Positions 1 to 39,172 of a DNA stretch of 39,172 bases are shown here, piece after piece. This DNA comes from a bacterium HR15. GTDB lineage: Bacteria; Armatimonadota; Fimbriimonadia; Fimbriimonadales; GBS-DC. Location: the NCBI GenBank assembly GCA_002898555.1, contig BEHR01000031.1, positions 1 to 39,172 of the forward strand. The letters are read 5' to 3'. The notes beneath the pieces are model-generated. The model did not search any database, was not told where the DNA came from, and saw only the letters and a program-made list of their open reading frames with translations. Within the stretch, counting starts at the first letter, position 1. Each line of letters begins with the position of its first letter. A program made the position numbers and the translations under genes.

Positions 1-46
1 CTATCTCTCTGATAGGCGCGAGGTGGAGCAGTAGTTTCGTGCTTCA

Positions 47-82
47 GTGGAGGTGCAGTGGTTGCGAAGGTTGGTTGCGGGC
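47..82 (+). repeat. 36-bp dispersed repeat, copy 1
   Basis: This stretch matches positions 4235-4270 with about three mismatches; the shared core includes GGAGGTGCAGTGGTTGC. Here it lies upstream of the first gene and starts an open frame (GTG at 47) that runs into the Cys-Thr repeat gene but has no other sign of being coding. The second copy forms the 5' end of the large membrane protein gene. Either this is a remnant of a duplicated gene start or a short mobile or regulatory repeat that carries a Shine-Dalgarno-like GGAGGT. Confidence 0.55.
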
Positions 83-132
83 GCTTCGGCGTTTGGCGCG
101 GGCGATTTTGGAAGAATTGGGGTGCGAGTGGT

Positions 133-138
133 TATAAT
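133..138 (+). promoter_or_regulatory. Probable -10 box for the Cys-Thr repeat operon
   Basis: A perfect TATAAT lies about 100 nt upstream of the first gene. A weak TTGGAA sits about 19 nt upstream as a possible -35. No other good promoter is visible before the five overlapping genes that follow, so this may drive the whole unit. Confidence 0.5.
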
Positions 139-235
139 TTTCGCGGCTGGGTGGCATGTTAATATTAGGAGGCGGAAATGGCGGTGGTGCGCTGCCCCGC
201 CTGCCAACAGACCAAAACGATGGAGGAGGATGGTG

Positions 236-1174
236 ATGAGGCGACGACACAGTGGCTGGCTGAATGGACTGGCTGTGATGGCTGGGGCTTTGGCGTGTTG
301 GAGCGTGTGCTGGGCAGAAGCAGACCCGATGGCGCTCTATCGGCACATTGCCACGCTCAGCGCAAACGGAATGAGGGAAGGCATAGTCGATGCAAGCCTG
401 CATACTTTCCGAGAGAGCAAGCCGTGGGTACACCGAGCTATGTTAGAGGAACAAACAATCGCAAATTGTACGGGCTTCATGTGTACTTTGTTTGGTTGCA
501 CAGACGGCGCCGAATGCACCAACTACAAAGAGTGTACCGATGGAAGCTATTGCACCATGGATAACTGCACCCGTTCAGAGTGTACTTATGAGGAGGTTTG
601 CACTTCTGGAGATCAATGTACGGGGAATGGACAACACCACTGTACTGAGGGTAAGTCCTGCACGGGTGGCGGTGTTGATTCTTATTGTACTAAGGGAGCC
701 GATTGTACTGGGGGCAGGTCTTGCACCCATGATAAGGCATGTACCAGCTCGCCTGGCTGCACCGCAGGGCTGCACTGTACCGAGGGACAAAATTGTACCT
801 ACGGGGACGCATGCACCGAATCTGCAGGATGTACAGGTGGGTATGATCCTGGTACTGGGATGGGCTGTACCACAAGTCAACGGTGCACCAACGGGCAGCG
901 ATGTACAGAGGGACACAACTGTACCCTTCAGGCATGCAGTGTACGAGGACAGTGTACGATGGGACCGTCTTGTAGCAAGGGGCACAACTGCACTGTGGCT
1001 GTAAATTGCAGCGCACGCAGTGTGAGCGGATGTAGTGTTGGAAGTGGTTCTGCTAATTGCTGGAAGCCAGTACTGTTGAAAGATGGAGGGGTACAACTTC
1101 TCTCGCTCGCTGCTGTGGGGACTTTGGTCTTGACGATCCTTGCTTCTGGGAGATATGGCGATGCGAATGATTAG
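236..1174 (+). CDS. Secreted Cys-Thr six-residue repeat protein, paralogue 1
   Basis: Unknown function. The ATG at 236 is chosen because GGAGGAGG ends 6 nt before it; the product is 312 residues. It opens with a Sec signal peptide (three Arg, a hydrophobic core, likely cleavage after CWA). A short region shared with the next gene follows (ALYRHIATLSANGMR). About 200 residues then hold 32 cysteines, 31 of them followed by Thr or Ser, mostly exactly six residues apart, as in CTEGQNCTYGDACT. A C-terminal hydrophobic helix suggests membrane or sorting-signal anchoring. In beetle antifreeze proteins (Tenebrio type), Cys pairs six apart form disulfides across each 12-residue beta-solenoid coil and the Thr side chains make a flat face; this spacing is the same. 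The fold is inference. It overlaps the next gene by 14 nt. A better-spaced ATG at 178 reads another frame and was rejected. Confidence 0.85.
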   Translation: MRRRHSGWLNGLAVMAGALACWSVCWAEADPMALYRHIATLSANGMREGIVDASLHTFRESKPWVHRAMLEEQTIANCTGFMCTLFGCTDGAECTNYKECTDGSYCTMDNCTRSECTYEEVCTSGDQCTGNGQHHCTEGKSCTGGGVDSYCTKGADCTGGRSCTHDKACTSSPGCTAGLHCTEGQNCTYGDACTESAGCTGGYDPGTGMGCTTSQRCTNGQRCTEGHNCTLQACSVRGQCTMGPSCSKGHNCTVAVNCSARSVSGCSVGSGSANCWKPVLLKDGGVQLLSLAAVGTLVLTILASGRYGDAND

Positions 1175-2342
1175 TCTGATGATCCTCGTTTCCAGTTGTA
1201 TGGCATCGGCGATCGCTCACGCGCAGGAAGCCAATCCCAATGCGCTCTATCAACATATTGCCAGTTTGAGCGCCAATGGGATGAGAGCAGGTGTTTACGA
1301 GGTCCATGGAGACTCACCTCCCCCTGTTGAGACGCCACTTGCCGAGATGCAAACTTACGCGACGACTCCTTGCAACGATGACACAACGGTGCGCTTTTGC
1401 ACCAGTGCGCGCTCCAGCCGATGCACGAATGTCGACAACTGCACTTCTGACAAAACTTGCACCAGCGGGCGCTGTACCTCCTATGAAATGTGCACCACCA
1501 GTTGGCATGGCCCTTGCACAGGCGTCAAAGGATGCACGATCGGCGTTCAGTGCACTGCAGGGAGCGGATGCACGCTCTCCGACGCATGCACCTCCACCAG
1601 TGGTTGTACTCGAAGCAAAGAGTGTACTCAGGGGACAGGTTGCACTGCCGGTTCCAACTGTACTCGAGGCAAGATATGCACTTCCGCTTCAAGCTGTACC
1701 GACAGCGCTAACTGTACCTCGGCTGTTGGCAAAACGGGATGCACTACAGGCAAGGCATGTACCGCGGGGCAAGGCTGCTCGGGCGGTACAAGGTGCACCT
1801 CCGCTAAGTCCTGCACTGTAGGCGGAGCATGCACTGTAGGAGAATTTTGCACCGCTGCAAAAAACTGTTCGGCAGGAAACCCGTGCACCAATGCGGCTGA
1901 ATGCACAGCAGGTCGCAACTGTTCCGCCATAAACCCTGATTGCACAACAGGCAAATCGTGTAGCACTGGGGAAAATTGCACAAGGGGTACATTATGCAGC
2001 AGTAGCAAGTCTTGTACACAGGTCAATCAGTGTACTGTTCGTGGGGCATGCACCGCAAACAATCTCTGTACCGCAGGCAATTCGTGCACGCAGGAACAGT
2101 ACTGCACGCGCTCAAAAGCCTGCACGACTAAGAACTGTACCATAACACCCATTTGTACCCTGTCAAAGCAGTGTACAACAAAAAATTGCACGAAAAACAA
2201 AGACTGCTCAATACATAAAAACTGTTCTCGGAAAAGGTCGCCTAAAAGCAAAACTGGTTTACCGAATATGACTCTGGAGTTAGCCTTTACGAATCTCCTA
2301 TTCAGCAGTGTCCTTTTGGCGTTGTGGAGGAATAAACAATGA
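1161..2342 (+). CDS. Secreted Cys-Thr six-residue repeat protein, paralogue 2
   Basis: A 393-residue paralogue of the preceding gene, unknown function. ATG codons at 1155, 1161 and 1167 are all possible; 1161 has GGGAG 8 nt upstream. The signal peptide ends near AHAQ. The paralogue-specific stretch ALYQHIASLSANGMR matches its neighbour. Residues from roughly 80 to 350 are an almost unbroken run of 46 Cys-Thr or Cys-Ser pairs at six-residue spacing, about 23 predicted 12-residue coils; spacer residues are small or polar (Ala, Gly, Ser, Lys). The tail has a basic linker, a hydrophobic helix and ends WRNKQ, the layout of a C-terminal sorting or tail-anchor signal. The paralogues differ mainly in repeat number, as expected for solenoids that grow by unequal recombination. 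The stop overlaps the next start (ATGA). Confidence 0.85.
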   Translation: MRMISLMILVSSCMASAIAHAQEANPNALYQHIASLSANGMRAGVYEVHGDSPPPVETPLAEMQTYATTPCNDDTTVRFCTSARSSRCTNVDNCTSDKTCTSGRCTSYEMCTTSWHGPCTGVKGCTIGVQCTAGSGCTLSDACTSTSGCTRSKECTQGTGCTAGSNCTRGKICTSASSCTDSANCTSAVGKTGCTTGKACTAGQGCSGGTRCTSAKSCTVGGACTVGEFCTAAKNCSAGNPCTNAAECTAGRNCSAINPDCTTGKSCSTGENCTRGTLCSSSKSCTQVNQCTVRGACTANNLCTAGNSCTQEQYCTRSKACTTKNCTITPICTLSKQCTTKNCTKNKDCSIHKNCSRKRSPKSKTGLPNMTLELAFTNLLFSSVLLALWRNKQ

Positions 2343-4222
2343 AGCAAGTATTGTGTTTAATATTGATAATAGGATATATAGAAATTGTGTCATCTCAAGA
2401 GATTGCGTTCCCTGCTGGATGGTATACTTACGAGCAGATTGCGCAGCAACTCTCGACCCAGGGGCGTGTTGTGCGCTGTGATCCCGCATTGAAACAAGCG
2501 GTTGTGTTATTAGCTATTAAGCCACGCTCTTGGGAACAGGTATGCTCGCTGCTCGAGCGAAGCCTTGACCTCAAAATCGAACGCGTCAACCCTGATGCCT
2601 CAGAACAGTGGATCCTAAAACTTGATCCCCAAAAAGCACGGCGTGAGAAGGTACTACGCGAGCGTTTTGCCAATATTCTGGCAGGCTCTGGTTGGTCTTC
2701 GGGTCCCGACCTTGCTGCATTACACGCTATTCCTCTGCCCGTTCTCGTTCGAGAGACCCCCCGCCTGACCCAGATGGCTCGTGAGCTCCAACAACAGTTT
2801 AGAACAGCTGCGGGAGATACGGTCCCAAGCGACTCGCAGGGAATCCTAACAACACTTACGGAAACTCTTTCTACCTATTCGATGCCCGATTTTTCACGAG
2901 AGATCGAAGAGGCGGTCGCTTCGCAAATTGATAGTCCAGATGAGGTATTCCGTCATCGCTTTCGCCTCCCCCCTGAGTGGAGTGGTAGCCGAGAGCTAAA
3001 GCGTAAAATAGTGCTGTTGGATTTGGCACTCAAAGTAGATTACTTTAGACACATACTCTTGGCAAGGTACATCGCTCAAGCAAGCGAGCCACAACGCAGA
3101 ATTCACGATGCGGTCATTTCTGGGGAGCATTATTGGATAGTCCCTTTGCAGATATCGACAGATATGATTACATGGTTAGTTGGGAGTAAATACTTTAGCG
3201 AATCACGAAAGACCCTCACTGGCTCTGCGACCTCAAACCCGATTGGTGTCGTGGTTTATTGCTGGGATGGAACACCTGGCTATGTAGGATTCGAAGTGTC
3301 AACAGCCTTAGTTTATGACAACTGGTGGGTTAACCTTGAACATGAGAAGCTGTGGATAAAAACAGCGAATATCGAAGAAATATTTCGTGACATCGATGAA
3401 ACTCTGTATCGGGAATACAGGGAAGCCTCGCAAAAGCAAGACGCCCTGCTTTCAAGCCCAGTTGTGCAACGCTCGGTTGCTACCCGTTTGAGGAGGCAAA
3501 ACCTTTATACATGGCTGTATCAATGGGTGCGTCATTTGGATCAGGAAGTCATTATTCCCCTCTATCCGCATCGTGCGCGTTGTGAGGACGCCCCTAATTT
3601 GCAGAAGCTTCTGGCTTCTCTTCCCGATCGGGGCATATGGCGAGTGGAGCAAATGGAGGGCGTCTGGATCTGGCGCAACTGGCTCGCTTTCCTGGATCGC
3701 GCTCCCGACCTGCCGCTGGCAGCACTCCTGCAACTGGCTCGCTCCCCACGCACCCCCAACGACTGGCGACGGTTCGCACGCCAAGTATCCCCGCGCCAAG
3801 CACGCTGGATGCCCTTGATGCCCAACTTCCCCAACAGTGAGAGCCTGTTCGGGGTTGAAGAACATCTCGGCTCCCTCCCCCTTGTAGCAAAGCAGTGGCT
3901 GCTGTTTCAAGTGTTGGACGCTGTCCCCCAGTGGGAGAGCCGTTTGAAGCGAACAGACACTTTGACGATAGCGTGGCAGGAGCTGGCGCCTGCGAAAAGG
4001 CGGGCGTGGGTGCAGAGGCTGCTTCAGGTGGGGACGGAGGGATTACCGGAAGCGTTGCATCCGTGGGTGTGGCTGGGGCGTGCGGATGTACTGGTGCAAT
4101 CCCTGGAGCAAGCAGGTGTGGTGCGCGTGTCTCGGGTGCGTGGGGGCGTGTCGGTGGTGCTTCAGGTGGGCGAGCAGCAGTGGCTTGGCTGTGTCATCCC
4201 TCTCAAGCTCGGTCAGGATTAG
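2339..4222 (+). CDS. Exported protein of unknown function
   Basis: A 627-residue protein I do not recognise. GGAGG lies 8 nt before the ATG, which overlaps the previous stop in ATGA, so translation is probably coupled. Residues 1-19 form a signal peptide ending near VSSQ. Residues about 25-90 (tyeqiaqqL, then a two-strand pattern, then swEqvcslLersL) resemble the small STN-type domain found at the N termini of secretins and TonB receptors; this is a weak, fold-level impression. The rest is mixed and Trp-rich with no hydrophobic segment, so the protein is likely periplasmic. The 3' third of the gene is GC-richer than its first half. Its place between the repeat proteins and the membrane pair suggests a shared job at the cell envelope. 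Confidence 0.75.
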   Translation: MKQVLCLILIIGYIEIVSSQEIAFPAGWYTYEQIAQQLSTQGRVVRCDPALKQAVVLLAIKPRSWEQVCSLLERSLDLKIERVNPDASEQWILKLDPQKARREKVLRERFANILAGSGWSSGPDLAALHAIPLPVLVRETPRLTQMARELQQQFRTAAGDTVPSDSQGILTTLTETLSTYSMPDFSREIEEAVASQIDSPDEVFRHRFRLPPEWSGSRELKRKIVLLDLALKVDYFRHILLARYIAQASEPQRRIHDAVISGEHYWIVPLQISTDMITWLVGSKYFSESRKTLTGSATSNPIGVVVYCWDGTPGYVGFEVSTALVYDNWWVNLEHEKLWIKTANIEEIFRDIDETLYREYREASQKQDALLSSPVVQRSVATRLRRQNLYTWLYQWVRHLDQEVIIPLYPHRARCEDAPNLQKLLASLPDRGIWRVEQMEGVWIWRNWLAFLDRAPDLPLAALLQLARSPRTPNDWRRFARQVSPRQARWMPLMPNFPNSESLFGVEEHLGSLPLVAKQWLLFQVLDAVPQWESRLKRTDTLTIAWQELAPAKRRAWVQRLLQVGTEGLPEALHPWVWLGRADVLVQSLEQAGVVRVSRVRGGVSVVLQVGEQQWLGCVIPLKLGQD

Positions 4223-4228
4223 CCGTCG

Positions 4229-6547
4229 ATGAAGATGGAGGTGCAGTGGTTGCAAAGGTTGGTTGTGGCCCTGAGCGCGGGGAGCTGGATTGTCTTGGCA
4301 TCAATTGAACACACCGCGATGTACTGGTTGGGCAGTCTGCTTGCCGTGATAGTGATGGGAGTTCACGGCTCCAACCGATCGGCGAAAGCGTTTTTGATCG
4401 CATTATGTGCTTTCGGATGGCTTCTTTTCACACGCACGCAGAGCGGGTTCTTGATGGCTGGTGCGCTCTTGCTCGCCTCTTTCAGTAGCCGTCTTAGCCA
4501 TATCGCGGCTCATGTTGCGCAGACCTTTGCTCTGACAGCGGTCGGAATGCTCCTCTATGAGATAGGGCTCATCAGCCCAGAGGTGAATGCCCTGAGCTGG
4601 AAAGTCACCCACTGGTTGACTCAGATGACTGGAGAACCTGGAGTCTTGGGTGCTGCTCAAAGCCGTCTCTTGCTGGTTTTACCGCCCATCTTATATGGGC
4701 TGATGTATGTCGGATTATTCTCCATCCGCGGCGCGGCGTTGCTTATGCTTCTTATAATCAGTGCCGCCACCGCGCTGCTCACCCAGCTTGGGTTCTGGTA
4801 TGGCTGGATGCTCCTTTTGGCGGTGCTTATGGGGTCGGTTTCGTCACGAAGCTGCTCCCCGTCCAAACTGCGCATTGGTCTTACTTCCGTGATAGTTGCA
4901 GGGGTAGTGGTGGTGAACGGCGTGTGGCTTCGGGGCGCATGGCAACAAGTTTCTCCTATTCGGGTTCGTATCCTGGAAGGAGGCTTGAAGACCTTATCGC
5001 TACCGCCTCCAGAGCCGATTCGTGCCCCCCAAGATGCGCAATTTGGAAATCTGTTGCAGGTGCTACGCCTCTACGGTTTTGAAGTCTACCCCGTAGCGGA
5101 GCCGATGTTAGAACAGGTTCTGCCCCAAACAGAGGTGTTGGTCGTCATCAACCCGACCCATGAGTTGTCTGCCCGTATGCAAAATGCCGTAGAAAGGTGG
5201 GTGCGCTCAGGGGGTGCGCTGCTGGTTCTGGGAGACCATACGGACATAGCGGGGATTATGGCACCCTTGAACCGCCTGATTCACTTTACAGAGATCCGCT
5301 TTCGGTTTGACAGCGCGATCCCCCAAGACCGTTTCTGGCGCTGGAAAAATTGCTTGCGTGGGGAGTGGCATCCGATGTTTTACGGGCGCACAAATGCGGA
5401 CTTCGGGATTAGTGTAGGCGCTTCGCTGGAGATAGGTTGGCGTGCTCAACCGTTAGTGACAGGCGAACACGCTTTTTCCGACTGGGGGCGTGCATGGTAC
5501 GGGCTTTCGCGATTAGGCGATATGACCTACAACGCGGGGCAGGAACGACTGGGGGGACTGGTGCTGGTAGCTGAACAACGCTGTGGGAAAGGAGTCGTGC
5601 AAGTGTGGGGCGATACCTCAGGATTTCAGGACAATAGCCTCACGGCCAATCATCACTATGTGGCGCAATTGGTGGCTACCCTTGCCCAACGACGAACCCC
5701 TACTGAGGCACGACTACTCATAGCCACCGTCACGCTGCTGGCAGCAACAACGATCGTGGTCCTCTTATGGGGGCATCCTTTTACTGGCGTAATTGCATTG
5801 ATGGTTCTCGTCGCCAGTGTTCAAGGTACAGGATGGCTTGTTCAGAGGTTCGCATCTTCGGCGGTAAGGATACAGCAATCGGACTTCGCACTGCTCGATC
5901 AAAGTCACGGGGTACTTTACCCCCAAGAACCCCATGAGAAGGGTTTAAATACCTTCTGTGAGACGGCTCTCCGCGCGGGTATGCCTCTGCTATCCTTCAA
6001 TGACTTCGCGTTTGGAATACAGCTGAAACCGCGCTGGTGGATTATTCACGCACCACTCGTCCCATACACACCCCAGGAAGCTGCTCGTCTGGAACAGTAT
6101 GTGCGTGCCGGAGGCAATTTGATGGTGGTTGCTGGATATCCGCAAGGACAGAACATAAAGCACCTTCTGCAAGCTTTCGGGATGGAGGTTTCGTCGACGC
6201 CCGTGGGTGCAGCACACAACGCACGAATCGGGATTGCTTCCGTGCGTCTTCAAGTGCTCCATAATCACATGGCTGCGGTGTCGGAACAGGAACCGACTAA
6301 AACACCTGCTTATGACGCCGATGTTAGCTTCAAAGAGAGTTACGCCCTGCGAGGCGACCCCCAAACAAAGCCTTTAGTGCGGTGCTGGGGGCATGTGATT
6401 GCCCAGTATAAGCGTTTGGGTGCAGGCATGGTAGTCCTAATTGGGGATAACCGCTTCATCCTGGACGAGAATTTGGGGCAGCGGGAGGAGCGCAATGAAC
6501 CAACCATTCGGCTTCTGCTGGCAATTATGGCGGAACAACTCCCATAG
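4229..6547 (+). CDS. Polytopic membrane protein with paired GDHT-type soluble domains, paralogue A
   Basis: A 772-residue protein of unknown function. The ATG at 4229 lies 6 nt after the previous stop but has no clear ribosome site; a TTG at 4250 sits 7 nt after GGAGGT and could be the true start. About seven hydrophobic segments fill residues 1-240. A soluble domain follows (about 245-490) with a Rossmann-like alternation and VRSGGALLVLGDHTDIAG (Asp 336, His 337). Two more membrane segments (about 490-545) and a second similar domain (VRAGGNLMVVAG) come last. The pattern of a GG-x-L-hydrophobic strand after an amphipathic helix is typical of glutamine-amidotransferase-like or DUF4350-like domains; no nucleophilic Cys is evident. 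The following gene is a paralogue and overlaps it by 53 nt. Confidence 0.75.
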   Translation: MKMEVQWLQRLVVALSAGSWIVLASIEHTAMYWLGSLLAVIVMGVHGSNRSAKAFLIALCAFGWLLFTRTQSGFLMAGALLLASFSSRLSHIAAHVAQTFALTAVGMLLYEIGLISPEVNALSWKVTHWLTQMTGEPGVLGAAQSRLLLVLPPILYGLMYVGLFSIRGAALLMLLIISAATALLTQLGFWYGWMLLLAVLMGSVSSRSCSPSKLRIGLTSVIVAGVVVVNGVWLRGAWQQVSPIRVRILEGGLKTLSLPPPEPIRAPQDAQFGNLLQVLRLYGFEVYPVAEPMLEQVLPQTEVLVVINPTHELSARMQNAVERWVRSGGALLVLGDHTDIAGIMAPLNRLIHFTEIRFRFDSAIPQDRFWRWKNCLRGEWHPMFYGRTNADFGISVGASLEIGWRAQPLVTGEHAFSDWGRAWYGLSRLGDMTYNAGQERLGGLVLVAEQRCGKGVVQVWGDTSGFQDNSLTANHHYVAQLVATLAQRRTPTEARLLIATVTLLAATTIVVLLWGHPFTGVIALMVLVASVQGTGWLVQRFASSAVRIQQSDFALLDQSHGVLYPQEPHEKGLNTFCETALRAGMPLLSFNDFAFGIQLKPRWWIIHAPLVPYTPQEAARLEQYVRAGGNLMVVAGYPQGQNIKHLLQAFGMEVSSTPVGAAHNARIGIASVRLQVLHNHMAAVSEQEPTKTPAYDADVSFKESYALRGDPQTKPLVRCWGHVIAQYKRLGAGMVVLIGDNRFILDENLGQREERNEPTIRLLLAIMAEQLP
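4235..4270 (+). repeat. 36-bp dispersed repeat, copy 2
   Basis: Near-copy of positions 47-82, here forming the first codons (or the ribosome-binding region, if translation starts at the TTG at 4250) of the large membrane protein gene. Similarity stops abruptly after the shared TTGGTTG-GG. Confidence 0.55.
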
Positions 6548-8957
6548 GCTTTACCTTTTCGCTTGTGTTTATGTGGGAGCCCTCTTGACCCTATGGCTCA
6601 CGCCGCGTACGGTTTTAGGCGAGGGCTACCTTCCGCGAGCAGGATGGCAGTGGGTGCTCATGATTTGGCTGCTGCTGCCGCTTTTGGTTATGAACAATCG
6701 TTCGCCCATCCACGCACACGAAACAAAGTGGGCTGTTCTTGCCATAATCGGACTTATTTGGTCACCCACTTTGTCTATAAAAATCGGTTTACTTCTCTTA
6801 ACAGTTGCAGGCGTGCTGGCTTGGTCTTCTTGGCGCGGAGCCCAAGAGCTGGCAATTCGCTATCTTGAAATGGCGGGTCTCTGGATAGGCTTGATGTTCG
6901 GTATAAACATATATAACCATATTGCCGCGCGTCTGGACGGCATACCTTGGATCGGGTATGGCATCGCGCCGCTCCTCACCCTCTTGGGGCTACCGAATTG
7001 GGTGCAGGGCAATCAGGTGTTCGTGCATTATGAAGGCTTTACTTATCCTATGCTGCTCTCTTTAGATAAGTTTGGTGGAGCGTTTCCCTGGTTACTTGGG
7101 ATAGGTATTTTAGTGAGTGGCTACCAGAGGCGAATCCCCGTACCCTTGCTCGTCAGCGCCCTTTTATGGATCGGCTTCACGAGTATCGCCTATGCGCTCT
7201 TTATAACCACAGAATGGGTAGTTCAAGGGAACCAGTTACTCTGGTGGGACGAAACTTTGCTGGGTGGATTTTACGGTCTGGCAACAATCCCCGTCGCGTG
7301 GCTATTGCCAGCATCCCCCGTACCCAATCCGTCCACTCTGAAGTTGACCTCTCGGCAGTCACACGCTTGCACAGTCGCCTTGATCTTGGCAATATTTCTG
7401 ATAGTCACAGGTTGGCTCTGGGTGGATCCGGGTGTCCGCAAAGCAGGTACCATCCTCATAGATGAGTACTATAGTGATTGGGAATGGAGCGATGTGACTT
7501 TGAATACGCAAAGGTACGGAGTTCAAACAGTTTATAATTACTATTGTATGGTGGAGTTTTTCAAGCATTACTTCGCCCAAGTGGAACGCAACAACGAGCC
7601 GTTGAGTTATGAGAGACTGCGCTCCTATTCCGTGGTGATTCTCAAGACACCTACCCAGCCCTACCCCCCATCCGTGCGTGAAGCGTTACGGCGATATGTG
7701 GAAGAAGGGGGAAGCCTGTGGCTCATCGGAGACCATACCAATATCTTCGGAATGAATAATTATCTCAACACTGTGTTAGCACCGTGGAAGCTACGCTTAG
7801 AAGCGGACGCGGTGATTGACCCCGAGACGAATCGGCAACTCTATGCCCCCACCGCCATTGCTCATCCTGTGGTTCGCTCACTCCCCGTTTTTCTGTTTTA
7901 TACAGGGTGCTCGGTTCAAGCGCCCCTCGATTGGGGTACTTACGAGGTGATCTTATCTCCCCGCATGCTTCGCGATAAGCCTGACCTTGCCCAGAATACC
8001 TTCTTTGGCGATTTTGCACCCAGCCTTGCCGAGAGTGTTTGCCCGACAATCCAAGCGGTTGTGAAATACGCTGGCAAAGGGCGTGTGGGTATATGGTCGG
8101 ACAGCACATTGTTTTCGAATTTTGCGATTACTCTACCTGGCAAAATGGAGTTAGCCGTTGGCTTCCTGGACTTTCTGAATCGTCAAAATAGGTTTCCCCA
8201 GCTGCGCCTTATGTCTGTCGGCGCAGGCTGTTTACTTGCTCTCATTGGTTTTAGGGGGTTACGAACAGCCCATCACCTGGCCATTGTTGCTGTGTGGAGT
8301 GGCATTTTGGCAGGGACTGTATTCACTACATTTTGTTATTCCCAATTCTATCCTGCGCTTCAGCTGCATACACCCTTTGAAAAGATAGGCTTTCTTGAAG
8401 CGGAACCCACAGACCACCTACCCATCTTGAGACCCATCGATGACCCCTATCCCAACAGTTATCTTACCGCCTTCGTGGCGGCTTTGCGAGCAGGTAAATA
8501 TGCCGAGACCTGCTTCAAGATGTCCCAGGTCATGTCTTATCCCAGAGTGGTTGTCATACACGGACATCAAGTCATTGACTGGAAAACATTATCCGATTTC
8601 GTCCATGCAGGCAGGAAGCTCATTTTACTGGATGGTGGGGCGACGCCTGAAGCACTCGTGCAGGCAAGCCAGGTGTTCGGAATTCGCTATGTGCCGATGC
8701 CAGGTAAGACAGTTTTGAATTTGCAGGATGCCTCGATCCCGGTCGAGATAGCTGGCTATTTTCAATCAGGCATCCCCCTTTTGGTTGATTCCGAAAGACG
8801 CGCGCTTTTGATTGCCCACCAATTCGGACAGGGTAAAGTCTATCTAAGTACCACAGAAGCGCTTTTTTCGGACATGAGTTTAGGTGAGCCTTCTGATATC
8901 CCAAATGCAGCACAGTTTGCACTGCTAACGATATTATTTCAACTCTACGGGGATTGA
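6495..8957 (+). CDS. Polytopic membrane protein with paired GDHT-type soluble domains, paralogue B
   Basis: An 820-residue protein of unknown function, paralogous in layout to the preceding gene. The ATG at 6495 follows GGGAGGAG by a few bases and lies inside the previous gene (53-nt overlap), so translation is probably coupled. About nine hydrophobic segments occupy residues 1-320. A soluble domain contains VEEGGSLWLIGDHTNIFG (Asp 413, His 414), the motif shared with paralogue A, followed by an HPV segment and AGKGRVGIWSDSTLF. Two membrane helices and a second domain (IDWKTLSDFVHAGRKLILLDGG) close the protein. The shared invariant Asp-His-Thr in both paralogues hints at a functional site. 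It is the last gene of the unit; no strong terminator follows. Confidence 0.75.
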   Translation: MNQPFGFCWQLWRNNSHRLYLFACVYVGALLTLWLTPRTVLGEGYLPRAGWQWVLMIWLLLPLLVMNNRSPIHAHETKWAVLAIIGLIWSPTLSIKIGLLLLTVAGVLAWSSWRGAQELAIRYLEMAGLWIGLMFGINIYNHIAARLDGIPWIGYGIAPLLTLLGLPNWVQGNQVFVHYEGFTYPMLLSLDKFGGAFPWLLGIGILVSGYQRRIPVPLLVSALLWIGFTSIAYALFITTEWVVQGNQLLWWDETLLGGFYGLATIPVAWLLPASPVPNPSTLKLTSRQSHACTVALILAIFLIVTGWLWVDPGVRKAGTILIDEYYSDWEWSDVTLNTQRYGVQTVYNYYCMVEFFKHYFAQVERNNEPLSYERLRSYSVVILKTPTQPYPPSVREALRRYVEEGGSLWLIGDHTNIFGMNNYLNTVLAPWKLRLEADAVIDPETNRQLYAPTAIAHPVVRSLPVFLFYTGCSVQAPLDWGTYEVILSPRMLRDKPDLAQNTFFGDFAPSLAESVCPTIQAVVKYAGKGRVGIWSDSTLFSNFAITLPGKMELAVGFLDFLNRQNRFPQLRLMSVGAGCLLALIGFRGLRTAHHLAIVAVWSGILAGTVFTTFCYSQFYPALQLHTPFEKIGFLEAEPTDHLPILRPIDDPYPNSYLTAFVAALRAGKYAETCFKMSQVMSYPRVVVIHGHQVIDWKTLSDFVHAGRKLILLDGGATPEALVQASQVFGIRYVPMPGKTVLNLQDASIPVEIAGYFQSGIPLLVDSERRALLIAHQFGQGKVYLSTTEALFSDMSLGEPSDIPNAAQFALLTILFQLYGD

Positions 8958-9008
8958 TAAGGATATCAATGATTTCCCCTATCGAGGAGCTTGAAGCATC
9001 GCCTGCGC

Positions 9009-9051
9009 GGACACCCATGTCTGTCCCTACACGCCGGGCGGCTCACCCGCC
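9009..9051. repeat. REP-like palindromes in the intergenic gap
   Basis: Two small inverted repeats lie in the 160-nt gap: GGACA/TGTCC (9009-9026) and GGCGG/CCGCC around CTCAC (9037-9051). They resemble degenerate forms of the palindromic elements near 38781-38850 and could act as a weak terminator for the upstream operon. Only the base pairing is seen. Confidence 0.35.
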
Positions 9052-9084
9052 AATTGCTTGGACGATTTTCAAATAGCGGAGCGG

Positions 9085-9114
9085 TTGCATTGGTTGGCGA
9101 AGGCATGCCATAAT
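9085..9114 (+). promoter_or_regulatory. Promoter of the metal-transport genes
   Basis: TTGCAT (9085-9090) and CATAAT (9109-9114) are separated by 18 nt. The expected transcription start falls at or within a base or two of the ATG at 9121, so the message is probably leaderless. Confidence 0.55.
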
Positions 9115-9126
9115 TTAAGCATGCCT
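9101..9126. promoter_or_regulatory. Candidate operator palindrome over the -10 box and start codon
   Basis: AGGCATGC (9101-9108) and GCATGCCT (9119-9126) form a perfect 8-bp inverted repeat around CATAATTTAA. It covers the -10 box and the ATG, where a repressor would block transcription. Since the genes are for metal uptake, a metal-responsive repressor (DtxR/MntR or Fur/Zur class) is a reasonable guess, but the sequence is not one of the consensus sites I know. Confidence 0.5.
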
Positions 9127-10038
9127 AAATTTCGAGGGGAGCAGGCGGGGTTAACCGTTGCGCTGATGACCCTGGTGGGCTGCACGGCAAGACAGTTATC
9201 CGGCAAGCCCTTGGTGGTTTGCACCACGGGCATGGTGGCCGATTTGGCAAAGCGCGTGGGCGAGCCAGAGATTGCTGTCTATGCGTTGATGGGACCCGGC
9301 ACCGATCCCCACCTCTACAAGCCGACCGAAGGCGACCTACAACACTTGGCGAAGGCGAGGTTGGTGCTGTATAACGGGCTTCACCTGGAAGGCAAGATGA
9401 GCCTGATTCTGGAGCGGCTCGCGCGTGTGCGCCCCACGATCGCCGTCACCCAGGCTATTCCCGCCGAATTGCTGCGCTACCCTCCTGAAGCCGAAGGCAA
9501 ACCCGATCCGCATGTGTGGCACGATGTTTCCCTCTGGGTATATGCATTGCAGGGTGTGACCGATGCCCTTTGCGAACAGTTCCCACAGCATGAATCGCGT
9601 TTCCGCGCTCGCAGCACGGCCTATCGGGAGGAGCTCACGACGCTCCACGAATGGTGCAAAGCACAAATTGCTCAGATACCACCCCTACAGCGTGTGTTGA
9701 TTACCTCTCACGACGCTTTCAGCTATTTTGGACGCGCTTATGGATTAGAAGTGCGCAGCCTACAAGGCATCAGCACCCTCTCGGAATATGGGTTGCGCGA
9801 CCTGCAGGCATTAGCGGAGTTTATTGTGCAGCGGCATATTAAAGCGATTTTTGCGGAGACGAGTATTTCGCCCCGTGCGCTACAGGCAGTGATGATGAGC
9901 TGCCGACAGCGCGGGCACATCGTGAGGCTGGGCGGCACGCTCTACTCGGATGCACTCGGGCCGCCCGACAGCGATGCCGCCACCTATGTCGGCATGATTC
10001 GGCACAATGTGCGCACCATCGTGAAGGCCCTGAGGTGA
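9121..10038 (+). CDS. Zinc/manganese ABC transporter substrate-binding lipoprotein
   Basis: A cluster A-I (TroA/ZnuA/MntC) binding protein of 305 residues that delivers Zn2+ or Mn2+ to an ABC importer. The ATG at 9121 is preferred because the segment from MPKF through LVGC is a lipoprotein signal (lipobox LVGC), whereas the longer frame from 9058 puts a hydrophilic extension before it. The family's metal ligand motifs are visible: GTDPHLYKPTEGD (His 1), PDPHVWHD (His 2), SHDAFSYFGRAYGL, FAETSISPR (Glu) and LYSDALGP (Asp). The charged His-rich loop of many ZnuA proteins is missing, so zinc and manganese cannot be told apart. No ribosome site is visible. The ATPase gene follows 5 nt later; no permease gene is adjacent. 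Confidence 0.9.
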   Translation: MPKFRGEQAGLTVALMTLVGCTARQLSGKPLVVCTTGMVADLAKRVGEPEIAVYALMGPGTDPHLYKPTEGDLQHLAKARLVLYNGLHLEGKMSLILERLARVRPTIAVTQAIPAELLRYPPEAEGKPDPHVWHDVSLWVYALQGVTDALCEQFPQHESRFRARSTAYREELTTLHEWCKAQIAQIPPLQRVLITSHDAFSYFGRAYGLEVRSLQGISTLSEYGLRDLQALAEFIVQRHIKAIFAETSISPRALQAVMMSCRQRGHIVRLGGTLYSDALGPPDSDAATYVGMIRHNVRTIVKALR

Positions 10039-10043
10039 GAACG

Positions 10044-10772
10044 ATGCCCTTAGAGATACGCAACCTAACGGTGGTTTACAACGGCAAGCCGGCAATCCAC
10101 AACATCACCCTTACGGTGCGGGAGGGTGTGCTTACTGGGATGGTCGGACCGAATGGTGCGGGCAAAAGCACCTTGCTGAAAGCGATTTTGGGGCTGGTTC
10201 CCAGGGCAACAGGCGAAGTGTGGCTCAATGGACGCCCCATGGACAAGCCGCGTGGCGAAATTGCCTATGTGCCGCAGCGGGGGAGCGTCGAGTGGGACTT
10301 CCCCGTGAATGTGCTGGATGTGGTGCTGATGGGCACTTACGCGCGTCTGCCTATCGGGCGGCGCCCCGGCAGAGCAGAGCGTGAGTGGGCGATGGAGTGC
10401 TTGCGACAGGTTGAGCTGGAGGAGTTATGGCGACGGCAAATCGGGGAGCTGTCGGGCGGTCAACAGCAGCGGGTCTTTCTGGCGCGCGCACTGGCACAGG
10501 ATGCACCCGTCTACCTGCTGGATGAGCCGCTTGCAGGCGTGGATGCTGCCACGGAAGGGGTGATTATGGAGCAGCTGCACCGCTTGCGCGATCGGGGACG
10601 AATCGTGTTGATGGTGCATCATGACCTGCAAACTGTGCGCGATTGCTTCGACGAGGTCGCGCTGTTGAACGAGCATCTCATCGCGGTGGGCAGGGTAGAT
10701 GCCGTGATGACCCCTGAAAACTTACAACGCACTTACGGGGGCAAACTGGTCTTTCTGCAGGATATGGATTAG
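10044..10772 (+). CDS. ABC transporter ATP-binding protein, metal type
   Basis: A 242-residue ATPase of the ZnuC/MntB class that would energise metal import with the preceding binding protein. The ATG at 10044 follows a GGTGAG ribosome site that overlaps the upstream stop. Walker A is GPNGAGKST (about residues 35-43), the Q-loop is in AYVPQRGSVEWDFPV, the signature is LSGGQQQR, Walker B is VYLLDEPLAGVD and the switch His is in MVHHDL. QRGSVEWDFPV is characteristic of manganese/zinc transporter ATPases. The permease expected in the operon is absent; the next gene is convergent Hsp20. Confidence 0.9.
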   Translation: MPLEIRNLTVVYNGKPAIHNITLTVREGVLTGMVGPNGAGKSTLLKAILGLVPRATGEVWLNGRPMDKPRGEIAYVPQRGSVEWDFPVNVLDVVLMGTYARLPIGRRPGRAEREWAMECLRQVELEELWRRQIGELSGGQQQRVFLARALAQDAPVYLLDEPLAGVDAATEGVIMEQLHRLRDRGRIVLMVHHDLQTVRDCFDEVALLNEHLIAVGRVDAVMTPENLQRTYGGKLVFLQDMD

Positions 10773-10797
10773 GATGTGCTGCGCCTCATAATGATTT

Positions 10798-10830
10798 CCG
10801 GAGGTGCTTCCTTTTCGGAAGCACCTCCGG
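10798..10830. terminator. Bidirectional terminator hairpin
   Basis: A perfect 14-bp stem (CCGGAGGTGCTTCC with its complement) closes a 5-nt TTTTC loop between two convergent genes. There is no long U tract on either side, so efficiency is uncertain, but the placement fits a shared terminator. Confidence 0.75.
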
Positions 10831-10843
10831 CAGAGGAGGTCGG

Positions 10844-11326
10844 TTATTTCTCGACCTGCACCTGCACGACTTTCGGCTTGGCAGCCTCCGCTTTGGGCAG
10901 ACGAATCTGCAGGATGCCGTTGCGGTAGACTGCCTTCACTTTCTTCTCATCGATGGCAGTTGGCAAGGTGTAAGAGACGGTGAATTTGCCATAACCGCCC
11001 ATGCGGCTCACATAGTGAGCTGTTACATTCTCGCCCTCCATCAGTGGCTTACGCTCGCCCGACACCGTCACCGTGCCATCGGCAATCTCCACATGCAGGT
11101 TCTTCTCATCGACGCCGGGCACTGTGACGAACATCACAAACTCGTCGGGCGTCTCATACACATCCAGCGTGGGCGAGAATTCGATCGCCTCCGCCGTGCG
11201 GGCAGGTCGCAGATCGAAGAATCGGTTGAACAGCTCATCCATCTCGCGTCGGAACTGTTCCAGCTCCCGAAACGGATTCCAACTCACCAGCGCATTCTCT
11301 GGCTCGCGTCGCACCAGACCACGCAT
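10844..11326 (-). CDS. Small heat shock protein, Hsp20 family
   Basis: A 160-residue ATP-independent holdase chaperone that binds unfolding proteins. The N-terminal arm (WNPFRELEQFRREMDELFNR) is typical of bacterial Hsp20. The alpha-crystallin domain spans about residues 47-150 with DVYETPDEF, VPGVDEKNLHV, the VSGER strand, and the closing YRNGILQIRLPK with its G-x-L signature. The C-terminal I-x-I/V anchor appears as VVQVQV. AGGAGGTGA 7 nt before the ATG gives a strong ribosome site. No CIRCE-type inverted repeat is visible upstream. Confidence 0.95.
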   Translation of the reverse strand: MRGLVRREPENALVSWNPFRELEQFRREMDELFNRFFDLRPARTAEAIEFSPTLDVYETPDEFVMFVTVPGVDEKNLHVEIADGTVTVSGERKPLMEGENVTAHYVSRMGGYGKFTVSYTLPTAIDEKKVKAVYRNGILQIRLPKAEAAKPKVVQVQVEK

Positions 11327-11392
11327 CGTTCCTCACCTCCTTGTTTTGATTGAGTGTTTTTGTGGAAGGTCTCTTGAGTGCCTTCCGCTCAG

Positions 11393-11398
11393 GTTATA
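11393..11398 (-). promoter_or_regulatory. Possible -10 box for hsp20
   Basis: TATAAC on the minus strand lies about 67 nt upstream of the Hsp20 start codon. No convincing -35 is seen. Confidence 0.3.
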
Positions 11399-11428
11399 CG
11401 GAATCGGTGCCCAAAAAGTTCCCGGGCT

Positions 11429-12514
11429 TCACATCGTGCTGTAGGCGCGGATGAGGCTACCGGCACCGAGGACCGCTCCACGCAGGTGTGCGTGGGATTC
11501 TATCACCACCTCGTCATCCAAGATGCAATCTTCGAGGCGGCAACCGTCCCCGATTTTCACTTGTGCCCCTACAATACAGCCGTGCAGGGTGCTATTGCTG
11601 CCGATGGTGCTGCCTGCCCCTACTACTGTATAGCCACTGAGACGGACACGCGACTCGATGCATGCTGAGGCACCGATATGACAACCGGGTTCGATTTCAG
11701 CATCGGGTTCCACTTCGGCTTCGTGCATGAGCCAATAGCCGTCGGGAGTGCGCGTGCCGGGTGGGGCAAGCACGGTGCGCACTTCTCCGCTGAGCAGGGC
11801 GCGAGTGGCACGCATATATTGCGATGGTCGCCCAATATCGAGCCAGAAGCCGCGCCCTTCATAGCCATACACGGGGATGCCCTCACGCAGAATCTGGGGA
11901 TAGAACTCGCGCTCGATAGAGCAGGGGCGCAGCGGGATTCGCGCGATGAGTTCAGGCTCCAGGATATAGATGCCTGCATTAATGAAGTCGAAACCGTCCA
12001 TCGGCTCGCCTCGGTCGGCAGCGCGTTTCTGTTCCTCGGTGGGTTCAATAAATGCCTGCACGCGCCCATCGTCCGCCACCTGAATCACGCCATAAGGATG
12101 GGGGCGTTGTACACGATAAAGGGTGAGCGTTGCCTGCGCTCCTCGCTCCAGATGGCTGCGTACAATCGCGCCCATATCGAAGTCGGTGAGGATGTCGCCG
12201 TTAAACACGATACAGCGCATCGGGGGTAGACCCTCCACTGCGTTGCGAATCGCGCCCGCCGTGCCAAGCGGTTCCTGCTCCATCGCATAGCGCATGCGCA
12301 CCCCAAAACGCGAGCCATCGCCAAAGTGCGCCTCGATTCGGTCGGCTAAGTAGTTCGTGGCAAACACAATCTCCTCGGCGCCCGCCGCGCGAAGTTGCGC
12401 TACCTGATACTCCAGAAATGGGCGGTTCGCCACGGGAATAAGTGGTTTCGGTCGTCTTAGGGTCAGTGGGCGCAGGCGTGTGCCGAACCCGCCTGCAATA
12501 ATCACACCTCGCAT
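11429..12514 (-). CDS. Sugar nucleotidyltransferase (NDP-sugar pyrophosphorylase)
   Basis: A 361-residue enzyme that couples a sugar 1-phosphate to a nucleoside triphosphate. The N-terminal nucleotidyltransferase domain starts with the signature GGFGTRLRPLT and RPKPLIPVANRP, then has FNGDILTDFD with the metal-binding Asp. From about residue 255 the protein turns into hexapeptide repeats (CHIGASACIESRVRLSGYTV, VGAGSTIGSNSTLHG), a left-handed beta-helix as in mannose-1-phosphate guanylyltransferases and glucose-1-phosphate thymidylyl- or adenylyltransferases. The base and sugar specificity cannot be read with confidence; GDP-mannose or dTDP-glucose type is most likely. AGGAGG precedes the ATG. 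No sugar-pathway genes are adjacent. Confidence 0.9.
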   Translation of the reverse strand: MRGVIIAGGFGTRLRPLTLRRPKPLIPVANRPFLEYQVAQLRAAGAEEIVFATNYLADRIEAHFGDGSRFGVRMRYAMEQEPLGTAGAIRNAVEGLPPMRCIVFNGDILTDFDMGAIVRSHLERGAQATLTLYRVQRPHPYGVIQVADDGRVQAFIEPTEEQKRAADRGEPMDGFDFINAGIYILEPELIARIPLRPCSIEREFYPQILREGIPVYGYEGRGFWLDIGRPSQYMRATRALLSGEVRTVLAPPGTRTPDGYWLMHEAEVEPDAEIEPGCHIGASACIESRVRLSGYTVVGAGSTIGSNSTLHGCIVGAQVKIGDGCRLEDCILDDEVVIESHAHLRGAVLGAGSLIRAYSTM

Positions 12515-12540
12515 CGGCTTTCCCTCCTTGTGTGAGAGGG

Positions 12541-12546
12541 ATTGTA
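12541..12546 (-). promoter_or_regulatory. Probable -10 box for the nucleotidyltransferase gene
   Basis: Minus-strand GGGTACAAT has its -10 hexamer TACAAT about 27 nt upstream of the start codon. The GGG before the box recurs in other promoters of this window. No clear -35 is seen. Confidence 0.45.
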
Positions 12547-12574
12547 CCCGATGAAGGCACGGCGAACCGTTTGC

Positions 12575-13639
12575 TTAGTCGCCTATGCAGGCGCGATGGG
12601 GACGATAGCCTGCTTGTTCCGCCTCCTCACGACTGCGAAAATAGACCCGATTCTCCGGTTTGGGTAGCCCTTTGCAATCGGGCGTATGATACACTTTGCT
12701 CATCCGGTTGCCAATAAAAAGGGAAGCTCCAGCAGGTGTCGCTGGTGTAGGTGGCGATTTGCGTGTGGTGAAAACCTGTATTCGGTCGCCTTGTACCCGC
12801 AGGGTGATATCGCCCTGCAGGTCGGTGCGATAGACCGTGGCACCGGCTTTCCGCAATGCCTGCAACGCCTCCTTGTGGGGGTGCCCATACAGATTGCGTA
12901 AGCCGCAGGAGATAACGGCAATACGAGGGCGCACGCGGTTCAGAAAAGCGGCATCGGTGCCATTCGATGAGCCATGGTGAGCGACTTTAAGCACCTCCGC
13001 TCGCAGGTCCGCACCCTGCTGGTAAAGCCGTGCTCGCCCCGCACGCTCAATATCGCCCGTAAACAGCACCCGTACCTTACCATAGCGCAGACGCATCACG
13101 ATACTGGCGTTGTTCGCGTCGGAGTGGGTACCGCGCAGGAACGGCTTGCTCGGTGCAAACACCTCGATCAGGCAATTGGGCGCAGGGGTGGCGCGATAGC
13201 CTCGCTCTACCACGCGGAACTTCGCACCGCGGCGTTTGACCGCGCGGAGATAGTCCAGATAGATGGGCGAATCGTACACAAAGCCAGAATCCCATACCTC
13301 GCTGACGGGTAGCGTGTTGAGTATTTTAATGAACCCACCAATATGGTCGCTATGAGGGTGGCTGGCGACGAGGTAGTCGAGGCGTTGCACTTTCAGTTGG
13401 CGCAATTTGCCTATCAGCGCAGTGGCTGATTCGGGCGGACCGCCATCCACCAGCATGGTTTTGTTGTTGGGAAACCAGATGAGTGCGGCATCGCCTTGCC
13501 CGACATCGAAGAAAGTGATTTGCAGCACGCCTTTGGGCGGCGGCTGTAGCGCAGGCGACGAGGTGGAATGCGGCTGACAGCCTGTCAGCAACGCTGCAAG
13601 CAGTCCCAGACCATACACAAGCCAGCGTAGACGATTCAT
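12575..13639 (-). CDS. ComEC-like metallo-beta-lactamase lipoprotein with Ada-type C-terminal domain
   Basis: A 354-residue predicted lipoprotein (lipobox LLTGC). The body is the soluble metallo-hydrolase domain of ComEC/Rec2: FFDVGQGDAALI at about residue 43, the metal motif SHPHSDHIGG, FTGDIE, and KVAHHGSSNGT. In ComEC this domain accompanies DNA uptake, but stand-alone versions are of uncertain substrate (nucleic acid or phosphodiester). The last 45 residues (VYHTPDCKGL, EEAEQAGYRPHRAC) resemble the Ada-type metal-binding module often attached to such proteins and nucleases. The start overlaps the radA stop by 4 nt, so the gene is translated as the second cistron of radA. Confidence 0.85.
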   Translation of the reverse strand: MNRLRWLVYGLGLLAALLTGCQPHSTSSPALQPPPKGVLQITFFDVGQGDAALIWFPNNKTMLVDGGPPESATALIGKLRQLKVQRLDYLVASHPHSDHIGGFIKILNTLPVSEVWDSGFVYDSPIYLDYLRAVKRRGAKFRVVERGYRATPAPNCLIEVFAPSKPFLRGTHSDANNASIVMRLRYGKVRVLFTGDIERAGRARLYQQGADLRAEVLKVAHHGSSNGTDAAFLNRVRPRIAVISCGLRNLYGHPHKEALQALRKAGATVYRTDLQGDITLRVQGDRIQVFTTRKSPPTPATPAGASLFIGNRMSKVYHTPDCKGLPKPENRVYFRSREEAEQAGYRPHRACIGD

Positions 13640-15015
13640 CGTTCAGATGAGAGTGCCATTTCGATGGCTTCGCGGGCGTGGCGCACAGGGAAAGTACTCA
13701 ACGGCAGCTTCTCGTGCGGACGCTGGAGGTTGCTTTTGGGCACGAGGGCATAGCGGAAGCCCATGCGCGCAGCTTCACGCAATCGCGCCTCCATACGGGG
13801 CACCCCACGCACCTCACCGCCCAGCCCGACCTCGCCAAACACCACCAGGTCGGCACGCAGGGGCTTATCGCGCATGGCAGATGCCACCGCCACCAGCACC
13901 GCCAAGTCCGCTGCCGGCTCTTGAATGCGTACCCCACCTGCCACATTCACGAACACATCGTGCGAAATCATGCGATAGCCCAATCGCTTCTCCAACACCG
14001 CCAAAATGAGGCTCACCCGTTCATAGGGCAGTCCCGTGATCACGCGCCGAGGCGTATTCAGGAACGAGGGGGTGGTCAGTGCCTGAATTTCCATTAGCAG
14101 GGCGCGACTGCCCTCCAGCGCGGGAAACACCACTGAGCCGGGCGAGTCGGCAGCACGCTCCGACAGCAGCAGCTCCGAGGGATTGGGCACAGGCACTAAC
14201 CCTTCCGTGCGCAGATCGAATACACCAATCTCGTCTGTCGCTCCAAAACGGTTCTTAGTCGCTCGCAGGATGCGGAACGCCCCATGAACCTCACCTTCAA
14301 AATACAGCACTGTGTCCACCAGATGCTCCAGCACCTTCGGACCGGCAATCGCTCCCTCTTTCGTTACATGCCCGATCAGAAATAAGGTAATCTCGTGTGC
14401 TTTGGCGAGCTGCTGCAGCGCACTGGCACAGGTACGAATCTGCGACACGGTGCCGGGCACGGCATCCAACGCAGGGGTATAGAGGGTCTGAATCGAGTCG
14501 ATCACCGCGGCAAGGGGTAGCTCGCTTTCCAGCAAGGCGAGGATGCTCTCCAGCTCCGTGCCCGCGGCCACTTTCAGGTTGGGATGCTCCGTTTTGAGGC
14601 GTTTGGCTCGCAGGCGTATCTGACGAATCGATTCCTCGCCTGTGATGTATAGCACCGTACCGTGCTGCGCCAGCAGGTGCGCGATTTGGAGCATAAGCGT
14701 GCTTTTGCCCACACCTGGCTCACCCCCGATGAGGATGAGCGCACCGCGCACGATGCCGCCACCCACCACGCGGTCGAACTCGTCCAGCCCCGTGGGTAAG
14801 TGGACTTCGGTCTCATCGGGCAGGGTAGTGATAGATTGGGCAAGCAGAGGCTTCACCACAGTTTGCCCGCCGCCGCGCCTGGGGGCACGCTCCACCACGC
14901 CCATCACTTCCTCCTGAAGGGTGTTCCACTCACCACATTCAGGGCATCGCCCCACCCAGCGCGACGCGGTGTAGCCACAGCTCGCACAGACATATTGGAT
15001 ACGTGCTTTCGGCAT
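13636..15015 (-). CDS. radA: DNA repair protein RadA (Sms)
   Basis: A 459-residue RecA-like helicase that promotes branch migration in recombinational repair. The zinc finger has Cys 10, 13, 24 and 27 (CASCG, CPECG). Walker A is GEPGVGKS near residues 98-105, the family motif KNRFG is present (ATKNRFGATDEIGVF), and the C-terminal Lon-like domain includes the VFGEVGLGGEVRGV segment. The ATG at 15015 gives the normal family length; the frame is open 148 residues further upstream but that part overlaps the divergent regulator. There is no Shine-Dalgarno and the predicted leader is only about 8 nt. Co-transcribed with the ComEC-like gene. Confidence 0.95.
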   Translation of the reverse strand: MPKARIQYVCASCGYTASRWVGRCPECGEWNTLQEEVMGVVERAPRRGGGQTVVKPLLAQSITTLPDETEVHLPTGLDEFDRVVGGGIVRGALILIGGEPGVGKSTLMLQIAHLLAQHGTVLYITGEESIRQIRLRAKRLKTEHPNLKVAAGTELESILALLESELPLAAVIDSIQTLYTPALDAVPGTVSQIRTCASALQQLAKAHEITLFLIGHVTKEGAIAGPKVLEHLVDTVLYFEGEVHGAFRILRATKNRFGATDEIGVFDLRTEGLVPVPNPSELLLSERAADSPGSVVFPALEGSRALLMEIQALTTPSFLNTPRRVITGLPYERVSLILAVLEKRLGYRMISHDVFVNVAGGVRIQEPAADLAVLVAVASAMRDKPLRADLVVFGEVGLGGEVRGVPRMEARLREAARMGFRYALVPKSNLQRPHEKLPLSTFPVRHAREAIEMALSSER

Positions 15016-15029
15016 CTGTTGACGCTTAA

Positions 15030-15035
15030 AGTGTA
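15030..15035 (-). promoter_or_regulatory. Probable -10 box for radA
   Basis: Minus-strand GGGTACACT places the -10 hexamer 14 nt upstream of the start codon, predicting a very short leader. It matches the GGG-TAyAAT style seen elsewhere here. Confidence 0.45.
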
Positions 15036-15110
15036 CCCGAATAAGGGGTGTTTGCAAGGGAGGGAAATGGAACAGGGTGTGCAGAGGGAACTTTTTCGCG
15101 CCTCCACTCG

Positions 15111-15116
15111 TATAGA
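15111..15116 (+). promoter_or_regulatory. Possible promoter and operator of the ArsR-yceI operon
   Basis: TATAGA lies 34 nt upstream of the ATG at 15151. A partial inverted repeat, ATAGA with TCTAT about 14 nt apart (15112-15135), covers the expected start of transcription and could be the autoregulatory site of the ArsR protein. The region is shared with divergent radA. Confidence 0.35.
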
Positions 15117-15150
15117 TATATGTACAAGCGTCTATGCATCGGATGAGGCG

Positions 15151-15477
15151 ATGGATGACAAGCAACTTGCTCAGATTGCGCGGGCACTTTCGGACCCGAC
15201 ACGGCTTAACCTGTTTCGCACGATTGCGGAACAGGGCGAGCTGTCCTGTGGGGAGCTGGCAGAACGCTTCCCTGTTGCGCAGTCGACCGTCTCGCACCAT
15301 CTCAATGTGTTGATGAACGCGGGGCTGGTCGAGATGCGCAAGCAAGGTCAGCATCATCTGTTTCGCGTGCGTGCGGAGCCACTGCAGGCGTTCTGCCAGC
15401 AGATATTGCAGCTGCTCGCGCCATCGCCTCCCAACGAGACGCTGGAGCAAACCACTCACAAGGAGGGAGCATTATGA
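15151..15477 (+). CDS. ArsR family transcriptional regulator
   Basis: A 108-residue winged-helix repressor. ARALSDPTRLNLFRTI is the family's first helix pair, CGELAERFPVAQSTVSHHL is the recognition helix, and the wing is KQGQHHLFRV. The frame stays open far upstream; 15151 is chosen because it gives the usual ArsR length and lies after a -10-like box, although an ATG at 15067 has a good GGGAGG. A Cys sits in the ELSCGEL strand-helix, but the ArsR metal motif ELCVCDL is not present, so metal sensing is unproven; non-metal ArsR members regulating yceI-type genes are common. The stop overlaps yceI by 4 nt, so it probably regulates this operon. Confidence 0.9.
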   Translation: MDDKQLAQIARALSDPTRLNLFRTIAEQGELSCGELAERFPVAQSTVSHHLNVLMNAGLVEMRKQGQHHLFRVRAEPLQAFCQQILQLLAPSPPNETLEQTTHKEGAL

Positions 15478-16070
15478 GACAAGTGAGGAAGAACCGTTGG
15501 CTGGCTTATTGTGGTGGATTGGCGCTGCTGATTGCTCCTATCGCGAGCGCGAATGCGCAGCGCGTCACTTATCGAGTGGACCCTGTTCATTCATTTGTTA
15601 TTTTCCGCGTGAAGCATATGAACACCGCCTATGCTTATGGGCGGTTTAATTCATTCAGCGGCACAATTGTCGTGGATGAAAAGAACCCCGCGAACAGCTC
15701 GGTGGAATTCGAGATCGACGCGAATAGCATCGACACAGGCAACAGTCAGCGCGATGACCATCTGCGCAGCCCCGACTTCTTCAATGTGCGCCAGTATCCC
15801 AAGATACGCTTCAAAAGCACCTCTATACGCCGGATCAACGCGAACACCTTTGAGGTGCGGGGCGATCTGACGATCCGAGGCACAACCCGCCCGCTGACGG
15901 TGCGCGTTACCTATGTGGGTAAGGGGCGCAATCCGCGTGGGCAGGAGATTATCGGCTTCGAGACCACCTTCACTATCAAGCGCAGTCAGTTCGGCGTGAG
16001 CTATGGATTGAACGGAGGACTGGCAGACGAGGTACGCGTGACAATTGCTGTGGAGGCGATTCGTCAGTGA
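15474..16070 (+). CDS. YceI family periplasmic lipid-binding protein
   Basis: A 198-residue YceI protein: an extended lipocalin-like barrel that binds isoprenoid or fatty amide lipids in the periplasm. A signal peptide ends at ANAQ. Family features are YRVDPVHSFVIFRVKHM, the FNSFSGTI strand, RDDHLRSPDFFNVRQYPKIRF and the FGVSYGLN end. AAGGAGGG precedes the ATG. It overlaps both neighbours by 4 nt, so the regulator, YceI and the next membrane protein form one unit. Confidence 0.95.
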   Translation: MRQVRKNRWLAYCGGLALLIAPIASANAQRVTYRVDPVHSFVIFRVKHMNTAYAYGRFNSFSGTIVVDEKNPANSSVEFEIDANSIDTGNSQRDDHLRSPDFFNVRQYPKIRFKSTSIRRINANTFEVRGDLTIRGTTRPLTVRVTYVGKGRNPRGQEIIGFETTFTIKRSQFGVSYGLNGGLADEVRVTIAVEAIRQ

Positions 16071-16939
16071 GTGTTGTGCTTCAAGCAGCACTCACAGCAG
16101 GTGTGCCCGCCCTGTTCGCTGGATTAATCTGGCTGTTGGGTGGGTACATCGCGCCTTTGACGCGCTTCCGCGGGCTACTCTCGCCGGTGGCGGTGGGCGG
16201 GGGCTACCTTCTGGCGCATGACTTCGTTCACGGTCGCCCGCCCTTTCCGCCTACAGACGCCACCCACTGGCTGTTCTACTTCGCCCTCACGGGCATTGTA
16301 CTGGGCTGGCTGGCAGAACTGCCCGCCGACTATCGCTGGCTATGGGGCGCGGTTACTTTGCTGGTGCTGAGCTGGACGATGGTGTTGGGATTCAAGCCGC
16401 TTATCCAATCGGGCTACTGGATGCCTGTGAATGGCACCCAGATCATCGTGATTTTGACAGTGGCGACATGGCTGCTGGTGGTGCTGGTCGCACCGAACGG
16501 TGAGCAGGAACAAGGGGCAGGGCTGCCCTTTCTATTGGCGGCCCTGGGAGGGCTGAGCGCAGGGCTGATTTTCTACAATAAGAGTGCCTCGCTGGGGCAA
16601 TTGGCAGGTTCGCTGGGCGCAATCATGGGTATCGGTGTACTCATTGGCTGGTGGCGGCGCACTTTTCGGCTTGGGCGTGGTGCGGTCAGCCTCGCTCTGA
16701 TACTGATGGCGCTGCTATGGGCGATGGCATATGGTTATGCAGAGTTGCCAGCGCATTCCCTCGCGCTGCTCTATCTTGCGGGCTTCAGCCTCGCTCTCAC
16801 CCGCTTGAAACCCTTTATGCGGCTGCATCCTATGGCTCGATTCCTGCTTCGATTCGCGCTGCTGCTTGCGCTCGTGGGCATTCCTTTGTGGCTGAGTTTT
16901 CAGGCATATATGGCGACGCAAAGCGAATACCCCTATTGA
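16067..16939 (+). CDS. Unknown polytopic membrane protein
   Basis: A 290-residue protein with about eight to nine hydrophobic segments and very few charged residues; I do not recognise the family. It starts at GTG, overlapping the yceI stop (GTGA). Conserved-looking features are an HDFVHGRPPFPPTDATHW stretch between helices 2 and 3, and a conserved Asn-Lys in FYNKSASLGQLAGS. The next gene, NuoM-like, starts on its stop codon, so the pair may work together in a membrane complex. That functional link is inference. Confidence 0.75.
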   Translation: MSVVLQAALTAGVPALFAGLIWLLGGYIAPLTRFRGLLSPVAVGGGYLLAHDFVHGRPPFPPTDATHWLFYFALTGIVLGWLAELPADYRWLWGAVTLLVLSWTMVLGFKPLIQSGYWMPVNGTQIIVILTVATWLLVVLVAPNGEQEQGAGLPFLLAALGGLSAGLIFYNKSASLGQLAGSLGAIMGIGVLIGWWRRTFRLGRGAVSLALILMALLWAMAYGYAELPAHSLALLYLAGFSLALTRLKPFMRLHPMARFLLRFALLLALVGIPLWLSFQAYMATQSEYPY

Positions 16940-18528
16940 TGGGCGGGTACAATCTTGCGGCTATGGAATGGGCAGTGAAGGTACTCAGCTGGACGCTTTG
17001 GACGCCGCTTATCGGCGTGTTCCTCCTCTTGCTTATACCGCGTGGTCAGCGTGTATTGGCGTGTGCGGTGGCGATAGCCGCCACGCTCACCACACTGGGG
17101 CTGACCGGCGTGCTGGTGGTGAACTTCGATCCGAGCACGACAGGCTACCAGTTTGTGGAGCGCGTTCCCTGGCTGCCCGATTATGGCATCGCGTACCTGC
17201 TGGGTATTGATGGGATTAGCTTGTGGCTGGTCGTGTTGACAGCAGTGCTAAGCGTGCTGGCGGTGGTCTATGTGACGCTTGCACCGGCACTGCCCATCGG
17301 GAGCAACACCCCATCCCCTGAACACACGCGCGCGTTTCTGTGCCATCTCCTGCTTTTGGAAACGGCCCTAATGGGTGTGTTCATGGCGCTGGATCTGGTG
17401 CTATTTTATGTCTTTTTTGAGTTGACACTGGTACCGACCTACTTCTTGATTGCGTTGTGGGGTGGGGAGCGCAGGGGTTATGCTGCGCTTAAGTTTTTCT
17501 TGTACACCTTTTTTGGCTCGCTCTTTATGTTGCTGGCAGCCTTATGGTTGGCATTCATCCATTATCGGGCGACGAACGAGATGACCTTCGAGCTAATGCG
17601 CTTACAGCAGTTCGTGGCGGAGGGGGGCGTGCCGTTAGATGTGCAGAAGTGGCTTTTTCTGGGGTTTGCGCTGGCTTTTGCGGTGAAGCTGCCTCTTGTG
17701 CCATTCCACACATGGTGGCCGGTGGCGATGGGCGAGGCGCCCATTCCCGTCGTGGTCATTTTTCTGAAGACGGGCGCGTATGCCTTTCTGCGCTTCGGAA
17801 TGCCGCTTTTTCCTGAAGCTGCGCAAGTGTTTGCCCCCTTAGGCATGGCGTTGGCTGCCGTTGCGGTGGTCTACGCCGCAATCACAGCCACTATGCAGTT
17901 CGACATGAAGAGGGTCGCTCTGTATGCGGTGGTTAGCCATGCGGGATTTATCATGATGGGGCTGTTCGCGCTCAACCAAACAGGGCTTGTTGGCAGCGTG
18001 GTGCAGCAGCTCAATCATGGAGTGACGATGGGTGCGATGTTCCTCTTGTTGGGGATGCTACACTGGCGCACGCGCACACTGGAGATTAATCAGCTGGGCG
18101 GTCTGAAGGCGCAGATGCCACTCTTTTCCGCGCTGTTTTTGATGGTGATGCTGGCGTTGGTTGCTCTGCCTGGCACAAATGGGTTTATCGGGGAATTTCT
18201 GTGCCTACTGGGAGCCTATCAAGCGGCGCATAGTGGGCAGGTCGCGACGCTCTGGGTGGTGCTGGGCGCAACGGGCACCATCTTGTCGGTGGTCTATATG
18301 CTTTGGATGTTTCAGCGCGTGTTCTATGGTCCGACACCGGAGCGTCTGCGCTCCCTGCCCGATCTGACCCCTGCAGAAGCCGCACTGGTGCTGCCCCTTG
18401 TTGCGCTGATTTTCTGGATCGGGTTGCGTCCCGCCCATTTTACGCACTCGCTGGAGCAAAGCGCCACGCAGTGGGTGCAGCAGGTGGCAAGCGAACCGTG
18501 GCGCGTCGCGCATGACAATAGCGAGTAG
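16939..18528 (+). CDS. nuoM: NADH-quinone oxidoreductase subunit M-like antiporter protein
   Basis: A 529-residue antiporter-type subunit of complex I, expected to carry a proton channel in the membrane arm. About fourteen hydrophobic helices are seen. Key residues of the family are present: the channel Glu in FFELTLVPTYFLIALWGGE, Lys in AVKLPLVPFHTW, and Lys in FLKTGAYAFLRF. The usual PDAHxEAPT after HTWL is changed to PVAMGEAPI, a notable departure. The ATG at 16939 shares its first base with the preceding stop (TGATG); an alternative ATG at 16963 lies just after a GGGTACAAT box. No other nuo genes are adjacent; Mrp-type or Ech/Hyf-type antiporter subunits are alternatives. Confidence 0.85.
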   Translation: MGGYNLAAMEWAVKVLSWTLWTPLIGVFLLLLIPRGQRVLACAVAIAATLTTLGLTGVLVVNFDPSTTGYQFVERVPWLPDYGIAYLLGIDGISLWLVVLTAVLSVLAVVYVTLAPALPIGSNTPSPEHTRAFLCHLLLLETALMGVFMALDLVLFYVFFELTLVPTYFLIALWGGERRGYAALKFFLYTFFGSLFMLLAALWLAFIHYRATNEMTFELMRLQQFVAEGGVPLDVQKWLFLGFALAFAVKLPLVPFHTWWPVAMGEAPIPVVVIFLKTGAYAFLRFGMPLFPEAAQVFAPLGMALAAVAVVYAAITATMQFDMKRVALYAVVSHAGFIMMGLFALNQTGLVGSVVQQLNHGVTMGAMFLLLGMLHWRTRTLEINQLGGLKAQMPLFSALFLMVMLALVALPGTNGFIGEFLCLLGAYQAAHSGQVATLWVVLGATGTILSVVYMLWMFQRVFYGPTPERLRSLPDLTPAEAALVLPLVALIFWIGLRPAHFTHSLEQSATQWVQQVASEPWRVAHDNSE

Positions 18529-18550
18529 AAGTTAGGCGAGTAGCCTGTAA

Positions 18551-18567
18551 TGAGTCGCATTGACTCA
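18551..18567. terminator. Weak hairpin between convergent genes
   Basis: TGAGTC and GACTCA form a 6-bp stem with a 5-nt loop in the 61-nt gap between nuoM and the convergent oxidoreductase gene. No U tract is present, so this is only a candidate. Confidence 0.3.
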
Positions 18568-18589
18568 CTACGCGCTACTCATCAGTTGC

Positions 18590-19918
18590 CTATATCAAAG
18601 GCGTTTTGCCCGGCATCGGCACAGGGTCCACCGCGATAGGCGCATCGAAGCGGGCATTTACAGCACGCTCCACCAGATTGAGCTTCGAATTCATCGCCTG
18701 TTCCCAGGTAACCTCCTTGCCCGTGTAGGCGGACATGCGCCCCATGATAGCGGTTAATGTACTTTCCGCGATGCGCCTCGCCTCATTAATCGGCTCGCCG
18801 CGGCGAATGCTCTGGATCAGGTCGCGATGCTCCAGCACATAGGGGTTGGGCCATTCGGTGCCCGGCTCCCAGCTGACCTTGCCACGCACATAAAAGCGGG
18901 TGAACTGCTCCAGCAGCGCTTCGCCCTCTGTGCCCACTACATAATTGGAGACTTTAAAGGTGGTGTTGTCCATCTGGCGGCACATAGCAAGCACCTTGAC
19001 GCCACCCGGATACTCATACTCGATGGCGAAGTGGTCATACACATCGCCATATTCGGGCGCGGTGCGCACCTGTCGTCCGCCGAGCGCGAGTGCTTTGAGG
19101 GGCGTGCTACCCATTACCCAATTCATCACATCGATGTTATGCACGAACTGCTCCACCGGCTGGTCGCCCGACAGCCAGATATAGAAGAGCCAGTTGCGCA
19201 GTTGATATTCGAGGTCGCTCCAATTTGGTTGACGCGGTCTGACGCCCGGGCTGCCTGCCAGATAGTAGGCATAGGCGGCGCGAATCGTGCCGATGTGCCC
19301 CTCACGCAACCGTTCGATGACGCCGAGATAGCCCGGATGGTGGCGATACTGCGTGCCGGGGACAACCCCCAGCCGTTTCTGGCTGGCGATTTCCGCGCCG
19401 CGCAAAATCATGCGCACCCCTTCTGGGCAAACGGCAACGGGCTTCTCCATAAAAACATGCTTGCCCGCTTCTACCGCAGCCAGGAAGTGGATGGGGCGGA
19501 AGGCAGGTGGCGTGCAGTGCAGGATCAGGTCTGCCCCACTGTGTATCACATGCTGGTAGGCGTCCAGCCCAAGAAAACAGCGCTCGGCAGGCACATTGGC
19601 GCGGTCGGGAAATTCCGCTTTCAGCCCTTCGCGGCAAGCGTCGAGCCGATCTTGGAAAACATCGCCCAGCGCGTAGATAACCGTGCCTTCGTCCGCATGC
19701 AGGCAATCCATCGCAGCGCCCGTGCCCCGTCCACCGCAGCCAATCAGTCCCACTTTGAGCGTGTCGGAACCGGCTGCGTGTGCAAACAACTCGATAGGCA
19801 GCGCACCAAGTGCCACGGTAGCAGTAAGTCCTGCCGCGCCGCGCAAAAAGTCGCGCCGTGAAATCGCTGCTTCCATACCCAAGTTGCCTTTTGGTTGGCG
19901 TGTGGTCGGATTTTTCAT
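18590..19918 (-). CDS. Gfo/Idh/MocA family oxidoreductase with Tat signal
   Basis: A 442-residue NAD(P)-dependent sugar or polyol oxidoreductase exported folded with its cofactor. The twin-arginine motif is SRRDFLRG, followed by a hydrophobic stretch to HAAG. The Rossmann fold begins with VGLIGCGGRGTGAA, the family's EKP motif is in HVFMEKPVAV, and the C-terminal sheet domain follows with the catalytic His region near EQFVHNIDVMNWVMG. The start at 19918 is uncertain: an ATG at 19876 would give a shorter, more typical Tat signal, and 19981 a longer one. Secreted members are common in Planctomycetota, Bacteroidota and Armatimonadota for saccharide breakdown. No sugar genes are adjacent, so the substrate is unknown. 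Confidence 0.9.
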   Translation of the reverse strand: MKNPTTRQPKGNLGMEAAISRRDFLRGAAGLTATVALGALPIELFAHAAGSDTLKVGLIGCGGRGTGAAMDCLHADEGTVIYALGDVFQDRLDACREGLKAEFPDRANVPAERCFLGLDAYQHVIHSGADLILHCTPPAFRPIHFLAAVEAGKHVFMEKPVAVCPEGVRMILRGAEIASQKRLGVVPGTQYRHHPGYLGVIERLREGHIGTIRAAYAYYLAGSPGVRPRQPNWSDLEYQLRNWLFYIWLSGDQPVEQFVHNIDVMNWVMGSTPLKALALGGRQVRTAPEYGDVYDHFAIEYEYPGGVKVLAMCRQMDNTTFKVSNYVVGTEGEALLEQFTRFYVRGKVSWEPGTEWPNPYVLEHRDLIQSIRRGEPINEARRIAESTLTAIMGRMSAYTGKEVTWEQAMNSKLNLVERAVNARFDAPIAVDPVPMPGKTPLI

Positions 19919-19966
19919 CGCATTCACATATTTCGCGCCGTCTGATGCGGATCCCTGCATGAGAGG

Positions 19967-19972
19967 TATACT
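19967..19972 (+). promoter_or_regulatory. -10 box for the exported protein gene
   Basis: TATACT sits 35 nt upstream of the ATG at 20002, preceded by GAGAGG. No TTGACA-like -35 at the right distance. Confidence 0.45.
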
Positions 19973-20001
19973 TTTCACCATGCGGACAGGAGGGACAAGC
20001 G

Positions 20002-20940
20002 ATGAAGACGAGAGCGGTTAGCAGCATGATACTATTCAGCTGGTTTTTGATCGCAGCGGGTGTTGCGCAGGAAGCGACACCATCCACATCGTCTGGCACT
20101 GCTCCGACCTTCCAGTATAAATTCCGCCCCGACCAACAGGAACGGTATCAGGTAGTGGTGGAGCTGAACGGCAACTTGCCCATACCGGGCGCGGCAGGCG
20201 CCGCAGGACAGCTGAAACTGATACTCGGCATCTCCATGAAGGTCACCAAAGTGGAGGAGCAGCAGGCGACTGTCCAGACCGCACTGGAGGAGTTCAACGC
20301 GGAGTTCAATGGCTCGCCGTTCCCCGCGAGTCTCGACATGGCAAAGTCGGTTATTCCCGACAGCACGGCAACCGTCACCCCGCGTGGCAAATTGGGTGGT
20401 CTGCAGGGTGGCGGTGGGTTAATGGGGGCGCCGCTGCCTGGTTTCGACCCGCGCAATCTGGCGACTCTGCTTTTCCCGCTGGAACTGCCTGATGTACCCC
20501 TCACCAATGGCGCCACATGGCAATTCACGCGTGCCTTTGGGGAAGGGGCGAACGCGCTGCGTGTACCCATCACCGCTCGCTTTGAAGGCGTCGAGGAGGT
20601 GGATGGCGTTAAACTGCTCAAAATCAGCGAAACTTTCAGCCTGCCCATCGAGCTGTATCAAGATGCCTTCTATCAGCCCGTGAGCGATAAGGAGCAGGCG
20701 ACCCATGTCATGCGCGGCGAGATGAAAGGCAATGGCGTCATCTATCTGGATCCCGAAGCGGGCGTGCTGCAGAAGCTAACGCTTAACGCCTCACTGAGCC
20801 AGACGCGCGAACCCATCAAAAAGGACGGCTCCGAGGTCAAAGAGTATGAGCGCGAAAGCACGCAGCTCACCCTCGCGCTGAACGCTGCGCGCAAAGCCAG
20901 TGCACCACCCTCTGCTGCCACCGAGAACAAGGGCAACTAA
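20002..20940 (+). CDS. Exported protein of unknown function
   Basis: A 312-residue protein. AGGAGGG lies 7 nt before the ATG. A signal peptide ends near GVAQ. The body is beta-rich and begins FQYKFRPDQQERYQVVVE, a strand pair seen in DUF6263-like exported proteins of several phyla. A Gly-Pro-Leu loop (GGLQGGGGLMGAPLPGFDP) divides two similar halves. No catalytic motif is visible. It stands alone: its own promoter before it and a strong hairpin after it. Confidence 0.75.
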   Translation: MKTRAVSSMILFSWFLIAAGVAQEATPSTSSGTAPTFQYKFRPDQQERYQVVVELNGNLPIPGAAGAAGQLKLILGISMKVTKVEEQQATVQTALEEFNAEFNGSPFPASLDMAKSVIPDSTATVTPRGKLGGLQGGGGLMGAPLPGFDPRNLATLLFPLELPDVPLTNGATWQFTRAFGEGANALRVPITARFEGVEEVDGVKLLKISETFSLPIELYQDAFYQPVSDKEQATHVMRGEMKGNGVIYLDPEAGVLQKLTLNASLSQTREPIKKDGSEVKEYERESTQLTLALNAARKASAPPSAATENKGN

Positions 20941-20962
20941 GTGTACTCTTTGAACCCATTGG

Positions 20963-21032
20963 AGAGCGAGTTGCCTGCCGAGCGAGCAGGGGCGAAAGAT
21001 TTTTCGCCCCTGCTCGTTGGGTGGCTCGCTCT
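20963..21032 (+). terminator. Nested two-stem terminator-like hairpin
   Basis: A perfect 15-bp inner stem with a 4-nt loop (20983-21016) carries an A/T end, GCGAAA-GATT-TTTCGC. An outer 8-bp stem (AGAGCGAG 20963-20970 with CTCGCTCT 21025-21032) can close around it. It sits just after the exported-protein gene and before the next promoter; the T-rich tail is short (CTCTTTA). Confidence 0.75.
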
Positions 21033-21084
21033 TTACTGCCAGTTTTTCACCGCTTGCGCATTCCAAACCGCCCCGTCGAGCGTC

Positions 21085-21096
21085 TAAAATTATAAG
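21085..21096 (+). promoter_or_regulatory. -10 region of the outer-membrane protein gene
   Basis: TAAAAT (21085) and TATAAG (21091) lie directly before the ATG at 21103 and no Shine-Dalgarno is present. Either box predicts a leader of 0 to 6 nt, i.e. leaderless translation. Confidence 0.45.
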
Positions 21097-21102
21097 CGAG
21101 CG

Positions 21103-23874
21103 ATGAGACGGGGGCTTTTGTGGCTGGGGCTTCTGGGGATGCTGGCAGGCGGGCGGGCACAACCGCCACTGCCACAGATAACTCTGCCCAAGGAGCTAAC
21201 AGAGCGTTTGAGCCAGCAGGCACCGCCCGCTGGTCAAACCACGCCAACTCAGCAACGGTCATCCCGTGCCGAGCGACGCAATACGCTGGATGCTATCCGC
21301 AACGCCCTGCGCTCGTGGGACGCTTTTGAGCAGGAGCTGCGCACGCGCGTGACCATCAGCGGGCGTAAAACGATGGGCTTCCACCTACATCAAGTAGAGG
21401 GCGATGCCACCTCGTTCCGTGACCAGAACTACTACGGGCAGGGCGGTCAACGCACCACCGACTACACCGACCTCAGCATCCGTGTGGACAAACTGTTCGG
21501 CTTAATCAGCTTCGATTGGCGCTGGAGCAACAGCCGATTCCGCAATCCTTACGACACACGCATTACCTGGAGCTATGAATCGCCGAATTTCACGATGGAA
21601 TGGGGTGACATCACCGCGGTGTTGGGCGGGCAAAACCAGCTGGTGTCGTTCAGTCGCACGCTGAAGGGGGCTATCGCCACCGCGAAGTTCGGGCGCAGTT
21701 CATTCCGCTACATCACCTCCGAGACCAAAGCCGCTGCACGCACCATTACTATTCAAGGCAATGACAGCCCTGGACCCTACTACTTGCAAGGCAGCCAGAT
21801 TGTGGACGGCAGTGAGCGCGTGCAGGTGGACGGTGTGGAAAAACGGCGTGGCGAGGACTACACGATTGACTATTATGCGGGCATTCTGCAGTTCCGCGAG
21901 GGCATGATTATCCCGCGTACCTCCACGATTGTGGTGACCTATGAGACCTACGCTTACAATTCACGCCCCAGTCGGTTGGATGGCTGGCGATTTGAAACGC
22001 AGTTGGGCGGGGGGATTAACCTGGGTATTAGCATGCTGTCGCAGAAGGCACGCGGTGGACTGGGTTTGCGCCCGCGCACGGAGCAGTTCTATGGGCGTGG
22101 CGCACCCAGTGTGCCCTACGATCTGGACTTCCCACCCCTGCGCGACAGTGCCCATCCCGTCGTCGTGCTGGTGGCAGGCGCACCCCAACGCGAAGGCGAG
22201 GATTATTACTTTGACTCAGTGCTACCGTATCGGTTCTACTTTACGCGCTTCATCCCGCAGAACCTCATCGTGCAGGTGACCTACACGCCGCTGCCCGATC
22301 CTGGTTCCACCGTTGGAGGGGACCGTGAGGTGATGGGTCTGGACCTCGCGTTGCCTCTGGGCAAAGTGGGCAGCCTTGTGTGGAATATGGCACGCAGTCG
22401 AGCGCAGACGCTGGGTGCTTCGCTGGAAGGGATTGCCCACACCGCGGAAGCCCGTTTCAATTTTGGGCGGCTGAACCTGAACACAGTCTATTTTCGTATT
22501 CCCGCTGAGTTCATCGGCATCGAATCGGTCGGCTTCCGTCGCAACGAAACAGGGCATCGGAGCAGTTTATCCTATCAACTGAGCGGGGCAACGCAATTCC
22601 AGATGAATTGGAGCCAATCGCGGGTGGCATCCCTTAATCCGCTGGGTGGAGGTTTCAGCGCCAGTTTCACCGATACTGACATTCGAACCTACACCTTGTC
22701 GCATGCACCTGCAAAAGGCTTCTCGTTGAATTTGACGCGCACGCTGAACCGTGCTACCGCCACAAGTAGTCACAGCCATCAGACTGTGGATACTGTCAGT
22801 ATCGGTCGTGCATGGAAGAATGTGAACCTGACACTGGGTTATGACCGAACGGACGCCAGCACACGCTTTCAGGGTTCAGGCGGTGCACCTACCGAGCAGA
22901 ACTACCGCATTCAGAGCCTGCGAGCGCGTGTGGACTGGACGGTCAGCACACGATTAACCCTCCAGGGCACCGCCGCGACCAGCGATATCCACCAGACAGG
23001 CTCTGCCTCACGCGCGAAAGATTTCAGCCTGGGTGCGTCGTGGCGCCCCAGCGACCGTCTGGAAATCAACTACCGCTGGAGCGACATGGATTCAGGCACG
23101 CTGGGACGCGATTTCTTCGGGCGCACGCGCCAGACAGGGGGCGGATTCCAGCCACCGTTCGGCAGCGGCTTCCAGAACCCGTGGGGCGTCGGCTACAACG
23201 GCAATGGCTTCTCGTCGGGCGCACCCTACTTCAGCGGCTACACCTACTTCGGCGTGCGCGGCAAAGGGCATGAGCTGAGCTTACGCTGGACACCGTTCGA
23301 TACCGTGTCGGTCGATGTGCAAGCCAGTATCCAACGCTCAGCAGGTGATTTTCAGACCAATAGCGAGCAGCGCGCCCTCTCGGTGGGTGTAAGCTATCTC
23401 CCCTTCGAATGGCTCGCGCTGAACGCCACATGGTCCCGCCAAGATGTCCAGTTCCTCACCGCGTCGGGCAACTCAAAGAATGACTACCTCTCGCTCTCAG
23501 CCGAGATTGGGCCGCTTAGCCACTGGACCTTCAACTTGAGTTTCTATCAGATGACGACCCAGAGCGTGCTCAGTGAAGGGTTCGGCAGCGCGCCAGGCAC
23601 CTTTACACAGCAACCAATAGGACTCGCGTTCCGTGCCAGCTACGCCATTGCCACGAATCAAAACCTCTTTGCCGAGTGGCAGCGTACCGATTTGCGCGGC
23701 TATTTAGCGTCGCGCGACACCCTGTTCAATTTCGGCTATGAGTACCGCATTACACGCAACCTCTCTTTCGTGCTGAGCTATCGCTTCCGCGAGCAGCTGA
23801 ACCTTGACCCACAGTATCGCCAGTACAGCTACCGCGCCCGCTCGCTGGATGCGAACCTGAACTTCCAGTTTTAA
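21103..23874 (+). CDS. Large outer-membrane beta-barrel protein
   Basis: A 923-residue protein with a signal peptide (cleavage near GRAQ). From about residue 75 to the end it is dominated by alternating polar/hydrophobic strands rich in Trp, Tyr and Arg, ending in Phe (DANLNFQF), the usual mark of a BAM-inserted barrel. Around residues 225-285 a domain reads GPYYLQGSQIVDGSERVQVDG then DYTIDYYAGILQF, a module also seen in SprA-like cell-surface/translocation proteins of Bacteroidota; a second degenerate copy is at GAPQREGEDYYFDSVLPYRF. No TonB plug or box is recognisable. Function unknown: a porin-like or surface secretion role is possible. Monocistronic between terminator and next promoter. 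Confidence 0.8.
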   Translation: MRRGLLWLGLLGMLAGGRAQPPLPQITLPKELTERLSQQAPPAGQTTPTQQRSSRAERRNTLDAIRNALRSWDAFEQELRTRVTISGRKTMGFHLHQVEGDATSFRDQNYYGQGGQRTTDYTDLSIRVDKLFGLISFDWRWSNSRFRNPYDTRITWSYESPNFTMEWGDITAVLGGQNQLVSFSRTLKGAIATAKFGRSSFRYITSETKAAARTITIQGNDSPGPYYLQGSQIVDGSERVQVDGVEKRRGEDYTIDYYAGILQFREGMIIPRTSTIVVTYETYAYNSRPSRLDGWRFETQLGGGINLGISMLSQKARGGLGLRPRTEQFYGRGAPSVPYDLDFPPLRDSAHPVVVLVAGAPQREGEDYYFDSVLPYRFYFTRFIPQNLIVQVTYTPLPDPGSTVGGDREVMGLDLALPLGKVGSLVWNMARSRAQTLGASLEGIAHTAEARFNFGRLNLNTVYFRIPAEFIGIESVGFRRNETGHRSSLSYQLSGATQFQMNWSQSRVASLNPLGGGFSASFTDTDIRTYTLSHAPAKGFSLNLTRTLNRATATSSHSHQTVDTVSIGRAWKNVNLTLGYDRTDASTRFQGSGGAPTEQNYRIQSLRARVDWTVSTRLTLQGTAATSDIHQTGSASRAKDFSLGASWRPSDRLEINYRWSDMDSGTLGRDFFGRTRQTGGGFQPPFGSGFQNPWGVGYNGNGFSSGAPYFSGYTYFGVRGKGHELSLRWTPFDTVSVDVQASIQRSAGDFQTNSEQRALSVGVSYLPFEWLALNATWSRQDVQFLTASGNSKNDYLSLSAEIGPLSHWTFNLSFYQMTTQSVLSEGFGSAPGTFTQQPIGLAFRASYAIATNQNLFAEWQRTDLRGYLASRDTLFNFGYEYRITRNLSFVLSYRFREQLNLDPQYRQYSYRARSLDANLNFQF

Positions 23875-23934
23875 CACCCGCATACCTGCCCCAAAGGAGC
23901 CATTCTCTGCCGAAGGAACCCCATCAGAAATGGG

Positions 23935-23940
23935 TATAAT
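23935..23940 (+). promoter_or_regulatory. -10 box and possible operator of the coiled-coil gene
   Basis: GGGTATAAT lies 18 nt before the ATG. Right after it, TTCACC-CT-GGTGAA (23940-23953) is a perfect inverted repeat at the expected transcription start; its second arm, GGTGA, doubles as the ribosome site. Confidence 0.5.
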
Positions 23941-23958
23941 TCACCCTGGTGAAAAGCG

Positions 23959-25005
23959 ATGCCTTTTGACGAGTTGGATTTTCGCGACCTGATCCAAATC
24001 TTGGAAAAACACCCGGAATGGCAGGCAGAACTCCGCCGGCTTCTTTTGACGGAGGATCTGCTCCGCTTGCCAGGACTAATGGCACAGATTGCCAGTCAGG
24101 TAGAGCGCTTAGCCCAAGCAGTCGAACGACATGAACAGTTGCTACGACAAATACTGGAGGTGCAGTTCAGACACGAGCAGACCCTCCAGCGTCATGAAGA
24201 GCTGTTGCAGCAGATTTTGGAGACGCAGTTGCGCCACGAGCAAGCGCTGCAACGCCACGAGGAAATCCTGCAACGCCACGAGCAACTGTTGCAACAGATT
24301 TTGGAGGTGCAGCATCGGCACGAGCAGACCCTCCAGCGTCATGAAGAGCTATTGCAGCAGATTTTGGAGACGCAGTTGCGCCACGAGCAAGCGCTGCAAC
24401 GCCACGAGGAAATCCTGCAACGCCACGAGCAACTGTTGCAACAGATTTTGGAGGTGCAGCATCGGCACGAGCAGACCCTCCAGCGTCATGAAGAGCTGTT
24501 GCAGCAGATTTTGGAGGTGCAGTATCGGCACGAGAGACGGTTGGAGCGCCTTGAACGCGACATAGCTCCCCTCAAAGGAATGGCAATTGAATGGCGCATT
24601 TATCGCCATGCACCTGCTTACTTGGGGCGGTTCATTCGTCGCTGTCGCTTGCTCTCCTTTGAGGAGCTGGACGAGATTTTAGAGCAGGCAGTGGATGAAG
24701 GGGCATTAAGCGATTCCGAGACCGATGAGATAAGGCTGGCAGATTTTATTGTCTATGGGCGCAGTCGGCAAGACAAGCAGGAGCTGTATGTCGTGATCGA
24801 AGCCTCGTGGGGGCTTGGCAGGAAGGATGTGGAGCGGGCGGTGCGTCGGGCGCAGCTCTTCGCCCGCACGGGCAAACGTGCGATGCCCGTTGTGATTGGA
24901 AGTTGGATATCGCCTGAGGCGAACCAGTTAGCCCAGGAGGTGGGTGTTGAAGTCGCCATCGTACCCTATGAAACCGACGAGGCGTTCGAGGAGCAGGGAG
25001 GATAA
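23959..25005 (+). CDS. Coiled-coil protein with DUF3782-like nuclease-fold C terminus
   Basis: A 348-residue protein. Residues about 35-200 are a charged coiled coil built from seven-residue units like LQRHEEL and LLQQILE, encoded by near-identical tandem DNA repeats. The C-terminal part (about 205-345) reads ADFIVYGRS...ELYVVIEAS, then a helix KDVERAVRRAQLFA and MPVVIGSWISPEANQLA. This is the layout of DUF3782/PD-(D/E)XK-like proteins frequent in thermophilic bacteria and cyanobacteria, with D-xn-E-x-S replacing the usual E-x-K, so catalysis is doubtful. Their function is unknown. nuoF starts 3 nt after the stop, but a functional link is not evident. Confidence 0.8.
   Translation: MPFDELDFRDLIQILEKHPEWQAELRRLLLTEDLLRLPGLMAQIASQVERLAQAVERHEQLLRQILEVQFRHEQTLQRHEELLQQILETQLRHEQALQRHEEILQRHEQLLQQILEVQHRHEQTLQRHEELLQQILETQLRHEQALQRHEEILQRHEQLLQQILEVQHRHEQTLQRHEELLQQILEVQYRHERRLERLERDIAPLKGMAIEWRIYRHAPAYLGRFIRRCRLLSFEELDEILEQAVDEGALSDSETDEIRLADFIVYGRSRQDKQELYVVIEASWGLGRKDVERAVRRAQLFARTGKRAMPVVIGSWISPEANQLAQEVGVEVAIVPYETDEAFEEQGG
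24175..24525 (+). repeat. 147-bp tandem repeats inside the coiled-coil gene
   Basis: Units begin at 24175, 24322 and 24469 (each GAGCAGACCCTCCAGCGTCA), a period of exactly 147 bp or 49 residues; the third is partial. Copies are almost identical at silent positions too, so the expansion is recent or kept uniform by recombination. Confidence 0.9.
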
Positions 25006-25008
25006 ACC

Positions 25009-26391
25009 GTGGGTGAGGTAAGATTGCTACTCAAATGCCGGGAGATCCCCCACTATGACGAACTGGAGGTCTACGAGGCACATGGGGGCTATCAAGCACT
25101 GCGCAAGGCGCTGCAGATGGACCGTCAAGCGGTCATCGATGAGGTCAAAAAGTCGGGGCTGCGCGGGCGTGGTGGCGCCGGTTTCCCCGCATGGATCAAG
25201 TGGAACGGCATTCCCAAAGATGATGACAAGCCTCACTATGTGCTGTGCAATTCGGACGAGGGCGAGCCGGGTACCTTCAAAGATTTCGAACTCATGTCCC
25301 GCGCACCCCATCAGTTGATTGAGGGAATGATTATCGCAGGTTATGCCGTGCGAGCGCGAACCAGCTACATCTACATTCGGGGGGAGTATGTGGAATGCGC
25401 TCGCCAAGTGCGCAAGGCGCTCGATCAAGCCTATCGAGCGGGCTATCTGGGGACAAACATTCTCGGCAGCGGCTTTGACCATGATATCTACATCCATATG
25501 GGGGCAGGCTCCTATGAGTGTGGTGAAGAATCGGCGATGATGTCCAGCCTGATGGGCGAGCGCGGCATGCCCCGCTTGAAGTTCCCCCATGCACCTCTGC
25601 CCGTCATCGCCGGCGTGTGGGATTGTCCAACCCTGATCAACAACTGCGAGACACTCTCCTGTGTGCCCCACATCATCCTGAACGGTGGCGAGTGGTATGC
25701 CCAGTATGGCGCGGGTACCAAAAACAGCCGTGGCACCAAGATTTTCTCGGTCAGCGGGCATGTGAACCGGCCGGGTAACTACGAGGTCGAGTTCGGCACA
25801 CCGCTCATGGATTTGATCGAAATGGCAGGGGGTGTAAAAGGCGGCAAGCTCAAGGGGATTATCCCGGGCGGCTCATCAATGCCTATCTTGCCTGCCGATA
25901 AGTGTGAGGATGCTATTATCGGCTATGAGGAACTGATGGAGAAGGGCAGCATGGTCGGCTCTGGCGGCTGCATCGTGCTGAACGAGCATACCTGCATCGT
26001 GCACTTTGCATGGCGCACTGCGGAGTTCTACGCCCACGAATCGTGCGGTAAGTGTACACCCTGCCGGGAGGGCACCCGCTGGATGGTGCAGATTTTGGAG
26101 CGCATCCTGCAGGGCAAGGGGCGCATGGAGGATATCGACCTGCTCCTGGAAATTTGCGACCATATCGACGGACGCAGCTTCTGCGCGCTGGGCGATGCGG
26201 CTGCGTGGCCCATCCGCGCCTTCATCAAAAACTATCGCGAGGAATTTGAGCACTTTGTCAAGCATGGGCGCAGCATGTATGCCGATAACCCCGAATCGCA
26301 AAAGATGTTTCCACCGAAAGGCTACCAACGCTACAACCCGATGCGGTATGAGTACACTTATGGCAGCGTGCTCGCCGATGCAAGCGTCTGA
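25009..26391 (+). CDS. nuoF: NADH-quinone oxidoreductase subunit F
   Basis: A 460-residue flavoprotein that oxidises NADH at complex I and passes electrons via FMN to the N3 cluster. It starts at GTG with GGAGG 7 nt upstream. The FMN/NADH site shows [15 protein letters not shown] at residues 51-65 and [12 protein letters not shown] at 81-92. The [4Fe-4S] ligands are Cys 346, 349 and 352 (SCGKCTPC) and Cys 392. nuoE and nuoG, which normally flank it, are absent here. The 3' end overlaps the convergent hydrolase gene by 34 nt. NAD-linked hydrogenase or formate dehydrogenase flavoprotein subunits share this fold, but no thioredoxin-like or ferredoxin extension is present. Confidence 0.95.
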
Positions 26392-27125
26392 CGGAACCAA
26401 TCCAGCGTTTGTTGCAGAAGGCTCTGCTCGGCTTCGGGGGTAGAAAAGAGATGGTCCGCTTCAGGAAGGAGGCGGAACTCGAACGGGCGCGCATGTGCAA
26501 ACGCGCTCTCATAAGCGCGACCCTCTTGTGGGCTGACCGCAGTATCCGCTGCCCCGTGCAGCACCAACACAGCGCCTTTGTAGGCACGCACGGTTTCCAG
26601 CGGCTTGAGTTCGGGCAACTCCCGGTAGAAGCCCACGCCCACCCGATTGCCACCGATATTGACGGGGTGTTCAGGCACACCTGTGGCTGGCATCCAGCGC
26701 ATCGGGTTCGACACAGGTGCCCACAGCACCAGCGCCTTAATATCGCCTGCACGCGGCAGGCTAAGTGCTGCCACACATCCGCCCAACGAGAAGCCCAGCA
26801 TGCCCAACCGTGCCGGGTCCACCCGGCGCTGCTCACATAGGAACCTCAGCGCATTAAGGGCGTCCTCCACCTCGCCCCGAATGGTCATCTGCTCAAACTC
26901 GCCTTCGCTGTCACCTGAGCCGAGAAAGTCGAAGCGCAGTGCAACAAACCCCGCGGCTGCAAGCCGTCGCGCTGCATGCACGAACAGCCGATGGGTCTCC
27001 GATTTGTTACCGGTGAAGCCATGCAGCATCAGCACGGCAGGAGCGCGTCCGCGCCCATCGGGTAGATGCAGCACCGCTGCCATCCGCTTGCCACGACTGG
27101 GTATCCAGAGTAATCGCTCGTCCAT
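26358..27125 (-). CDS. Alpha/beta hydrolase
   Basis: A 255-residue esterase- or peptidase-like hydrolase. The oxyanion region is [11 protein letters not shown], the nucleophile elbow GFSLGGC, the acid in [11 protein letters not shown] and the His in EADHLFST: a complete Ser-Asp-His triad in the right order, as in the dienelactone hydrolase/BAAT-like and feruloyl esterase-type families. The frame is open to 27185, overlapping the upstream dehydratase; 27125 (MDERLLWIP) is preferred because strand one starts just after it, though no ribosome site is seen. Its 3' end lies inside nuoF. The substrate is unknown. Confidence 0.9.
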
Positions 27126-27150
27126 TTCTGGCGCGTGTGAGCCTAAGGCG

Positions 27151-27435
27151 TTATGTTGATAGCACGGCGTCGATCTGCTGGGCAAGCTGAAAATCTCTTT
27201 CGGTCAGCCCACCCGCCGAGTGCGTGCTGAGCCGCAGTGTTACCTGCCGATAGCGAATTTCGATATCGGGATGGTGGTCCATCCGCTCCGCAAGCAGCCC
27301 CACATGCACCACAAACGCCAACGCTTCACGAAAGTTTTTGAAGGTGATGCTGCGTTCGATCTCGTTGCCGATGCGCTGCCATTGGGGCACCCGTTCCATC
27401 CATCGTCCTATCTCGCCTTCAGGAATTCGTTCCAT
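27151..27435 (-). CDS. Pterin-4a-carbinolamine dehydratase
   Basis: A 94-residue PCD/DCoH protein, which dehydrates 4a-hydroxytetrahydropterin for pterin recycling. The catalytic His pair is in [20 protein letters not shown] with the following Thr-His-Ser-x-GGLT, and the helix [12 protein letters not shown] is typical. The ATG at 27435 is chosen because AGGAG lies 4 nt before it and the length matches the family. No aromatic amino acid hydroxylase is nearby; in many bacteria the protein is thought to serve molybdopterin or other roles. A small ORF lies directly upstream. Confidence 0.9.
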
Positions 27436-27486
27436 CGGTCTCCTCTCTGTCCGCGAACATCGCGCACAGGTTGTCATAGAGCGTGT

Positions 27487-27636
27487 TCATGACTTCCGCC
27501 CGCTGCGTGTTGCTTGCCACCTGAAATTTTTTCTCTGACCCAGACGGGTACCCCAGAGAAAAAATTTCATCGGTTCCCCATTCGTTTCGGGGTGGACCAC
27601 GCCATCTACCACAATCCCACTGCGCGTGGCTTTCAT
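27487..27636 (-). CDS. Candidate small protein (49 residues)
   Basis: Not recognised. On the minus strand a GGGTATACT promoter box, an AGGGTGAT ribosome-like site and an ATG are correctly spaced. The frame reads MKATRSGIVVDGVVHPE, then GEPMKFFLWGTRL, and ends in a basic tail RSGRKS. Its TGA overlaps a further ATG (27490) that opens a 23-codon frame running into the start of the dehydratase gene, so the small ORF may be the first cistron of that operon, or an in-frame gene broken by a frameshift. A perfect 15-bp inverted repeat lies inside it. It is too short to judge by codon use. Confidence 0.4.
   Translation of the reverse strand: MKATRSGIVVDGVVHPETNGEPMKFFLWGTRLGQRKNFRWQATRSGRKS
27523..27568. 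repeat. 15-bp perfect inverted repeat
   Basis: GAAATTTTTTCTCTG (27523-27537) and its exact complement (27554-27568) flank a 16-nt centre that contains ACCC/GGGT and a GGGTACCC palindrome. It may form a hairpin in the transcript of the small ORF and dehydratase. The run of six T/A is inside the stem, unlike a normal intrinsic terminator. Confidence 0.7.
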
Positions 27637-27654
27637 GAGTTATCACCCTGCTGA

Positions 27655-27660
27655 AGTATA
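27655..27660 (-). promoter_or_regulatory. -10 box upstream of the small ORF and dehydratase
   Basis: Minus-strand GGGTATACT with the hexamer TATACT 18 nt before the ATG at 27636. No clear -35. Confidence 0.45.
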
Positions 27661-27691
27661 CCCACCAATCCCTCAGTTCATCGGGGCGACC

Positions 27692-29044
27692 CTATGACCC
27701 TTTTTTCGCCTGTTCTAGGTTGACAATCGTGCCCATAAGCGTTTTCTCAGCACTGCCTGTGTCCTGTCCCTGCAGGGCGCGAATGGCTTGGGTGACTTCT
27801 TGCGCCTCCTGCAAGCGCCCCTGTTGCACCAGGAGTGCGCGGGTGCGCTCCAGCTCCTGCAACGCCTGCATCTGGGAGAGCTGCTGGGTACGCATGCCCA
27901 TAATCGTCTTTTCCAGTGCACGCGAGGTCACGGCGACCTGCAGCTCGTTCGCCACGCGCGAATCCTGGGGCACATTCGCGCGCGCAGGATCTGTCACGAA
28001 CTCCAGCACCACTTCGTCGGTGAGCGTCTCGGTGCGTTGGGTGAGGTTGTCCTCATAAGTGAGCTTGAGGCGTGCGATGCGATAGGTGCCCGCCGGATGA
28101 TTGGGGAACTCCAGCTCCAGCACGGGCGTGAGCTGGCTACCGCGCTCCACATCGACCAGGGTCAGCTCAGCGGTGCGTCCACGCAGGTGCAACTCGCCCC
28201 CAAACGCCTGGCGCACCTGCACCCAGCGCGCCAACTGCACCTCCAGCTTCAGGTTGCGGGCGACGACGGTCATCAACCGCTGCAGCTCTTGCTGAAAGAT
28301 TTCAGGGATGCGCTCGGGGCGATCGATGTAGTAGTACTTGCCACCGCTGCGTCGCGCGATACCCGCCAACAGCTCCTCGTTATAATCGGGACCGAAACCG
28401 AGCGCGGTGATATGGAACTGATGCTCCTTCGCGCGTGCCGCCGCGCTCACAATCGTGCTGAAATCTTTGATGCCGACCGTCGGCTCGCCATCCGTAAAGA
28501 GCATCAGGTGGCTTTGATAGCCAGGCAGACTAACTGAGGTCACCTGTTGAATGCCCAGCACCAGCCCATCGTACAGATTGGTCGTATTGCCGGGCGTCAG
28601 GCGATGGATATGCTCTTTAACCAGCTGCTTGTTCACTATCTTGCGTGGAGGCATCAACACCTCGACGGTCTCCTCGAAGGTCACGATAGAAAGCACATCC
28701 TGATCACCGAGCATATCCACCACATAGCTGCAGGCGCGCTTGACATATTCCAGCGGTGTGCCTTCCATCGAGCCACTACGGTCGATCACCAGGCAGAGAT
28801 TGAGGGGGGCGCGCGCCGTAGCGGTTTGTGCCCCGGTGATTTCGATGAGTAGCCCCTCGCGTGCGACGCTATTTGCCAGGGCGACGGGTCTGCCCAAGAA
28901 CGCCTTCATCGTGAGGGCGCGAGCAGGCGGCGCACCCAGACCGAGCACCGCTTGCGTGCGATTCGGATCGGGCATCGCGCTCGGCATCGACATCGCCTGT
29001 GTGCGGTTCGGATCAGGCTGATCGAACACTTGTGTTTTATCCAT
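27692..29044 (-). CDS. VWA-domain protein with repeated threonine motifs
   Basis: A 450-residue cytoplasmic-looking protein (no signal peptide). The ATG at 29044 or 29047 follows GGTGAG. The first 35 residues carry DKTQVF, DPNRTQAM and DPNRTQAV. A von Willebrand A domain follows (about 75-250) with the MIDAS motif DRSGSM, the Thr in PGNTTNLYDG, and TDGEP. A beta-sandwich of about 120 residues and a helical C terminus come next, the latter with EKTIMGM and EKTLMGT. Short acidic/polar Thr-Gln or Thr-hydrophobic sites at both ends look like Ser/Thr-kinase target sites read by FHA domains; this is inference. VWA proteins of this kind are often partnered with MoxR ATPases, and a moxR remnant lies at 38.7 kb. 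Confidence 0.85.
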   Translation of the reverse strand: MDKTQVFDQPDPNRTQAMSMPSAMPDPNRTQAVLGLGAPPARALTMKAFLGRPVALANSVAREGLLIEITGAQTATARAPLNLCLVIDRSGSMEGTPLEYVKRACSYVVDMLGDQDVLSIVTFEETVEVLMPPRKIVNKQLVKEHIHRLTPGNTTNLYDGLVLGIQQVTSVSLPGYQSHLMLFTDGEPTVGIKDFSTIVSAAARAKEHQFHITALGFGPDYNEELLAGIARRSGGKYYYIDRPERIPEIFQQELQRLMTVVARNLKLEVQLARWVQVRQAFGGELHLRGRTAELTLVDVERGSQLTPVLELEFPNHPAGTYRIARLKLTYEDNLTQRTETLTDEVVLEFVTDPARANVPQDSRVANELQVAVTSRALEKTIMGMRTQQLSQMQALQELERTRALLVQQGRLQEAQEVTQAIRALQGQDTGSAEKTLMGTIVNLEQAKKGS

Positions 29045-29169
29045 CATGCTCACCTGTTTATGAGTTTACCCCAATTCAGAAGGGACAGGCACAGATTCCT
29101 CCCAACTCTCTTCGCAAGCACAGCGCGCAGCCAAAAACCCTCTGCGCCGAACTCGGAAAAAAAACAAAA

Positions 29170-29239
29170 TGGAGGGCGAGCATCCCGGTGAGCCGAGAAA
29201 AGCACCCCACAACGGCTCGGCAAGCAGCCCCACCCTCCA
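29170..29239. repeat. 70-bp imperfect palindrome upstream of the nar operon
   Basis: TGGAGGG (29170-29176) pairs with CCCTCCA (29233-29239), and inside it GAGCCG pairs with CGGCTC. The 340-nt gap between the VWA gene and the nar operon otherwise holds only the promoter region. The palindrome could be a transcript hairpin for neither gene (it lies before both starts) or a miniature repeat element. Confidence 0.55.
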
Positions 29240-29274
29240 GCTCACTTCGTGAATTTTCGAACACCCTCCCCCCC

Positions 29275-29304
29275 TTGACAACGCTGTCATCGATTGGGTA
29301 TAGT
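29275..29304 (+). promoter_or_regulatory. Strong promoter of the nitrate respiration operon
   Basis: A perfect TTGACA (29275-29280) and TATAGT (29299-29304) lie 18 nt apart, with GGG before the -10 box. The leader to the first gene is about 75 nt. A second TTGACT at 29331 with TAGATA 17 nt later could be a tandem promoter. Confidence 0.8.
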
Positions 29305-29330
29305 GTGGTTCACTCGCTAAACCATTTCGG

Positions 29331-29370
29331 TTGACTTGTATAACTGATGTTGATAGATAGTACAAGTTGA
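29331..29370 (+). promoter_or_regulatory. Inverted repeat in the nar leader
   Basis: ACTTGTA (29334-29340) and TACAAGT (29361-29367) are exact complements with 20 nt between, just upstream of the ribosome site. It may be an operator or an RNA hairpin. TTGAT occurs inside it, but a full FNR box (TTGAT-N4-ATCAA) is not present. Confidence 0.4.
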
Positions 29371-29384
29371 GCGAGGGATATGTC

Positions 29385-30611
29385 ATGAAAACAAGAAGGG
29401 GTTGTCAACTTCTGCCTTCTTTGACAAGGAGGCAGTTGGCTGGGCATGGCAGAGCCTGGAGGGCTTTGTTTGCGCTGAGCCTGGTGCTGGCTCTTGTGGT
29501 AATCCTTTGCACACCCTATGGCGCCAGGGCGGGTGAACCGGGCACTGTAAAGAGTGATATTGCCCTGGGCAGAAGGGTGTATCAGCGGGAATGCGCCCTT
29601 TGTCATGGAGCAGCAGGCAAAGGTGATGGGCTGGCGGCCCGCTTTCTGGATCCGAAACCGCGGGACTTTACGCGCGGGATATTCAAGTTCCGTTCCACGC
29701 TTACTTTGCCGACGGATGACGACCTGTTCCGCATTATCACGCAGGGAATGCCTGGCACGCTGATGCCCTCCTTCGCCTACTTGCCTGAAGAGGAGCGCTG
29801 GTCTGTGGTCGCCTATATTAAGACCTTCATCCCTGCCTCGTTAATGGGACAAGCACTTGAGCCTGTTCCGATTCCCGAGCCTCCCCACCAAACCCCGGCA
29901 CTGCTTGCCAAAGGGCAGGCACTTTTCCAGCGTGTGGGCTGCGCCAGTTGCCATGGCACTTCAGGGAACGGGGACGGGCCACTGGCTGCCAAGCTCATGG
30001 ATCAATGGGGGCAACGGATTATGCCGCGTGATTTCACGACGGGCGAAATGAAGGGTGGTTCCACTCCGAAAGATATTTACCGAACCATAACGGTTGGAAT
30101 CGGCGGGACCCCCATGCCCTCCTATAAGGACACCGTGAGCGAAGCGGACCGCTGGGCACTCACCTACTATGTTCTTTCCCTGGTGAGAAAAACGCCCTCT
30201 CCGCCGAGTGCGGGTGACCCGTTTCGTGGCAGAGATCTGTTCGCCGGCACCGCTCGCTTCAAAAACGGTGGTCCACCCTGCATAGGTTGCCATAGCGTCG
30301 CCAAAGCCAACATGCTGGGTGGTAATTGGGGACCTGACCTGAGCGTCGCCTGGCCCAAGTTTGGAAAAAGCAATCTTGCCCTGATCCTGTCTACCTTCCC
30401 TTTCCCCAACATGAACCATGTTTTCCGAGGCTACCCGATTACAGAAGAAGAGCAAGCCTGCCTCATCGCCTTTTTGGAACAGGCATCACAGGGCGCAACT
30501 GGAACACAGCCATCTCCCTATCTCCTTTTAACTTTGTCGCTTAGCATTCTCGCGATTCTTGGTTTCACCCTCATCAGCTTCAGAACAAGCCGGAAGGAGG
30601 CAATCGCATGA
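29385..30611 (+). CDS. Triheme cytochrome c, tail-anchored
   Basis: A 408-residue electron carrier of the nar operon. GAGGG lies 7 nt before the ATG. A long basic N terminus leads to a hydrophobic signal ending at ARAG. Three haem c sites follow: CALCH (Cys 70), CASCH (about 186) and CIGCH (about 299), each in a class I-like domain with a later Met (MPS). The last 30 residues contain a hydrophobic helix, then a basic end, so the protein is membrane-anchored facing the periplasm. A multihaem cytochrome c first in a nar operon recalls narC of Thermus, which passes electrons between quinol/NADH dehydrogenase and NarGHI; the exact role here is inference. The stop overlaps narG (ATGA). Confidence 0.9.
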   Translation: MKTRRGCQLLPSLTRRQLAGHGRAWRALFALSLVLALVVILCTPYGARAGEPGTVKSDIALGRRVYQRECALCHGAAGKGDGLAARFLDPKPRDFTRGIFKFRSTLTLPTDDDLFRIITQGMPGTLMPSFAYLPEEERWSVVAYIKTFIPASLMGQALEPVPIPEPPHQTPALLAKGQALFQRVGCASCHGTSGNGDGPLAAKLMDQWGQRIMPRDFTTGEMKGGSTPKDIYRTITVGIGGTPMPSYKDTVSEADRWALTYYVLSLVRKTPSPPSAGDPFRGRDLFAGTARFKNGGPPCIGCHSVAKANMLGGNWGPDLSVAWPKFGKSNLALILSTFPFPNMNHVFRGYPITEEEQACLIAFLEQASQGATGTQPSPYLLLTLSLSILAILGFTLISFRTSRKEAIA

Positions 30612-33600
30612 AAAGCCGATGGTTTAGAGAAACAGGCGAATCTCGCGCCTGGGAAGATTTCTACCGCAGCCGATGGTCATATGACTATAGTGTGCGTACA
30701 AGCCACGGTGTGAACTGCTCGATGGCGTGCAGCTGGGAGGTCTTCGTCAAAGATGGGCTAATCTGCTGGGAGCTTCAGAAAGTGGATTATCCCCAGATTG
30801 ACCCCGACATTCCGAATGTGGAGCCACGTGGTTGCCAGCGTGGGGTGACGGCTTCCTGGTACCCCTACAGCCCTCTGCGCCCGAAGTTCCCTTATGTCCG
30901 CAAGGTGCTATGGGATTATTACCAGCAAGAACGGCAAAAGGGCAAGGATGCCGTCGAGGCGTGGGCAAGCATCGTCGAGGACACCGAGCGAGCAAAGCAG
31001 TACAAGTCTGCTCGCGGAAAAGGAGGTTGGAAGCGGGTGAGCTGGGATGAGGTAGCAGAACTCGTCGCCGCTGCTCAAATTTATACGATTAAGCGGTACG
31101 GACCGGATCATATCGCCGCTTTTGCTCCCATCCCCGCGATGAGTCTGCTCAGTTTCATCTCAGGGCACCGCTATAACAACCTATTAGGTGGTATCTACTG
31201 TAGCTACTATGAGTGGTACCATGACCTGCCTCACATCGAGGCAACCATGTTTGGCGACCAGACAGAGAATTGCGAAAGCTCCGACTGGTATCACGGTACC
31301 TACTGGATCGTCGCGGGTTCCAACTTGAATATGACTCGCACCGCCGATTGCCACTTCTTGCCTGAAGCCAAGTACCGCGGTACCAAGGTCGTGGTGGTCT
31401 CACCCAATTATTCCGATGTGGCGAAGTACGCCGATCTGTGGGTTCCACTTGTGCCCGGCAGCGACGGCGCCTTCTTCCAGGCGTGCATCCATGTCATTCT
31501 TAAGGAGTTCTATGTCGACCAGCAGACGCCCTACTTCATCGATTACCTCAAACGCTACACCAACCTACCCTTCCTTGTGATTCTGGAACCTGACGGGGAA
31601 AAGTTTCGTCAAGGACGCTTCCTGCGGGCATCAGACCTGGCAGAATATGCCGACCAGGAAAACGCAGAGTGGAAGATGATTATGATGGACGCTCAGGGCA
31701 GACCGCACCTTCCACCAGGCACCATTGGCTTCCGCTGGGAGAAGGAGCCTACAGGAAACTGGAATCTGCAACTTAAAGATGTGGTCACCGGAGAGGACTT
31801 TGACCCCATCCTCACCTTGCTGGGAAAGGAGGACCAGCGGGTGATGGTTTCATTCAGCGATTTCACCGATACCTTCAGCATCTGGCTGGGCAAAAGCCGA
31901 AGCAAGACCGAGCGCGCCAAAGAGGTGCTGCGGGAGGTGCCTGCCCGCGTCCTCTCCACCCGGGATGGGCGCAGGGTGCTGGTGACCACCGCCTTCGATC
32001 TGCTCATGGCATGGAACGGGCCGTCGCGGGGGCTTGGAGGGGACTATCCCGTGGATTACGATGATCCGAAGCCCTTTACTCCCGCTTGGCAGGAGCGGAT
32101 TACGGGGGTGAGTCGCCACCTTGTCATTCAGGTCGCACGCGAGTTCGCTGAGAACGCGGCGAAGACAAAAGGGCGCTCACTTATCATCACCGGCCCCGGC
32201 ATTCAGCACTGGTATCACGGCGCTTCTATGTATTATCGCAGCATGGCAGTGATGCTGGCGCTCTGCGGCTGCCATGGGCGCAATGGAGGCAACTTTAACC
32301 ATTATGTGGGCACTCAGCACACCCGGCTGCACGCCCCCTTCAAGTATCTGGGAGCAGCTGCCGACTGGGTCTTCCCTGCCCGCCTGATGAACTCCACCTC
32401 GCTCTGGTACTTTCACACCGCCCAGTGGCGCTATGACGGCATGCCCCTGGACACCCAGTGGGCGGTGGACGCGAAAAAGTGCCCCGAGTGGAACCACGCC
32501 GCTGACTTCAACGCACTGGCGGTACGTCTGGGTTGGCTACCTTTCTTCCCGCAATTTGATGGCAAAAACCCCATCCAGCTCTATGAGGAGGCGGTGCAAG
32601 CAGGTTGCAAGACGGACGATGAGGTGAAGGAGTGGGTGCTGCGGCAATTTCAGGAGGGCAAGCTGAACTTCGCGCTCCATCGTGTCGACCGCCGCGAAAA
32701 CCAACTGAAGGTACTGACCGTCTGGCGAGGCAACCTTATCGGCACGAGCATGCGGGGACACGAACTCGCCCTCAAGCACTTCCTGGGCACCCATCACAAT
32801 GTGCTGTACGATGATGAGCCAGCCCGCGGACTGGTGAGAGAGATCGAATGGGACCCCCAAGAAACCCCCATCGGCAAGCTGGACCTACTGGTAAATTTGA
32901 ACATTCGCATGGATTCCACAGCAAACTACGCGGATGTGGTGCTGCCCGCCGCTTTCTGGTACGAAAAGTACGACATCACCTTTGGCGATATGCACACCTT
33001 CGTGCATCCGCTGCAGCCAGCCACTGAGCCGCCTTGGGAAGCAAAACATGACTGGGACGCCTTCAGGCTTATCGCCAAAAAATTCTCCGAGCTGGCAAAG
33101 AAATACTTCCCGACCCCGATAAAGGACATCGTGCTTAAACCTTTGTGGATGGACTCGCCCGACCAGTTAGGACAACCACTGGGTGAGGTAAGGGACTGGA
33201 GGAAAGGCGATGTAGAACCTATCCCCGGTAAGTACTTCCCCCATATCTTCATCGTGGAGCGAGATTATACCCAGGTCTACGACCGACTGGTCTCCCTTGG
33301 ACCGCGTATCGATCACTATGGCTCTAAGGGACACTATGTAGACCTGACCCCTATCGTTGAGGAGGAGCTAAAGCAGAACGAAGTGCTCACGGTGAAGAAT
33401 GGGCGGATCTATGCGGAGCGCCCCGAACAGTTCTTGGAGCTGATTTGCCAGGTCTCACCGGAACTCAATGGTCGGCTGGCATATAGGCTCTTTGAGGAGA
33501 TGGAGAAGAAGGTCGGCTTGCCCCTTAAAGACCTGGTGGAACCTGTCAAAGGGCGCAGGGTGCATTACAGAGACCTTGCTTCCCAACCGCGACGCATTCA

Positions 33601-34360
33601 CACCTCACCTATGTGGGGAGCTATCCTGCTCGATCCTGAGACGGGCAAGCAACGCACCTTCGCTCCCTGGACGCTGAATGTGGAACGCCTCAAGCCATGG
33701 CATACCCTGACTGGCAGGATCGAAATCTACTTTGACCATGAGGCGATTCGGGAACTGGGCGAGGCGCTGCCCACCTACAAGCCGCCCTTAGATATGGTGG
33801 CTATCGGCGATATCCGACTCGATAAGGCGGAGCCGAAATCTAAAGTGTTCCGTTTTATCACCCCCCATGGCAAGTGGCAAATTCATAGCTCCTTCCGCGA
33901 CCACTGGCCTATGATGCATATGTCCCGCGGCGGTCCCACCGTCTGGCTCAACCCCGACGACGCCGAAGAGATCGAGGTCAAGGACAACGACTGGGTGGAG
34001 CTTTACTGCGAGAACGGCATCCAAATTTGCCGTGCCGTTGTCAGCCATCAGGTGCCGCGTGGCATGGCGATCGTCTACCATCAGGTGGAGCGCCATGTGA
34101 ATGTACCTTTCTCGCCGCTGGCGAAGAAGCGCGGCTGCACAGACCTGCGAGGCGGCAATAACAACGCCACCACCCGCATCTTGATGAACCCTCACACGAT
34201 GGTGGGAGGCTACGGCAACTTCTGCTACGACATCAACTACTGGGGTACCAGCCCCTCCGAGCGCGACCATGGGGTGCTTATCCGCAAAATGCCTCTTGCC
34301 CCCGGGCAGAAGGGCGTCATCTATCGGGAAGAAGAGCTGGCGCGACTGCCGAGCGAATAG
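30608..34360 (+). CDS. narG: Respiratory nitrate reductase alpha subunit
   Basis: A 1250-residue molybdenum enzyme that reduces nitrate to nitrite. The FS0 [4Fe-4S] site uses His 33, Cys 37, Cys 41 and Cys 76 (SHGVNCSMAC, EPRGC), as in NarG rather than NapA. The Mo ligand Asp is conserved at residue 206 (YEWYHDLP). The bis-MGD binding regions are evident throughout, e.g. GSNLNMTRTAD and NNATTRILMNPHTMVGG. No twin-arginine signal is seen, so the active site faces the cytoplasm, consistent with the need for NarK. GGAAGGAGG precedes the ATG. A membrane-bound Nxr-type nitrite oxidoreductase is a relative, but the full NarGHJI plus NarK set favours nitrate reduction. Confidence 0.97.
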   Translation: MKSRWFRETGESRAWEDFYRSRWSYDYSVRTSHGVNCSMACSWEVFVKDGLICWELQKVDYPQIDPDIPNVEPRGCQRGVTASWYPYSPLRPKFPYVRKVLWDYYQQERQKGKDAVEAWASIVEDTERAKQYKSARGKGGWKRVSWDEVAELVAAAQIYTIKRYGPDHIAAFAPIPAMSLLSFISGHRYNNLLGGIYCSYYEWYHDLPHIEATMFGDQTENCESSDWYHGTYWIVAGSNLNMTRTADCHFLPEAKYRGTKVVVVSPNYSDVAKYADLWVPLVPGSDGAFFQACIHVILKEFYVDQQTPYFIDYLKRYTNLPFLVILEPDGEKFRQGRFLRASDLAEYADQENAEWKMIMMDAQGRPHLPPGTIGFRWEKEPTGNWNLQLKDVVTGEDFDPILTLLGKEDQRVMVSFSDFTDTFSIWLGKSRSKTERAKEVLREVPARVLSTRDGRRVLVTTAFDLLMAWNGPSRGLGGDYPVDYDDPKPFTPAWQERITGVSRHLVIQVAREFAENAAKTKGRSLIITGPGIQHWYHGASMYYRSMAVMLALCGCHGRNGGNFNHYVGTQHTRLHAPFKYLGAAADWVFPARLMNSTSLWYFHTAQWRYDGMPLDTQWAVDAKKCPEWNHAADFNALAVRLGWLPFFPQFDGKNPIQLYEEAVQAGCKTDDEVKEWVLRQFQEGKLNFALHRVDRRENQLKVLTVWRGNLIGTSMRGHELALKHFLGTHHNVLYDDEPARGLVREIEWDPQETPIGKLDLLVNLNIRMDSTANYADVVLPAAFWYEKYDITFGDMHTFVHPLQPATEPPWEAKHDWDAFRLIAKKFSELAKKYFPTPIKDIVLKPLWMDSPDQLGQPLGEVRDWRKGDVEPIPGKYFPHIFIVERDYTQVYDRLVSLGPRIDHYGSKGHYVDLTPIVEEELKQNEVLTVKNGRIYAERPEQFLELICQVSPELNGRLAYRLFEEMEKKVGLPLKDLVEPVKGRRVHYRDLASQPRRIHTSPMWGAILLDPETGKQRTFAPWTLNVERLKPWHTLTGRIEIYFDHEAIRELGEALPTYKPPLDMVAIGDIRLDKAEPKSKVFRFITPHGKWQIHSSFRDHWPMMHMSRGGPTVWLNPDDAEEIEVKDNDWVELYCENGIQICRAVVSHQVPRGMAIVYHQVERHVNVPFSPLAKKRGCTDLRGGNNNATTRILMNPHTMVGGYGNFCYDINYWGTSPSERDHGVLIRKMPLAPGQKGVIYREEELARLPSE

Positions 34361-34389
34361 CACGGCAACAAACAGAAGGAGGCAGATCC

Positions 34390-35961
34390 ATGAGAGTCAA
34401 AGCACAGTTTGGCATGACCTTTAATCTGGAAAAGTGCATCGGCTGCAACACCTGTACGGTCGCCTGTAAGAATGTCTGGACCAATCGTGAAGGCGCCGAG
34501 TATATGTGGTGGAACAATGTCGAGACCAAGCCGGGCATTGGCTACCCTAAGCAGTGGGAGAACCAGCAGCGGTGGCAGGGTGGATGGGTGAAGGAAGGGA
34601 ATCGCCTCAGGCTCCGCTATGGCGGCAGACCCGCAATGCTTAGCCCCTTCTTCCCCTTCTTCAACCCCCATATGCCAGAGATGGCAGATTACTATGGTGC
34701 GGATGTGTACACCTTTACCTATGACGACCTGCACACCCCGCAACAAGGTACCCAGCAACCTGTCGCACGCCCCAAGTCCATGGTGACCGAGGAGGAGGAT
34801 ATCCCTCTCACTTGGGGTGTGAACTGGGAGGACAACGCAGGCGGCGCCCACATTACTGGCAAGTATGATGTGAACTTTCGAGGGATGAGCAAGGAGGAGC
34901 ATGAGGCGTATTTGCGCTTCAGGGATGTGTTTTACTTCTACCTGCCCCGCATCTGCAACCACTGTCTCAATCCCGCTTGCGTGGCTGCCTGCCCCTCCGG
35001 AGCCGCTTATAAACGAGAGGAAGACGGTATCGTGCTTATTGATCAGCAGCGGTGCCGCAACTGGCGCTACTGCATCACCTCCTGCCCCTATAAGAAGCCC
35101 TATTACAACTGGCGCACGGGCAAGATGGAAAAGTGCATTCTCTGCTATCCCCGGGTAGAACATGGGCTGCCGCCCATATGCTTCCATTCCTGCGTGGGGC
35201 GCATCCGCTCCTTTGGTGTCATTCTGTACGACCTGGACCGGGTGGAGGAGGCGGCTTTGGCAGAAGAGAGGGACCTGGTACGGGCACAGCGCGAGATAAT
35301 TCTGGACCCCTTTGACCCTCAGGTCATCGAGGCTGCACGGGCAAACGGCATTCCCGATGACTGGATCGACGCCGCTCAGCGCTCTGCACCCTACAAGTTG
35401 ATCAAGAAGTGGGAGCTGGCACTGCCTCTGCATCCAGAGTTCCGCACTCTGCCCATGCTCTGGTATATCCCCCCGCTGGCACCCATCATCACCAGCATCG
35501 GACAGTGTTCACCTGACGAGCAGGATATTTTCGACATGGACAAGCCCAGTAGTGGTCCCCTGCTGGGGTTAGATGAATTAGAGAAGTTCCGAATCCCCAT
35601 CAAATATTTGGCGAACCTGTTCGCAGCGGGCAACGAGGACGAGGTGAAAAAATCGCTTCTGAGGCAGCTGGCAATCCGGCACTATGAGCGAAGCATACGG
35701 GTGGATGGCAAACCCAACACAGAGGTGCTGGCGCGAGTGGGGCTGACCGAGGAGGACGCCAAAGGAATCGTGCGGGCACTTTCGCTTGCATTCTACCATG
35801 AGCGGTTCGTCATTCCCACCACCAAACGGGAAGCAGCGGATCTCAGTCCCTACACAGAGCGCGGGTTCGCCGGCTTTGCTGCCATGAGTCCATGGGCACC
35901 TGTGCCACGAAGGAAAAGCTACTACAAATCGCGGCACACCCCGGAGAAGGAATATGAGTGA
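34390..35961 (+). CDS. narH: Respiratory nitrate reductase beta subunit
   Basis: A 523-residue iron-sulfur protein that carries electrons from the haem b subunit to NarG. Four cysteine groups are visible: Cys 16/19/22/26 (CIGCNTCTVAC), CNHCLNPACVAAC, CRNWRYCITSC and CILCYPR...CFHSC. In the third group Trp replaces a Cys, as in known NarH, so the set should be three [4Fe-4S] and one [3Fe-4S]. AAGGAGG lies before the ATG, 29 nt after narG. Its 3' end overlaps narJ by 8 nt. Confidence 0.97.
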   Translation: MRVKAQFGMTFNLEKCIGCNTCTVACKNVWTNREGAEYMWWNNVETKPGIGYPKQWENQQRWQGGWVKEGNRLRLRYGGRPAMLSPFFPFFNPHMPEMADYYGADVYTFTYDDLHTPQQGTQQPVARPKSMVTEEEDIPLTWGVNWEDNAGGAHITGKYDVNFRGMSKEEHEAYLRFRDVFYFYLPRICNHCLNPACVAACPSGAAYKREEDGIVLIDQQRCRNWRYCITSCPYKKPYYNWRTGKMEKCILCYPRVEHGLPPICFHSCVGRIRSFGVILYDLDRVEEAALAEERDLVRAQREIILDPFDPQVIEAARANGIPDDWIDAAQRSAPYKLIKKWELALPLHPEFRTLPMLWYIPPLAPIITSIGQCSPDEQDIFDMDKPSSGPLLGLDELEKFRIPIKYLANLFAAGNEDEVKKSLLRQLAIRHYERSIRVDGKPNTEVLARVGLTEEDAKGIVRALSLAFYHERFVIPTTKREAADLSPYTERGFAGFAAMSPWAPVPRRKSYYKSRHTPEKEYE

Positions 35962-36538
35962 GGAGGATACAATGTTATCAAATGTCTACACGCTTATAGC
36001 GGAACTGTGGTGCAATCCGCAGGATGTGGACATGCACGAGCTCAAGCGGAACGCCGAAGGGTGGCTTGGGCATCTTGCCCAAATAGACCCAGAGACCACG
36101 CACCTGCTCGCTCAATTCATGCGGACCCCTATCACCGAGGAGGAGTATATCGAGCTGTTCGAACTCAATCCGCGCTGTCCTCTCTATCTGGGTAGCCATG
36201 TCTTTGAAGAGCCGAAGACATGTGCTCAAGCAGCCGTCTCCGACCGAAATAACTACATGATTGAGTTGCTGGGCATCTACCGCCATTTTGGGTTCGTGCC
36301 GAATGGCAAGGAGCTGCCAGACTACCTACCCCTCATGGTGGAGTTCCTCGCTCTGACAGCCGGTTCGGAGGATCCTCTCAGGGAGAAGTTCATTCGGGAG
36401 AACCTCATGCCCTTCCTACCACCGCTGCGTTCGAGGCTCGAGGAGTTGGGAACACCCTTTCTCTATCTGCTCGATGCGCTGGAACGAGTGCTGAAGTTAG
36501 ATATAGGAGCGAGCAAATCGGAGGTGAACAATGTTTGA
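35954..36538 (+). CDS. narJ: Nitrate reductase assembly chaperone
   Basis: A 194-residue TorD/NarJ-family chaperone that holds NarGH until the molybdenum cofactor and Fe-S cluster are inserted. All-helical, acidic, with the family-like stretch FELNPRCPLYLGSHVFEE and IYRHFGFVPNGKELPDYLPLMVEF split by polar loops. The ATG lies within the end of narH (8-nt overlap) after GAGGAGG-like sequence, and its own end overlaps narI by 8 nt. Confidence 0.93.
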   Translation: MSEEDTMLSNVYTLIAELWCNPQDVDMHELKRNAEGWLGHLAQIDPETTHLLAQFMRTPITEEEYIELFELNPRCPLYLGSHVFEEPKTCAQAAVSDRNNYMIELLGIYRHFGFVPNGKELPDYLPLMVEFLALTAGSEDPLREKFIRENLMPFLPPLRSRLEELGTPFLYLLDALERVLKLDIGASKSEVNNV

Positions 36539-37229
36539 CAACTTCTTCTTTGTCGGGTTGCCATATATCGCCATCCTGTTATTTGTGTTAGGGTTGGCCT
36601 ATCGCACTTTGACAGGGTTCAAAACCTTTTATCGGGGCAAGCCTGCTTGGGGCGCTTGGGGCGACTTTCTATGGACGACCCGCTCGACAGGGTTCTTCGG
36701 GCGCGCTACTATCGGTCCTGCTGCGCTCTGCCTGCACTGGGGCCTTATCGTGCTGATTGTCGCCCACCTGATAGGATTTATCGGAGGAGCTGCCAACTGG
36801 GGTGGATGGGTTAGTTTCTTCCGGTGGACCGGCATGTTTGGAGGCGTGCTTGCGCTCTATGGGGCATGCTGGGCATTTGTGCGTCGGCTCCTTTCAGCTC
36901 AGCTTCGCGCGATGAGCACCTTGGAGGATTATATCGTGCTACTTTTTCTAATCGTCACCTTAGCACTCGGACTGTACCATTCAATCGTCCAGTTCGTCTG
37001 GGGTGTTTCTTATCCAGTGGGTCGCTGGCTCGTGAGCCTTTTCACTCTGCAGCCAGACGCGAGTTGGGTAGCCACTATCCCTCTCACCATGAAGCTTCAT
37101 ATAATCATCGCCTTTACCTTTCTTGCATACTTCCCTTTCACCAAACTGGTGCATGCGTTCAGCTATCCCCTCGCCTACATCACTCGCCCCTACATCTCCA
37201 TGCGAAGGTATGTGGGGGTGAAAAAGTGA
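36531..37229 (+). CDS. narI: Respiratory nitrate reductase gamma subunit (cytochrome b)
   Basis: A 232-residue integral membrane diheme cytochrome b that oxidises quinol and anchors NarGH. Five hydrophobic helices. The four axial His are conserved with the family's spacing: His 69 and 79 in helix II (LHWGLIVLIVAH) and His 190 and 208 in helix V (MKLH and KLVH). GGAGG precedes the ATG. This complete quinol-oxidising subunit means the enzyme does not strictly need the cytochrome c encoded first in the operon. Confidence 0.96.
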   Translation: MFDNFFFVGLPYIAILLFVLGLAYRTLTGFKTFYRGKPAWGAWGDFLWTTRSTGFFGRATIGPAALCLHWGLIVLIVAHLIGFIGGAANWGGWVSFFRWTGMFGGVLALYGACWAFVRRLLSAQLRAMSTLEDYIVLLFLIVTLALGLYHSIVQFVWGVSYPVGRWLVSLFTLQPDASWVATIPLTMKLHIIIAFTFLAYFPFTKLVHAFSYPLAYITRPYISMRRYVGVKK

Positions 37230-37242
37230 GGGGGCATGTCTT

Positions 37243-38607
37243 ATGAGTTGGTCGACCTCACCAGAAAAGAAATGCATCCTGCCTTTGAAAGGCACACCCC
37301 AGCAGACACTGTTTGGCGCCACGCTGGGGTTCTTTGTTGGGTTTGCCGCTGTGGCGCTTTTCGGTCCAACAGCGGCGCGTTTCAAAGAGATGATGGCGCT
37401 AACGCCCATGCAGGTCGGTTTTTTGGTAGCGACACCCGCCCTTTCCGGCTCGCTTCTGCGTATCCCGTTTTCCGCATGGGTCGACACAACGGGTGGGCGG
37501 AAGCCCTTTCTGGTGCTGCTCACGCTTTCGATTGTCGGGATGGTTGGTTTGTCGTTGGTAGTTTATTTCCTTTATCCTGATCGGCTTCATCAAGGGTTAT
37601 ATCCCCTGCTTTTAGTGCTTGGCGTGCTGTGTGGTTGTGGCATCGCAACTTTTTCTGTGGGGATCAGCCAGGTCTCCTACTGGTTTCCCCGTGCGCGTCA
37701 GGGGCGTGCGCTGGCGCTCTATGCAGGGATCGGCAACTTGGCGCCTGGCATCTTCTCTCTGCTACTGCCCATCGCCCTGGTTGAGGTGGGGCTGTCCGGT
37801 GCCTACTTTGCCTGGCTCTCCTTGCTGGTTCTCGGTACCATTGCGTACTGGTTCACCGGGCAGAATGCTTGGTATTTCCAGTTGCGTCAGCAAGGGCTTC
37901 CCGTGGCGGAAGCCCAGCAGATAGCTGCCCGATATGGACAGGAGCTATTTCCTACGGTTAGTTTCGTCGAAGGCTTGTGGCTCTCCGCCCGCAACTGGCG
38001 AACCTGGCAGCTGGTCGGCATCTACTTCTGCACATTTGGCGGGTTCGTCGCGCTCACTGCCTGGCTACCGACCTACTGGAGTATCTATTTCTCGGTAGGG
38101 GTCGTGACGGCAGGCGCGCTCACTGCTATCTATTCAATCCTCACTTCGGCTATACGGATCCTCGGCGGGGTGATGTCGGATGAACTGGAGCGAGGAGGTG
38201 AGAACACCGCCATCCTCGCCCTGATGATTATGCTCAATGGAGCTATCCTGCTGACCATTACCAATAAATTTGAGCTGGCTGTGCCTGGCGTGTTGCTGAT
38301 GGCAATTGGGATGGGGATATGCAACGCAGCTGTTTTTAAGCTGGTGCCTCAGACAGTGCCTGAGGCGGTGGGCGGCGCTGCCGGATGGGTTGGCGGGCTT
38401 GGCGCTTTCGGCGGGTTTGTGATCCCGCCCATTATGGGGTTTGCCGTGCGTAAACACGGTATGGAGGGATACCCCTTAGGGTTCGTCATTTTTATCGTGC
38501 TTGCCCTGCTCTCCCTGTCATTGGCTTGGACATTGAAATACTTGCCGCCCAAATCAGCCGCCGAAAGTAAACCAGGAGACGCAGCAGGGACTGATCTCAC
38601 ACCGTGA
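37243..38607 (+). CDS. narK: Nitrate/nitrite transporter, NarK type
   Basis: A 454-residue major facilitator protein with 12 predicted helices. It moves nitrate in and/or nitrite out across the cytoplasmic membrane. The nitrate-signature-like stretches are GIGNLAPGIFSLLLP and GAAGWVGGLGAFGGFVIPP; the Arg of helix II is in LLRIPFSAWVDTTGGRKP. It starts 14 nt after narI and is the last gene of the operon. It is of the single 12-helix type; whether it is the NarK1 symporter or NarK2 exchanger class is not certain. Confidence 0.95.
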   Translation: MSWSTSPEKKCILPLKGTPQQTLFGATLGFFVGFAAVALFGPTAARFKEMMALTPMQVGFLVATPALSGSLLRIPFSAWVDTTGGRKPFLVLLTLSIVGMVGLSLVVYFLYPDRLHQGLYPLLLVLGVLCGCGIATFSVGISQVSYWFPRARQGRALALYAGIGNLAPGIFSLLLPIALVEVGLSGAYFAWLSLLVLGTIAYWFTGQNAWYFQLRQQGLPVAEAQQIAARYGQELFPTVSFVEGLWLSARNWRTWQLVGIYFCTFGGFVALTAWLPTYWSIYFSVGVVTAGALTAIYSILTSAIRILGGVMSDELERGGENTAILALMIMLNGAILLTITNKFELAVPGVLLMAIGMGICNAAVFKLVPQTVPEAVGGAAGWVGGLGAFGGFVIPPIMGFAVRKHGMEGYPLGFVIFIVLALLSLSLAWTLKYLPPKSAAESKPGDAAGTDLTP

Positions 38608-38763
38608 TTAGCTCGCCCTCGGCACGCTTCACATGCGCCAGCATACTGCATAGCTCACTTGCGGCATCTCCACGCCCGTCGTGCGGTTCACTATCTCGCA
38701 CAACTCCTCCCGCGTGGGGTAGCCGACCAGAATCTTGAAGAAAAAGCGGTCTATAAGTTCGAA
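38605..38763 (-). pseudogene. Remnant of a MoxR-type AAA ATPase gene
   Basis: One minus-strand frame reads LIDRFFFKILVGYPTREEL then CEIVNRTTGVEMPQV, a clear match to the arginine-finger/sensor region of MoxR ATPases (LDRFxFK...YPxREEE...RTTG). After about 35 residues the frame hits a stop (38629-38631). A second frame gives LAHVKRAEGELITV, so a frameshift is likely. The 5' side ends abruptly near the palindromic repeats at 38781. The Walker motifs are absent. The gene is dead. Confidence 0.6.
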
Positions 38764-38780
38764 AAATCGCAGCAGAAAAA

Positions 38781-38808
38781 TAGGGGCGCACACGCAGGTG
38801 CGCCCCTA
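38781..38808. repeat. Palindromic repeat 1
   Basis: TAGGGGCGCAC and its exact complement (11 bp) flank ACGCAG. It is followed by a short CCCTAACCCCTAACCC-like run and a second palindrome. Such GGGGC-rich palindromes are dispersed repeats in many thermophile genomes. Confidence 0.85.
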
Positions 38809-38820
38809 ACCCCTAACCCT

Positions 38821-38850
38821 GTAGGGGCAGACACAGGGGTCTGCCCCTAC
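38821..38850. repeat. Palindromic repeat 2
   Basis: GTAGGGGCAGAC and its exact complement (12 bp) flank ACAGGG. It shares the GTAGGGGC / GCCCCTAC ends with repeat 1, so both belong to one repeat class. The region from 38608 to 39011 otherwise holds only the moxR remnant, a 6-bp CGAATC/GATTCG hairpin around 38880-38922 and a promoter. Confidence 0.9.
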
Positions 38851-38932
38851 CACGATGGTTTCCATCCATAAAAAATCCCCCGAATCGGGTGGGTTTTGCC
38901 CCTAAAAAACCCCCAGATTCGCTTCTCCCCCC

Positions 38933-38962
38933 TTGACAAAGGCGCATTGAATAGGGCATAAT
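38933..38962 (+). promoter_or_regulatory. Strong promoter near the window end
   Basis: TTGACA (38933-38938) and CATAAT (38957-38962), 18 nt apart with GGG before the -10 box: the same design as the nar promoter. It would transcribe the short ORF at 39012. Confidence 0.75.
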
Positions 38963-39011
38963 ACCAAAGCGAAAAACCCAAACCATTCCGAACAGACAGA
39001 GGAGAAAGACC

Positions 39012-39110
39012 ATGTTCAGAAAGGTACTTGGGAAGAGGCTAAAAACCCTCACCACCCGCTTCAATTCAGCCCTCCAGGTTGTGAAAATCCGCCTGCTGTC
39101 AGTCGTCTAA
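39012..39110 (+). CDS. Very short basic ORF, possibly a broken gene start
   Basis: A 32-residue frame beginning MFRKVLGKRLKTL, basic and amphipathic, with AGAGGAG 8 nt before the ATG and a strong promoter 50 nt upstream. It stops at 39108. From about 39040 another frame without a visible start codon stays open to the window edge and reads LTYEWKIERQGERGWETV, which looks protein-like. Either this is a short leader or small protein, or the start of a longer gene carrying a frameshift. The gene is cut by the window end. Confidence 0.35.
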   Translation: MFRKVLGKRLKTLTTRFNSALQVVKIRLLSVV

Positions 39111-39172
39111 CCTATGAATGGAAAATAGAGCGACAGGGCGAGCGAGGTTGGGAGACTGTGCGGGGACCTGAG

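Follow-up and report, generated by a model that had tools for sequence, protein, structure and literature searches.

A conserved pair of GIFT-domain membrane proteins adjoining exported Cys-repeat and SPLF proteins in bacteria and archaea

The PEP-CTERM/exosortase, archaeosortase, rhombosortase and myxosortase systems sort proteins by means of C-terminal tags, with exosortases relying on a catalytic set of conserved membrane Cys, Arg and His residues. For archaea, a 2015 analysis (PMC5898192) predicts a secretion or membrane-remodelling complex from a DUF4350 (arCOG01314) set that includes a vWA protein along with a MoxR-type ATPase. GIFT domains, according to a review (PMC7226087), are proposed to bind sugar. 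Here we analyzed a window of 39,172 nt, the whole stretch of contig BEHR01000031.1 from the armatimonadotal bacterium HR15 (GCA_002898555.1), in which a five-gene cluster shares single features with each of these systems.

A compact cluster with two Cys-Thr repeat proteins

The initial annotation described five tightly packed genes, neighbors overlapping by 14, 4 or 53 nt or, in one case, separated by 6 nt, and re-derivation from open reading frames (ORFs) returned the same layout: all five genes are real, lie on the same (+) strand and are compactly arranged. CT1 (236–1174, 312 aa) encodes a signal peptide, the motif DPMALYRHIATLSANGM, repeats of about six residues and a hydrophobic C-terminal segment. 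It overlaps by 14 nt with CT2 (1161–2342, 393 aa), an exported Cys-Thr repeat protein with 48 Cys and a hydrophobic helix at the C-terminus, which in turn overlaps by 4 nt with the gene for an STN-like exported protein (2339–4222, 627 aa). After a 6-nt gap follow MEM1 (4229–6547, 772 aa) and, overlapping it by 53 nt, MEM2 (6495–8957, 820 aa), both with an N-terminal membrane domain and then two extracytoplasmic GIFT/DUF4350-type domains. The cluster start had to be moved, as no codon of the CT1 frame begins at position 133; the likely start is the ATG at 236, preceded by GGAGG.

The window begins at the contig end, and DNA 5′ of it lies outside the contig. Between CT1 and the contig end, at 178–235, an ATG with a GGAGG at suitable distance opens the short frame MAVVRCPACQQTKTMEEDG, which is possibly a leader. 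Part of this region recurs at positions 6683–6723 of a locus from another genus (L057, genome G004; blastn, 93% over 43 columns), ~2 kb upstream of an orphan CT gene. That gene (L057 8521–8813) shows 84% DNA identity to window positions 88–382; the shared stretch runs from the upstream region through the signal peptide to the N-terminal motif. The remainder is divergent, and the likeness may reflect recent exchange or a remnant. A 33-nt direct repeat with 94% identity occurs at 48–80, upstream of CT1, and at 4236–4268, at the start of MEM1; a dispersed element was ruled out, as the genome has just these two copies. Directly downstream of the cluster, 9058–10772 encode a ZnuA-type binding protein and an ABC ATPase, and these ZnuA/ZnuC genes were rejected as members of the unit because they were not seen at the corresponding loci of three relatives (G039, G061 and G096). 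Scanning the window for promoters and terminators gave counts near the shuffled means.

The repeats announced for CT1 and CT2 were confirmed by counting. CT1 contains 34 Cys, 31 of them as C[T/S], and 21 of its 33 Cys spacings are exactly 6, against a maximum of 11 in 2000 residue shuffles; in CT2, Thr or Ser follows 46 of the Cys, and a spacing of exactly 6 occurs 38 times out of 47, with a shuffle maximum of 10 (2000 residue shuffles). Because these counts lie far above the shuffle maxima, the repeats are beyond chance. Homologues of CT1 were detected in G039 and in Phycisphaerales CP070678. For both proteins, Pfam returned nothing at E ≤ 1 and NCBIfam only incidental matches far below cut-off, the one for CT1 at E 0.075; a left-handed hexapeptide β-helix was dismissed as spurious, its basis being the incidental LpxD match (E 0.075) and one match to a sugar-nucleotide transferase (by eye) in G002. 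The repeats would probably form a disulphide-laddered β-solenoid. For the surface ‘rods’ proposed initially, AlphaFold2 offered no support, its model of CT2 reaching a pLDDT of 36.5. Among solved structures, CT2 had one notable match, the Tenebrio antifreeze protein 1ezg (phmmer E 0.048, strongly composition-biased). We dropped an antifreeze role, since this sole match is biased and AlphaFold2 gave no fold support.

Distribution of the pair and its exported neighbors

In a sample of 101 genomes, comprising the window genome and 100 relatives, CT proteins gave matches in four, one of which (G002), by eye a sugar-nucleotide transferase, was judged spurious. MEM2 matched in five, one match (G100) being short and partial. 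Armatimonadetes bacterium 55-13 (G039), which belongs to a different family of the same order, carries CT, CT, STN-like, MEM1 and MEM2 in an order identical to the window, with ~35% identity in MEM1 and MEM2. Two members of the window’s order (G061 and G096) have four genes, encoding one Cys-rich exported protein, a protein in the STN position, MEM1 and MEM2; BLAST did not match the STN-position protein of G096 to the STN-like protein of the window. A repeat gene without the membrane pair, a case that speaks against the unit, was seen once, in G004 (CT gene present, no MEM2 match). The dedicated unit proposed at the outset is supported for the repeat proteins and the membrane pair, which occur together in G039 (five genes) and in G061 and G096 (four genes), with the pair beside Cys-repeat or SPLF proteins in other phyla, but not for the STN-like gene. 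The family of the latter gave matches at E ≤ 1e-3 in 21 of the 101 genomes, mostly over residues 14–114 and 340–570 and mostly in genomes without the other cluster genes. Because it otherwise occurs without them, the gene is an Armatimonadota-specific add-on and not a fixed part of the unit; its product would act as a lineage-specific periplasmic helper. In this exported protein, Pfam STN had no match at E ≤ 1, so the STN label goes back to inspection by eye only.

Searches with a MEM2 alignment, which are blind to neighboring genes, recovered MEM2 at 1e-20 in 7 of 291 genomes of the window’s phylum (two of these only partial). Counts were 13 of 294 genomes in the phylum of a Phycisphaerales match, 4 of 345 in that of a Desulfamplus match, 5 of 288 in that of a Verrucomicrobia match and, for the phylum of a Thermoplasmatota match, 13 of 145. 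No match to MEM2 was found in a plasmid collection. The pair is known from Armatimonadota, Planctomycetota, Verrucomicrobiota, Desulfobacterota and Thermoplasmatota. MEM1 lies directly 5′ of MEM2 on the same strand at 41 of 42 loci with both genes, most commonly with a 4-nt overlap, the sole exception (L148) having the reverse gene order; this count left out single-gene and tiny-contig loci (for example, L081, L086, L087, L090, L122, L124, L134, L147 and L149). MEM1–MEM2 is one conserved gene unit, and it is far older than the five-gene operon. All five families co-occur, in the order of the window, in G039; the general module is narrower and consists of MEM1 followed by MEM2.

Neighbors were examined with a Cys-tandem rule, applied to every ORF up to 5 kb from the pair: an ORF counted if it had 150 aa or more and 10 or more Cys inside a segment of 120 or 200 residues, with no fewer than 60% of the spacings deviating by at most one from the mode. 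Such ORFs were present at 23 of 39 bacterial loci, none of 12 archaeal loci and 1 of 40 controls. The controls combined 21 loci from Armatimonadota relatives with 19 short exosortase loci, and the only hit among them came from G004 and its orphan CT gene. An earlier, looser rule gave 22 of 51 loci versus 3 of 40 controls. After reading, the bacterial count was 22 of 39, with L120 dropped as unverified and L116 and L123 short. The loci are not independent because some share genomes (L082/L114, L088/L111, L085/L130, L126/L128 and L123/L124). Repeat units vary from ~5 to 14 residues, with the Cys per unit kept: CTxxxx in the window, TCxGxx at L114, TxCPxxE-like units at L115, L119, L128, L130 and L132, DPxxxxC (~11 residues) at L125 and L127, TMNPMDxxC (~13 residues) at L083 and L084 and, closing an RHS-like protein, CxGSxC at L135. 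Pfam and NCBIfam yielded no family that names these Cys-repeat proteins; all matches were either low in score or of composition type, as with a repeat model on L084.

Among the 31 bacterial loci that carry MEM1 as well as MEM2, nine have no Cys-tandem neighbor by our reading. A giant RHS-like gene (by eye) takes the place of the Cys-tandem partner at L088, L111, L117 and L120, and a TPR protein with ISPLY does so at L112; L113, L131, L133 and L148 have no recognized partner, two of them with <2 kb of flank on either side. Individual loci offer further observations. At L135, from a verrucomicrobial genome, the giant RHS-like protein (3997–9000) has a C-terminal tandem with Cys every 4–6 residues and thereby joins the RHS and Cys-repeat partner types. 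Two period-7 Cys-tandem proteins at L128 (5702–7099 and 7872–10574) have C-terminal repeats that look dockerin-like by eye. At L082 (4981–7390, Phycisphaerales), the pair is directly preceded by a sigma-factor-like gene (by eye) and a gene for a FecR-domain protein, for which surface signaling control is possible. At the verrucomicrobial L133, an O-antigen-ligase-like gene (2695–4014) just upstream of MEM1 hints at glycans.

Several bacterial clients share SP[LVI][FY] soon after the signal peptide, in the forms DSPVF (L082), DSPLF (L084 and L085), GSPLF/ASPLF (L114), NSPIF (L125) and DSPIF (L128). The motif rule selected 6 of 39 loci in bacteria and 10 of 12 in archaea, against 1 of 40 controls, with one of the ten archaeal hits (L145) looking like an unrelated cytoplasmic protein. 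The motif is degenerate in the window, and the L082 protein, with DSPVFSHIAVMSETGM, connects the SPLF-type forms with DPMALYRHIATLSANGM of the window. At six Thermoplasmatota loci (L136, L138, L139, L141, L142 and L143), one to three genes for SPLF proteins of ~220 aa come after the pair; elsewhere in Thermoplasmatota, these are partial (L144) or more distant. The pair is not limited to Cys-repeat proteins, since its archaeal neighbors have SPLF but no Cys repeats.

A profile built from ten archaeal SPLF proteins was run on the same 145 Thermoplasmatota genomes as MEM2 and matched 12 at 1e-5. Each of these belongs to the 13 genomes with MEM2, and the remaining one (G1319), without an SPLF match, has a fragmented assembly. 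Within Thermoplasmatota, SPLF proteins are limited to genomes with MEM2, a co-occurrence in one phylum that common descent explains in part and may largely explain. SPLF proteins are encoded at up to 20 loci per genome and combine a conserved N-terminus with a variable C-terminus. In 27 of them from two genomes, selected by SPLFxxR, which itself fixes those positions, Arg/Lys stands at +9 in all 27, Ala at +10 in 24 and Tyr at +22 in 24; column conservation drops from 0.79 N-terminally to 0.3–0.4 further along. Such a pattern is that of a shared tag on diverse proteins. Altogether, exported Cys-tandem-repeat or SPLF proteins adjoin the pair in many lineages. Another exported protein of ~350 aa, with invariant NTHAG and MATC, stands beside archaeal pairs (L136, L138, L139, L141, L142, L143 and L144). 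Pfam assigned no family above cut-off to the one member scanned; we take these motifs to resemble clan CD peptidases and regard the protein as a candidate processing enzyme confined to archaea.

Domains of MEM1 and MEM2 and the function of the pair

Pfam places DUF4350 in both proteins (MEM1, 50.7 bits; MEM2, 38.8 bits; curated cut-off, 30.4) and ABC_transp_aux in MEM1 (44.9 bits; cut-off, 34.7). Annotated as membrane paralogues, the two are similar in their GIFT parts (E 5e-8), but their membrane domains gave no credible alignment to each other, so paralogy holds for the soluble part only. AlphaFold2 modeling of MEM2 from a 10-sequence alignment reached pTM 0.72 and mean pLDDT 70.8, with residues 1–111 poor. 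In fold searches, which here cover the soluble part and are not informative on the membrane domain, the first GIFT domain aligned with IFT52 (Z 20.6), OST48/Wbp1 (Z 15.6–17.6) and domains of sugar-active enzymes; the model, thus, shows an IFT52/OST48 fold for this domain. Conserved motifs are GDHT, FDSA and GDTS in 40 MEM1 sequences, and invariant or near-invariant polar residues in MEM2 comprise DExHS, GDHT, C472 and DSTxFSNF. The conserved polar residues in the GIFT domains of both proteins suggest a putative working site. For NCBIfam GldG, the window MEM1 scored 10.2 bits and the best other sequence 19.5 bits, against a cut-off of 389.85.

We consider a functional link between the pair and its clients very likely. 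Mere co-location of orphan membrane proteins beside low-complexity genes, with no shared function, would accommodate pairs without a recognizable client and the solitary CT gene of G004, but it is highly improbable given Cys-tandem neighbors at 23 of 39 loci versus 1 of 40 controls, the archaeal SPLF/MEM2 co-occurrence and gene overlaps conserved across families. As to the nature of the link, we lean toward MEM1–MEM2 being an undescribed membrane machine that matures or sorts surface proteins, and maturation or sorting seems somewhat better placed than plain secretion. MEM1 and MEM2 would together form a membrane machine for Sec-exported clients, which in the window genome would be CT1 and CT2. 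Recognition would occur through a short stretch just behind the signal peptide, SPLF-like in general and divergent in the window (DPMALYRHIATLSANGM). The GIFT domains may hold a glycan, a lipid-linked glycan or the client, and the complex would then process, modify or anchor the client at the surface. Points against this reading are the CT gene of G004 without a MEM2 match, the nine bacterial loci that lack a Cys-tandem neighbor, the restriction of the archaeal co-occurrence to one phylum and the degenerate motif in the window. A broader version, to which we attach only tentative weight, sees a many-to-one sorting machine of bacteria and archaea with an N-terminal SPLF-type tag, which in the window lineage became dedicated to Cys-Thr repeat proteins and elsewhere serves varied Cys-tandem clients.

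Alternatives take up parts of the same data. The pair might be oligosaccharyltransferase-like, with GIFT acting as OST48/Wbp1 and the membrane domains transferring a lipid-linked glycan to the Thr/Ser-rich client repeats. The alignment of the MEM2 GIFT domain with OST48/Wbp1 and sugar-active enzyme domains, the sugar binding proposed in PMC7226087, Thr/Ser adjoining nearly every Cys in CT1 and CT2 and the O-antigen-ligase-like gene at L133 all point this way. Yet no catalytic glycosyltransferase domain was found in MEM1 or MEM2, archaeal SPLF clients lack Thr-Cys repeats and the fold similarity concerns the GIFT part and not the membrane domain, which leaves this reading rather unlikely. No GT-C family matched. 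Exosortase-like cleavage or anchoring, with the MEM2 membrane domain as a distant exosortase relative in which an acidic residue replaces the catalytic Cys, is unlikely. In hhalign comparisons, this domain met exosortases in a similar register each time (P 0.003–0.016, score 24.7–29.6), above the best score of 21.3 among 42 other membrane proteins, which as single sequences form a lenient control, and some clients end with a hydrophobic segment and a basic tail. The probabilities, however, are 3–10%, and the comparison is noisy: aligning MEM1 to MEM2 yielded a P of similar size from no more than 14 columns. Moreover, several clients lack a C-terminal anchor, and Pfam exosortase PF09721 had no match in window MEM1 or MEM2 at E ≤ 1 or in three other pair proteins scanned at E ≤ 0.5. 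The membrane domain has no Cys or His column at 75% in 43 sequences, and its Arg, conserved in 39 of the 43, is Ala in the window MEM2 and is also missing from at least two relatives. With no conserved Cys and Arg replaced by Ala in the window, we do not call MEM2 an exosortase. Comparing one exosortase query by sequence to solved structures revealed no exosortase structure. Canonical exosortases exist separately from the pair in seven of ten genomes tested, among them the window genome (G000:C7:1144–1857).

A third alternative, distinctly improbable, treats the Cys repeats as passengers of a secretion or membrane-remodelling complex of the type that PMC5898192 predicts for archaeal arCOG01314. 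The DUF4350 domain is common to both, but the MoxR-type ATPase and vWA protein of that set were absent among 20 neighbors scanned with Pfam, and the topology differs in being multi-helix with two GIFT domains and an obligate pair. If our favored reading of a maturing or sorting machine is true, bacteria and archaea would share a machine whose clients are tagged behind the signal peptide, a new way to build cell surfaces, and many Cys-repeat and SPLF proteins that now lack annotation would become approachable.

Comparison with described systems

The initial annotation knew of no described system with this composition, and open-access literature, searched by titles and abstracts with subscription papers outside the scope, likewise contained no description of the pair, the SPLF proteins or the Cys-repeat partners. 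Known relatives share single features with the locus but not, as far as could be shown, the defining ones. The Tenebrio antifreeze protein resembles the CT proteins in having Cys about every six residues with Thr adjoining, but the match is weak and composition-biased, it brings no fold evidence and we do not propose ice binding. OST48/Wbp1 and IFT52 have the same GIFT fold as MEM2 (Z 15.6–20.6), which here is duplicated and fused to a multi-helix membrane domain; unlike in oligosaccharyltransferase, no STT3-type catalytic partner was seen nearby. The arCOG01314/DUF4350 complex has a DUF4350/GldG-like extracytoplasmic domain and surface-protein neighbors in common with the pair, which differs in that each protein combines a multi-helix N-terminal part with two GIFT domains and that two such proteins stand in tandem, with no MoxR ATPase or vWA protein among the 20 scanned neighbors. 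Exosortase, archaeosortase, rhombosortase and myxosortase systems offer the likeness of one membrane machine with many clients bearing a short tag, found through tag–machine co-occurrence. In contrast to these, the putative tag here lies just behind the signal peptide and not at the C-terminus, and the proposed machine is a pair of GIFT proteins without the exosortase Cys. We, therefore, label MEM1–MEM2 and its clients as new at the system level, with precedents for the tag-and-machine logic.

Follow-up and report, generated by a model that had tools for sequence, protein, structure and literature searches.

The window, the whole stretch of 39,172 nucleotides that was analysed, contains near its start the genes of two Cys-Thr hexapeptide proteins (proteins 1 and 2) and the following features:

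3..137, forward strand, C-terminal end (...LRRLARAILEELGCEWL*) of a sigma-70 region-4-like gene, truncated by the contig start, with its frame read
165..231, forward strand, repeated 5' leader with a possible hairpin (GGAGGCGG...CCGCCTGCC) and AACAGACCAAAACGATGGAGGAGG, ending in the ribosome-binding region of the protein 1 gene
236..1174, forward strand, protein 1, 312 aa, with signal sequence, conserved ALYRHIATLSANGMREG motif, 31 C[TS] units and C-terminal hydrophobic segment
1155..2342, forward strand, protein 2, 395 aa from ATG 1155, with signal sequence, ALYQHIASLSANGMRAG motif, 46 C[TS] units and C-terminal hydrophobic segment
2339..4222, forward strand, secreted partner, 627 aa, in ATGA overlap with the protein 2 stop, with homologues in the same place in genomes G039, G094 and G074
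4229..6547, forward strand, multi-pass membrane protein, 772 aa, with DUF4350/ABC_transp_aux (GIFT-type) domains, a conserved operon gene
6495..8957, forward strand, second multi-pass membrane protein (6441-type), 820 aa from ATG 6495, with GIFT/DUF4350 domains

The open reading frame of protein 2 (1140-2342) would encode 400 aa, with ATG 1155, inside the protein 1 gene, as the probable start. The 31 and 46 Cys-Thr/Ser pairs counted in the two paralogues by the earlier note were reproduced exactly from the open reading frames, and most pairs are indeed six residues apart, with spacings of 21x6, 5x5, 2x8, 9 and 12 in protein 1, and 38x6, 3x5, 2x8, 9 and 7 in protein 2. Over 2000 composition-preserving shuffles, six-apart pairs averaged 0.13 (protein 1) and 0.40 (protein 2), with maxima of 3 and 4; the hexad repeat of both proteins is far beyond chance. 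TRF detected no tandem array in the DNA that encodes the repeats, and codons are mixed, with the two for Cys and the four for Thr all in use, so that the repeat is maintained in the protein and does not stem from a recent expansion of the DNA; the sharing of Cys and Thr codons between adjacent units is close to the codon-frequency prediction.

No Pfam, NCBIfam or PADLOC model matched proteins 1 and 2, the PADLOC result covering defence systems. Whole-genome searches with a four-sequence profile placed relatives in only 3 of the 291 genomes of the phylum: two proteins in this genome (G000), one in G004 of the same family, and one intact protein with fragments of a second in G039, of the same order and another family. 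In all relatives the signal sequence is followed by a short common motif (LYRHIAxLSANGMxxG / VQRHIAHLSSAGMAEG). The two proteins are real and undescribed in the libraries searched, and a distribution beyond the phylum is possible. When a five-CT-unit DNA pattern was run against 84,980 species, the matches listed looked like low-complexity DNA repeats, not coding relatives. Several further candidates were rejected: a match in G002 (29% identity) had no Cys-Thr protein at that place, those in G260 came from an 18-bp DNA repeat inside an open reading frame, read in another frame, and the best plasmid match (Rhodococcus) was a perfect repeat at the DNA level where nothing is annotated. Viral contigs yielded no relatives. 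The first Cys-Thr copy of G039 (L142, about 8624-9139) is a broken tandem copy, with its repeat spread across two frames and lacking a start.

Across the 93 six-residue units of the four proteins, the consensus runs C (93/93), T (85), S/A (34), G (50), K/D (32), N/A (31). The position with the strongest small-residue preference, above every other in the unit, is Cys+3, where G, A or S stands in 68-81% of the six-residue units of all four bacterial proteins and in 100% of those of the Tenebrio protein (1EZG). Hydrophobic content is very low (8-13%), and no CxxC pair occurs within the repeat. The mature chains contain 32, 47 (protein 2), 23 (G004) and 28 Cys; as two of these totals are odd, at least one Cys in protein 2 and in the G004 protein lacks an intrachain partner.

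Both paralogues start with a hydrophobic segment, a predicted signal sequence, and end in another, the tail, whose Kyte-Doolittle maxima over 19 residues are 2.04 (protein 1) and 1.68 (protein 2), in agreement with their earlier description as exported and tail-anchored. The tail is not kept among the relatives: the G004 protein has no C-terminal hydrophobic segment, and that of the G039 protein is weak. The suggestion of a thermophilic host was likewise upheld by a predicted (IVYWREL-based) growth temperature of about 59 °C, and amino-acid composition makes a moderate thermophile probable. This genome and G004 both encode VKOR, as do 24 of the 25 genomes searched, so that disulfide formation outside the cytoplasm is available.

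The genes for proteins 1 and 2 head a conserved operon, a context absent from the earlier note. Protein 1 and protein 2 overlap, as do protein 2 and the 2339 gene, and the 4229-6547 and 6495-8957 genes; the step from 4222 to 4229 is 7 bases. This genome shares the gene order Cys-rich protein(s), 2339-type, 4229-type, 6441-type with G039, G094 and G074, which represent three genera of another family. Within the order, the 6441-type gene occurs in 5 of 113 genomes, one of these being a marginal, domain-only match, and in all four full-length cases a Cys-rich exported protein lies upstream. In G039 a Cys-Thr pair precedes the same three genes. The slot is filled in G094 (L183, 8985-9941) by a 318-aa exported protein with 26 Cys at an irregular spacing of 6-10 residues and a PEP-CTERM-like tail, and in G074 (L184, 5585-6979) by a 464-aa Cys-rich exported protein with a hydrophobic tail; these two look unrelated and lack the regular CTxG unit. 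The Cys-rich protein is the most variable part of the operon; the module of the other three genes is thus stable while its client varies. It is not obligatory, as G004 has a Cys-Thr protein with neither the 6441-type gene nor a hydrophobic tail. The membrane pair also turned up in other orders in a phylum-wide search, as distant copies on short contigs (G259, G175, G247).

About 100 bp past the operon, at 9058-10772, lie genes for a ZnuA-type metal-binding protein (PF01297, E=5.7e-75) and an ABC ATPase, which resemble NCBIfam 'anchored repeat' ABC transporter families at sub-threshold scores.

The 2339-4222 protein matched nothing in Pfam, NCBIfam or the PDB; its N-terminal ~80 residues are conserved among the operon relatives and, judged by eye only, look like a secretin/TonB STN-type domain. 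Both membrane proteins score above the curated cut-off for PF14258 (30.4 bits), with 50.7 bits for the 4229-6547 protein (E=3.3e-13) and 38.8 bits for the 6495-8957 protein (E=1.5e-9). The former also matches PF09822 (E=1.2e-11) and has IFT52 as its top, weak PDB match (E=0.007); the latter matches IFT52_GIFT (6.2e-5) and IFT52 structures (E=3.4e-4), is 31-34% identical to its operon relatives, and has an invariant SxDKxGG motif in its membrane part. The pair has GIFT/DUF4350 domains in common with GldG, archaeal arCOG01314, IFT52 and Wbp1/OST48, and differs from them in that the domains are fused to multi-pass regions, stand in tandem, and are tied to Cys-rich exported proteins. GIFT domains, for which sugar binding has been proposed, are found in gliding, ciliary transport and oligosaccharyltransferase systems (PMC7226087), and DUF4350 proteins are predicted to be part of a secretion or membrane-remodelling complex (PMC5898192).

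To the eye, the membrane proteins of the operon had looked exosortase-like, but such a homology was rejected (profile-profile (HH) probability below 1%, no PF09721 match); a separate true exosortase (PF09721) is encoded elsewhere in this genome. The likeness to exosortase/PEP-CTERM systems is confined to the tail of the G094 Cys-rich protein, whereas proteins 1 and 2 have no PEP motif before the C-terminal hydrophobic segment.

We favour, at a probability of about 0.5, the reading that proteins 1 and 2 are exported, disulfide-rich surface proteins forming a rod, coat or fibre, with a display, assembly or modification module of their own. They would leave the cell by the Sec pathway via their N-terminal signal sequences, be oxidized outside the cytoplasm with VKOR as the putative disulfide source, and be retained by the C-terminal hydrophobic segment. 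The other three operon genes, for the secreted partner and the two GIFT/DUF4350 membrane proteins, would constitute the dedicated module, in which the membrane pair would handle the protein and the GIFT domains may bind sugars. The C-T-x-G-x-x units probably fold as a narrow repeat structure with disulfides between Cys six apart, on the model of the beetle antifreeze protein but with no ice-binding face.

To our knowledge, a Cys-Thr pair about every six residues is otherwise known only from beetle antifreeze proteins. In PDB searches (phmmer, hmmsearch), 1EZG was the top match for protein 2 and for the family profile, in line with the beetle-like Cys spacing proposed earlier, with an E-value of 0.04 and a composition bias score greater than the match score; for protein 1 it ranked second (E=0.31). 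As an E-value of 0.04 is not significant, the preference of the earlier note for convergence over homology holds, and the likeness, as judged from the sequences, is one of design and not of detectable descent. Common to the beetle proteins (TmAFP, DAFP, DhbAFP, 1EZG) and the bacterial ones are the six-residue Cys step, the Thr after Cys, the small residue at Cys+3, secretion (predicted for the latter) and the dominance of the repeat. The beetle unit has 12 residues, TCTxSxNCxxAx, in two unlike halves with a TCT ice face (PMC8038014), whereas the unit found here, in a bacterium, has six, all units are equivalent, the TCT face is missing, and the much longer chains carry, in addition, a motif at the N-terminal end and a hydrophobic tail at the C-terminal one. 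The TCT tripeptide occurs 0 times in protein 1 and once in protein 2. Odd/even half-coil alternation, i.e. a two-unit period, is absent from the four bacterial proteins (p 0.14-0.74), with 1EZG as positive control at z=4.7, and none of the four has a three-unit period. Single-lag similarity was raised at lags 4 and 6, which the pooled period test did not confirm. AF2 predictions for the Cys-Thr proteins, made from alignments of one or two sequences, reached a pLDDT of 34-38, with moderate confidence confined to the C-terminal helix of protein 2.

The competing accounts of the fold, a regular β-helix and an irregular chain, are sub-cases of the favoured reading, and their probabilities do not add to its own. 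According to the first, the chain is a right-handed β-helix of 12-residue coils exactly as in the Tenebrio antifreeze protein: all Cys would be bonded i/i+6, and the resulting rigid rod would bear a Thr ladder on each of its two faces. The Cys spacing, the small Cys+3, the top PDB rank of 1EZG and the irregular 5-residue units towards the N terminus, which 1EZG has too, argue for such a helix, while the odd/even asymmetry that is strong in 1EZG is missing, insertions fall equally in either half, Cys totals are odd, and the AF2 runs gave no model; a symmetric two-face version would, however, evade the parity test. We consider this exact form a serious contender that falls somewhat short of an even chance, and would say the same of a beetle-like solenoid in general, which is plausible. 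Of the disulfide-laddered solenoid proposed in the earlier note, the spacing stood, and the fold itself, with all Cys paired i/i+6, is plausible at most, the AF2 models being uninformative, the half-coil signal missing and the counts of 47 and 23 odd, so that pairing within the chain must leave out some Cys there.

The second account, of a flexible or irregular Cys-rich chain whose molecules cross-link to one another to make up a coat or matrix, with no regular solenoid, is credible, if rather on the doubtful side. It would accommodate the odd Cys totals, the varying unit lengths and the low hydrophobic content, as well as the slot proteins of G094 and G074, whose irregular build implies that richness in Cys matters more in this slot than an exact hexad does; the strict six-residue spacing and the small Cys+3 argue against it, for a fixed local geometry.

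That the proteins bind metal or act in redox chemistry, with reduced Cys holding a metal in connection with the downstream Zn/Mn-type ABC transporter genes, is improbable. The ZnuA-type protein and the ABC ATPase would suit such a role, but the repeat has no CxxC, the proteins carry export signals and the genome encodes VKOR, and the transporter genes, here separated by the gap of about 100 bp, are absent beside the operon in G039, G094 and G074. Still less probable is a left-handed parallel β-helix of the LpxD/hexapeptide-transferase type with three hexads per coil, to which the six-residue unit and a weak LpxD match (E=0.07) might point, since position i is Cys where an aliphatic inner residue would be needed, no three-unit period or Pfam hexapeptide match was found, and transferase features are lacking. 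Ice binding, already judged improbable in the earlier note, has next to nothing in its favour beyond the beetle-like Cys-Thr spacing, given the near absence of TCT, the lack of a one-sided Thr face and the moderate-thermophile composition.

The reading of proteins 1 and 2 as exported surface proteins with their own module can be carried further, to the first bacterial disulfide-laddered β-helix rods of 12-residue coils with equivalent Thr half-coils, perhaps Thr-glycosylated, and built by a GIFT-domain membrane machine whose client is exchanged between species; this fuller picture is speculative and, taken as a whole, rather unlikely. How little sequence suffices for a disulfide-stapled repeat fold would be tested naturally by such a long, probably heat-stable chain of Cys-Thr hexads, which might also serve as a stable nanofibre scaffold. 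As the beetle 12-residue sequence is stated to be absent from bacterial antifreeze proteins (PMC8038014), a bacterial protein akin to it in design but not by descent would be a clear case of convergence. The operon, in turn, supplies a testable client for orphan GIFT/DUF4350 membrane proteins, and it is new beyond the earlier note, together with the alternative Cys-rich proteins in its slot and the leader cassette.

Allowing up to 3 mismatches, this genome has the leader upstream of protein 1 (~67 bases) 8 times (165..231 of the window and loci L219, L221-L226); G004 has it 3 times, plus a diverged copy in L141 at ~6684 (loci L228, L230, and L141 ~6631-6730 and ~8569-8665). The 16 other genomes of the family have none, so that the two of 18 with the leader are the same two that have Cys-Thr proteins. 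It also precedes about ten other genes, mostly for secreted proteins, which often contain Cys and in several cases are rich in it, and where the sequence upstream of it is readable, a sigma-region-4-like gene or its tail usually stands there. The tail seen at 3..137 also ends a complete gene upstream of the leader in G004 (L228, L230), and another G004 gene in that position matches Sigma70_r4_2 (E=7.5e-13). These occurrences suggest either a regulon common to the genes concerned or an expression cassette that has been copied. The leader loci follow the pattern GGAGGCGG...CCGCCTGCCAACAGACCAAAACGATGGAGGAGG. No Rfam family matched the leader; the GGAGGCGG/CCGCCTGCC stem is mostly invariant, with one compensatory pair in the inner helix, and an RNA structure is possible on this pattern.

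Near the end of contig C40 of this genome (L225), the leader is followed by the first ~25 codons of protein 1, after which the contig breaks off, a hint that the assembly lacks a third Cys-Thr gene or a signal-sequence cassette in shared use. A 33-base stretch is 94% identical between positions 48-80 and 4236-4268 of the window, in the different contexts of the sigma-like tail and the start of the 4229 gene.
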